From a virus, in the IMG/VR virus record IMGVR_UViG_3300034021_001618, positions 1 to 39,845 of that record: a stretch of 39,845 bases of DNA; one strand, written 5' to 3'. The notes beneath the pieces were generated by a model. It ran no database searches. It had not been told where the DNA came from and was given only the letters and a program-made list of their open reading frames with translations. Made by a program: the position numbers and the translations under genes. Each line of letters opens with the position of its first letter. The first letter of the stretch is position 1. Below are positions 1 to 39,845 of the stretch, in pieces.

Positions 1-2
1 AG

Positions 3-95
3 TATCAAAGGATGAAAAACGATGAATATGCACGTGAACAGGGTTATGAAGATTGGGAAGATTTGTTGAACAAAAGTAAATGGACTAAAAAATAG
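3..95 (+). CDS. 3' end of an unknown protein (5' truncated by window)
   Basis: An open frame enters from the window edge and stops at 93-95. The visible C-terminus is hydrophilic (MKNDEYAREQGYEDWEDLLN...KWTKK). It ends five bases before tRNA-Trp. No family can be assigned from 30 residues. Confidence 0.45.
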   Translation, partial: YQRMKNDEYAREQGYEDWEDLLNKSKWTKK

Positions 96-99
96 TCAC

Positions 100-172
100 G
101 CGTGCGTAGCTCAATTGGTAGAGTACTAGTCTCCAAAACTAGGTGTTTCAGGTTCGAGTCCTGACGTGCGTG
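100..172 (+). tRNA. tRNA-Trp (CCA)
   Basis: Cloverleaf with a GCGTGCG acceptor strand (several G-U pairs with CGTGCGT), D arm GCTC/GAGT, anticodon stem CTAGT/ACTAG around the loop CTCCAAA (anticodon CCA), and T arm TCAGG-TTCGAGT-CCTGA. The discriminator is G, as usual for tryptophan. The 3' CCA is not encoded. It is the first of a cluster of five tRNAs on this strand. Confidence 0.93.
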
Positions 173-305
173 CACAAATAGGTTGATTGGGGAAGGAATA
201 TACGTTAACCTGATGATGGAGGTGGTATATTCGGAGTTGGAATCATCATAGTAATGCCAATCGTAAAAGGAGTTGTCCACGCGACCATCTTCTCCTTTCC
301 TATAC

Positions 306-380
306 GGACCCTTAGCTCAGTTGGTTAGCAGCGGCGCGCTCATAACGCGAAGGTCGTAGGTTCAAGTCCTACAGGGTCCA
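306..380 (+). tRNA. tRNA with CAU anticodon (Ile2-like or elongator Met)
   Basis: Acceptor GGACCCT/AGGGTCC, anticodon loop CTCATAA and T arm GTAGG-TTCAAGT-CCTAC; discriminator A. The body (CTTAGCTCAG, GGTC after the anticodon stem, TTCAAGTCC) resembles tRNA-Ile2, whose C34 is converted to lysidine so that it reads AUA, more than a typical elongator Met tRNA. The D stem has a C-C mismatch and the bottom of the anticodon stem a G-A mismatch. CCA is not encoded. Ile2 is favoured on resemblance only. Confidence 0.85.
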
Positions 381-385
381 CAAAC

Positions 386-456
386 TGTCGTATGGTGTAA
401 CGGTAACACAACAGATTTTGATTCTGTTTTTCAAGGTTCGAATCCTTGTGCGACAT
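386..456 (+). tRNA. tRNA-Gln (TTG)
   Basis: Acceptor TGTCGTA/TGCGACA, D arm GTGT/ACAC, anticodon stem ACAGA/TCTGT with loop TTTTGAT (anticodon TTG) and a T arm with the TTCGAAT loop. It follows the CAU tRNA by 5 nt. CCA is not encoded. Confidence 0.92.
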
Positions 457-462
457 CACACG

Positions 463-535
463 GTGGACGTAGCTCAGTTGGAAGAGCCCTAGCTTGTGGC
501 GCTAGTTGTCGTGGGTTCGAACCCCACCGTTCACA
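463..535 (+). tRNA. tRNA-His (GTG)
   Basis: Acceptor GTGGACG/CGTTCAC with a G at position 462 that can serve as G-1. The anticodon stem CTAGC/GCTAG surrounds the loop TTGTGGC (anticodon GTG), and the T arm is GTGGG-TTCGAAC-CCCAC. It ends 15 nt before the next protein gene. Confidence 0.93.
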
Positions 536-550
536 CAAATATTTAATGTT

Positions 551-841
551 ATGAATGAAATTGGATTGATAGGTAGTTTGTTATTAACATTCTGTGGTTT
601 ACCAGAACTCCTTAGAACCCTCAAGAATCGAAGATGTGACATTGGTTGGGGTTTTCTCCTTATGTGGTTTTTCGGGGAAATATTCTGTCTATTTTACGGT
701 TTAGATTTGAATGAGGTTCCATTGTTGATAAATTATTCTTTCAATCTGATAATTGTAGGTACAATGTTATATTTCAAAGTCAGAGGAGAGTTGCCTGAGT
801 GGTTAAAGGAGCAGTTTGCTAAACTGTGGTCGAGTAATTGA
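551..841 (+). CDS. Small PQ-loop/SemiSWEET-like membrane protein
   Basis: The product has 96 residues and about three hydrophobic segments (GLIGSLLLTFCGLPELLRTL, GWGFLLMWFFGEIFCLFYGL, PLLINYSFNLIIVGTMLYF). The pattern of a proline-acid pair near the end of helix 1 followed by a second helix rich in W, F and G resembles a single PQ-loop repeat (SemiSWEET/MtN3 type, small-solute transport as dimers), with PE instead of PQ. The start at 551 is chosen because an upstream in-frame extension would lie inside tRNA-His. A TATTTAA box ends 4 nt before the ATG. The last 19 codons and the stop lie inside tRNA-Ser (785-869). Transport function is inference. Confidence 0.7.
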   Translation: MNEIGLIGSLLLTFCGLPELLRTLKNRRCDIGWGFLLMWFFGEIFCLFYGLDLNEVPLLINYSFNLIIVGTMLYFKVRGELPEWLKEQFAKLWSSN

Positions 842-869
842 CCCATTGGTTCGAATCCAATACTCTCCG
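785..869 (+). tRNA. tRNA-Ser (GCT)
   Basis: Acceptor GGAGAGT/ACTCTCC, anticodon loop TGCTAAA with anticodon GCT, a long variable arm (GTGGTCGAGTAATTGACC) typical of a class II tRNA, and T arm ATTGG-TTCGAAT-CCAAT; discriminator G. Its first 57 nt are also the 3' end of the membrane-protein gene at 551. Confidence 0.93.
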
Positions 870-901
870 CAATAACTTGACAGTTTCTAAAGACTTTCAT
901 A

Positions 902-909
902 TATTTATA
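902..909 (+). promoter_or_regulatory. TATTTATA box upstream of the lipoprotein gene
   Basis: TATTTATA lies 42 nt before the ATG at 952 and in the same orientation as the gene. The same box recurs before many genes in this window. Promoter function is inferred from position and recurrence. Confidence 0.5.
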
Positions 910-951
910 ATCTCAAACGTTATAATAAACATTAACTAAAAAAAAACAAAA

Positions 952-1140
952 ATGAAAAAAATTTTTGCAATTGTATCACTTGTGGTTTTGTCTGCATGTG
1001 GTGGAAACGGAGCATCAACTGAAGTAACAACAACTGATTCTTCAACTGTTGTAGTAGATTCAACTAAAGTAGATTCTACAGCCGTTCCTGTGGAACCAAC
1101 AAAAGTTGATGAAGCTCCAAAAGTAGAAGAAGTTAAATAA
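952..1140 (+). CDS. Small Thr/Ser/Val-rich lipoprotein
   Basis: This 62-aa protein starts with a classical lipoprotein signal: MKK, a hydrophobic core, and a lipobox LSAC with the acylated Cys at residue 16. The remainder is low-complexity T/S/V/D/P/E/K sequence containing four VDST/VEPTKVD-type repeats and no predicted fold. It would be exported and anchored in a membrane. It has its own promoter-like box and is closed by a strong terminator. Surface modification or superinfection exclusion is possible but not shown. Confidence 0.75.
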   Translation: MKKIFAIVSLVVLSACGGNGASTEVTTTDSSTVVVDSTKVDSTAVPVEPTKVDEAPKVEEVK

Positions 1141-1160
1141 TAAAATTTCTTCCAAATAAA

Positions 1161-1186
1161 AAAACCCACGTTTGTGGGTTTTTTTA
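1161..1186. terminator. Bidirectional rho-independent terminator
   Basis: Stem AACCCAC-GTTT-GTGGGTT flanked by A-rich sequence on the left and a T run on the right. It lies between the convergent lipoprotein gene (+) and the M15-type peptidase gene (-) and can serve both. Confidence 0.85.
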
Positions 1187-1861
1187 TATCTTGTCCTTAT
1201 ATCCAAAGAAATCTTTAATCCAATTTCCTCCTTTAAAAAAATCTTTTAAGTCCTCAGGTATTCCTGAGTTGACATCAGGTGAATTAGTATTATTCTCTGC
1301 TTTTTTTGAAACATCAGATGACGCCATTACACCACTTGATGTTCCAGCTTCTACATCCCCATCATATGCTTCATCAGTCATATTAGACACGTGAACATGG
1401 TCATCATGACCCTCGAAACCAAATGTCAAAAAAGCTTTCGGGTTACTTTTACCCTCCGAGTTCTTTTTGTAACCCATGTTCAAAAGAGTATTTGTAAATT
1501 TCTCAACGACTTCTCTATTTTTCGGAGCAACAACTACTTTTTTACCATCAGGTAGAATTATAAAATCGATATCCACTGCACCTTGTCTCCAATGTCTACT
1601 GACATGACCACTTGCACTGAGTTTACGATGTCCTGTTTTCGCCCAATCAATTGTGATTTTGAAATTATTTACTTCAGCTGCTTTTTGTAAATCATCTAAA
1701 AGGGCTTTAGGTAACTTATCCTTTTTTGTTCTTCCGTGGAAAATTAAATTTGGGTATTTTGATTCACTAGATTCTACATCAATCAAAACCTCATTGATAA
1801 AATTTTTGTTGGATAAAATCTTATCGAAAGTTTGCGATATTTTATGTTCTACTATATTCAC
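1184..1861 (-). CDS. M15-type (D-Ala-D-Ala carboxypeptidase/endolysin-like) metallopeptidase
   Basis: This 225-aa protein has the two zinc-ligand motifs of the M15/VanY fold: S88-x-H90-x3-G94-A-V-D97 and a downstream HDDHVHV (H155, H157). M15 enzymes cleave D-amino-acid bonds in peptidoglycan stem peptides, and phages use them as endolysins or virion lysins. No signal peptide or membrane segment is visible. The C-terminal 60 residues are Ser/Asn/Asp-rich and probably flexible. The start is a GTG at 1859-1861, supported by a TATTTAT box exactly 5 nt upstream and the absence of an earlier in-frame start. A cell-wall lytic role is inferred from the motifs. Confidence 0.72.
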   Translation of the reverse strand: MNIVEHKISQTFDKILSNKNFINEVLIDVESSESKYPNLIFHGRTKKDKLPKALLDDLQKAAEVNNFKITIDWAKTGHRKLSASGHVSRHWRQGAVDIDFIILPDGKKVVVAPKNREVVEKFTNTLLNMGYKKNSEGKSNPKAFLTFGFEGHDDHVHVSNMTDEAYDGDVEAGTSSGVMASSDVSKKAENNTNSPDVNSGIPEDLKDFFKGGNWIKDFFGYKDKI

Positions 1862-1866
1862 AAATC

Positions 1867-1873
1867 ATAAATA
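1867..1873 (-). promoter_or_regulatory. TATTTAT box 5 nt before the GTG start at 1861
   Basis: ATAAATA on the plus strand, i.e. TATTTAT read toward the peptidase gene, is separated from the start codon by GATTT. If the box is a -10/-7 element, transcription would begin at or beside the start codon (leaderless mRNA). Confidence 0.55.
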
Positions 1874-1889
1874 TTTGAGAAATAAAAAA

Positions 1890-1912
1890 AACCTGTTAGA
1901 CAGGTTTTTTAT
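1890..1912 (-). terminator. Terminator overlapping the end of the DUF2061 gene
   Basis: AACCTGT-TAG-ACAGGTT stem with A/T runs on both sides. The stop codon of the gene at 1896 lies inside the stem, and the hairpin sits just upstream of the promoter box of the next minus-strand gene. Confidence 0.75.
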
Positions 1913-2198
1913 AACTTAGAACTTTCTTCCCTTTAGTATCTGAAGGAGGTGGGACAATAGGTTTTTTTTCCTTTTTAGTAGGTGGATTCAATCCGAATTT
2001 AATCCATTTGTACCAAATTCTTTCATGAATATAATATTGGATTGGTTTATATATAAGCTCAACAACACCAAAAGCTGCACCAATTTTTATATCTCCCGAA
2101 ACCCACCACATACCGAGAAAACCTATTGTTGTACTTAAAATTCTATAAGTAATTGTTTTAGCTAAATGCCTTTTGTAAGATACTTTAGTCTGACTCAT
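1896..2198 (-). CDS. DUF2061 family small membrane protein
   Basis: 100 aa. The core KRHLAKTITYRILSTTIGF, then GDIKIGAAFGVVELIYKP and YYIHERIWYKWIKFG, matches the DUF2061 pattern (basic motif, two hydrophobic helices separated by a G-D turn, and a conserved K-P-x-x-Y-Y-x-H-E-R). The C-terminal 25 residues are basic and Pro-rich and extend beyond the usual domain. The gene overlaps the start of its upstream neighbour's stop region by 14 nt, so the two are probably co-transcribed. Molecular function of the family is unknown; inner-membrane location is inferred. Confidence 0.8.
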   Translation of the reverse strand: MSQTKVSYKRHLAKTITYRILSTTIGFLGMWWVSGDIKIGAAFGVVELIYKPIQYYIHERIWYKWIKFGLNPPTKKEKKPIVPPPSDTKGKKVLSYKKPV

Positions 2199-2580
2199 AT
2201 TTTTCTATTGTTGGCGGACCACCAATACTGGCAAAACCACCGTCTCTGATAAAATTTATCCCAATCGCCCTTTCAATTTGAGGTGCTTCTGGGTCTTTAT
2301 CATTAAATATAACGCGAGTGCCTCTTCCGCAATCCATAACTAACTGATGGTATTTCAATCCGACTTTTTCAAGTTCTTGTTTTGTGAATAATTCATATGT
2401 GGACGGTCTCGCCGTTGTAACAATTATGACCGAACCTTTTTCATATTGGTTGTTCAAATAATCGATTACGTCCTGTATAGGCTCTAAAATTGATTCAGAA
2501 AGTTTACTGAATTTTCTATATTTGACAATTGTACCATCAATGTCAACAAAAAAGGTCGGATTTTTAATTATTTTATTCAT
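2185..2580 (-). CDS. HAD-like phosphatase
   Basis: 131 aa. The N-terminal FFVDIDGTIVKY carries the HAD nucleophile motif DxDGT (D13, D15). VIIVTTARPS provides motif II with its Thr, and the DPEAPQ region downstream contains further acidic residues. HAD enzymes hydrolyse phosphate esters through a phospho-aspartate; the length fits a minimal cap-less core. Similar small HADs occur in T4-type phages. The substrate cannot be read from the sequence. A TATTTTT variant box lies 4 nt before the ATG. The gene overlaps the downstream DUF2061 gene. Confidence 0.75.
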   Translation of the reverse strand: MNKIIKNPTFFVDIDGTIVKYRKFSKLSESILEPIQDVIDYLNNQYEKGSVIIVTTARPSTYELFTKQELEKVGLKYHQLVMDCGRGTRVIFNDKDPEAPQIERAIGINFIRDGGFASIGGPPTIEKYESD

Positions 2581-2635
2581 ATGTAAAAATAAGTGGCCAG
2601 AGGTTGATGGGATTTTACCTCGGGGCTAGCACCCT

Positions 2636-2739
2636 TTCATTGCTGCAGCAATTACATCAACATAGCCACCATTAGTTAGAATGTAATGTTATCGTTGTAC
2701 TGTTCCCATTCGGAACCTCCAACAAAAATATTTTCACTA
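2636..2739 (-). pseudogene. Possible remnant coding fragments in an intergenic stretch
   Basis: Directly after the stop of the 72-aa gene, two short minus-strand segments in different frames read like protein: one with FVGGSEWEQYNDNITF and then a stop, the other TNGGYVDVIAAAMKGC and then a stop. Neither has its own start. They may be remains of a gene or a C-terminus displaced by frameshifts. A run of eight A/T pairs at the end of the upstream gene is a plausible indel site. The same 160 nt also contains a bulged hairpin (CCGAGGT / ACCTCTGG). Confidence 0.25.
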
Positions 2740-2958
2740 CTAACCGTTTTCTTTTTTTTCTTCAATTTCAGAAGATTTGAAATTTTTTTTATTAAGTTCA
2801 TCAATCGATATTTCATCATTTTTCCAGTTTTTCCAAATGTCAAAATCTTTCAAATCTTCAATTGTTTTTTCATGGATTAAAATGAAACCTTCAGGTGCAC
2901 AACCTTGAAATTTCGTCTTTAATCCTTTTTCTTCAATAAGTTTTTTTAAATCAATCAT
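2740..2958 (-). CDS. Small hydrophilic protein of unknown function
   Basis: 72 aa and strongly charged: MIDLKKLIEEKGLKTKF..., then IHEKTIEDLKDFDIWKNWKN and a Lys/Glu-rich tail. No family recognised. It has a textbook Bacteroidota promoter (TTTG-N19-TAATTTTG) 14 nt upstream of the ATG, so it could be transcribed early by host RNA polymerase. The reading frame ends just after a run of eight A residues (coding strand), and another frame stays open for about 20 codons beyond. Confidence 0.6.
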   Translation of the reverse strand: MIDLKKLIEEKGLKTKFQGCAPEGFILIHEKTIEDLKDFDIWKNWKNDEISIDELNKKNFKSSEIEEKKENG

Positions 2959-2972
2959 TGTTCGAAGATAAT

Positions 2973-3003
2973 CAAAATTAAACTATTTATTTCAGAAAAC
3001 AAA
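2973..3003 (-). promoter_or_regulatory. Host-type promoter TTTG-N19-TAATTTTG
   Basis: Read on the minus strand, TTTG (3003-3000), 19 bases, then TAATTTTG (2980-2973). This is an exact match to the Bacteroidota sigma consensus TTTG-N19-TAnnTTTG. It serves the 72-aa gene ending at 2740. Confidence 0.75.
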
Positions 3004-3041
3004 GTCTTAGGACATAAACTTTAAATAGTAATACATGGAAG

Positions 3042-3266
3042 ATGGTGAAAAAAATATCCACTTGGAGAAACACTCTCCAAGACAATTTATCTCAAGTGTT
3101 TCTAATGTTAGCACTTTTCTTCAATCCTTTTGGATTCGATGCCGTTCAGTATTCCCTGTTGTTACTGACAGGAAGTTTATGGAAAGCGAACTTCGTTTTG
3201 TATTGTATTGCGGCTTTCTTTTTTGGATTATATATCTATTTTCGAAAGTTATCTAAAGAGCTTTGA
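3042..3266 (+). CDS. Small two-TM membrane protein
   Basis: 74 aa with a short basic N-terminus and two hydrophobic helices (FLMLALFFNPFGFD and NFVLYCIAAFFFGLYIYF), ending in a basic tail. An alternative frame starting at 3035 is also open for 73 codons but reads less like a protein. The 3042 frame is preferred for its coherent membrane topology and positive-inside charge. It converges on, and overlaps by 14 nt, the next gene on the minus strand. Function unknown. Confidence 0.6.
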   Translation: MVKKISTWRNTLQDNLSQVFLMLALFFNPFGFDAVQYSLLLLTGSLWKANFVLYCIAAFFFGLYIYFRKLSKEL

Positions 3267-4731
3267 GTTCTCCTGATTTGAATGCATCAAAGTTTGGTCC
3301 TTTTGTTAAAAAGAATTCTCTACCGACTTTTCTATATCCCAATATACCTGCGTTTTTTGCTGCGGCAAAGAATGAAGCGTGTTGACCTCTCAAATCACGT
3401 GGCGTGTACAAATGTTGACCATTGTGTCTTCTAAACATAATTTTCCCATAGTTATTTATTTTGACAATATACCCGATGTCTGTCAAAAAATCTAGTTTCG
3501 TTCCTATTTTCCCTGAATCTAAATAATCGACAAGTTTCTTCACCCAACCTTTATTTTTACTAAATGTATACCCATAAGTTGATGTAAACACCTTTGCAGA
3601 ACCAACAACTTTTTGTTGTAATTCTGCGTTAGCTTTGACATAATCTAAAACTTTACTTGCGATATGATTTCTGACTGAATCGGCAGTGGTTTGTGGAAAT
3701 CCTTGAATCATATATTTGGAATCAAAACCCCAACCTTCCAAACCTAAATCGATAAAATCTTCTGTATCAATAAAATCATCAGTTCCCATAAACCCGATAC
3801 TGGCAGAAAATGTTTTCCTATCCTCCGATTTATATGTTATAAAAATTACATAGGAATCAATCAGTTTTTTATTGTGAGAAATTGAAATTTGTCCGTTTGC
3901 ATGACCAGGACCTAAGTCATTTATAGTTTCGAATCCTTCAGCTGATACAGTCAGATTACCATCTTTTCTCAAATACTTTTCTATTGTTCTGAGAGAAGCT
4001 CCTGATGAGTTGAAAACTTCGTTCAAAAATGTTTCTTGTGCGGAGCTCGCAATTTTTTTATAATCCTTTTCTATAACTTCAATCATTTCGGGAAATGCGT
4101 ATTTGAAAACTTCAACTTCTCTTTCATTCATGCCGTCATCCTGAGAGTCCCAATATCTTGGATTACCCATTCCGTCATAGTGAATTGCAACTTTTGAGTA
4201 GTTTTTATTTGTGGAATTTGTTTTATTGATTACATAATACAAAGCTTGGCCTCCCGATGTATATCTTTTGAAGTGGTCATCAGATTGAGATGTTGTACAC
4301 CATTTAGTATTTGCACCATATTTACAAGACGCTTGGTGTGTTTTTGGTTTCATCACAAGAAATTTATCGTCCTCGTAAATTTTTTCTACTTGTTTTTCTA
4401 AAATTTTTTCTTTCTCTCTGACTCTGACAGGGTAAAGGGCTTTTTCAAGCTCAAGATAGCTTCCATATTGATTTATATCTTTTTTTTCTAACTGAGATTG
4501 ATATTTGTCAAAATCTTTGATTGCCCAGATTGTACTCTCAATATCATCTTCTAATGTCTCACTATCCTTAGGTAAAGTTCTCAATACAAAGTCAGTGTAT
4601 TTGTGATTGAAATCTTTTAAATCAGAAATATTCAAAATAAATTCTAAATCTTGTTCATTAAATTTAGTAGAATATTTTTTCTTCAAATCTTCCTTTCGAC
4701 CTTCTTTAATTAAAATGGAAACCAACTTCAT
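3253..4731 (-). CDS. Conserved phage protein with a GANTKWCTTS motif, function unknown
   Basis: 492 aa. The start at 4731 (MKLVSILIKEGRKEDLKKKY) is preferred to an upstream in-frame codon because a TATTTAT box lies 5 nt before it and the upstream extension runs into tRNA-Arg. A region around residues 130-200 contains KYGANTKWCTTSQSDDHFKRY...GQALYYVINK...YSKVAIHYD, a motif set I recall from uncharacterised proteins of many large phages. The rest has mixed alpha/beta character with no catalytic signature I recognise. The N-terminal helix ends in IKE-G, which resembles a T4-type capsid-targeting and prohead-protease site. If that is real, the protein could be packaged in the head. Confidence 0.7.
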   Translation of the reverse strand: MKLVSILIKEGRKEDLKKKYSTKFNEQDLEFILNISDLKDFNHKYTDFVLRTLPKDSETLEDDIESTIWAIKDFDKYQSQLEKKDINQYGSYLELEKALYPVRVREKEKILEKQVEKIYEDDKFLVMKPKTHQASCKYGANTKWCTTSQSDDHFKRYTSGGQALYYVINKTNSTNKNYSKVAIHYDGMGNPRYWDSQDDGMNEREVEVFKYAFPEMIEVIEKDYKKIASSAQETFLNEVFNSSGASLRTIEKYLRKDGNLTVSAEGFETINDLGPGHANGQISISHNKKLIDSYVIFITYKSEDRKTFSASIGFMGTDDFIDTEDFIDLGLEGWGFDSKYMIQGFPQTTADSVRNHIASKVLDYVKANAELQQKVVGSAKVFTSTYGYTFSKNKGWVKKLVDYLDSGKIGTKLDFLTDIGYIVKINNYGKIMFRRHNGQHLYTPRDLRGQHASFFAAAKNAGILGYRKVGREFFLTKGPNFDAFKSGELKAL

Positions 4732-4736
4732 ATGGT

Positions 4737-4743
4737 ATAAATA
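4737..4743 (-). promoter_or_regulatory. TATTTAT box 5 nt before the ATG at 4731
   Basis: ATAAATA on the plus strand, TATTTAT toward the gene, then ACCAT and the ATG. It lies immediately after the terminator of tRNA-Arg, a terminator-then-promoter arrangement repeated elsewhere in this window. Confidence 0.55.
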
Positions 4744-4747
4744 TAAA

Positions 4748-4773
4748 GAAAGGGAGATTAAAATCTCCCTTTC
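4748..4773 (-). terminator. Terminator after tRNA-Arg
   Basis: AGGGAGATT/AATCTCCCT stem with a 2-nt loop, extended by GAA/TTC. Read on the minus strand it is followed by TTTCTTTATATTT. It separates tRNA-Arg from the downstream gene starting at 4731. Confidence 0.75.
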
Positions 4774-4776
4774 AAA

Positions 4777-4851
4777 TGGTAGTCCCGCGTGGAATCGAAC
4801 CACGAATAACTGCTTAGAAGGCAGTGGTTATATCCGTTTAACTACAGGACC
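4777..4851 (-). tRNA. tRNA-Arg (TCT)
   Basis: Minus strand. Acceptor GGTCCTG/CGGGACT, D arm GTTA/TAAC, anticodon stem ACTGC/GCAGT with loop CTTCTAA (anticodon TCT) and T arm GTGG-TTCGATT-CCAC. Unlike the tRNAs at the left end, this one encodes its 3' ACCA. It would read AGA, the main Arg codon of this AT-rich genome. Confidence 0.93.
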
Positions 4852-4855
4852 ATTG

Positions 4856-5206
4856 TCATTTCCAAAATAGTTGTATCAAAAGTATAACAAAACTCAGACA
4901 TAAACAAATTAAAGTTTTTGTTGTCATAGGTTCTTTTAATATCCACCAAGCCATAACGCTAAAAACTATAACTCCAATTGAAAAACCAATTATTCTGTTG
5001 GGCCAAGTTTCTCCATTATACAAACTAACCATTTCTCTACTTGCTAAGATAACTAAATAACTAATCGGAATTCCAATTATTGTCATTAAAAATGGATTAC
5101 GTTTAATCCAATTATTCCACAGATGACCTTGCAATTGATAAAAAGTGAAAGCCTGAGAAAACAAATAAACTGAAAGAATAAATACTATTGATAAAACCTT
5201 GTTCAT
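4856..5206 (-). CDS. Four-TM membrane protein, EamA/SMR-like
   Basis: 116 aa, with four hydrophobic helices (residues about 3-24, 40-58, 68-88, 96-115) and characteristic W/P/N residues (SLYNGETWPNRIIGFSIG, AWWILKEPMTTKTLICL...LIQLFWK). This is the layout of small membrane proteins found in cyanophage and other T4-type phages and resembles half of an EamA/SMR transporter. Substrate unknown. A TATATTTG box lies 5 nt before the ATG, and an 8-bp inverted repeat straddles it, suggesting a regulated, possibly leaderless transcript. tRNA-Arg follows 4 nt after the stop. Confidence 0.7.
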   Translation of the reverse strand: MNKVLSIVFILSVYLFSQAFTFYQLQGHLWNNWIKRNPFLMTIIGIPISYLVILASREMVSLYNGETWPNRIIGFSIGVIVFSVMAWWILKEPMTTKTLICLCLSFVILLIQLFWK

Positions 5207-5207
5207 T

Positions 5208-5234
5208 GTAACAAATATATTAAAAGTTTGTTAC
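5208..5234 (-). promoter_or_regulatory. Promoter box flanked by an 8-bp inverted repeat (operator-like)
   Basis: Perfect dyad GTAACAAA-N11-TTTGTTAC (5208-5215 and 5227-5234). The left half overlaps the minus-strand -7 box TATATTTG (5219-5212) and the presumed transcription start of the gene at 5206. This is a typical place for a dimeric repressor site; no regulator is identified. Confidence 0.45.
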
Positions 5235-5266
5235 AAAAAAAACCCCTCGTTTAAGGGAGGGGTTTC
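5235..5266 (-). terminator. Terminator after the DoxX-like gene
   Basis: AACCCCTC / GAGGGGTT-type stem (5241-5248 with 5256-5264) followed on the minus strand by eight T. It closes the gene that ends at 5269. Confidence 0.85.
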
Positions 5267-5268
5267 TT

Positions 5269-5607
5269 TTAGAGTGTTCTGAGAACATAACCGATTACGG
5301 ATAATAGTCCGAGAATTAGTGGTACTTGTGTTTTTGCTCCACCCATAAGTGATAGGTGAAGAACAACAGCTGCACTCATAAATGAGGTAATCAACACCAT
5401 TCCGTAGAGTGATGTCATTGGGATTGCAAGTAAGATTACTCCGAGAAGTTCTCCAACTCCTGTGAGCATTCTGTACTTTTCCAACTTCATGAATGCGAAG
5501 TTTCCGACCATTTCTTGTGTTCCGATGATTTTCTCAATTGCGCCTTTGCCGAGCATTGCTCCAACAACAGCGGTGAGAGCCCATCCAATCATTGCTAAAA
5601 TTGTCAT
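5269..5607 (-). CDS. DoxX-like small membrane protein
   Basis: 112 aa with four hydrophobic helices. The segment KYRMLTGVGELLGVILLAI followed by GMVLITSFMSAAVVLHL matches the DoxX-like pattern (R-x-L-G-x-x-E-L-x-G-x-x-L then a helix with A and H). The family is membrane-bound and linked to thiol/redox or quinone processes in bacteria, but many members are uncharacterised. The gene stands alone between two terminators. Upstream, TTTG-N20-TATTTTTT is an acceptable host-type promoter overlapped by a palindrome. Presence on a phage is unusual; role unknown. Confidence 0.65.
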   Translation of the reverse strand: MTILAMIGWALTAVVGAMLGKGAIEKIIGTQEMVGNFAFMKLEKYRMLTGVGELLGVILLAIPMTSLYGMVLITSFMSAAVVLHLSLMGGAKTQVPLILGLLSVIGYVLRTL

Positions 5608-5641
5608 AAGTTTAATTTTAAGATAAAAAAATAGATGAATA

Positions 5642-5658
5642 ATTTGACAATGTCAAAT
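5642..5658. promoter_or_regulatory. Palindrome overlapping the DoxX-like gene promoter
   Basis: ATTTGACA-A-TGTCAAAT is a perfect 8-bp inverted repeat. On the minus strand its TTTG forms the -33 element of a TTTG-N20-TATTTTTT promoter for the gene starting at 5607. It could be an operator. It is not a terminator because no T run follows. Confidence 0.4.
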
Positions 5659-5659
5659 A

Positions 5660-5690
5660 AAAAACCCCCACCACGAGGGTGAGGGTTAGT
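5660..5690 (-). terminator. Terminator after the TonB-dependent receptor gene
   Basis: Minus-strand stem AACCCTCACC...GGTGGGGGTT (5687-5663) followed by a T-rich run TTTTTTATTT. It ends 20 nt beyond the stop codon at 5710. Confidence 0.85.
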
Positions 5691-5709
5691 TACTGCGAAT
5701 AATGAAATA

Positions 5710-8700
5710 TTATCTTCCGAAGATATATCTTAAACCGAGTTGACCTTGCCAAACGTCAAATACAGATGTATTCCACTGATAAGTGTCTCTGATGAGACCT
5801 ACAGTAGTTGTACCATTTGCGTTGAGGATTGGTTGAGTTGACAATCTGTAGACAGGTTCACCAGCTGTGTTAGTTGATGAATAGCTAAGGATTGCAGGGT
5901 TTGTAGCTCTTTGAGATACACCCCAATCGTTGTTTAACATGTTACCAAAGTTCAAGATATCCAATCTGATTTGGAATGTGTTTCTGTGACCTTTGATATC
6001 GATGAAGAAATCTTGTTGAACAGACAAATCAAATCTGTGTAACATTGGAATAGCGAGAGCGTTTCTCTCAGCGTATTGACCTCTTCTTGTAGAAAGATAT
6101 TTGTCTTGGTCGATGTAAGCGTCAAAAGCTGCTTGTTGTTGAGCTTCAGTGAAAGTTACACCGCCTGAAGTGAATTGAGCAAATTTGATGTCCGAACCTT
6201 TGTTTGGAACAAAGATAAGTTCATTGTTATTCACTCTGTCACCGTTTAGGTCACCCGCTACGAAGTAGCTGAATGGGTTACCTTGTTGTCCTACATAACC
6301 TAAAGTTACAGTAGTTGCACCAGCACCTTTCTTTGCACCGTTCTCTAATCTATAACCAAGAAGACCAACAAATCTGTTAGGAATCCAGTTATCAGAGAAA
6401 GCTAAAGGAAGGTCATTGTTTCCGTTGATTGCTCTTGCTGACTGCCAAGAACCAGAAGCAATTGAACCAGCACTCATGAAGTCTTTGGAAAGTGATGTAG
6501 TCCACGCTGCAGAACCCCAAAGACCTTTCTGAATTGGATATTTTAACTCAACAGTTGCTGATGTATTGTAAGCACCATTTCTGTTTGTTAAAACCGCACC
6601 CATAGATACGTTGTCATTTACTCTTACACCAGCATCGTTTCTTGCGAAAACAGGTCTTTTGTCAGGACCTGCGAATACTCCTACAGGAACATCCAAGTTA
6701 GCGTTGTAGTAATGAACAGCGTTCAAAAATCTATTGTACATAAGTTCCACAGTACCTACAAATCCGAATGGTAACTTCTTGTCTGCAGCAAGGTTAGTTT
6801 TCCATACTTGTGGGAATTTGTAGTTGGGGTCAGTGAATGCTAAATCAAAAGTAGAAGGAAGTGTTGGTGTAGAAGGAATGAAGTATTGGTTAGGGTTAGC
6901 TGTGAAACCGTAGTTAGCAGCTGCCGCACCTGATACATCGATAAATCCTGTAAGAACACCATTGTTTCCTACTTGGTTTGAAACGAATACATAAGGAGGT
7001 CTACCTGTGAATACACCGGAACCACCTCTTACTTGTAAATCATTTTTACCTTTGTGATTATAGTTGAAACCAATTCTTGGTTCGAAGAGAACTTGTGTTT
7101 TTGGTAAAACACCTGTGTTGAATTTCTCACCACCAGCGAAAGTCATTGCAGTTACTGCAGGATTTTCTAATGCCGTGTTTTCGAAACCAATTACAGCCGC
7201 TCTCAAACCACCTGTGATTTTCAAATTAGCGTTGTACTGATACTCATCCTGAACATAGAGGTCAAGACGAGATGTTTTCAAAACTTGCATTGGTTCGATT
7301 CCACCAGGTAACGCTGAGTAACGAAGTTGGAATCTTGCAGGAGCAAGAGTTGAAGGTCTTCCACCGTTTGCTAATGATTGATTAGCTGCGGTGTAGAAAT
7401 CAGTCAAAGAATTGAAGATATATACACCGTTTGAAGCGGGGAAGAATAAGTTGTTAGAACGATATTTCTCGAAGTTAACACCAGCCACAATTGTGTGCTT
7501 GTCCATAAATTTGGTCAAGTTGTTAGTGATGTGGAAAGTGTTATAGTCCAACTTGTTACCAGGAGTGAATGGGTCAAATCCTACAGAAGCGTAGGTTGCG
7601 GTACCATTCATGATATCAATAGTTGGAAACATCTGTGAAAGATATCCTCTATTTTCAATCTGCTTGTCATAACCAACAATTAGGTTGTTGTGTAAGGTAT
7701 TAGAAAATTTGCTGTTGAGTTCTAATACTGAAGAACGTGTGTTATCTTGAATGATGTATCCACTGTTCTTAAAACTCATTGCGTTGAACTGAGTAGTTCT
7801 GTTTCCTGCACCTGCAGATTGAGAGTTTGAAATGTTTATCTCAGCTTCTGAATTGTGCCAAACATAACGAGCAGTCAATTTGTGCTTGTCGTTGATGTTC
7901 CAGTCCATTCTCACCAAGAATTTCTCAGAAGTGTTTGAGTTGTTGTACCCTTCCCAAGGACCCGTCTCATAATTGAAATTTGTTCTCATGAAATCAGAAA
8001 GAGTTTTCATATCTGAATACAGAACTCTTGAGATTTGAGAACCAGCTAAAGGTGAACCTTGTGAAATCCAAGTCGTACCAGGTTCAGTTTTTGTAAGGTT
8101 TTCGTAGTTACCAAAAATGAATAATTTGTTTTTGATAATTGGAGCACCTAATCTGAAACCTCTTGTAGTTTCTTCGAATTTCGAAGCGGTTACAGTAGTT
8201 CCTTTAGCGTTGTTACCAACATAACGTTGGTTGTCTCTGTTAAACTGATAATAAGAACCCTCTACTTTGTTGGAACCACTTCTTGTAACAGCGTTGATTC
8301 CAGCACCAACGAAACCACTTTGACGAATGTCAAATGGAGCTACGTTGATTTGTAGTTGGTCAATCGCATCCAAAGAGATTGCAGTTGAACCAGTTCTACC
8401 ACCAGCCTGAGCTGAAGAACCAAGACCGAAACCGTTGTTAAACTGAGAACCGTCAATTGTGAAGTTGTTCAATCTGCTATCAGCAGCTCCGAAAGAACGA
8501 CCGTCACCCATTGGGTTGTACTTGGTGATTCCGTCAATAGTTCTTGCACCAGTAATGGGAACAGAAGTTAGTTCTCTCCTTCCAAATTGCTGAGACGCAC
8601 CGGTTCTACCTGAGCTGAAAATGTTGTTTTTGTTTGAATTTACAACTACTTCAGTAAGGGTTTTAACTTCATTGACCAACACAATTTCCAAGGTAGTTGA

Positions 8701-8997
8701 AATACCAAGATTTGTATTGATGTCTGTAAGCTCCTTCATTTTGTAACCCACATTAGAAACGTGAATTACATAAGGACCACCAGGACGCACAGCAGGAATG
8801 TTGAAAATACCAACTTTGTTTGTGATTGCACGATATTCAGAACCCGTAGGTTGGTGAACAGCATGAACCGACGCTCCCGCTAAAGCATCTCCTTTTTCAT
8901 TTTTCACTACACCAGACAGGGCAGAAGTTGTAATTTGCCCGAAAGATGCGAGAGTCACGAACAAGGATAAAAGTGACATCATGATTTGCTTTTTCAT
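5710..8997 (-). CDS. Oar-like TonB-dependent outer-membrane receptor
   Basis: 1095 aa, full length for the Oar-like family. The start is MKKQIMMSLL (8997), because upstream in-frame codons run through the promoter. Signal peptide to FGQ (about residue 21). Residues about 24-105 form a carboxypeptidase-regulatory-like beta-sandwich (LSGVVKNEKGDALAGASV...NKVGIFNIPAVRPG). A plug domain follows (EVVVNSNK..., NPMGDGRSFGAADSRLNNF, TIDGSQFNN, GAGINAVTRSGSNKVEGS), then a large beta-barrel ending LGLRYIFGR. Such proteins import or bind macromolecules across the outer membrane and are common phage receptors in Bacteroidota. No frameshift or stop is seen. The promoter box and spacer match those of phage genes, so phage control is likely. 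Whether it remodels the host surface or is passenger DNA is open. Confidence 0.88.
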   Translation of the reverse strand: MKKQIMMSLLSLFVTLASFGQITTSALSGVVKNEKGDALAGASVHAVHQPTGSEYRAITNKVGIFNIPAVRPGGPYVIHVSNVGYKMKELTDINTNLGISTTLEIVLVNEVKTLTEVVVNSNKNNIFSSGRTGASQQFGRRELTSVPITGARTIDGITKYNPMGDGRSFGAADSRLNNFTIDGSQFNNGFGLGSSAQAGGRTGSTAISLDAIDQLQINVAPFDIRQSGFVGAGINAVTRSGSNKVEGSYYQFNRDNQRYVGNNAKGTTVTASKFEETTRGFRLGAPIIKNKLFIFGNYENLTKTEPGTTWISQGSPLAGSQISRVLYSDMKTLSDFMRTNFNYETGPWEGYNNSNTSEKFLVRMDWNINDKHKLTARYVWHNSEAEINISNSQSAGAGNRTTQFNAMSFKNSGYIIQDNTRSSVLELNSKFSNTLHNNLIVGYDKQIENRGYLSQMFPTIDIMNGTATYASVGFDPFTPGNKLDYNTFHITNNLTKFMDKHTIVAGVNFEKYRSNNLFFPASNGVYIFNSLTDFYTAANQSLANGGRPSTLAPARFQLRYSALPGGIEPMQVLKTSRLDLYVQDEYQYNANLKITGGLRAAVIGFENTALENPAVTAMTFAGGEKFNTGVLPKTQVLFEPRIGFNYNHKGKNDLQVRGGSGVFTGRPPYVFVSNQVGNNGVLTGFIDVSGAAAANYGFTANPNQYFIPSTPTLPSTFDLAFTDPNYKFPQVWKTNLAADKKLPFGFVGTVELMYNRFLNAVHYYNANLDVPVGVFAGPDKRPVFARNDAGVRVNDNVSMGAVLTNRNGAYNTSATVELKYPIQKGLWGSAAWTTSLSKDFMSAGSIASGSWQSARAINGNNDLPLAFSDNWIPNRFVGLLGYRLENGAKKGAGATTVTLGYVGQQGNPFSYFVAGDLNGDRVNNNELIFVPNKGSDIKFAQFTSGGVTFTEAQQQAAFDAYIDQDKYLSTRRGQYAERNALAIPMLHRFDLSVQQDFFIDIKGHRNTFQIRLDILNFGNMLNNDWGVSQRATNPAILSYSSTNTAGEPVYRLSTQPILNANGTTTVGLIRDTYQWNTSVFDVWQGQLGLRYIFGR

Positions 8998-9018
8998 GTT
9001 TGTTTTGTTTATTGGTTT

Positions 9019-9056
9019 ATAAATAAAAAATCCCGAAGACATGCGCCAACGGGATT
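9019..9056 (-). promoter_or_regulatory. Hairpin plus TATTTAT box upstream of the TonB receptor gene
   Basis: Read on the minus strand: stem AATCCCG...CGGGATT (9056-9029), a T run, then TATTTATAAA (box 9025-9019), then 21 nt to the ATG at 8997. The hairpin with its T run looks like a terminator placed directly before the box. The gene at 9816 has the same arrangement with the same 21-nt spacer. Confidence 0.55.
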
Positions 9057-9199
9057 ATTGTATTTTCAAAATTGTTAAAATAGTTCAGTCGATAAAAACT
9101 CATAAAATTTCTCCACCCTTTCATAACTACCCTGTCGAAAACAAAAATCCCAATCGACAACACAAAGTTAATAATTTTTTAATTGAGAATCAATAGGCG

Positions 9200-9226
9200 A
9201 AAAAAAACCCCCGATTTCTCGGGGGG
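9200..9226 (-). terminator. Terminator after the 37-aa gene
   Basis: CCCCCGA-TTTC-TCGGGGG stem (9208-9225) followed on the minus strand by eight T-equivalents (A run at 9200-9207). It isolates the genes at 9235-9816 from the receptor gene downstream. Confidence 0.85.
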
Positions 9227-9234
9227 TCTCTTGG

Positions 9235-9348
9235 TTACTTTTTAAGCTTACCAATAAGTTTTGTGATATGTGGTCCCACCACAACTCCGACAACGACACC
9301 TACTAAAAAGTGCCAATGCCATAAAAATTCAAAATTTTCCATACTCAT
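9235..9348 (-). CDS. 37-aa single-TM microprotein
   Basis: Open frame MSMENFEFLWHWHFLVGV... with one hydrophobic helix (FLVGVVVGVVVGPHI) followed by a basic tail (TKLIGKLKK). It lies 22 nt after the stop of the outer-membrane gene at 9370 and directly before a strong terminator, which supports it as a real co-transcribed gene. The glycine-valine helix and amphipathic basic end recall small membrane-active peptides such as holin-like or toxin-like proteins. No function can be assigned. Confidence 0.6.
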   Translation of the reverse strand: MSMENFEFLWHWHFLVGVVVGVVVGPHITKLIGKLKK

Positions 9349-9369
9349 TTTGGTTTAATTTTTAGACTT

Positions 9370-9816
9370 TTAAAGGTGATATTTTAATCCAAATCCTGTA
9401 AGACTTGAATGTTTACCATCTTTAACAGTTCTTAGAATTGATTGTTCTAAGCACCATCTTTTGTTTATCCTATAACCAATGGAAGGAGCATAAGTAAATT
9501 GTCCTTTTTGTCCATTGAAGAAGGTAACACCGCCATCAAGACCGATATGGAGTCCTTTTTTGAGGTGCTTACGGTATCCAACTAAAGCCGGCATTCTAAC
9601 GAAACCTGCTTTATTCTGCATGAAACCAAAAGAGACGTTCCAATTTTTTTTGGAAAAATCTACTTTTTGACCCCAAGCTTTGGAATCCCAATCAACATTT
9701 TTTGCAATCGGTGCCATAGCTGTTGCTCCAACGGAAATGTCCCATCCCCCTTTTTTCTGAGCAAATGTTGCTAATGAGAATACCATAGCAAAAAATAACA
9801 AAATGTGTTTTTTCAT
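9370..9816 (-). CDS. Small exported outer-membrane-type beta-barrel protein
   Basis: 148 aa. Signal peptide MKKHILLFFAMVFSLATFAQ, cleaved after FAQ. The mature part has alternating strands with Gly/aromatic girdles (WDISVGATAM, WNVSFGFMQNKAGF, MPALVGYRKHLKKGLHIGLDG, APSIGYRINKRW, LTGFGLKYHL) and ends in an aromatic-rich strand, as expected for an 8-stranded outer-membrane barrel. The start at 9816 is chosen over an upstream codon because that extension would cover the TATTTAT box. The leader is nearly identical to that of the TonB receptor. Function unknown; the context suggests surface modification. Confidence 0.72.
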   Translation of the reverse strand: MKKHILLFFAMVFSLATFAQKKGGWDISVGATAMAPIAKNVDWDSKAWGQKVDFSKKNWNVSFGFMQNKAGFVRMPALVGYRKHLKKGLHIGLDGGVTFFNGQKGQFTYAPSIGYRINKRWCLEQSILRTVKDGKHSSLTGFGLKYHL

Positions 9817-9837
9817 TTGTTTTTTGTTTATTGATTT

Positions 9838-9883
9838 ATAAATAAAAATCCCATTCACAGACTCTTTCGAGTTGCGGATGGGA
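9838..9883 (-). promoter_or_regulatory. Hairpin plus TATTTAT box upstream of the small outer-membrane gene
   Basis: Stem TCCCAT...ATGGGA (9883-9849), a T run, TATTTATAAA (box 9844-9838), then 21 nt to the ATG at 9816. It is the twin of the element before the TonB receptor gene; the hairpin loops differ while the box and downstream leader are nearly the same. Confidence 0.55.
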
Positions 9884-9908
9884 CTGATATTTCTGTATTA
9901 TAAATATT

Positions 9909-10316
9909 TCAATTTTCCGAAATATTCATTTTTTCAGTTTGTTCTCTGAGATAGTTACATTCAAATTCGGAGCAAGTTTGGGGTCTGATTTCATAAACCA
10001 TACATGATTTGACCTGTGGATTGTAGAAAATACAAGGTAGTTTGGGATTAAAAAAATCTAATCTAAGAGCGGGAAAATTTTTGGGGTCTTGCCATGTTGA
10101 TTTGTTAGGAAAAAGAGATTTACCTTCTTCATAGGTGATAAAAACTTCTTTGAACATGATTTCTCTGCCTAATTTGTTCGATAACCTATCAACGAAATCA
10201 TATGCATCAAGGTGAGGACCTATGATGAAATCCCTTTCAGCTACTGTACAACATCCTCCGTGATTACCAGGAAAACCCATACATCTGTTACTACATATAT
10301 TACAATCTGTACCCAT
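9909..10316 (-). CDS. YkgJ-family Cys-cluster protein
   Basis: 135 aa. Cysteines are arranged as C-x2-C-x3-C near the N-terminus (residues 5-12), a CC pair (GGCCTV), PCIFYNP...KSCMVYEIRPQTC and FEC near the C-terminus. This is the YkgJ-type pattern (P-C-x-F...C-x-x-Y-x-x-R-P-x-x-C), thought to bind zinc or an Fe-S cluster. Biochemical role is unknown. The start lies 3 nt after the stop of the homing endonuclease gene, so translation may be coupled. Distances between the cysteine blocks are normal. Confidence 0.78.
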   Translation of the reverse strand: MGTDCNICSNRCMGFPGNHGGCCTVAERDFIIGPHLDAYDFVDRLSNKLGREIMFKEVFITYEEGKSLFPNKSTWQDPKNFPALRLDFFNPKLPCIFYNPQVKSCMVYEIRPQTCSEFECNYLREQTEKMNISEN

Positions 10317-10319
10317 AAA

Positions 10320-10976
10320 CTATTTTAATTTTGTTATTCCATATACCCAATTTAGGGGTAGAGGTTCTGTTTTTTTGATTTTTTTATTTTCATAACCATT
10401 TGTAATCCATTTTGTACCAAATTGTGAATTTTTATTCCCTTTTTGGCTTATTGAATTTTTTTCACCTATTTTTTTCTTTGTTTCTTCGTTATGTTTTTTT
10501 CCGAGCCAGGAGTAAGAGTCTTGTATTGATTTTAATTTTCCATTTTTATGATTTTTTTCATTTGACGCAATACGGGATAGTGAAATTTTTTTTCTATAAT
10601 TTGGGTCGGATTTCAACATTTCTCTATGTTTTATACCCGCGGCTTTAGAACACTTGTATTGGTGAGTTGGATTATTAAACCCGCCAGTACCACCAGGTTT
10701 CAAATTATAACAATTCGGGTCATTTAGAAAATTCTCGTTTATAATTTCCTTTTCTCTTTTTATCAACTCTTCTCTATTGATACACCATTCGAGAATTTCG
10801 AATTTGAAATTATTCGGACCGTATTTTCTTATTGCAAATCTTAAATTAGTTCCACTCCCTATGTAACCATCGTTCAGGTTTGTTGTTGAATGCATTCCAA
10901 CGTAAAATTTATTATTGAGGAGGTTTGTTGTCTTGTATATAAAATGATATTTTTTTGACTTATTTGAGTTCGACAT
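10320..10976 (-). CDS. GIY-YIG homing endonuclease (Seg-like)
   Basis: 218 aa. The N-terminal GIY-YIG nuclease is recognisable from FIYKTTNLLNNKFYVGMHST and GYIGSGTNLRFAIRKYGPNNF (the first motif is FIY/FYVG rather than GIY/YIG). E73, in the REELIKREKEIINE region, is a candidate metal-binding glutamate. Downstream are NUMOD3-like repeats (HNEETKKKIGEKNS) and a C-terminal TKWITNG motif, both seen in DNA-binding tails of free-standing phage endonucleases. It lies 38 nt from the 3' end of tmRNA. The gene is AT- and Lys/Asn-rich, more so than its neighbours, which fits an invasive element. A TATTTAT box lies 4 nt before the ATG. Confidence 0.85.
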   Translation of the reverse strand: MSNSNKSKKYHFIYKTTNLLNNKFYVGMHSTTNLNDGYIGSGTNLRFAIRKYGPNNFKFEILEWCINREELIKREKEIINENFLNDPNCYNLKPGGTGGFNNPTHQYKCSKAAGIKHREMLKSDPNYRKKISLSRIASNEKNHKNGKLKSIQDSYSWLGKKHNEETKKKIGEKNSISQKGNKNSQFGTKWITNGYENKKIKKTEPLPLNWVYGITKLK

Positions 10977-10980
10977 ACTA

Positions 10981-10987
10981 ATAAATA
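10981..10987 (-). promoter_or_regulatory. TATTTAT box 4 nt before the ATG at 10976
   Basis: ATAAATA on the plus strand. The box sits between the tmRNA 3' end and the endonuclease start, inside an inverted repeat GACATA...TATGTC. Confidence 0.5.
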
Positions 10988-11013
10988 TGTCAAGAACTCA
11001 AAAAAGTCTGCGG

Positions 11014-11403
11014 TGGAGAAGACGGGAGTCGAACCCGTGTCTTGTTCGCGATAACTATAAGTGACTACACGTTTATTACAACATTGTTTCTCAATGTTCC
11101 GAAATATTAGGTTTGATATATGTGAGAAACCTACCTACAAACAACTTGGTCTCAGAATTATTTTAAACGAGCTCTGACCTGTGACCCGTATAATGGACTT
11201 CTGTTCCTAGGTTATATGTCCTAACCGACCCGACGTTGTCAAAACTATCAAGCTTTAACAACAGCTTCCTCAGCGATAAGACCGAGAGCAGCCATTTTAG
11301 CAAAAGTATTGCCAGTTGTGTTTTAAATCAGTTTTTAAGGAGGTAATTTAGCTCCTACGTGCCACCTATACCTATACACGCCAATCGATGCCATTTCTTC
11401 CCC
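11014..11403 (-). ncRNA. ssrA: tmRNA (transfer-messenger RNA) with an extended tag
   Basis: Minus strand. The 5' end GGGGAAG pairs with the 3' CTTCTCC to give a 7-bp acceptor containing the G3-U wobble that marks alanine acceptance by AlaRS. The T arm is ACGGG-TTCGACT-CCCGT, and the discriminator A is followed by CC without a full encoded CCA. The tag frame begins GGC at 11313 (GNTFAKMAA...) and ends ...EEAVVKA with TGA-TAG at 11250-11245, giving 21 codons if the resume codon is GGC. Bacteroidota host tags are short and end in ALAA, so this tag is longer and lacks that end. The roughly 230 nt after the tag are long enough for the usual pseudoknots. A perfect host promoter lies upstream. Role: rescue of stalled ribosomes and tagging of nascent proteins. 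Confidence 0.93.
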
Positions 11404-11423
11404 GTAATTTCAAATAACTTTTA

Positions 11424-11454
11424 CAAATATAAGAATAAATATTTTAATTCCAAA
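11424..11454 (-). promoter_or_regulatory. Host-type promoter TTTG-N19-TATATTTG of tmRNA
   Basis: Read on the minus strand, TTTG (11454-11451), exactly 19 nt, TATATTTG (11431-11424). The mature tmRNA 5' end is 20 nt further, leaving a short leader for RNase P to remove. Confidence 0.8.
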
Positions 11455-11458
11455 CCTG

Positions 11459-11465
11459 TATTTAT
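11459..11465 (+). promoter_or_regulatory. TATTTAT box 4 nt before the ATG at 11470
   Basis: TATTTAT-CAAT-ATG. It lies back to back with the tmRNA promoter. The 5-nt-or-less spacing predicts a leaderless message. Confidence 0.55.
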
Positions 11466-11469
11466 CAAT

Positions 11470-12513
11470 ATGGGAAAATTTGATTCTTTTGTTGCTTTAA
11501 AAAATTTTATTCAAGGTAAAATTGATTCTTCAGATTTGAAAAATCTCATACCACAAATTTATAAAGTGGATGTGAATTATGATGATTTGAGTAAAAGTTT
11601 GGTAACATATGAGTTTGAAAATGAATCAGATTTATTGAAAATGATTGATATTTCTGATGATGATATTTGGTTTTATAATAGTATCTCAAATCCATATACA
11701 GGTTATTACATATACGGTCCTGATAACTCTGAAACCGATTTTGAAGAAGGTTATGGTTTATGGGATGAGTTGGATGGTGATAATTGGGAAAAATTTGAAA
11801 CTATTTCAAGATTTGTTATGAAACAACCCTTTTCACAAGACATTGATTTTCTTAGTGTCTTCGCTCACACTTTGCAAAGACTTTTCCCAAAAAATGTTCG
11901 AGCGATGATAAATGATTATTCACAAGAAAGGGATAATCAAATGAAAGATGCTGCACAAAATGTAATTCAAAGAGATTTGGATGATTATTTTTCGCAACTT
12001 GGTATGGAGTATAAAAACGGTTTTTTAAAATTTGAAATAGGTAAAGTATTTGAACAATATGTTTATAGTGGTCAATTGACACTGTCATTCGAAAAAATTT
12101 TGAAAAAATATCTAAAATCAGAATATACGCCTGAAGGTGGGTGGAGTGATAGTACTTGGGAATATCAATCGTCAGATGGTTTTGACAGTGAATACTTCAA
12201 TAGGGAGGTCGAAAAAGAATTAGATTCCATAATTGAAAAAATTATGGAAAATGAAGAGGAGTCAAAAAACTTTATTTCCATGGTTGAAAGAATTGAAAGT
12301 AAATTCAAACAAGGTGTACTGTATGATTTGCCAAAGGATAGGTCTAATAAAGTTAAATTCTCCATCCAAGCCTACGATTATCCAAAACAGGAAGTTATTG
12401 TTAAATTGAGAAAAGATTTGAAGGAAAAGACATTTTCCATGAAAGAACAGAATTTTTATAATTTATTATATCAACCTGAATTATTTAAAATTGGAGAATT
12501 GCACGATTTGTAG
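11470..12513 (+). CDS. Protein of unknown function (347 aa, acidic)
   Basis: The start MGKFDSFVALKNFIQGK (11470) is chosen over an upstream ATG that lies inside the tmRNA gene. The protein is rich in D, E, F, Y and N with no membrane helix and no signature I recognise. The middle (residues about 120-230) is helical with F/Y-rich segments. The region around 220-290 contains long Glu-rich helices (NREVEKELDSIIEKIMENEEE), likely coiled coil. It sits between tmRNA and the M20-type peptidase on the same strand; only 12 nt separate it from the latter. A link with the protein-turnover genes is positional only. Confidence 0.6.
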   Translation: MGKFDSFVALKNFIQGKIDSSDLKNLIPQIYKVDVNYDDLSKSLVTYEFENESDLLKMIDISDDDIWFYNSISNPYTGYYIYGPDNSETDFEEGYGLWDELDGDNWEKFETISRFVMKQPFSQDIDFLSVFAHTLQRLFPKNVRAMINDYSQERDNQMKDAAQNVIQRDLDDYFSQLGMEYKNGFLKFEIGKVFEQYVYSGQLTLSFEKILKKYLKSEYTPEGGWSDSTWEYQSSDGFDSEYFNREVEKELDSIIEKIMENEEESKNFISMVERIESKFKQGVLYDLPKDRSNKVKFSIQAYDYPKQEVIVKLRKDLKEKTFSMKEQNFYNLLYQPELFKIGELHDL

Positions 12514-12521
12514 TACATTTG
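12514..12521 (+). promoter_or_regulatory. TACATTTG -7 box 4 nt before the ATG at 12526
   Basis: Matches TAnnTTTG. The -33 position has ATTG or TTGG, a weak match. The start codon lies 4 nt downstream, again predicting a leaderless transcript. Confidence 0.45.
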
Positions 12522-12525
12522 TGTA

Positions 12526-13356
12526 ATGCAAAACGATTTATTATTCCTGAAAGAAGTATTATCAGTTCCTACTGTAACTTATCAAGAAGAATTTATGATA
12601 AGATTCATACTCGATTGGCTAGAAGAAAATAAAATTGAAAATTATGTTGATGAGCGTGGTAACATTTATGCGACCAAAAAAATTTCCGAAGTGGATAATG
12701 ATTTTTATTATCCTTGTGTTGTATCTCATACTGATACTGTTCACTCCATTAGACATTTGATAATTCGAGAAGAGCAGTTACCAAATGCTCAAGGAGAGTT
12801 AAAACTATCCTTAAAGGCTTACGACGTAAACGGTTCTCCTACAGGTATCGGTGGAGATGATAAAGCCGGAGTTTTTGCATGTCTGAAATTATTATCAGAG
12901 TTACCCTATTTGAAAGCTGCTTTCTTCGTGTCAGAAGAAACTGGCTGTCACGGGTCAAGAAATTGTGATATTAAATTTTTCGACAACGTAGGATATGCAA
13001 TTCAATTTGACGCACCCGAGAATTGGATGGTTACTGAAACATGTTCTGGTCAAGTTATGTTTGACCGAAACTCAGAATTTTTCAAAAGTTGTGATGAAGT
13101 GTTGACAGAGAACATGCATAAGGATTACATAGATTATATGGTTCACCCCTATACTGATGTTTATGCATTGAGAAGTAAATTTGATTTTTCTTGTATAAAT
13201 TTTTCGATTGGATATTACGACTATCATTCACCTGATGAATATGTCGTTGTTGAAGATGTTTTCAACGGAATAAAGATGGGAAAACTTATGATTGAGAAAT
13301 TGGGATATAAATTACACTTCAAAAAAGCGAAAGACCACGGAAAATTCTATTTATAA
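12526..13356 (+). CDS. M20-family (PepT-like) metallopeptidase, compact
   Basis: 276 aa. The di-zinc motifs of M20 peptidases are present in order: VVSHTDTVH (H68, D70), GIGGDDKAGV (bridging D111), SEETGCHGS (E137 catalytic, E138 ligand), FDAPE (D162), and a C-terminal HSPDEYV histidine. The family removes N-terminal residues from short peptides in the cytosol. PepT proteins are about 400 aa. Here only about 65 residues separate D162 from the final His, so the usual dimerisation/lid domain seems missing. Next to tmRNA, ClpC and Hsp20 it could recycle peptides from degraded proteins (inference). It converges on the HExxH gene, and the two stop codons share the palindrome TTATAA. Confidence 0.82.
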   Translation: MQNDLLFLKEVLSVPTVTYQEEFMIRFILDWLEENKIENYVDERGNIYATKKISEVDNDFYYPCVVSHTDTVHSIRHLIIREEQLPNAQGELKLSLKAYDVNGSPTGIGGDDKAGVFACLKLLSELPYLKAAFFVSEETGCHGSRNCDIKFFDNVGYAIQFDAPENWMVTETCSGQVMFDRNSEFFKSCDEVLTENMHKDYIDYMVHPYTDVYALRSKFDFSCINFSIGYYDYHSPDEYVVVEDVFNGIKMGKLMIEKLGYKLHFKKAKDHGKFYL

Positions 13357-14007
13357 AAATTTTTCTAATTTTTCTATAAAGGGTTTCACCATAGGGTGGT
13401 CTTGTATATCTGAATATTCCATACCCTTTGATTTCATATGTTTTATGGTGTCAATAATTCTTTGTAAACTTGAACCCACAAATTTTGATGCTTGAGGATA
13501 TTGTTGTATAAATTCCGACAATTTGAATATTTTTTTTGATTCTTCAATTGGCATTTTCAAACTGAAAACTAATCTTCCTAACATATTTTTCGCATATTGG
13601 TCCGCATCTAACTCCATCTCCCAATATTGTTGATAAATTTTCTCGAAATCTTCCAAATCGTAATCTGTTAGAGGATTGGGCATTTTTATTTCTGAAATTT
13701 GTTGTTCGTGTCTTATTTCATGAAATAAAGTATAAAGAAAATCCCCCAAGGTAGCCATTTGACTTGGAGCACAAATTATAACTTGGTCTCTTGTTCTCAC
13801 TCCTGCATATGATGGACAAGCATTTAAAAACTTCACATTGTAATTTGATTTTTCTATAAAATTTTTAACAAAACTTCTAATCATCGGTATCCTGTCTAAA
13901 TAATTTTTTGGAAAAATAGATTTGAAATTTTCCAAAACTTTGTCAAGATTTGAAGTGGGGTTTTCTGAGTCAGACTCTCTTAAAATTTTTCTTATCAATT
14001 CACGCAT
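13351..14007 (-). CDS. HExxH zinc metallopeptidase-like protein
   Basis: 218 aa. F-H96-E97-I-R-H100 is a zincin HExxH motif, and WEMELDADQYA (E130/E132, about 30 residues later) resembles the ExxAD third-ligand helix of gluzincins such as ImmA/IrrE-like and related peptidases. No signal peptide is visible, so action in the cytosol or in the virion is expected. The start at 14007 (MRELIRKILRESDSEN) is preferred over an upstream ATG because a TATTTAT box lies exactly 5 nt before it. The first 11 residues form a basic amphipathic helix ending in L-R-E, which resembles a T4 capsid-targeting sequence. Substrate unknown. Confidence 0.7.
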   Translation of the reverse strand: MRELIRKILRESDSENPTSNLDKVLENFKSIFPKNYLDRIPMIRSFVKNFIEKSNYNVKFLNACPSYAGVRTRDQVIICAPSQMATLGDFLYTLFHEIRHEQQISEIKMPNPLTDYDLEDFEKIYQQYWEMELDADQYAKNMLGRLVFSLKMPIEESKKIFKLSEFIQQYPQASKFVGSSLQRIIDTIKHMKSKGMEYSDIQDHPMVKPFIEKLEKFL

Positions 14008-14012
14008 TTCAT

Positions 14013-14019
14013 ATAAATA
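14013..14019 (-). promoter_or_regulatory. TATTTAT box 5 nt before the ATG at 14007
   Basis: ATAAATA on the plus strand. It follows the A/T-rich end of the clpC-like gene, with TATTTAT-ATGAA-ATG toward the peptidase gene. Confidence 0.5.
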
Positions 14020-14032
14020 CAAAAAAAGGGAC

Positions 14033-16042
14033 TTATCGTCCCTTTTTTGTTATTTTTATTTCTTCTTTCTCAACTTTCAAATGATAGGTTTTCCCTTCGA
14101 TGAATTTTCCTGTGAGAACTTCCTCAGAAATTAAATCTTCAACTTTGTCTTGAATTGCTCTTTTCAAGGGTCTTGCTCCATACAATTCGTCATATCCTAT
14201 TTTTGAAAGGTATTCAATAAGACTATCATCGTATGTGACAGTATATTTTAATTCAGAAAGCCTGTTAGAAAGTTTTTTCAATTCAATCTCCGTGATTTTT
14301 TTAATATCGTCTTTTGATAAAGAATTGAAAACAATCGTATCATCAATCCTATTCAAGAACTCAGGAGAAAAGAAATTTTTCATTTCTTTCATGAGAACCT
14401 GTTTTCTGGCTTCCTCATTTGAATAGGAATTAGAGAAACCAATCCCTGTACCGAAATCTTGTAATTTTTTGACTCCTAAGTTTGTTGTCAAAATAATCAA
14501 AGTATTTTTAAAATTGATTTTTCTACCGAGAGAATCTGTCACGTGTCCTTCATCAAGAATTTGTAACAAGATTGTGAAAACGTCTTTATGTGCTTTTTCT
14601 ACCTCGTCGAAAAGGATAACTGAGTAAGGTTTGTTTTTAACCTTTTCAGTTAGTTGTCCCCCTTCATCGTATCCGACATAACCAGGAGGGGCACCTACTA
14701 ATTTGGATACAGTGTGTTTTTCTTGGTATTCACTCATGTCAACTCTGATAAGAGCTTCTTCTGAACCAAACATCTCTTTCGCAAGTTGTTTTGCCAAGTG
14801 TGTTTTACCGACGCCAGTAGAACCGAGAAAAATAAATGAACCGATTGGCCTGTTGGGGTCTTTGATACCCAAGCGGTTTCTTTTAATTGATTTAACCACT
14901 TTGATTACGGCCGAATCTTGTCCAATAACCTTACCTGTTAGCTCCTTATCCAAGTTTATCAGAGATTTTGTATCATCAACACTCATTTTGTTTACAGGAA
15001 TTTTGGTCATATTTGAAACAACATCATAAACCATGTTCAACGTGATTTCTTGTTTTTGTTTCTCCATTTCCTCATCAAATTTCTTTTTCTCCGAATCTAA
15101 TTTATCCAACAACTTTTTTTCTCTATCTCGTAATTGCGCCGCTTGTTCGTAATTCTGTTTTTTTACAACATCGATTTTTTGTTGTTTGATTTCCGCAGCC
15201 TTTTTTTTGAGTTCCTCAATAACCTCGGGAATTTTCACTTCTGTTTGCATACGTGCACCAACCTCATCTAAAATGTCAAATGCTTTGTCAGGAAATTCTC
15301 GGTCTGTAATATAACGTTCAGCAAGTTTGACACAAACCTCAATGACCTCATCAGAGTACCTGACCTTGTGATAAGATTCATATTTGGGACGAATGTTCTT
15401 CAGAATTTCTATAGTTTCAGCAACAGATGAAGCCTCAACAATAATTTTTTGGAATCGTCTTTCAAGAGCACCATCCTTTTCAATGTTTTTTCTGAACTCA
15501 TCTAAAGTTGTGGCCCCAATAATTTGAATCTCACCACGTGATAAAGCGGGTTTGAAAATATTGGAACCATCCATAGAACCGGCAGAATTACCCGAACCAA
15601 CCAAAGTGTGCACCTCGTCAATAAAAACTATAATGTTTGGGTTTGTCTGTAATTCTTCAATAATAACTTTCATCCTCTCTTCAAATTGTCCTCTATATTT
15701 TGTTCCCGCCACAACAGAGGTCAGGTCTAAGTTTACAATTCTTTTATCAATAAGATTTTTGGGACATTCACCGCTTACAATTTTCATTGCTAAACCCTCT
15801 ACAATTGCGGTTTTACCACATCCCGGTTCTCCTAAGATAATTGGATTGTTTTTCTTGCGTCTTGATAGGATTTGTGCAATCCTCAAAATTTCTCGGTCTC
15901 TACCAATTACAGGGTCTAATTTACCTTCGGACGCAAGTTTATTTAAATCTCTACTGAAGTTGTCCAAAACAGGAGTAGAACTGTCGGAAGTCTTTTGCTT
16001 CCTACTTGTTTTCATGTCGTCATCATCCATTAGTTCATTCAT
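14033..16042 (-). CDS. ClpC/ClpA-like AAA+ unfoldase lacking the N-domain
   Basis: 669 aa against about 810 for ClpC: the Clp_N adaptor domain is absent and the protein starts close to the first AAA+ module. D1 has Walker A GEPGCGKT (71-78) and Walker B IIVFIDE (about 137-143). A short middle region has a UVR-like helix (NYEQAAQLRDREKKLL, about 298-312). D2 has Walker A GSTGVGKT (407-414), pore-loop segment GAPPGYVGYDEGG, Walker B VILFDE (475-480) and sensor region FLNRIDD. GTGIGFSNS (about 531-539) lies where ClpA/ClpC carry the IGL/VGF loop that docks ClpP. It probably unfolds substrates for host ClpP; no ClpP gene is in the window. Substrate choice would have to work without the normal N-domain. 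Confidence 0.92.
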   Translation of the reverse strand: MNELMDDDDMKTSRKQKTSDSSTPVLDNFSRDLNKLASEGKLDPVIGRDREILRIAQILSRRKKNNPIILGEPGCGKTAIVEGLAMKIVSGECPKNLIDKRIVNLDLTSVVAGTKYRGQFEERMKVIIEELQTNPNIIVFIDEVHTLVGSGNSAGSMDGSNIFKPALSRGEIQIIGATTLDEFRKNIEKDGALERRFQKIIVEASSVAETIEILKNIRPKYESYHKVRYSDEVIEVCVKLAERYITDREFPDKAFDILDEVGARMQTEVKIPEVIEELKKKAAEIKQQKIDVVKKQNYEQAAQLRDREKKLLDKLDSEKKKFDEEMEKQKQEITLNMVYDVVSNMTKIPVNKMSVDDTKSLINLDKELTGKVIGQDSAVIKVVKSIKRNRLGIKDPNRPIGSFIFLGSTGVGKTHLAKQLAKEMFGSEEALIRVDMSEYQEKHTVSKLVGAPPGYVGYDEGGQLTEKVKNKPYSVILFDEVEKAHKDVFTILLQILDEGHVTDSLGRKINFKNTLIILTTNLGVKKLQDFGTGIGFSNSYSNEEARKQVLMKEMKNFFSPEFLNRIDDTIVFNSLSKDDIKKITEIELKKLSNRLSELKYTVTYDDSLIEYLSKIGYDELYGARPLKRAIQDKVEDLISEEVLTGKFIEGKTYHLKVEKEEIKITKKGR

Positions 16043-16174
16043 GGTATATAATTTTTACAAAGATGTATCAAAAAATGTACACAAACAAATAATTTGTAAT
16101 ATTGTCATAATAAATTTTTTTTTCATGACAATCTGTCATTTATTTAGTTTCGGCACACAACTTGACTCTAATTA

Positions 16175-16182
16175 TATAAATA
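16175..16182. promoter_or_regulatory. TATAAATA in the clpC-hsp20 divergent region
   Basis: On the plus strand this is the exact T4 late-promoter octamer, upstream of hsp20 by 25 nt. On the minus strand it is TATTTATA, the box used elsewhere in this window, which would point to the clpC-like gene 133 nt away. Orientation is therefore ambiguous. The rest of the 165-nt gap is AT-rich. Confidence 0.35.
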
Positions 16183-16207
16183 ATAAACCTCAAAAACAAA
16201 AAAAACT

Positions 16208-16603
16208 ATGATTTTATCTAACAACGAATTGAACAGAATTTTCGACGACATTTTCAATGGGACGTCCAAACCTTATTTCAAAACCTCAGTAATTTCAAAA
16301 AATCCTGATGAGGAGAATTATGAAATAAATCAAACAAAAGATGGTGCATATCTTTTCTTTGAGGTTCCTGGTTTTAATAAATCAAATCTCAAAGTAGAAA
16401 TGGAAGACGGAATTCTAATCATTCAAGGAAAAAGAATTTATAAATTGAATGGTGAAGAAAAAACAAAATCTGTATCAAAAGAATTCAAAATTGGAAAGGA
16501 ATATAATTCATCTGAGATTGAGGCAACAATAGAAGATGGTCTACTAACGGTATTCGTACCTAATTACAAAAAACAAGAAAAAAAGAGAATCAATCTCCTG
16601 TGA
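16208..16603 (+). CDS. Hsp20-family small heat-shock protein
   Basis: 131 aa. The alpha-crystallin domain spans residues about 38-125: AYLFFEVPGFNKSNLKVEMEDGILIIQGKR, then ATIEDGLLTVFVPNYKK with the conserved A-x-x-x-[DE]-G-[LV]-L-x-[VI]-x-x-P motif. The C-terminus KKRINLL provides an I-x-L-like anchor used for oligomerisation. Small Hsps hold unfolding proteins without ATP; T4-type cyanophages often carry one. It is divergent from clpC, consistent with a shared chaperone/proteolysis role. It ends at a bidirectional terminator. Confidence 0.9.
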   Translation: MILSNNELNRIFDDIFNGTSKPYFKTSVISKNPDEENYEINQTKDGAYLFFEVPGFNKSNLKVEMEDGILIIQGKRIYKLNGEEKTKSVSKEFKIGKEYNSSEIEATIEDGLLTVFVPNYKKQEKKRINLL

Positions 16604-16607
16604 TAAA

Positions 16608-16637
16608 AAAACCCTCAACTTAGTTGGGGGTTTTTTC
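16608..16637. terminator. Bidirectional terminator
   Basis: AACCCTCAAC-TTA-GTTGGGGGTT stem with A run before and T run after. It serves hsp20 (+) and the oxygenase gene (-), whose stop codon lies inside the stem. Confidence 0.85.
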
Positions 16638-17171
16638 ACACCAATCTATTATAAGATGAACTCTATCTTCATCACCATCATTCACCACAGAATGTGATAA
16701 TTTATCATTATTCATTTCCCAAATTTCACCGACTTTCATATTGATGGATTCTTCACCTACATTGAAAATACATTTTTCATTTGTAATTATTGGTATGTGT
16801 ATCCTTTTAGAAAATTTAAAAGTATTGTTTGCACTGTCAACGTGGGTTGGTATAATACTTTTTTTGTATAGTTTGACTAAAATAGCTCTGAGTAAATAAC
16901 CTGAACCGCCGGTTTGTTTTTTTATAATTTCACAAATATTATTTAAATCCTCTTCGAAGAAGGTATAGTTTTTAGTAAACACTGGATTAAAGTTGGTAGA
17001 AAAAAAATCATTGTCATAAACTATTTTAATTGTTTGTGTATTGACCATATCAGTACACGCTTTTTGTCTCAAGGTAAATTCGTTCCAATCTACTTTTTCA
17101 CTATTTAATATCGTCAGAATATTCGATATGTCATAATGTCCATAATATTTGAAAGATTCATTTACATTCAT
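16620..17171 (-). CDS. Aspartyl/asparaginyl beta-hydroxylase-like 2OG-Fe(II) oxygenase
   Basis: 183 aa. The C-terminal cupin fold shows THVDSAN (H110, D112), a strand FSKRIHIPIITNEK, GEIWEMNN, LSHSVVNDG (H160) and DRVHLIIDW (R170, a 2-oxoglutarate contact). This matches the Asp_Arg_Hydrox family pattern of H-x-D...H with a conserved N-N and R. These enzymes hydroxylate peptide side chains, and phage members are known but of unclear target. The N-terminal 90 residues are less conserved. No membrane segment. It stands alone on its strand. Confidence 0.78.
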   Translation of the reverse strand: MNVNESFKYYGHYDISNILTILNSEKVDWNEFTLRQKACTDMVNTQTIKIVYDNDFFSTNFNPVFTKNYTFFEEDLNNICEIIKKQTGGSGYLLRAILVKLYKKSIIPTHVDSANNTFKFSKRIHIPIITNEKCIFNVGEESINMKVGEIWEMNNDKLSHSVVNDGDEDRVHLIIDWCEKTPN

Positions 17172-17209
17172 ACTTATAATTATAATTCTTTAGTTAAAAT
17201 AAATTTATT

Positions 17210-17452
17210 ATGTCAGTGATTAGAGAAACTATAGAAGGTTCAAAAATTATAAATGAAATTAAATCATCGAATCTCAAGAGGACAGAATATGATGTTGAAA
17301 CAAAAATGATGATTGTTGAATTCAACAATGGTTCTAAATACCAATATGAGGACGTACCCCATCAAATTTATACAAGATTCAGAATGTCGGAGTCACAAGG
17401 AAAATTTTTTTCAACTGATATTTCAAAAAAATACAAATTCAAAAAACTATAA
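17210..17452 (+). CDS. KTSC-domain protein
   Basis: 80 aa. The sequence KSSNLKRTEYDVETKMMIVEF, then NGSKYQYEDVPHQIYTRFRMSESQGKFFSTDIS, matches the KTSC domain (S-S-x-x-x-x-x-x-Y-D, F-x-x-G-x-x-Y-x-Y-x-x-V-P, S-x-G-x-x-F/Y). The domain is often fused or adjacent to nucleic-acid enzymes in phages and bacteria; its function is not established. Only the domain itself is present. It is followed by the TATTTAT box of the next gene, so it is a separate unit. Confidence 0.85.
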   Translation: MSVIRETIEGSKIINEIKSSNLKRTEYDVETKMMIVEFNNGSKYQYEDVPHQIYTRFRMSESQGKFFSTDISKKYKFKKL

Positions 17453-17461
17453 TTTTCGTGG

Positions 17462-17468
17462 TATTTAT
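17462..17468 (+). promoter_or_regulatory. TATTTAT box 5 nt before the ATG at 17474
   Basis: TATTTAT-TGTGA-ATG, the same spacing as before the genes at 4731, 14007, 30242 and (GTG) 1861. Confidence 0.55.
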
Positions 17469-17473
17469 TGTGA

Positions 17474-19447
17474 ATGAAGAAGTTTCAAAAAATTTTAGAT
17501 AGTTTTTCTTTGCAAGAAAATTTGAATCCCAAGGTTTGGGATAACTACGAGGATATTGATAAGGCAACTCTAAAATCTGAAGTAAGAAAAAAATTACTTG
17601 AGATTGCTGAGGAATTTTCTGATGATTTAGGGGACGATGTCTTTATCGAAGATATTGTCTTGATGGGTTCTTTAGCAAATTACAACTGGTCAGAATTTTC
17701 GGACTTCGATTTACACTTGCTTGTTGATTTCGGAAAATATGGTGAAGATGAGGAATTGTATAGAGAAATTTTCGAGTTAAAAAAGAAAGAGTTTAATAAT
17801 AAATATGATATCACCATTTATGGTTACGATGTTGAGGTTTATGCACAAGGTGCGGATGATGAACATTCCAGCAGTGCTGTTTATTCCATAATGAATGATG
17901 AATGGATTCAAAAACCAGTCAAGGAAAATGCGGAAATAGATTTTGATTTTTTAAAAAAGAAAGTGAAATCTTGGATTTCAAAAATTGATGATACAATAGA
18001 AACCGAGGATATCGATAAGATGAAATCTCTCAAAGAAAAAATAAAAAAATATCGTAAATCGGGATTAGAAAAAGAAGGAGAGTTTTCCTATGAAAATTTA
18101 GTTTTCAAATTTTTGAGAAGGTCGGAAATGATTGGAAAACTTTTTGAGGCAATAACAAAGGCTAAAGATAAAAAACTTTCAATCGAATCAAAAATCACTG
18201 AACAAAGTGATAGATTATTTGGTTCCGCAAGTGTTAAAATACCCGCAGATGGTGCTCATGCGGGTCAAAGTGGATGGGCTAGTGGTAACGCTTGGGATAT
18301 TAAAGCACCTATCGGAGAACCGGTTTATGCAATTGCGGATGGAACTGTTAAAACCTTCAAAGACTACGGACCTAAGGTAAGGAAAACTCAAGGGAAAAAA
18401 CTTTTTGGTATAGGATTCACTGTGAAGAGTGATAATTCATTACCCGATGTATATTATACTCATCTACAGAATGCTCAAGTACAAAAGGGTTCCAAAGTAA
18501 AATGTGGACAATTGTTAGGATATGTGATGGATTTTCCTGGAAGTTCCTATGACCACCTGCACATTGGAGTTGAGTATGGACACAATATAAGAGAATTTTT
18601 GAATGACGATGGTACTCTAAAATGTGCCAAAGGGGAAATTGAAGTTACCCCTAAATCAAAACAAAAAAAACAATCTAATAAAGACCAACAGATGGTTTGG
18701 AATACTTTATCAGATTCTGTTTTCTTGAAAAAGATTATGTCCTACGTGAAGGACGGTTTGTATTTTGAATATACTCCAGGACAAAAGATACCATATGAAC
18801 AACCCGTAGAAGTGATACAATCAGGTTTACAATTTTTTGGGTTTTCTTTACCAAGATATGGTGTTGATGGTAAATTCGGACCTGAAACCCAAGGAGCTGT
18901 TAAAGATTTTCAATCAAGTGTTGGGTTACCACAAACAGGAATTTTTGGAGTAGAAGATTCCAAATACCTTTTGGCTATGTTGATACAGAAAGGTTTTACT
19001 GATTCTGATTTGAGAGGTCTTCAATATGATAGGGATTTCGGATTAGAGTCAAAAAATGACCAAGATTTTTATCAAACTTTACTTACCAAACTAGGTGCAC
19101 CTGTAACAAATGAAAATATGAAGTTTTTATTGGCTTGGAGACAAGCTGAGGGTAAGGCAGGTAATTTTAATCCATTCAATACAACTCACAAACTCGAAAA
19201 CTCAACCGATTTTAACTCTGCGGGGGTCCAAAATTATCAGACATTAGATGATGGTATGTACGCAACACTAAGAACCCTAACCAATGGGAGATATAATTGT
19301 ATCGTAAACGGTTTAATAAATGATATAGGTGCTGCTGAAATAGCTAAATGTGCTTCTCTAGAAACTTGGGGAACGGGAGACTTAGTTGGTAAAGTAATCA
19401 GTGGTTATGAGAATGGAGCATCAATTAAAAGCCCAAGTCTCAGATAA
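17474..19447 (+). CDS. Nucleotidyltransferase / M23 peptidase / peptidoglycan-binding fusion (virion lysin?)
   Basis: 657 aa with four parts. (1) Residues about 35-130: Pol-beta-type nucleotidyltransferase, LMG65-S66...S76-D77-F-D79-L-H81, as in stand-alone phage proteins. (2) About 253-385: M23/LytM-like fold, GNAWDIKAPIGEPVYAIADG (D275), YYTH330 and YDHLHIGVE (H361, H363); the usual first zinc His is replaced by Gly/Asn, although H262 may compensate. (3) About 425-485: peptidoglycan-binding type 1 repeat (GVDGKFGPETQGAVKDFQ). (4) About 510-657: a domain with FLLAWRQAEGKAGNFNPFNTT and NSAGVQNYQTLDDGMYATL, seen in phage lysins and probably muralytic. [IL]-x-E sites at LQE-N (residue 15) and ITE-Q (243) could allow the prohead protease to release the parts. 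A tail- or head-associated lysin is likely; the role of the transferase is unclear. Confidence 0.8.
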   Translation: MKKFQKILDSFSLQENLNPKVWDNYEDIDKATLKSEVRKKLLEIAEEFSDDLGDDVFIEDIVLMGSLANYNWSEFSDFDLHLLVDFGKYGEDEELYREIFELKKKEFNNKYDITIYGYDVEVYAQGADDEHSSSAVYSIMNDEWIQKPVKENAEIDFDFLKKKVKSWISKIDDTIETEDIDKMKSLKEKIKKYRKSGLEKEGEFSYENLVFKFLRRSEMIGKLFEAITKAKDKKLSIESKITEQSDRLFGSASVKIPADGAHAGQSGWASGNAWDIKAPIGEPVYAIADGTVKTFKDYGPKVRKTQGKKLFGIGFTVKSDNSLPDVYYTHLQNAQVQKGSKVKCGQLLGYVMDFPGSSYDHLHIGVEYGHNIREFLNDDGTLKCAKGEIEVTPKSKQKKQSNKDQQMVWNTLSDSVFLKKIMSYVKDGLYFEYTPGQKIPYEQPVEVIQSGLQFFGFSLPRYGVDGKFGPETQGAVKDFQSSVGLPQTGIFGVEDSKYLLAMLIQKGFTDSDLRGLQYDRDFGLESKNDQDFYQTLLTKLGAPVTNENMKFLLAWRQAEGKAGNFNPFNTTHKLENSTDFNSAGVQNYQTLDDGMYATLRTLTNGRYNCIVNGLINDIGAAEIAKCASLETWGTGDLVGKVISGYENGASIKSPSLR

Positions 19448-19471
19448 TTAGATTATTTCTCAAAACTACTA

Positions 19472-19479
19472 TATTTATA
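19472..19479 (+). promoter_or_regulatory. TATTTATA box upstream of 19492
   Basis: The box ends 12 nt before the ATG. The leader AAGAAAAATTAG resembles that before the scaffold gene at 31699. Confidence 0.5.
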
Positions 19480-19491
19480 AAGAAAAATTAG

Positions 19492-20331
19492 ATGGCTTTA
19501 TTAACATACCAAATAGCACCTTGTTTTGGCGGAACAACAATATTAGTTGATTTTGATAGTAGTAATTTACCTGCTGTAAATGGTTGTTATTTTTTGAGGT
19601 TCACGGGTGCAACTCAAGAGGGATGTTATGAGATAATTGATTATGCAGAACCAGCCACAGGAACTGATACTGTAAACTTCATGTCTATCAATCATGTTGA
19701 TTGTGGGACTTGTTTAGCCATTGTTACACCTACCCCGACCCCATCAGTGACACAGACTAAAACCCCAACACCAACACCTACTCAAACCGACACCCCAAAT
19801 GTGACCTCAACACCTACAGGGACTCCAAGTGTCACACCGACAACAACAAAAACTCCAACACCATCGGTGACAACAACGAATACTCCAACAAAAACTAATA
19901 CACCTACACCTTCAATTACAGCCAGTAATACACCCACACCTTCAATTACTGCTAGCAACACACCCACACCCACACAAACAGGTACACCTGCTGCTACTCC
20001 AACACAAACTGGAACTTCAGCGGTTACTCCAACACCAACACCAACTGTAACCAAAACTAATACTCCAACGCCTACACAAACAGGTACCCCTCCAGCGACA
20101 CCAACCCAAACACCAACACCCACCCAAACTCCATTTTATAGTGGTATATCAGTAAACCAAAACTATGAATATACTGCGGAAATGCTTGGTTCATTTAGTG
20201 GGGGAACATTACCACCTGGTACACTAGTACCACATCCAGGATATGCTGCGGATTTACCTAATGGTAACACAATTCAGGTAATACAGCTAAATGCCATAAC
20301 ATTAGGAGGATTTGACGGACTCAACAATTAA
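19492..20331 (+). CDS. Thr/Pro-rich stalk protein, probably a virion surface protein
   Basis: 279 aa. The N-terminal 80 residues form a compact Cys-containing domain ([38 protein letters not shown]). Residues about 83-215 are low-complexity T-P repeats ([18 protein letters not shown] twice, PTQTGTPxATPTQTG) that would form an extended, possibly O-glycosylated rod. The C-terminal 65 residues are again a globular-type sequence ending GGFDGLNN. A domain-rod-domain layout suits a fibre, spike or capsid decoration protein. It lies at the start of the structural cluster with its own promoter box. The assignment is inference from composition and context. Confidence 0.6.
19732..20130 (+). repeat. T/P-coding low-complexity repeat region
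   Basis: Degenerate repeats of ACACC/ACTCCAACA-type units, including the two near-identical copies of the [10 protein letters not shown] coding segment (about 19900-19970). It is likely to vary in length by slippage between related phages. Confidence 0.75.
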
Positions 20332-20354
20332 AACTTTTAAAAAACAATATAAAA

Positions 20355-21638
20355 ATGGGAGACTTAAAACCAATAGGGAGTGAAAAACTCACAGGTCAAG
20401 ACAAAATCAAAAGAATTCTTGAAATTGCAAAGTACAACGAAACAATTCCAAGTTCCGTGAATGAAAATGCAAAATCAGTATATTCAATAAATTTAGCTGA
20501 CGGTAATGACTATCAGATTGTAAAAGAAAAACAAGGATACATTATCAAGAAAGTAGTTTCTGAATCTCAGTTAGATTACATTGAGCCTATGAAAAACAGA
20601 AAATATTTTTCCTCATATTCCCAAGCATTCAAAAGATTAAATCTATTGGCAGGTGAACTGAATAGATTAAATGAGAATGAGAATGGGGTTGAATTATATG
20701 GAGAACAAAAGAAATTTGTTTTGAAAACTCCTAAACCTGAGCCTGAGGCAGTAGAACCTCCGGCACCACCTGCAGAACCACCAGCAGTTCCGCAACCAGA
20801 ATTACCTGATTCACCTGTCGGAGGTGAAGAGGAGGTTGACATGAGTGCTGAGGAAATGCCTGATGGTGAAATTGATTTAGGTGCTAGTATGGATGATTTA
20901 GAATTGGATGGTGGTGAATCTGCTCCTGAGGGAGAACCTGAAATGGATGACGCTATGGGTGATGAATCGGCTGCGTCAGAAGAGATGGTGACATTTAAGA
21001 CCATTCAAAAGTTGACAGGTAAACTTACACAAAAAATTAGAGAGTTTGATGCTCAAGACGGAATGACTTCAGAAGATATCAAATATGTGATAAATATGGT
21101 TCTTTCTGCTTTGGATTTGAAAAATCTATCTGAAGAAGATAAAGAAGATATCATGTCAAAATTTGAAGAAGCTGAGGAGAGACCTGAAGGAGATATGGAT
21201 ATGTCTGACAATGAATTGTCAATGGATGATGAAGATATTAGTTCTGATTCAGAGGTTGAGGACATTCAAGCTGATATGGATGAACCAAAATCTGAAATGG
21301 GAGAAATGAATGTTGGAAATGGTTCAATACTTGACAGTATCTTCAAAGAATCAAAAGTAGATAAAGTTTTATCGAAATATTTTGAAATTACAAAGAAGGA
21401 AATCTTGGAATCAAGAGAAAAAAAAGAAAGAAAAAGTAAAATACAAGAAGTTACTTTAAGAAAAAAAATGACTGAAGTAGTGAAACTTTCTGAGTCTGTC
21501 AAACAAGAATTAGTTTCAGAAAAATTTTTGAGAGCAAACCCTTCTTTTAACGTTGTAGGTAAAACTAATAAAAAAAATATAGTTTTCGAGAATAACCAAA
21601 AACAAATTAAAATATCCCCAGAGGGAGAAATTTTATGA
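20355..21638 (+). CDS. Acidic protein of the head gene cluster, function unknown
   Basis: 427 aa. The N-terminus (residues 1-125) is mixed. A Pro/Glu-rich linker (PKPEPEAVEPPAPPAEPPAV) and a long stretch rich in D, E, M and S follow, then a basic helical C-terminus (FEITKKEILESREKKERKSK...). The acidic-middle/basic-end layout resembles the scaffold at 31699, suggesting a core or internal head protein. The next gene starts within its stop region (ATGA overlap), with GAGGGAG upstream of that start as a rare Shine-Dalgarno-like sequence. Confidence 0.6.
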   Translation: MGDLKPIGSEKLTGQDKIKRILEIAKYNETIPSSVNENAKSVYSINLADGNDYQIVKEKQGYIIKKVVSESQLDYIEPMKNRKYFSSYSQAFKRLNLLAGELNRLNENENGVELYGEQKKFVLKTPKPEPEAVEPPAPPAEPPAVPQPELPDSPVGGEEEVDMSAEEMPDGEIDLGASMDDLELDGGESAPEGEPEMDDAMGDESAASEEMVTFKTIQKLTGKLTQKIREFDAQDGMTSEDIKYVINMVLSALDLKNLSEEDKEDIMSKFEEAEERPEGDMDMSDNELSMDDEDISSDSEVEDIQADMDEPKSEMGEMNVGNGSILDSIFKESKVDKVLSKYFEITKKEILESREKKERKSKIQEVTLRKKMTEVVKLSESVKQELVSEKFLRANPSFNVVGKTNKKNIVFENNQKQIKISPEGEIL

Positions 21639-22036
21639 GTAAATTGGTTTTCGTAAATGGTTTAGGACCCAATTATAAAGGGGATAACATTTACGAATTC
21701 ATATTTTCGGACGAAAATTTGGAAGACGTTTGGGGAGAAAATTGGGAATCAAAACCAAGTAATGGTTATCCATTACCTCCCGAGTTGAAATATATAAAAA
21801 AGGTAGGAGTTTTGAGAAATACTGATGTTAAATTGGAATTGATTCAGAACTCCGATTTTTTTTGTATGATAGATGCCTTGGATGATGTAGTTGCGATGGC
21901 ATGGGAACCTGAGGAAGTAAGAGGTCAGAAGAGAATGGTGTTCAGGTTTGGAGAGTCAGAGCAAGTTATAAAAGATAAATTATACGAAAGAGATTTGATT
22001 CTCGAATTTGAAAAGAAAGTTGTATATGAAAATTAA
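21635..22036 (+). CDS. Unknown protein, translationally coupled
   Basis: 133 aa, mixed alpha/beta. Contains WGENWESKPSNGYPLPPELKYIKKVGVL and a C-terminal FRFGESEQVIKDKLYERDLILEFE. No recognised domain, no membrane segment. It is preceded by GAGGGAG and overlaps the upstream stop by 4 nt. It is followed by an 11-nt overlap with the next gene. The tight packing with 20355 and 22026 indicates an operon leading into the terminase gene. Confidence 0.65.
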   Translation: MSKLVFVNGLGPNYKGDNIYEFIFSDENLEDVWGENWESKPSNGYPLPPELKYIKKVGVLRNTDVKLELIQNSDFFCMIDALDDVVAMAWEPEEVRGQKRMVFRFGESEQVIKDKLYERDLILEFEKKVVYEN

Positions 22037-22862
22037 AATTAAAGCATTAGAACTAATCGAGAAAGGAATTCCTTCCAAAACCGTTCTAAAGTTGAGCGAA
22101 TCGGAAATAAATTTGTTACACTCAAAGTTGTTGGGAGAACAAACCAAAGCCGCTATGGTGCAAATTAAAAGTACCACTCCGAACGCAATACAAACCGTGA
22201 AAAATTTGACAACACAAGGTGTTCCTGTTCAGATGATAGAGAAGGAGTTAGAGGAGGAGGAAGAAGTTACGATGGACCCTAACCAAAAGAAACAAACTCA
22301 AGACCCTGAGCAAGAAGGACCTAGTTCTAATGATGGTTTTGGTCCTGACAAAACAGAAGACCCTTCTATGAATGATGATGGTATGTATAATTTCGAATCT
22401 ATTGAAGAATCTAAAAAGAAAAAAGAAAAAAACCCGTGGGCGATATGCACTGCAAAAATGGGTGAAGAATTCGGAACTTCAGAAAGAAGTGAATGGACTA
22501 AGAAACAAAAAGCTAAATATGAAAGTTGTGTCATGGGAGTAAAAAAATCTTTGGAAGAGAGTAAAAAAAATGTATCTTTGTTTTTGGAAACTGAAATTCA
22601 AAAAATTGTAGAAAGACATCTTTCTCCAAAAATAACAAAAAGAGAACTCATGAAATATTTGGGAGAGTCAGAACCTGCTGTAGCACCTACGAAACCGGCT
22701 ACACCTACGAAACCGGCTACACCTACGAAACCAAAACCTAGACCAATGAGACCTGGACAAAATCCAAATCCGGGCGAAAAAGAGGCACCAATGGCCGTGG
22801 AACCTGAAAAGGCTAAAAAGAAAGTGATTTCTACAATAATGAAAATGTTGAGAAAAAAATGA
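22026..22862 (+). CDS. Unknown protein with charged linkers and a Pro-Thr-Lys repeat
   Basis: 278 aa. The start at 22026 (MKIKIKALELIEKGIP) is preferred because it gives a short 11-nt overlap with the upstream gene. The N-terminal 75 residues are helical. Then come an acidic Asp/Pro/Gln stretch and a conserved-looking block NPWAICTAKMGEEFG...TKKQKAKYESCVMGVKKSLEE, similar to a Cys-containing motif in phage structural proteins. A PTKPAT repeat (18-nt DNA units at about 22683-22730) follows, and the protein ends in a basic helix. Function unknown; position suggests a head-completion or internal protein. Confidence 0.6.
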   Translation: MKIKIKALELIEKGIPSKTVLKLSESEINLLHSKLLGEQTKAAMVQIKSTTPNAIQTVKNLTTQGVPVQMIEKELEEEEEVTMDPNQKKQTQDPEQEGPSSNDGFGPDKTEDPSMNDDGMYNFESIEESKKKKEKNPWAICTAKMGEEFGTSERSEWTKKQKAKYESCVMGVKKSLEESKKNVSLFLETEIQKIVERHLSPKITKRELMKYLGESEPAVAPTKPATPTKPATPTKPKPRPMRPGQNPNPGEKEAPMAVEPEKAKKKVISTIMKMLRKK

Positions 22863-24172
22863 GAAAAAGAACATCAGAAGCAATTGATTATGGTAACTAT
22901 CCTGAAAGGATGGACCCAAACTTAGAAAGAAAACTTTCAAGTCCTGAGGGTTTATATGCAAGTTCTCCGGCATTCCAAAAAGGTGCTGAAGATGTGGAAA
23001 GACTCGCAACAGAAAGATTTAAGAAAGTTGTTGACAAATTACGTCAAGTCAAAGGTATGGAAAGACTAACTCCTAATGTAATCCAAAGGATTTACATGGA
23101 GGAGATGAGTAAGGTTCCTATGATTTTGAGAATTGAGTCCCAACACAAAGAGGAACTTGAAAAGTTAGCTACAGATGTATCACTTGAAGAAACTGAGACT
23201 CCTGAAGGTTGGTATCAAATTGAAGCAATGTTAAATAGAGAACCTATTGACGTAAATAATTTCAGATATGAACCAGAAGAACCTGAAGATGAGGAAGAAG
23301 AGGATGACGAGGAAAAAAAACAAACTTTAAGTTTCGACGACTTCGATATTGAAAATTTAACTCCACAAGAAGAACTCGAATTAGAAAAACATAAAAGAAA
23401 TATTATAAACGCTGTTGTACAAGGTGCTGCAAAAAAAGGACATTATTTATTCCAAAAGCCTGAAGTTAAAAGAAAGTTGGATGCAATAGACTCAAGATTG
23501 TTTCCTGCTTACTTGGGTGTTATGGCAGTAAATGATTTATTGTATTTCACTATGGAACAGATGATTGAACAAATGTCTGCCACAGGAAATGGTGTTGCCG
23601 GTAAAGTATCATTAGAAGATGCAGACGACGAGGGAGGCGGAGAAGGAGAAGAAGAATCTCAAGAGAAACCCGATACAAAAATAGTAGCTGAAGGTTTATT
23701 CTTTCCGATTTTATGTCATGAGATTATTAAAGGAATTAAAAAAGCTAATGCTAGATTTGGTCTTCCGAAAGACCCTCAAATGCGTGAAAAGGTAAAAGGT
23801 GCCGTTGATGTTTTATCTAACGAACCCATGCAGTTGAGATTAGGACCTGAAATTGTTGAAAAAATTAGATTTGCCTTACCTGACGAAATGTTCGATTCAG
23901 ACAATAAAGGTTTAATAAACTGGTTCGAAATTGAATTATACCAAATTCCAGCTCGCGAATTTCTTCAAATTATTGGTAACACCATTTCAAATGACAATGC
24001 CAAAGTTTCCAAAGCTAAAGAACGTTTTCAAGAGATTATGAAAAAGGCTATGGAGTTGAAAAAAGAATATGATGACTATTTGGAAGACCAGAACAAAGAT
24101 GGTGATTCCGATGATGACGATGATGATTTGGATGATTTCTTGAGTAATTTGGGTATAAGTCGACCCAAATGA
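22859..24172 (+). CDS. Conserved head-cluster protein upstream of terminase, function unknown
   Basis: 437 aa. Mostly helical, with two acidic segments (EEPEDEEEEDDEEKK at about 140-155 and DEGGGEGEEESQEK at about 258-272) and a C-terminal Asp run (DSDDDDDDLDDFLSNLG). Central helices carry FPAYLGVMAVNDLLYFTMEQM and GLFFPILCHEIIKGIKKANARFGLP. The start overlaps the previous stop by 4 nt (ATGA). It directly precedes the terminase large subunit, where T4-type phages often keep the small terminase, but the length and sequence do not identify it as such. Confidence 0.6.
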   Translation: MRKRTSEAIDYGNYPERMDPNLERKLSSPEGLYASSPAFQKGAEDVERLATERFKKVVDKLRQVKGMERLTPNVIQRIYMEEMSKVPMILRIESQHKEELEKLATDVSLEETETPEGWYQIEAMLNREPIDVNNFRYEPEEPEDEEEEDDEEKKQTLSFDDFDIENLTPQEELELEKHKRNIINAVVQGAAKKGHYLFQKPEVKRKLDAIDSRLFPAYLGVMAVNDLLYFTMEQMIEQMSATGNGVAGKVSLEDADDEGGGEGEEESQEKPDTKIVAEGLFFPILCHEIIKGIKKANARFGLPKDPQMREKVKGAVDVLSNEPMQLRLGPEIVEKIRFALPDEMFDSDNKGLINWFEIELYQIPAREFLQIIGNTISNDNAKVSKAKERFQEIMKKAMELKKEYDDYLEDQNKDGDSDDDDDDLDDFLSNLGISRPK

Positions 24173-24178
24173 TTCTGA

Positions 24179-25942
24179 ATGACAAAAGAACAACTAATTA
24201 TTGAATATACAAAGTGTATGAGGAATACTCCCTATGCACTCAAAGCATATTTACAAACTTACGATAACACCGTATCAAAATATGTCCCTTTAGATTTATT
24301 TCCTGACCAAGTAAGATTGATTGAAGATTATGATTCGTACAACGAAAACATTGCTCTGAAATATAGACAGGCGGGTGTTTCTACTGTAACTGCCGCTTGG
24401 GCATCAAAAAAATTAGTTTTTGCAAAAAAACAAAAACCTGAAAAAATTCTAATTATTGCCAACAAACTTGACACTTCTGTCGAGATGGCTAACAAAATAA
24501 GGTCATTCACTGAACAATGGCCAGAATGGGTTGGTATCGGTTTTTCTGCAGAAAAAAACTCCCAAAGACATTTCAAACTTTCGAATGATTGTGAGGTTAA
24601 AGCGGTTGCAACATCCAAGGACGCCTTACGTGGTTACACGCCAACAATATTGATTTTTGACGAAGCTGCGTTCATTGAAGCAGATAATGATTTCTGGTCT
24701 GCTTGTATGGCATCTCTATCAACAGGTGGTAAAGTGATAGTTGTTTCAACCCCTAACGGATATGACCCAATCTATTATGAAATTTATGACCAAGCATTGA
24801 GAGGAATGAATGAGTTTAAAATCTCGGAGATGTATTGGTATAGAGACCCAAGATATACCAAGGATTTGTTCATGGTCAAAACTAATGACCTCGTTCATTT
24901 TTTATTGAATAGAGAAGATTATCCCAAAGACGTTGTAGTTGACCTCTCAATAGATAATCCATATGAGAGAGACCATTCAATAACCACAGATTACATCAAT
25001 AAGGGTTATAAACCATGTTCTGCTTGGTTTGAGGGAATGGTCAAAAAATTGAAATTTGACAGAAGAAAAGTTGCACAAGAATTGGAGTGTAATTTCTTGG
25101 GGTCAGGGGACAATGTTTTTGAATCTGAGTTGATGCAAAATATTGCTAAGAATAGCCTTAGAGAACCTCAAGCTAAATTGATGGGAAGCTCATTGTGGAT
25201 ATTCAAAGAGCCTGAAAATAATCATAAGTACGTTATGGGGGTGGATGTTTCAAGAGGAGATTCAGAAGATTTCTCATGTATTGAGATTATTGATTTTGAC
25301 ACAAAAGAACAGGTTTTGGAATACGTCGGTAAAATCCCACCAGATGTACTTGCTGAAATTGCTTATAAGTGGGGTACTATGTATAGAGCCTTTTGTGTGA
25401 TTGATATAACTGGTGGGATGGGAATTTCAACTGCCCGTAAAATGCAAGAATTGAATTATGAAGGTGGATTGTATGTTGACAACATAGACCCGAACAAGAA
25501 ATGGAAGTGGGACCCTAAAGCAAATGAAAAAATACCTGGTATAAATTTTAATTCTAAAAGGGTTCAAATTATTGCATCGCTTGAGGAAGCGGTGCGACAT
25601 GATTTCAAAATTTATTCTAATCGATTATATAATGAAATGAATACTTTCATCTTCATAAATGGTAGACCTGACCATCAAAAGGGACACCACGATGATTGTA
25701 TTATGGCTATATCCATGGCAATTTATGTTGCAGAAAAATCATTCCAATCGATACAAAAAGTTGTCAATCATACCAAGGCAATGTTGAATTCTTGGACATC
25801 GACCGTGAATGAAAATAAAAATACATCAGATTATTTCAACCCGATGGTTCCACAGTCTAATCGTAACTCAGGTATGTATCCTACAAATGGTCCAACTAAG
25901 GCCGATTATCAAAAATATGGATGGTTATTTGGAGCTAAATAA
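24179..25942 (+). CDS. Terminase large subunit (gp17-like)
   Basis: 587 aa, typical for the family. The ATPase P-loop region is KYRQAGVST (61-69), a deviant Walker A with Arg upstream and Val where Lys normally stands, as in other RQ-x-G-type terminases. Walker B is ILIFDE (157-162), followed by a coupling motif VVSTP (about 188-192). The C-terminal RNase-H-like nuclease carries GVDVSRGDSEDFS (D356), CVIDITGG (D409) and HHDDCIMA near residue 515. The enzyme packages and cuts DNA at the portal. It lies 6 nt after the upstream gene and 37 nt before the portal gene. T4's tail sheath and tube genes, which normally separate terminase and portal, are absent here. Confidence 0.95.
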   Translation: MTKEQLIIEYTKCMRNTPYALKAYLQTYDNTVSKYVPLDLFPDQVRLIEDYDSYNENIALKYRQAGVSTVTAAWASKKLVFAKKQKPEKILIIANKLDTSVEMANKIRSFTEQWPEWVGIGFSAEKNSQRHFKLSNDCEVKAVATSKDALRGYTPTILIFDEAAFIEADNDFWSACMASLSTGGKVIVVSTPNGYDPIYYEIYDQALRGMNEFKISEMYWYRDPRYTKDLFMVKTNDLVHFLLNREDYPKDVVVDLSIDNPYERDHSITTDYINKGYKPCSAWFEGMVKKLKFDRRKVAQELECNFLGSGDNVFESELMQNIAKNSLREPQAKLMGSSLWIFKEPENNHKYVMGVDVSRGDSEDFSCIEIIDFDTKEQVLEYVGKIPPDVLAEIAYKWGTMYRAFCVIDITGGMGISTARKMQELNYEGGLYVDNIDPNKKWKWDPKANEKIPGINFNSKRVQIIASLEEAVRHDFKIYSNRLYNEMNTFIFINGRPDHQKGHHDDCIMAISMAIYVAEKSFQSIQKVVNHTKAMLNSWTSTVNENKNTSDYFNPMVPQSNRNSGMYPTNGPTKADYQKYGWLFGAK

Positions 25943-25943
25943 C

Positions 25944-25950
25944 TATTTAT
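25944..25950 (+). promoter_or_regulatory. TATTTAT box upstream of the portal gene
   Basis: The box lies 29 nt before the ATG at 25980, directly after the terminase stop codon. Confidence 0.5.
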
Positions 25951-25979
25951 ATTATTGATTAGACAAGTAAAATTAAAAG

Positions 25980-27809
25980 ATGAGTGAACAGAATTTAACT
26001 ATTTGGCAGAGGTTATCCAAAACCTTTGGACCCAATTCTTTATTAGGTCAGGATTATCCTACATATAAGTTTGATAAAAAAGTATTACTACGTACCACCG
26101 ACCGAGCTGAATACGAAAGGGAAAAATTACAAGCACAACAAAGTTTTTATTTAGCAAATCAATGGGCTAAAGTTGAAAACAATTTATATTCTCAAGCCAT
26201 TTATTATGAACCATCAAGACTCTCCGCACAATATGATTATGAGTCTATGGAGTATACACCTGAAATTTCTGCGGCGTTGGACATTTATGCTGAGGAATCA
26301 ACAACTACCAATGAGGATGGTTTCATATTACAGATTTATTCAGAATCAAAAAGAATCAAATCAGTTTTAGCCGACCTTTTCAACAATACATTGGATATCA
26401 ACACCAATTTACCAATGTGGACAAGAAATACATGTAAGTATGGTGATAACTTTGTTTACCTCAAACTCGACCCAGAAAAGGGAATTGTTGGTTGTCAACA
26501 ACTACCTACAATCGAAATTGAGAGAAGAGAAGTTGGTACTTCACAAAAAATTACAGTAGAACCCGATAGACCTGAAGATAGAAAAGCACTTCACTTCGAT
26601 TGGAAAAATAAAAACATGACTTTTCAGTCTTGGGAAATTGCTCACTTTAGACTGTTGGGTGATGATAGAAGGCTACCATACGGAACTTCAATGCTTGAAA
26701 AAGCCAGAAGAATTTGGAAACAATTATTGTTATCCGAAGATGCGATGTTGATTTATCGTACTTCGAGAGCTCCAGAAAGAAGGATATTCAAGGTATTTGT
26801 CGGAAACATGAATGATGACGATGTTGAAGCGTATGTACAACGTGTGGCAAACAAATTCAAGAGAGAACAAATTGTTGACAGTAAGACAGGTCAAGTGGAT
26901 ATGAGATTCAATCAGATGGCCGTTGACCAAGACTATTTTGTACCTGTACGTGACCCAGCAGCACCTAGTCCAATAGATACCTTGCCTGGTGCACAAAATC
27001 TATCAGAAATTGCGGATATTGAATATATTCAGAAAAAACTGTTGACAGCTTTAAGAGTACCCAAAGCGTTTTTAGGGTTTGAAGAAGTTGTGGGTGACGG
27101 TAAGAATCTTTCTTTGCAGGATATTAGGTTCGCCAGAACAATAAACAGGATTCAAAAAAGTATGTTACAGGAACTGAATAAAATTGCAATTGTTCATCTG
27201 TTTCTTTTAGGTTTTGAAGATGAACTTGATAATTTTACTTTGGGTCTTACTAATCCATCCACTCAAGCTGATTTACTCAAAATTGATGTCTGGAAAGAAA
27301 AAGTTACACTTTATAAAGACATGGTATCTGACCCTGGAGGTGGAATTTCAGCAACCTCTACAACATGGGCTAAAAAACATATTTTTGGTTGGTCAGACGA
27401 TGAAGTCAAATTAGATTTACAACAACAGAGATTGGAGAGAGCGGTCGGTGAAGAATTGAAAGCCACTCCAACAGTTATTACCAAAACGGGAATATTTGAT
27501 AATCTAGATAAATTATACGGGTCAACAACGGGAGGAACACCAACTCAAACTGCAACCGAAACTGGAGGTGGATTTGAACCTTCAGGAATAGAACCAATGT
27601 CACCGCCATCACCACCCACACCTGAAGAACCTGCTGGTGGGGAAGCACCACCCGAAGGAGGCGAAGTTACACCGGAATCTAAATCTAAAGAACTGAACAT
27701 TTTAGTTGAAAATAACTTTATTGAAGGTTCAACCAACATAGATTTGTCACATGGGCAAAATTCTTTGGGTGAAATTACCAAGCAGTTAGACAAGTTACTA
27801 AATTCCTAA
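25980..27809 (+). CDS. Portal protein (gp20-like)
   Basis: 609 aa. T4-type portal features: YTPEISAALDIYAEEST near residue 90, YGDNFVYLKLDPEKGI, WEIAHFRLLGDDRRLPYGTSMLEKARRIWKQL, YRTSRAPERRIFKVFVGN, and LPGAQNLSEIADIEYIQKKLLTALRVPKAFLGFEE in the stem and crown region. The last 80 residues are a Pro/Gly/Glu-rich linker and a short helical tail, longer than in T4. The portal forms the dodecameric DNA channel at the capsid vertex and nucleates head assembly. Gene order with terminase before and core/protease genes after is as in T4. Confidence 0.95.
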   Translation: MSEQNLTIWQRLSKTFGPNSLLGQDYPTYKFDKKVLLRTTDRAEYEREKLQAQQSFYLANQWAKVENNLYSQAIYYEPSRLSAQYDYESMEYTPEISAALDIYAEESTTTNEDGFILQIYSESKRIKSVLADLFNNTLDINTNLPMWTRNTCKYGDNFVYLKLDPEKGIVGCQQLPTIEIERREVGTSQKITVEPDRPEDRKALHFDWKNKNMTFQSWEIAHFRLLGDDRRLPYGTSMLEKARRIWKQLLLSEDAMLIYRTSRAPERRIFKVFVGNMNDDDVEAYVQRVANKFKREQIVDSKTGQVDMRFNQMAVDQDYFVPVRDPAAPSPIDTLPGAQNLSEIADIEYIQKKLLTALRVPKAFLGFEEVVGDGKNLSLQDIRFARTINRIQKSMLQELNKIAIVHLFLLGFEDELDNFTLGLTNPSTQADLLKIDVWKEKVTLYKDMVSDPGGGISATSTTWAKKHIFGWSDDEVKLDLQQQRLERAVGEELKATPTVITKTGIFDNLDKLYGSTTGGTPTQTATETGGGFEPSGIEPMSPPSPPTPEEPAGGEAPPEGGEVTPESKSKELNILVENNFIEGSTNIDLSHGQNSLGEITKQLDKLLNS

Positions 27810-27816
27810 TATTTAT
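27810..27816 (+). promoter_or_regulatory. TATTTAT box upstream of 27833
   Basis: The box starts at the stop codon of the portal gene and ends 16 nt before the next ATG. Confidence 0.5.
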
Positions 27817-27832
27817 TTGTAAACCTACAGTA

Positions 27833-28531
27833 ATGACATTCGGACAGATAAAAACCGCCATAGAAAACCACTTGATTGAATCTTACAAAAGTGAAAAAGA
27901 ATTCAAGAAAAGTATCAATGAATTTAAGTCTAATATATTGAATAATAAATCAATATCCAAACTTTATTCTGTCTATGACCAGTTATCTACAAATCAAGGT
28001 TTGAACGAAGGTGATGCTAAAGATTTTTTAGAAGAAGGATTATCTGTAATCAATAGAATTTTACCAACAGTAAAATTACCCAAACTTGCTAAAGAGACTA
28101 CTAATAATAATTACAAAAATATTGACACACTAGTTTACACAAATAATTTAAATTTATCTGAACGCGTAAACGCTAAAAAGGAAATCATTCAAATTTTGAA
28201 ATCTGAGAAAGAAAGTCTGAAGGAATCTATAAAGTTACCTGTTTCTAGTATGGTTAAAATTGCCAATCAGACATTAGAGAATTACATCACAAATATGGAT
28301 GAAGATTCTAAAAAAGTTTTCATGAATGTGGTAAAAACAGATAGTAAAAACTTGAAGGAAGATTATCAAAACTTGAAAGAATCTACAATAGATAAATTAA
28401 AAACAATCCTCACAAACGAATCAGAACAGGAATTAAAATCTAAAATACAAGAGACTATAGAGAAAATTCAAACTCAGGATTTTAATCAGATGAACTATGT
28501 AAAATTAGTGAGTTTGGAAAAAAACCTATAG
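27833..28531 (+). CDS. Helical head-cluster protein, candidate prohead core protein
   Basis: 232 aa, almost entirely charged alpha-helix (KEFKKSINEFKSNILNNK..., VNAKKEIIQILKSEKESLKE, then KTILTNESEQELKSKIQETIEKIQ). No catalytic motif. In T4, genes 67 and 68 (prohead core) sit between portal and protease, and this gene takes that place, so a core role is inferred from synteny and composition only. It converges on the bS21 gene; their stop codons share the 6-bp palindrome CTATAG. Confidence 0.6.
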   Translation: MTFGQIKTAIENHLIESYKSEKEFKKSINEFKSNILNNKSISKLYSVYDQLSTNQGLNEGDAKDFLEEGLSVINRILPTVKLPKLAKETTNNNYKNIDTLVYTNNLNLSERVNAKKEIIQILKSEKESLKESIKLPVSSMVKIANQTLENYITNMDEDSKKVFMNVVKTDSKNLKEDYQNLKESTIDKLKTILTNESEQELKSKIQETIEKIQTQDFNQMNYVKLVSLEKNL

Positions 28532-28714
28532 GTTCGTTTTCTTTCTTTGAGTATATTTTGCTTTTAGTAATGCTTTTCTTTTAGTAACAGACTTCTTTTC
28601 AAATTCTTTCTTTTCCAATAACTTTTGATTTTGTTTTGTCTTTATTACCTTAGATTTCAAAACTTTCAAAGCCTTCTCTAAATTTTCCGATTTGGTTATT
28701 TCGATAATCAACAT
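28526..28714 (-). CDS. rpsU: Ribosomal protein bS21
   Basis: 62 aa. MLIIEITKSENLEKALKVLKSKV, then FEKKSVTKRKALLKAKY, follow the bS21 pattern: a short beta start, E-x-[IL]-E-x-A-L, a basic helix, E-K-x-S-V-x-K-R and a basic tail. bS21 binds the 30S platform near the 3' end of 16S rRNA and affects translation initiation. Phage-encoded copies are known, mainly in large phages. It lies alone on the minus strand inside the head operon. A TATTTAT box (28747-28741) lies 26 nt upstream and no Shine-Dalgarno is visible. It could replace host bS21 on ribosomes (inference). Confidence 0.85.
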   Translation of the reverse strand: MLIIEITKSENLEKALKVLKSKVIKTKQNQKLLEKKEFEKKSVTKRKALLKAKYTQRKKTNL

Positions 28715-28733
28715 ATTTTATATATATTGTGTT

Positions 28734-28765
28734 TTTGACAATAAATAACTTTATGGTTACTTTTG
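28734..28765 (+). promoter_or_regulatory. Divergent promoters: TTTG-N20-TACTTTTG (+) and TATTTAT box (-)
   Basis: Plus strand: TTTG 28734-28737, 20 nt, TACTTTTG 28758-28765, a near-consensus host-type promoter for the gene at 28797. Minus strand: TATTTAT 28747-28741 for bS21. The two overlap, so use of one may affect the other. Confidence 0.55.
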
Positions 28766-28779
28766 TATCAAAATAAACT

Positions 28780-28800
28780 ATGAAATATGAAAATGAATGA
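28780..28800 (+). other. Short upstream ORF (MKYENE) overlapping the next start
   Basis: Six codons followed by TGA, with the stop overlapping the ATG of the gene at 28797 in the arrangement ATGA. This could couple translation of the downstream gene to the leader. The downstream start is fixed because an in-frame stop lies one codon before it. Confidence 0.4.
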
Positions 28801-29225
28801 AAAAAGGAAAAAGTGTAAAACTAAATTTATTTACACCAATTAAATCAGTATACGGAACTGTGGATTCTAAAAATTTAAAGTCAATCTACATAAACATTCA
28901 ATCTTGGGTTTGTCCGAAAATGGAGTATGATAATTGGAATAGAGTTGTTTGTAATTTGAATCGTGAAATAAAACACTCTGTATATAATTCGATAACTGAG
29001 GAAATTTTTTTAGAGAAAAATATCGTTGATTTAGATTTAAGAACGAGTGGTATAAACAAAGGAAAAAAATCTTTTTTTAATTTGGAAGTAAATTTATTCG
29101 TTTCTCAGGACTATGAATTCAAGTCACCAATTCTTAAAGAGGGTATCAAAAAAATTGTAAAAAATATCTATACTAATAATATTTCCAATAACAAATATTT
29201 TGATTTTTCGAAATCAAAAAATTAA
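28797..29225 (+). CDS. Unknown protein between core and protease genes
   Basis: 142 aa. MKKGKSVKLNLFTPIKSVYG, then a beta-rich body (SIYINIQSWVCPKMEYDNWNRVVC, ILDLDLRTSGI-like segment, FFNLEVNLFVSQDYEFKS), ending in a Lys/Asn-rich tail. The strand pattern suggests a small beta protein; no family recognised. It has a host-type promoter rather than the TATTTAT box, unlike its neighbours, so it may be expressed at another time than the late genes around it. Confidence 0.6.
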   Translation: MKKGKSVKLNLFTPIKSVYGTVDSKNLKSIYINIQSWVCPKMEYDNWNRVVCNLNREIKHSVYNSITEEIFLEKNIVDLDLRTSGINKGKKSFFNLEVNLFVSQDYEFKSPILKEGIKKIVKNIYTNNISNNKYFDFSKSKN

Positions 29226-29240
29226 ACAATACTAGCAATA

Positions 29241-29247
29241 TATTTAT
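29241..29247 (+). promoter_or_regulatory. TATTTAT box upstream of the protease gene
   Basis: The box ends 15 nt before the ATG at 29263. It is followed by AAAAGGAAGA, one of the few Shine-Dalgarno-like sequences in the window. Confidence 0.5.
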
Positions 29248-29262
29248 CTTTTAAAAGGAAGA

Positions 29263-29976
29263 ATGAAACAACTCAGAATTTTAGAGGCACATGAAACAGG
29301 ACATGGTATTTTAATAGAGATGGACGCTGGTTATGTTTCCCCAAGAGATGAACATAATGCAAATATGTTAAAAGAAGCTAAAAATTTGGATTATAGAAAT
29401 CCTTTTGAATTTTATGCTGTACTTCAGAAGTATGACACCCCAAACAGAAATGGTAGGTTTTACCCAGAAAAAATTTTGAAGAGAGAATCCGATAGATATA
29501 AAAAAATAATTGAAAAAGGATTATCTACTTCTGAATTAAATCACCCTGAGTCTTCACTTATAGATTTAGATAGAGTATCACATCTTATCACTGATATATG
29601 GTGGGATAAAAATATTCTAATGGGAAAATTAAAATTATTGACAACTCCAGGGTTTCACGAGAGGGGGATAGTATCCTCTAAAGGGGATGTTGCAGCTAAC
29701 CTTATGAGACAAGGTGTCACTATGGGGGTTTCATCAAGAGGGGTAGGGTCTTTGAAAAAGGTCGGGGAAAGAAATGAAGTTCAAGATGATTTCGAATTGA
29801 TTTGTTTTGATTTGGTATCTTCACCTTCAACACCAGGTGCTTATTTGTTTTCTGATGTAAATGACAGACACAAGTACGAAGAAAATTTGGAAGAAGAAAA
29901 AAAGGTTAAATCAGACCCAACCACAAACAAATCACTTGATTTGATGAAAAAATTATCCGATTATTTAGGAAAATAA
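29263..29976 (+). CDS. Prohead core protease (S80, gp21-like)
   Basis: 237 aa. LQKYDTPNRNGRFYPEKIL, STSELNHPESSLIDLDRVSHLI (catalytic His in the NHPE motif), VTMGVSSRGVGSL (catalytic Ser) and FDLVSSPSTPGAYL (third catalytic region) are the hallmarks of T4-type prohead proteases with the herpesvirus-protease fold. The enzyme cleaves capsid, scaffold and internal proteins after Glu at [IL]-x-E sites during maturation. It is placed as in T4, upstream of scaffold and capsid genes. Length agrees with T4 gp21. Confidence 0.92.
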   Translation: MKQLRILEAHETGHGILIEMDAGYVSPRDEHNANMLKEAKNLDYRNPFEFYAVLQKYDTPNRNGRFYPEKILKRESDRYKKIIEKGLSTSELNHPESSLIDLDRVSHLITDIWWDKNILMGKLKLLTTPGFHERGIVSSKGDVAANLMRQGVTMGVSSRGVGSLKKVGERNEVQDDFELICFDLVSSPSTPGAYLFSDVNDRHKYEENLEEEKKVKSDPTTNKSLDLMKKLSDYLGK

Positions 29977-29983
29977 TTTAACT

Positions 29984-30196
29984 ATGGACGAAAAGTATTT
30001 TGTAGCAAAAATTCAATATGAATTACCCGACGAAACAACAGGGAAAATTAAAAAAATTAGAGAAGAAAAATTGGTGAAAGGTTTTTCAGTGACTGATGTT
30101 GAGGCCAAGGTTACAACAAGGTATCAATCTTTTTCTTATGATTGGCGAATAACCTCAGTTTCAGAGAGTAAAATTGATGAAGTAATAGAAAAATAA
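29984..30196 (+). CDS. DUF4494-like small protein
   Basis: 70 aa. KYFVAKIQYELPDETTGKIKKIREEKLVKGFSVTDVEAKV, then WRITSVSESKIDEVIE, fits the DUF4494 layout: a first strand ending in Y, a loop, then L-V-x-x-x-S-[FV]-T-[ED]-[AV]-E helix and a terminal I-x-x-V-x-x-S-K strand. Such proteins are common in Bacteroidota phages and their function is unknown. It begins 7 nt after the protease stop and ends at a terminator. It heads a run of small proteins of similar size and strand pattern. Confidence 0.7.
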   Translation: MDEKYFVAKIQYELPDETTGKIKKIREEKLVKGFSVTDVEAKVTTRYQSFSYDWRITSVSESKIDEVIEK

Positions 30197-30225
30197 AAGT
30201 GGTCAAACGACCACTTTTTTTTTTG
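30197..30225 (+). terminator. Terminator after the DUF4494-like gene
   Basis: AAGTGGTC-AAAC-GACCACTT stem followed by ten T. The TATTTAT box of the next gene begins 6 nt further on. Confidence 0.9.
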
Positions 30226-30229
30226 GTGA

Positions 30230-30236
30230 TATTTAT
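30230..30236 (+). promoter_or_regulatory. TATTTAT box 5 nt before the ATG at 30242
   Basis: TATTTAT-TGGTT-ATG. Coming right after a strong terminator, this box is the only promoter available for the downstream small genes, which makes it the clearest case for a leaderless start. Confidence 0.6.
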
Positions 30237-30241
30237 TGGTT

Positions 30242-30565
30242 ATGGTAAAAAGAATAGTTGCATCAGGAAACATTGAAGGTGTGGATTATGATTATCTATA
30301 TAATACCAATAGTTTCAACGACTACTTCAATTATCTTGATATATATAGGCCTTACGAATTGAGTTTTGCTAGTTTGTCTGAATTTCAAGATACAGGTTTA
30401 GAAACACAGGTGGTTTTTGATGTGACCTTTGTGGGTTTGGATAATATCACCAAAAGTTGTGTTGTTTTAGGTGTGGATTATAAAGACGTTTATAATTATA
30501 TGTCACAGAATTTTGGTAAGGTAATAAAAATAAGTAAATCAAGTTTACAAATAACAAATATATAA
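30242..30565 (+). CDS. Small protein of a tandem family, member 1
   Basis: 107 aa. The start at 30242 (MVKRIVASGNIEG) is preferred over an upstream in-frame TTG inside the promoter box. Beta-rich N-terminal half (YELSFASLSEFQ, VVFDVTFVGLDNITKSCVVLG) and a C-terminal helix-strand unit (DYKDVYNYMSQNFGKVIKISKSSLQI). This last unit is shared in shape with the next three genes and the DUF4494-like gene. Function unknown. Confidence 0.6.
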   Translation: MVKRIVASGNIEGVDYDYLYNTNSFNDYFNYLDIYRPYELSFASLSEFQDTGLETQVVFDVTFVGLDNITKSCVVLGVDYKDVYNYMSQNFGKVIKISKSSLQITNI

Positions 30566-30568
30566 GCC

Positions 30569-30979
30569 ATGTTACCAATATACGAAGGACCTATAGCAGG
30601 AATAGACGGAGGAGGAGGTAAACAAGCCTTGGGTTATTGGAATGTTGTAGTTGATGATGGAACGACTCATGTATGGACAAATACTAACTCTGATTACAAT
30701 AGTGCAAAACAAATTCGAAATATTGAGGCGTATTATAGTGCCAAAGGGACCTCTATAAGACAAATGAAATTCGTTGATGGGGGATATACAATTTGGGAAA
30801 CCCCAAGAGAAGCAAAATTCTATCGTGTAAGAATATCTTCAAAGGACCCCAATAAATTCAAAAATAATTTGATAATTGCTGCAGAAAATTATGACGCAGC
30901 TTTAACCGCATCTTCCGCATTTGGAGTTACGAAAACCGTATCGGATAGTCCAATGATTTTTATGGGCTCAATAAAATAA
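30569..30979 (+). CDS. Small protein of a tandem family, member 2
   Basis: 136 aa. GYWNVVVDDGTTHVWTNTNSDYNSAKQIRNIEAYYSAKGTSIRQMKFVDGGYTIW is followed by a second, similar half (FYRVRISSKDPNKFKNNLIIAAENYDAALTASSAFGVTKTVSDSPMIFMG). The protein may therefore be an internal duplication of the unit seen singly in its neighbours. It starts 3 nt after the previous stop, so it is probably coupled. Confidence 0.6.
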   Translation: MLPIYEGPIAGIDGGGGKQALGYWNVVVDDGTTHVWTNTNSDYNSAKQIRNIEAYYSAKGTSIRQMKFVDGGYTIWETPREAKFYRVRISSKDPNKFKNNLIIAAENYDAALTASSAFGVTKTVSDSPMIFMGSIK

Positions 30980-30984
30980 ATTTT

Positions 30985-31305
30985 ATGGCAATTTACTTAG
31001 TAACAAAATTAAATAACGGGAAAAAAAACACTTATCTATGCAATGCCGCAAGTCCATCATCCACCCTATCGATTCCAGGAGAATATATACAAATAAGTTA
31101 CGCAAATACTGACAATGTATTCAATATGAACTCAGGTCTGTCAATTTATAATGCCATTTATTTTGATGGTGGTGGAACAAAACAAAACGTTTATATAGCA
31201 GAAAGTTCATTCGACTCTGTGTTCGAATTTTTCAGAAGGAATTATGATATTACAGATTTTTTGTCCATAAACAAAACAGATTATGTTTGGTACGAACTGA
31301 GATAA
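30985..31305 (+). CDS. Small protein of a tandem family, member 3
   Basis: 106 aa. MAIYLVTKLNNGKKNTYLCNAASPS, a middle part with ISYANTDNVFNMNSGLSIYNAIYFDGG, and a C-terminal unit NVYIAESSFDSVFEFFRRNYDITDFLSINKTDYVWY. The last unit again reads strand, short helix after a Ser-Phe, strand. It begins 5 nt after the previous stop. No known domain. Confidence 0.6.
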   Translation: MAIYLVTKLNNGKKNTYLCNAASPSSTLSIPGEYIQISYANTDNVFNMNSGLSIYNAIYFDGGGTKQNVYIAESSFDSVFEFFRRNYDITDFLSINKTDYVWYELR

Positions 31306-31309
31306 AATT

Positions 31310-31624
31310 ATGAATAACTATATAGTAAATTGGAGTAATGGAATTTCACAAGAAAATTTTCTTGTAGTTGCAGATTCTTTTGGTTCATGTGCCGACATTG
31401 TCATGTCAAAAAAGTCGGAAGAGGGTTTTATATTGTCCATATATAATACAACTTTATCTATTGACAAAAATATGGGTTCTAATGTGTATTATATTGGTAT
31501 GGGTGACGGAAGTGAATTTTTTGTGACATCATCAAGTTGGCTCGAAACGAAAAATTGGGTCTACAGTGCTTTGGGTTCTAACGTCGATACCATCACGTAT
31601 ATGGGTATGCAATACATATCTTAA
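31310..31624 (+). CDS. Small protein of a tandem family, member 4
   Basis: 104 aa. MNNYIVNWSNGISQENFLVVADSFGSCADIVMSKKSEEGFILSIYN, then NVYYIGMGDGSEFFVTSSSWLETKNWVYSALGSNVDTITYMG. Both halves read strand - FxVxxxS[FW] - helix - strand, which supports a two-unit architecture like member 2. It starts 4 nt after the previous stop. It is the last of the run before the scaffold gene. Confidence 0.6.
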   Translation: MNNYIVNWSNGISQENFLVVADSFGSCADIVMSKKSEEGFILSIYNTTLSIDKNMGSNVYYIGMGDGSEFFVTSSSWLETKNWVYSALGSNVDTITYMGMQYIS

Positions 31625-31667
31625 ATTTTTTTATTAGTTGAAAATCAACTTTTTTGGTATTTGGTAA

Positions 31668-31675
31668 TATTTATA
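31668..31675 (+). promoter_or_regulatory. TATTTATA box upstream of the scaffold gene
   Basis: The box starts 31 nt before the ATG at 31699; the leader contains AAAAATTAGAT, as before the gene at 19492. Confidence 0.5.
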
Positions 31676-31698
31676 AGATAAAAATTAGATAATTTCTC

Positions 31699-33441
31699 AT
31701 GCAAGAAAATAAAAATTTAGTAGAAGAGGCGCTCATTCAAATGAAAAATGTTGAAGAGGCTATCGCCGAGAATGCAAAAGGAATACTTGCTTCAACTATG
31801 AAGGAAGAAATCAACCAATTAGTAAAAGAATCTCTTTCTGAACAAGATGAGATTGAAGACGACGAAGTTGAAATGTCTACAGACGTGGATGACACAGAAA
31901 TGGACATGGATACTGATAAAATGGATGATTTTTCAGACGAAATTGAAATCGACTTTGAAAATGAACCCGAAACTCAAGATTTAACCGGTTTACCCAACGA
32001 CGAACTTTTCAAAATCTTCAAACGTATGAATCCTGAGGATTCAATCACCGTAGTAAAAGATGGTAATAATTTACACATCACTGATGATGATTCTGATGTT
32101 GAGTATTTAGTCAACATGGGTGAGTCTAAAAACAAAAGACAAACTATGAAAGAAGAAATGGAAGAAGCAACAATCGATGACATTATGGCGACTTTATTCG
32201 ATGAACCAGGAACTGAAATGGAAGTTGACGTAGATTCTATGGAAGATGATACTGAAACTGAAATGGACGTTGACGTCGATTCTGACGAAATGGAAATGGA
32301 AGATGAAGTCATGTATGAAATCGAACTAGGAGAAGATGACGATGAAGCTGATGATGAAGCTGATGATGAAGCTGATGATGAGGCCGATGAAATGGCTGAG
32401 TCGGATGATTTAGAAGAAGCTGATGATTTAGAAGAGTCAGATGACCTAGAAGAATCAGACGATTTGGAAGAAGCTGATGATTTAGAAGAATCAGACGATT
32501 TAGAAGAAGCTGATGATTTAGAAGAATCAGACGATTTAGAAGAATCTGATGATTTAGAAGAGGGTAATTGGGAAGAGTCTATTGAGGAGTCTTACAATCA
32601 CAAGAAAGCGATAAAACCTAAAGGTGTTGGAATTGGTAAAGGTCCAAAGTTCTCATACAAGACAACTGCAAAAGGTGGTTTCAAAGAGGACAAAAAAGAA
32701 GGTCCTAAAACTATGGGAACTGGTAAGGCTAAATTCGAATACAAGAAAGGTGCTAATATGGAAGGTAAATCCAAGAAAGTTGAAACCAAAGAAGGTCGTC
32801 AGGGATACAAAGATAAAGAAGATGAAAAATTGGGAATGAAGCATGGTAAAACAGCTATGAAGCATCTCAAAGGTTCACATTCTAAAAAAGAAAAGTCTCG
32901 TAGAGATGACGCGGGTTTCGAAAAAAGAGAAACTAAAGAAGCGGCAAGAACTTACGGTATGGGTTCTAAAGAAGGTAGAGGTCTAAGAAAAGGCATCACC
33001 AACAATAGAAACTTTGTGTATGGTTCTAATGGTGTGAAAGTAGAATCTCTTGAAGCAGAAGTTAGTATGTTGAGAGAAAAAAATGATGAGTATAGAAAAG
33101 CATTAAATGTGTTTAGAGAAAAATTGAACGAAGTTGCAATCTTCAATTCAAATCTTGCATACGCAACTAGACTTTTCACTGAACACTCAACAACTAAAAA
33201 AGAAAAAATAAACATCCTCAGAAGATTTGACGGAGTTGAAACTTTGAAAGAATCTAAAAATCTTTATAAAGCAATCAAAGACGAATTATCAACTGAAGAA
33301 ACTAAACCAATAACTGAAGCTGTTGAAACAAAATTAAATAAGAATGTTTCTTCAGGTTCAGCAGTGAATCTTATAGAGTCAAAAACCTACGAAAATCCTC
33401 AATTCTTGAGAATGAAAGATTTGATGAGTAAGATAAACTAA
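31699..33441 (+). CDS. Prohead core scaffold (gp22-like) with acidic tandem repeats
   Basis: 580 aa, far longer than T4 gp22 (about 270). The N-terminus is a helix (NLVEEALIQMKNVEEAIAEN). A very acidic middle (residues about 50-295) includes four ADDE units and nine [SA]DDLEE hexads. A basic, Lys/Gly-rich segment (about 300-430) with two related KFSYKTTAKGG / KFEYKKGAN motifs follows. The C-terminal 140 residues form a coiled coil (VESLEAEVSMLREKNDEYRKAL...) and a scaffold-like helical tail. Position directly before the capsid gene and after the protease matches T4 gene 22. The acidic block could be removed by the protease on maturation; scaffold role inferred. Confidence 0.78.
   Translation: MQENKNLVEEALIQMKNVEEAIAENAKGILASTMKEEINQLVKESLSEQDEIEDDEVEMSTDVDDTEMDMDTDKMDDFSDEIEIDFENEPETQDLTGLPNDELFKIFKRMNPEDSITVVKDGNNLHITDDDSDVEYLVNMGESKNKRQTMKEEMEEATIDDIMATLFDEPGTEMEVDVDSMEDDTETEMDVDVDSDEMEMEDEVMYEIELGEDDDEADDEADDEADDEADEMAESDDLEEADDLEESDDLEESDDLEEADDLEESDDLEEADDLEESDDLEESDDLEEGNWEESIEESYNHKKAIKPKGVGIGKGPKFSYKTTAKGGFKEDKKEGPKTMGTGKAKFEYKKGANMEGKSKKVETKEGRQGYKDKEDEKLGMKHGKTAMKHLKGSHSKKEKSRRDDAGFEKRETKEAARTYGMGSKEGRGLRKGITNNRNFVYGSNGVKVESLEAEVSMLREKNDEYRKALNVFREKLNEVAIFNSNLAYATRLFTEHSTTKKEKINILRRFDGVETLKESKNLYKAIKDELSTEETKPITEAVETKLNKNVSSGSAVNLIESKTYENPQFLRMKDLMSKIN
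32341..32562 (+). repeat. In-frame tandem repeats encoding acidic hexads
   Basis: First a 12-nt unit (GATGAAGCTGAT, about four copies, 32341-32393). Then nine copies of an 18-nt unit encoding [SA]DDLEE (32401-32562) with third-position differences between copies. Length variation by slippage is expected. Confidence 0.9.
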
Positions 33442-33472
33442 AAATAAATCAAAAAAATAAAATAATACTACA

Positions 33473-35314
33473 ATGGGAGCATTATTAGAATCAGGTCTTG
33501 TTGGTAACATCGGGTTAAAACACCTTAAAGTTATCAAAGAAGACACAATCGGAAAATGGGACAAATTAGGATTCTTAGAGGGTCTTAAAGGTCACATGAG
33601 AGAAAATATCGCGCAGCTTTATGAAAACCAAGCTAGCTATTTGATAAACGAAGCTTCAACGACATCTGACACAGGTGCGTTTGAAACTGTGGTTTTCCCT
33701 ATCGTTAGAAGAGTATTCTCTAAATTGTTAGCTAACGATATCGTATCTGTACAGGCTATGAACTTACCAATCGGTAAATTGTTCTATTTTGTACCTAACA
33801 TTCAGAGCTATAGTGATACTCCATCACTTCCAGGTCTTTCAGAGCACTACGCACCTTATGGAGCACCAGATGGTCCTGATTCACCAAATAAAGGTTATAA
33901 CTATAACGATGGAAGAGACCTTTATGATAGATTTTATGAAGGTAACGAACCAGCATTAGACCCACCAGGTTTATTTGACTACTCAAAAGGTTCATTCTCA
34001 ACAATTACATCGGCAGTTACATCAGTTGTTACAGCAGCTTGGGATAATACTACGTTGAATTTAGTACCAAGCAATTACAACACAACTACTCCGATTGTAG
34101 GTAACTCAGCAAGTAACTTCAGAAAAGTTCTTGTAATCATGAGTGGATTCGCACAAGCAGCTGCTGGTAAATTGATTGGTCCTGATGGTAACCCAATTGA
34201 CACAGAAGCATTCTTGTCTGATTTGACAATTTATGGTGTTTCTAGCAACACAACTACTGCGGGTGGTGGTCCTTATCTTTTCAGAGTAGTAACTCAAAGA
34301 TATGGTAAGGGTATCGTAGAATACGGTGACAACAATGCTCGGTTAGACTTCCCGAATTCTTTAACTGATGGTGGTCAGTATGATAACATTTGTGATGTGA
34401 ATGGCAACATTTACTTGGAAATCGACCTTCAAGTTCCAACATGTATTACTTGTGGACCATCTATGGACGGTTATACAGGTTCAACATTCTCATCTAACAC
34501 TGATTCGAACAACGCATTTACAGCAACTTATAGACTCTATAAGAACTTAGAATTCGAAGATAAGATTGGTGAGGTTTCATTCGACCTTATGTCAGTGACA
34601 GTTTCTGTAACTGAAAGAAAATTGAGAGCTCAATGGTCACCTGAAATGGCACAAGACGTCGCGGCATTCCACAACATTGACGCTGAAGCTGAATTGACAG
34701 CTTTATTGTCAGAGCAAGTTGCTGCTGAAATCGACAGAGAAATCTTGAGAGACCTCAGAAAAGGTGCGGCTTGGAACTTGAGATGGGATTACAACGGATG
34801 GAAGAGATTAGGTAACGGTACTGGTGCTGTTTCTTATACTCAAAAAGACTGGAATCAAACTTTGATTACTGCAATCAACCAATTGTCGGCACAAATTCAC
34901 AAATCTACTTTGAGAGGTGGTGCTAACTGGATTGTTGTGTCATCTGAGGTTTCTGCAATTTTTGATGATTTGGAATATTTCCACGTATCAAACGCGGCTC
35001 CTGAGCAGGACCAATATAACATGGGTATTGAAAGAGTAGGTACTCTCGCTGGTAGATATCAAGTTTACAGAGACCCTTACTTCCCACCAAACCAAGTGTT
35101 GATTGGACACAAAGGAACATCGCTTCTTGACACAGGTTACATCTACGCACCATATGTACCATTACAACTTACTCCAACAATGTATAATCCATTCAACTTC
35201 ACACCAATCAAAGGTATCATGACTAGATATGCTAAGAAAATGGTGAACAACAGATTCTATGGTAGAATCACAGTTGATGGTGTTAGAACATTCGATTTGA
35301 AAGAGTTGAGATAA
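33473..35314 (+). CDS. Major capsid protein (gp23-like)
   Basis: 613 aa. The N-terminal assembly segment ends in SYLINE60-A61, an I-x-E cleavage site at the place where T4 gp23 is processed (after Glu65). Then come the conserved FPIVRRVFSKLLANDIVSVQAMNLPIGKLFYF, the insertion domain (about 100-330), LRAQWSPEMAQDVAAFHNIDAEAELTALLSEQVAAEIDREIL, and a C-terminal part (GYIYAPYVPLQLTPTMYNPFNFTPIKGIMTRYAKKMVNNRFYG) typical of the family. It is expressed with or after the scaffold gene (32-nt gap) and ends at a strong terminator. Confidence 0.96.
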   Translation: MGALLESGLVGNIGLKHLKVIKEDTIGKWDKLGFLEGLKGHMRENIAQLYENQASYLINEASTTSDTGAFETVVFPIVRRVFSKLLANDIVSVQAMNLPIGKLFYFVPNIQSYSDTPSLPGLSEHYAPYGAPDGPDSPNKGYNYNDGRDLYDRFYEGNEPALDPPGLFDYSKGSFSTITSAVTSVVTAAWDNTTLNLVPSNYNTTTPIVGNSASNFRKVLVIMSGFAQAAAGKLIGPDGNPIDTEAFLSDLTIYGVSSNTTTAGGGPYLFRVVTQRYGKGIVEYGDNNARLDFPNSLTDGGQYDNICDVNGNIYLEIDLQVPTCITCGPSMDGYTGSTFSSNTDSNNAFTATYRLYKNLEFEDKIGEVSFDLMSVTVSVTERKLRAQWSPEMAQDVAAFHNIDAEAELTALLSEQVAAEIDREILRDLRKGAAWNLRWDYNGWKRLGNGTGAVSYTQKDWNQTLITAINQLSAQIHKSTLRGGANWIVVSSEVSAIFDDLEYFHVSNAAPEQDQYNMGIERVGTLAGRYQVYRDPYFPPNQVLIGHKGTSLLDTGYIYAPYVPLQLTPTMYNPFNFTPIKGIMTRYAKKMVNNRFYGRITVDGVRTFDLKELR

Positions 35315-35336
35315 TATGGTCTAACCAAAAATATAA

Positions 35337-35362
35337 AAGGGTCCCTCGGGACCCTTTTTTTA
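35337..35362. terminator. Bidirectional terminator after the capsid gene
   Basis: AAGGGTCCC-TC-GGGACCCTT followed by a T run, between the capsid gene (+) and a small gene on the minus strand. Confidence 0.9.
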
Positions 35363-35593
35363 TTCTATTATTTTTTTTGAAATTTCAGAGTTTAAAACCG
35401 CTAAAGATTTAGATATTAGTTCAGTTTCAATCATTGTGAAAGCACCTTTTTCATATGCGTATTCCAAGGATTTAGTGATAAAAATAATTGATTGTTCCAA
35501 TGTTAAATCGTCTATTAAATTTCTTAAATCTATAGGAGAATTGTATCCGATAGATTGAAACAAGTATCCAATTGGTTGATTATTAGTTTCCAT
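35360..35593 (-). CDS. Small unknown protein
   Basis: 77 aa, helical and acidic: PIDLRNLIDDLTLEQSIIFITKSLEYAYEKGAFTMIETELISKSLAVL. No recognised family. It ends at the capsid terminator and is transcribed from a shared divergent promoter region. The pattern of two helices with a Gly-Ala-Phe turn suggests a small regulatory or binding protein, but nothing specific can be said. Confidence 0.55.
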   Translation of the reverse strand: METNNQPIGYLFQSIGYNSPIDLRNLIDDLTLEQSIIFITKSLEYAYEKGAFTMIETELISKSLAVLNSEISKKIIE

Positions 35594-35608
35594 ATTTAAA
35601 TTTTGAGA

Positions 35609-35620
35609 TATTTATAAATA
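35609..35620. promoter_or_regulatory. Palindromic divergent box TATTTATAAATA
   Basis: TATTTAT occurs in both orientations with overlap (35609-35615 forward, 35620-35614 reverse), between the divergent genes starting at 35634 (+) and 35593 (-). One element can serve both genes. Confidence 0.55.
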
Positions 35621-35633
35621 ATAATCGATTGGA

Positions 35634-36332
35634 ATGAGAAAAACAATAAAAGAGGCTACAACATCAGCTAGCTCGGGTAAATTCAAAGTACCTGTAGTGT
35701 TAGCACCTCAAATTTGGAAAGACAATCAATTGGGCCCCTTCACGGATAAAGTTTATCATTATGATAATGCAGAATTGGCTTATGAAGAAGCGGATGGTGA
35801 TTATTTAGAGTCACCTGAAGAAAGAGAAGAAATCGAAAATAAAACTGATAAAATTTCTCAGGTGGACATGTATCTCAAACAATTTTACACAGGACAAAAT
35901 GATGAAGAGGGGTCTGCTTTGAACCCCACAATGTCTGGTTTACCTCCTGAGGTGGCTGATTTGGTGAATCAAACTTTGGAGGAACAACTAATCAAAGAAG
36001 ATTTAGCCGTGTGGTTCGGAACGAAAAAAAAACCCAAAGGAAGTAAACAACCTAAAGGTCCATGGGTGAATATATGTAGAAAGGAAAATGGTAAACATCC
36101 CCCTTGTGGTAGAAAAAATGCATCATCTAAGGCATATCCGAAATGTAGAGCCGTTCATGTTGCTTCAAAAATGAGTGATTCCCAAAAAAGAGCTGCCTGT
36201 CAGAAAAAGAGGAATGCTGAAAAAAAGGAGCCTAAAGTTGGTAAAGGTAATAAACCGACGATGTCTTCATATATGCCAAGAAAGGAATCTTTGGAAAGAT
36301 TGATTAGGAGAATAATTAAAGAGAATTATTAG
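35634..36332 (+). CDS. Unknown protein with a Cys-rich GPWVNICRK...PPCGR motif
   Basis: 232 aa. Residues about 120-200 hold DLAVWFGTKKKPKGSKQPKG, PWVNICRKENGKHPPCGRK, YPKCRAVHVASKMSDSQK and RAACQKKRNAEKKEP, a motif set I recall from small proteins of T4-type phages, with four conserved Cys that could bind a metal. The N-terminus MRKTIKE-A and the C-terminus LIRRIIKE-NY are both basic helices with an I-K-E site, as expected for proteins packaged in the head. DNA binding is suggested by the basic composition (inference). Confidence 0.6.
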   Translation: MRKTIKEATTSASSGKFKVPVVLAPQIWKDNQLGPFTDKVYHYDNAELAYEEADGDYLESPEEREEIENKTDKISQVDMYLKQFYTGQNDEEGSALNPTMSGLPPEVADLVNQTLEEQLIKEDLAVWFGTKKKPKGSKQPKGPWVNICRKENGKHPPCGRKNASSKAYPKCRAVHVASKMSDSQKRAACQKKRNAEKKEPKVGKGNKPTMSSYMPRKESLERLIRRIIKENY

Positions 36333-36738
36333 TCACCCTTTTAAGAATATCCTCTAAGGAATGTTGAATATTACTTCTCATTTCTTTTTCGAGAACTTCT
36401 CTTCTGTTTTCTAATTCCGAGTCGAATAGTTCTATGAGTTCAGAATATAAATCTGAATTTTCAATGTATACGCTGTAACTATATACGTGATTGATAAGAA
36501 ATAAAGTTCTTTGATGTATCACAATGAACATTCCAAAATTATCATTTTTGATAAACCTTTTCAATGAACGTGGAGCAAATGTCAATCGAGATTCAGATTC
36601 TTTTATTAAATTCTTACAAATCTCAACGGAGGTTTGTTCCTCGTAAGTCACTTCGGGATGTGGGTCAAATTTTTCTTGAAGATAGAGATAAACCTTGTAG
36701 AGTAATTTTGGTACGTAACCGACAATTTTCTTTTCCAT
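36316..36738 (-). CDS. Unknown helical protein
   Basis: 140 aa. MEKKIVGYVPKLLYKVYLYLQEKFDPHPEV..., a middle hydrophobic segment (FGMFIVIHQRTLFLINHVYSYSVYI) and a Glu-rich C-terminal helix. It overlaps the 3' end of the convergent gene at 35634 by 17 nt. A TATTTTTG -7 box lies 4 nt before the ATG, predicting a leaderless transcript from a host-type promoter. No family recognised. Confidence 0.55.
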   Translation of the reverse strand: MEKKIVGYVPKLLYKVYLYLQEKFDPHPEVTYEEQTSVEICKNLIKESESRLTFAPRSLKRFIKNDNFGMFIVIHQRTLFLINHVYSYSVYIENSDLYSELIELFDSELENRREVLEKEMRSNIQHSLEDILKRVTNNSL

Positions 36739-36742
36739 GAAA

Positions 36743-36750
36743 CAAAAATA
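36743..36750 (-). promoter_or_regulatory. TATTTTTG -7 box 4 nt before the ATG at 36738
   Basis: CAAAAATA on the plus strand, i.e. TATTTTTG-TTTC-ATG. Nineteen nt upstream stands ATTG, a weak -33 element. Confidence 0.45.
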
Positions 36751-36765
36751 TGGGAAAATTTTAAA

Positions 36766-37224
36766 TTAACAATAAGAACCTGAACAATGTTTTTTACCAT
36801 CCAATCCTGGCATTGAACCTTTACAAACCTGAACCGCATATCCATTTGCGTATGCACTTGGATAGACTTTGAATTTGGCCTTTGCCGCTGCTTTACCTCT
36901 TGCACAAAGTTTTGTTCCTGTTTTCTTCTCCCCCTCACTCAAATTGTCCTCAGGGTAATTAGATGTTTTAGTTTCATTCATCATAAAATCAAAAACCTGG
37001 TCCATGTTTTCCTTCGCAACAGTAATGTGGTCATCGGCCCAATCGTGTCCTGCCATCAAAATTTCGTCAACAGTATTGGGGTCTAATTGTAATAATAAGT
37101 CGGCTTGCCTTCTAATTTGTTCTAAATTACTAAAAAACATATAATTAGGTGACTGTTGTTCTTTCATCACTTTTTTCACCAACTTGGTGATATCTTTTTC
37201 TGTTATTTTAATTATACGTTTCAT
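36766..37224 (-). CDS. Unknown protein with C-terminal LCARGKAAAKAKFKVYPSAY domain
   Basis: 152 aa. The C-terminal 45 residues, GTKLCARGKAAAKAKFKVYPSAY and ANGYAVQVCKG...HCSGSYC, form a Cys-containing basic module that recurs in T4-type phage proteins. The middle (residues 28-100) is helical and acidic. The N-terminus MKRIIKITEKDITKLVKKVMKE-Q is a long basic amphipathic helix ending in x-K-E, resembling a capsid-targeting sequence. It overlaps the stop of the upstream gene by 4 nt (ATGA type). Confidence 0.6.
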   Translation of the reverse strand: MKRIIKITEKDITKLVKKVMKEQQSPNYMFFSNLEQIRRQADLLLQLDPNTVDEILMAGHDWADDHITVAKENMDQVFDFMMNETKTSNYPEDNLSEGEKKTGTKLCARGKAAAKAKFKVYPSAYANGYAVQVCKGSMPGLDGKKHCSGSYC

Positions 37225-38729
37225 TTTACATTTACTATATTAAAAGTTAATTGTTTCTTATAAGTATCCTTCTCACCTGAAGTGTTCACTTGGATATCAA
37301 CATAATATTGATTTGGTATTTTGTCTCTCATATCAAATATGAAATAATACTCGTTGGGGGTTCTATTTATCGGAGTCCAATCTTGAACTTGGACTTCTGT
37401 GGTGCCCTCTTTTACGTAAACCCTATAAAATGCTGAGATATTTTCTAACAGCACTTGCCCTGTGTATGCCTTTTTAATTGTCACCCCTACCTTTCTGATA
37501 TCAGTATTTAAAATTTGTTCATTTTGGAGGATACCATAAAAATCAAATCCATATATTGAAGGTTCTTTTGATTGTGAACCTATTTGTATACCAGCACTGT
37601 ATTGTTGAAGTATAAACTGATTTGTAACATTTGGTAAAGGTTGTCCGTTTATAGTTAGACCGGACCAAACGTCAAAGTATTCACATGGAGTTGCTCCTGT
37701 GAATCCATCAGGAATAATTACCTCATATACCCCTTTTGTTCTCAAACAAGTTGTTAGAGAACCCATACCACTTACAGCAACTCCAAGTCTATCTTCAATC
37801 CTAACGAACGGAAGCGTGTCTAAATTCGACAAATCTCCGTTTTGGTATACATAGAGATACAATTTATTTTGTTGGTTTTTTAGGAAGATATTTCTATCGT
37901 CCTTGATGTAATCGTCGTAGTTGGTAAGAAGATAAGGTTGGTAGAACGTTTGAGTATGTCTTGAGAAAAAGGCAACCGAATAACTGTCTGTCAAACCTGT
38001 TATATTTTCAACTTGTGGAAAATATGCAATACCCCATCCTGTAACACCTGTAATTGTTCCATCTAAAATTCCATTTATTTCAGATGTCATGTCCATGTTT
38101 ATATCCTCATTACCGAACTCGAAATGTTGTTGGTCTATGATTGTTAGGGCTGAAAAATTTACAACACCCAAATTTTTGTTGTTATAAACTCCTGGCTCAG
38201 ACCAATTGTCCACAGTCGAAGTTTGGTACCAATTTGAAGGTCTTGTAGAGAAAGCTCTTGGGTCAACGTATGTCAAAGGATTCGCACCACCTTGAGCACT
38301 ATTTTGGTTGATATTGAAATCATTATAATCATATCCTACACCCTCGTCCCAAGGTTGTGTTGAACCTGTGTTTCCACTGAAAAGTGGGATTCTAAACAAA
38401 AATAAATCAAATGAAGTTGCTCTTCTTCTTTCGTTTGACATGAATGTATTCAATAATTCATTATCAAATGATGAGGTATTTGTCATTTTCAAAGTGTGAG
38501 TCAAACCACTTATACCAGGCGTACAACCCGTAGATATTACTCCACTTTGTATATTTGAAATTAAAAGAGATAAATCTAAATCAAATAAAAATCTTGTAAA
38601 TCCGTAGTTGGGTATTACAAAATCAGAAGCACCAAAGTTCAATTCGATTACAGGATTTCTTCCTGTATTTACGTAAGAATTTGAAATAATGGTATTATTT
38701 TTATCAATATAGGACCTTAAAATTGACAT
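37221..38729 (-). CDS. Large beta-rich virion-type protein
   Basis: 502 aa. Begins MSILRSYIDKNNTIISNSYVNTGRNPVIELNFG. The body is rich in T, N, G, Y and aromatic residues with short strands (RFLFDLDLSLLISNIQ, HTLKMTNTSSFDN, FFSRHTQTFYQPYLLTNY, EVIIPDGFTGATPCEYFDVW) and the C-terminus resembles Ig-like strands (YRVYVKEGTTEVQVQDWTPI...YFIFDMRD, YVDIQVNTSGEK). No signal peptide. Composition and neighbours suggest a tail, baseplate or fibre-associated structural protein; no specific homologue recognised. A TATTTAT box lies 11 nt before the ATG. Confidence 0.6.
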   Translation of the reverse strand: MSILRSYIDKNNTIISNSYVNTGRNPVIELNFGASDFVIPNYGFTRFLFDLDLSLLISNIQSGVISTGCTPGISGLTHTLKMTNTSSFDNELLNTFMSNERRRATSFDLFLFRIPLFSGNTGSTQPWDEGVGYDYNDFNINQNSAQGGANPLTYVDPRAFSTRPSNWYQTSTVDNWSEPGVYNNKNLGVVNFSALTIIDQQHFEFGNEDINMDMTSEINGILDGTITGVTGWGIAYFPQVENITGLTDSYSVAFFSRHTQTFYQPYLLTNYDDYIKDDRNIFLKNQQNKLYLYVYQNGDLSNLDTLPFVRIEDRLGVAVSGMGSLTTCLRTKGVYEVIIPDGFTGATPCEYFDVWSGLTINGQPLPNVTNQFILQQYSAGIQIGSQSKEPSIYGFDFYGILQNEQILNTDIRKVGVTIKKAYTGQVLLENISAFYRVYVKEGTTEVQVQDWTPINRTPNEYYFIFDMRDKIPNQYYVDIQVNTSGEKDTYKKQLTFNIVNVK

Positions 38730-38740
38730 TACTTTTCTTT

Positions 38741-38747
38741 ATAAATA
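38741..38747 (-). promoter_or_regulatory. TATTTAT box upstream of 38729
   Basis: ATAAATA on the plus strand, 11 nt from the ATG; it ends where the stop codon of the upstream minus-strand gene begins. Confidence 0.5.
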
Positions 38748-39845
38748 TCAATTCAATCGAATATTTGAGTTCAATATTTTTCTTCTTGCACTTTGCATCA
38801 TTCGGTCCAAATCTTCTACTTGGATTCCTGATTGAGTTTTTGATACAGGTGCTAAACCAGGATATGCGTGGGTATGGGAAACTAAGAAGTTATAAATCAA
38901 GTTGATTAGTTCGAGTAATTCTTCACCTCGAACCATACTTGATGTATTGGATTGTATAGTTTCTGTGAATGCAGACTCGGCGATTCCGTAAACTGAATTT
39001 GCAAAATTTATTTTTTGTTTTCCTTCAATATCAGAGTCTTGCGATAATAGGTAAATTTTTTGACCACCCAAAGCTGCCAAAGTATTAGGTTGGTATTTAA
39101 AATTACTAGTTTTTACTTCTTGAATTTGAACCTTGGAAGGTAATCCAACTGTATCTTTTTTCCAAATCAATCCATAACCACCCGGGTCTGCGGTATTCAG
39201 TTTTGTACCGTTGTATACTATTTTCAGATTTCTTTTCGAATTTACATTTATGTTTGATATACCAGAAGATGGATTTATTATGTTATACATCTCAACGGTT
39301 GGTCGGAAAAAAATCGGAAATTTATTTGTTGACTCAGAAAATAATTGAGCTCCCGTTCTACTCACATTACTTTGATTACACGTTGATATATATGAATTTA
39401 TAAACCCTATTGTGTCTATCATCGATAATTGAGTGAAATTTTCCGTATCAATTAAAAATTTATCGGCAACAGAAACCTCTGTGGTCACTGTAAAATTATC
39501 TGTATTGTATTTAACTGATGGTTTCAGTGAGTATAGATATACAGAACCATTAAATCTATTTGCATTATTTTCAGGATTGTTGATAACCCATTCTATTAAA
39601 TAATTTACTAACAAGGTAATAGGTGTGGTAGAAATAATTTTCTGAGTTTCTTCACCCGACTTTGTTCTGTCAAAATTAGAAAGTTGTAAGAAAGCTCGGT
39701 TCGGATTAGAAACCGCAACAGTATTTGATTGAGGTGGTTCTGAAAATTTACCCGCCCGTAAAATCAATTCATTCTTTTTTACAATCACATCCGCACTTCC
39801 TCTACCCAAAAGTGCATTGTCAAGTGGTTCAGGATAAATTCCGGC
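38748..39845 (-). CDS. Virion structural protein, possibly baseplate-related (5' end outside window)
   Basis: At least 366 aa. The frame remains open to the window edge (AGIYPEPLDNALLGRGSADV...), so the true start lies beyond 39845. Visible features: LGRGSADVIVKKNELILRAGK near the N-terminus, VYLYSLKPS, a FINSYISTC region, and a C-terminal helical part ending with LLELINLIYNFLVSHTHAYPGLAPVSKTQSG, VEDLDRMMQSARRKI. The SHTHAYPG segment recalls His-rich turns in phage baseplate and fibre proteins. This type of protein is found in T4-like phages, but I cannot name it with confidence. Confidence 0.6.
   Translation of the reverse strand, partial: AGIYPEPLDNALLGRGSADVIVKKNELILRAGKFSEPPQSNTVAVSNPNRAFLQLSNFDRTKSGEETQKIISTTPITLLVNYLIEWVINNPENNANRFNGSVYLYSLKPSVKYNTDNFTVTTEVSVADKFLIDTENFTQLSMIDTIGFINSYISTCNQSNVSRTGAQLFSESTNKFPIFFRPTVEMYNIINPSSGISNINVNSKRNLKIVYNGTKLNTADPGGYGLIWKKDTVGLPSKVQIQEVKTSNFKYQPNTLAALGGQKIYLLSQDSDIEGKQKINFANSVYGIAESAFTETIQSNTSSMVRGEELLELINLIYNFLVSHTHAYPGLAPVSKTQSGIQVEDLDRMMQSARRKILNSNIRLN

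Follow-up and report, generated by a model that had tools for sequence, protein, structure and literature searches.

Phage-encoded tmRNAs are already known (PMC4131195; PMC7162821; PMC9004378). Proposed roles are the maintenance of hijacked machinery and the recycling of host amino acids (PMC9004378). Huge phages carrying both tmRNA and SmpB were reported by Al-Shayeb et al. 2020 (PMC7162821); the part of that report considered here analyses neither the tag sequence nor a linked Clp machine. Long phage tags without an LAA end are likewise already known, from Bxz1-type mycobacteriophages and from Bacillus phage G. The tag of the Bxz1-type phage Momo, re-read here from the sequence, is ATDTDATVTDAEIEAFFAEEAAALV (25 residues). 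These mycobacteriophages resemble the phages described below in the length of the tag, its lack of LAA and a tRNA-rich genome, but their tag has no sequence similarity to the present one and their hosts belong to another phylum. Bacillus phage G is likewise a giant phage with its own tmRNA, whose tag AKLNITNNELQVA is not of the LAA type and ends VA, and it has its own adjacent genes for ClpP and an unfoldase. It differs in that the tag has 13 residues, the unfoldase has 449 residues, and about 220 kb separate the unfoldase and ClpP genes from the tmRNA. Jumbo phages linked to Bacteroidota, moraphages among them (PMC12619734), are similar by description only: their predicted hosts are Bacteroidota, nearly all encode a ClpA-type subunit, and tmRNA is not mentioned in that paper. 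A search of the literature outside subscription journals and supplements found no description of the tag family reported here or of its link to ClpC and ClpP.

A complete tmRNA gene with a 21-codon tag

The window analysed is the whole of the linear IMG/VR phage contig IMGVR_UViG_3300034021_001618 (39,845 bp), on which terminase, portal and major head protein genes are present. Features of the tmRNA locus are listed in Table 1. A reading made from the sequence alone (the sequence-only reading) had placed the tmRNA at 11014-11403. The 11403 end was retained; the other end was 2-3 bases short, as ARAGORN places the gene at 11012-11403 (-) and the full RF00023 model (positions 1-374) aligned at 11011-11403 with 91 bits and an E-value of 2.8e-34 (cut-off 47 bits). 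The acceptor stem, GGGGAAG/CUUCUCC, retains the G3-U70 pair used for alanine charging, the T arm is standard and intact in sequence, and the 3' end reads ACCG, so that CCA is only partly encoded. Upstream, the -33 TTG lies at 11453-11451 and the -7 element TATATTTG at 11431-11424. A -7 element of the form TAnnTTTG was found upstream of the tmRNA in 79 of 100 distinct relatives, vs 4.9 in shuffled sequence. The earlier view that the preserved acceptor with its G3-U pair, T arm and promoter make the RNA probably functional is supported. The host phylum is probably Bacteroidota, as judged from the promoter type, the start of the tag and an outer-membrane receptor-like gene.

Table 1. Features of the tmRNA locus in the 39,845-bp window
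Feature	Position	Strand	Basis
H5-like hairpin around the tag stop, 13-pair stem, 4-base loop UGAU	11234..11263	(-)	Folding
Tandem tag stops, UGA 11250-11248 and UAG 11247-11245, at the loop of the H5-like hairpin	11245..11250	(-)	ARAGORN; sequence
Tag reading frame, GNTFAKMAALGLIAEEAVVKA, 21 codons	11251..11313	(-)	ARAGORN; sequence; conserved frame, apparently under purifying selection
tmRNA gene (ssrA), one-piece, complete	11011..11403	(-)	ARAGORN; Rfam RF00023; phage tmRNA profile
Bacteroidota-type promoter, TTG - 19 nt - TATATTTG	11424..11453	(-)	Sequence; TAnnTTTG in relatives
Fast-evolving protein, divergent from the tmRNA	11470..12513	(+)	Homologues in 114 loci
M20-like metallo-aminopeptidase, between clpC and tmRNA	12526..13356	(+)	PF01546 below cut-off; phrog_4191
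Putative zinc metallopeptidase (HEIRH), between clpC and tmRNA	13351..14022	(-)	HExxH motif
ClpC-like AAA+ unfoldase, 669 aa, without N-domain, IGF loop for ClpP	14033..16042	(-)	Pfam; PDB match; loop motif
Hsp20-type small heat-shock protein adjoining clpC	16208..16603	(+)	PF00011; in 29 tmRNA loci

The tag was read by ARAGORN as GNTFAKMAALGLIAEEAVVKA followed by two stops. Its codons are GGC AAU ACU UUU GCU AAA AUG GCU GCU CUC GGU CUU AUC GCU GAG GAA GCU GUU GUU AAA GCU UGA UAG, which confirms the earlier description of 12 further codons after GNTFAKMAA and then UGA-UAG. Canonical ssrA degrons have about 8-15 residues and an LAA-type end; the window tag has 21 and ends VKA. The two other frames of the window tmRNA contain no tag of this kind, and in the covariance-model check, with RF00023 aligned over its full length, no model placed a tag of normal, short length in a different frame. 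The final 13 bases of the tag frame form pairs with bases 3' of the stop codons, so the stops sit at a hairpin loop in the place of H5. This stem is strong in the subclade of the window (also in L025). Other subclades show it weakly or do not show it as a simple stem, and when the stop region was folded as a consensus across the family, most subclades gave little support for an H5 stem.

Conservation of the tag among related phages

Relatives were collected by two scans of viral contigs. A first scan with the ClpC-like protein of the window returned 80 loci, and a profile built from the first tmRNAs detected a tmRNA in 72 of 91 sequences. A second scan searched with only the tag, written as a degenerate DNA pattern, and gave at least 120 rows; among the matches listed, all 76 new viral loci were true tmRNAs. 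The merged set comprised at least 103 distinct full-length tmRNAs from IMG/VR contigs, with some loci representing one contig twice. The RF00023 cut-off was passed by 18 of the 18 short relative loci checked with Rfam.

Among the matches listed, the 103 distinct tmRNAs encode 71 different tags, 91 of the tmRNAs having a tag of 21 residues and 12 one of 22. The consensus is GN[TV][FLI][ANDS]K[ML][AES][AT][LIV]GL[ITVL]RE, followed by 2-3 free residues and V-x-V-A or similar. G11 and L12 are invariant across 73 distinct 21-codon tags. In none of the 103 does the tag end LAA or MAA, and in none does a stop follow the MAA position; this supports the extended tag without an LAA/MAA end that was noted before in a single phage. 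One consensus over 103 relatives rules out a one-off read-through as the source of the long tag. The last residue is alanine in 94 of the 103 (VA in 54, AA in 16); a minority of the tags close with VTI or TVS instead. Across the wider family of phages the residues at the MAA positions have drifted, to MET, LSA or MAT, and so have ceased to mark the end of the tag.

The frame carries the marks of a coding sequence. Variation is highest at third codon positions and lowest at second positions (column-entropy permutation, p 5e-5). Over close pairs, which are the fair measure because dS is high over all pairs, dN/dS was 0.38 for the tag and 0.42 for codons 10-21 alone, compared with 0.64 and 1.83 for the two shifted frames. 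In a structured RNA the third positions do not evolve neutrally, and the values are therefore indicative; their direction and frame specificity are clear. They indicate that the tag frame is probably under purifying selection along its whole length.

Comparison with host tags

Bacteroidota genomes were drawn across the phylum and their tmRNA tags were read by ARAGORN (69 loci). All 69 tags have 9-10 residues and end LAA or MAA. The tag GNTQYAMAA of a Spirosoma MAG, with its stop, aligns base by base with the phage GNTFAKMAA, the stop having been lost in the phage; the proposed resemblance of the phage tag start to a Bacteroidota tag is thereby upheld. Host tmRNAs (GNTQYAMAA, GENNYALAA) share with the phage the RNA class and the G-N/E-T start, but their tags stop after LAA/MAA, whereas the phage tag runs 12 codons further to a V-x-V-A-like end. 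A scan of 84,980 prokaryote genomes with the tag pattern, which covers only subfamilies with E at position 15, gave 13 matches, none in a tmRNA and none a true copy. A host origin of the long tag was rejected, given its absence from the 69 Bacteroidota tags and the lack of a tmRNA among these 13 matches.

In one Bacteroidota genome (G106) a second tmRNA was observed (L140, 8762-9173); it looks decayed (49 bits, mismatched acceptor) and still encodes GENNYALAA.

The Clp unfoldase, ClpP and other genes around the tmRNA

The best PDB match of the 669-residue unfoldase is ClpC, aligned from ClpC residue 144 on. The protein consists of two AAA+ modules and a middle domain, with Walker, pore-loop and Arg-finger motifs kept. 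About 40 residues precede D1 and no Clp_N match was found in it with Pfam; because this N-terminal domain is missing, the protein is called ClpC-like. The ClpP-binding loop [IVL]GF is present in all 96 distinct copies (IGF 62, VGF 33, LGF 1), and a single Clp unfoldase was present in every one of the 15 records checked.

The association of this unfoldase with the tmRNA, pointed out earlier for the window, recurs consistently. Among the matches listed, clpC was present in 24 of 24 loci found by the tag that had at least 6 kb upstream; conversely, a tmRNA was present in 46 of 46 loci found by clp with at least 7 kb downstream. The two genes lie on the same strand in 118/118 loci, 2.0-5.7 kb apart. 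These loci were collected through their close similarity to clpC or to the tag (63-100% identity for most ClpC proteins), a sampling that favours close relatives, and much of the linkage could stem from shared descent. Among annotated phages, the closest clp genes (57% protein identity) belong to two phages of 634-642 kb, in which no tmRNA over the cut-off was found.

ClpP (PF00574) was found in 20 of 30 related records, including 11 of the 11 of at least 165 kb, and not seen in the other 10, many of which are fragments. It is also present in an 80.6-kb contig (L004) whose tmRNA matches that of the window over the first 200 bases, as far as read. The Ser, His and Asp motifs are present in the eight ClpPs read. 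No ClpP was seen in the 39,845-bp window; in a relative (L016/G121) the gene lies about 22 kb beyond the tmRNA and at that distance would fall outside the window fragment. A phage SmpB was found in 3 of the 30 related records, many of them fragments, and a profile built from these located the gene next to the tmRNA in three loci; the idea that SmpB is a universal partner in these phages was discarded on the count of 3 in 30.

Two of the genes between clpC and the tmRNA encode probable peptidases. The putative zinc metallopeptidase has no Pfam match; HExxH is kept in 31 of 31 homologues checked, and the protein was found in 52 tmRNA-bearing loci. The M20-like protein matched the phrog_4191 peptidase with an E-value of 3.6e-34 and was found in 129 loci, with the motifs HTD (99/99), DDK (96/99) and EExG (99/99). 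The fast-evolving protein has a confident fold prediction (pLDDT 87), which had no match at E 0.001 in PDB or among viral models, and a role as degron adaptor is not claimed for it.

Fate of the tagged proteins

The best explanation, to which we give about an even chance, is that the phage tmRNA rescues ribosomes and tags chains for degradation by a phage ClpC-ClpP machine. The tmRNA would be charged with alanine via the G3-U pair and helped by SmpB, usually that of the host and in a few phages their own. During infection it would release ribosomes that have stalled on broken mRNA, adding a phage-specific tag of 21-22 residues. The degron would comprise the middle of the tag, K-M/L-x-x-L-G-L-x-R-E, together with the V-x-V-A end, and would be read directly by the ClpC-like unfoldase, which would pass the chain on to ClpP, made by the phage itself if it has the gene. 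The fragments may then be cut down to amino acids by the M20 and zinc peptidases. The steps that we infer are expression, charging, recognition by ClpC, degradation and recycling. The N-domain of ClpC and ClpA is the docking place of MecA- or ClpS-type adaptors. An unfoldase without it would need signals that it can grip directly, and a conserved tag from a linked gene may be such a signal. The gene context favours the routing of tagged proteins to the phage unfoldase. Phage G also pairs its own tmRNA and a VA-ending tag with ClpP and unfoldase genes and is unrelated in tag and host; this one case argues for probable convergence and against an accident in one lineage. In a stricter form, put forward tentatively, the route would be private and orthogonal: the host would read the phage degron poorly, and phage ClpC-ClpP with the linked peptidases would read it and break stalled chains down to amino acids under phage control. 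Most tags carry alanine after small hydrophobic residues, and host ClpX or ClpC might also read them.

That last point bears on a possible, though unlikely, reading in which trans-translation is ordinary: degradation is left to host ClpXP, ClpCP or Tsp, the tmRNA mainly tops up rescue, and ClpC is a general chaperone. The alanine ends, often VA or AA, agree with it, and so does the scarcity of phage SmpB, which implies that host factors are used anyway. Nor are phage tmRNAs a rarity (402 of 18,146 phage genomes; PMC9004378), and ClpC-like proteins in phages without a recognised tmRNA imply that the unfoldase has other work. What ordinary trans-translation leaves unexplained is a 12-codon extension apparently selected as protein, the loss of LAA/MAA from every phage tag among the matches listed, and the tight linkage to clpC. 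The sequence-only reading had also suggested that the changed end could spare tagged proteins from host proteases, so that near-complete phage proteins survive. The missing LAA/MAA ends and the tags ending VTI or TVS would suit such sparing; the predominance of small hydrophobic residues plus alanine at the end speaks against it, as do the phages' own unfoldase and ClpP, which point to degradation. Engineered ssrA reporters with LVA or AAV ends are still degraded, at differing rates. The suggestion fared poorly on these counts and is considered distinctly improbable.

A tag with no part in degradation, serving to bind a phage partner, to localise proteins or to hold chains with Hsp20 and ClpC for refolding, is rated lower again, as very doubtful: the conserved G-L and K residues in the middle of the tag exceed the needs of a terminal degron and Hsp20 adjoins clpC in 29 loci, but every phage ClpC read has the ClpP-binding loop and the larger contigs encode ClpP. 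An accidental long frame in a misread or decayed tmRNA, with the true tag shorter or in another frame, was conceivable while one phage sequence was at hand, and ARAGORN does report shorter frames in three relatives (L015, L016, L021). Alignment restores the same start and a 21-residue frame in these three, all 18 loci checked with Rfam exceed the cut-off, and length, consensus and coding signature are conserved in the 103 sequences among the matches listed. A long frame kept by 103 distinct relatives is not chance, and the comparative data refute this explanation, leaving it hardly any probability.

With degradation by phage ClpC-ClpP as the preferred reading, giant phages may run a private line of quality control and recycling inside the cell. 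In a large phage family the tag is in its own right a protein sequence that is conserved and specific to the phages, unlike the host tags sampled; a Clp unfoldase and, in larger contigs, ClpP are genetically linked to it. A simple reporter would be enough to test directly who reads the tag. Reading by the phage machine and not by the host would make tag and machine a natural orthogonal degron-protease pair, which would also be a tool.

Other elements near the locus

Several further genes flank the locus in the window. A GIY-YIG homing-type endonuclease (10320-10976, -) lies directly 3' of the tmRNA and was found in only 8 related loci; an aspartyl/asparaginyl beta-hydroxylase-like protein (16620-17171, -) was found in only 9. 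A protein of 1110 residues (5710-9042, -) resembles a TonB-dependent outer-membrane receptor by sequence, has a signal peptide and has homologues in 21 related loci. The small outer-membrane-like protein at 9370-9858 (-) has a leader similar to that of the 1110-residue protein and homologues in 11 related loci. Neither of these two matched PHROGs or NCBIfam.

The huge phage LR756508 (L209) has a tmRNA at 1501-1947; read after ACT, it is best interpreted as encoding a tag of 36 codons, GVNNADYESAGFTAEDFAQMDGESLYHGSERKPAAV (GVNNADYES...KPAAV). This plausible tag was left out of the evidence because it is a single sequence and ARAGORN picks another frame.

GOLLD RNA is absent from the window. It was found convergent to the tmRNA, 0.5-2 kb downstream, in 7 of 18 relatives scanned (L252, L234, L229, L263, L231, L290 and L182). 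In the phages LR756502 and LR745206 (634-642 kb) it also lies close to clpC.
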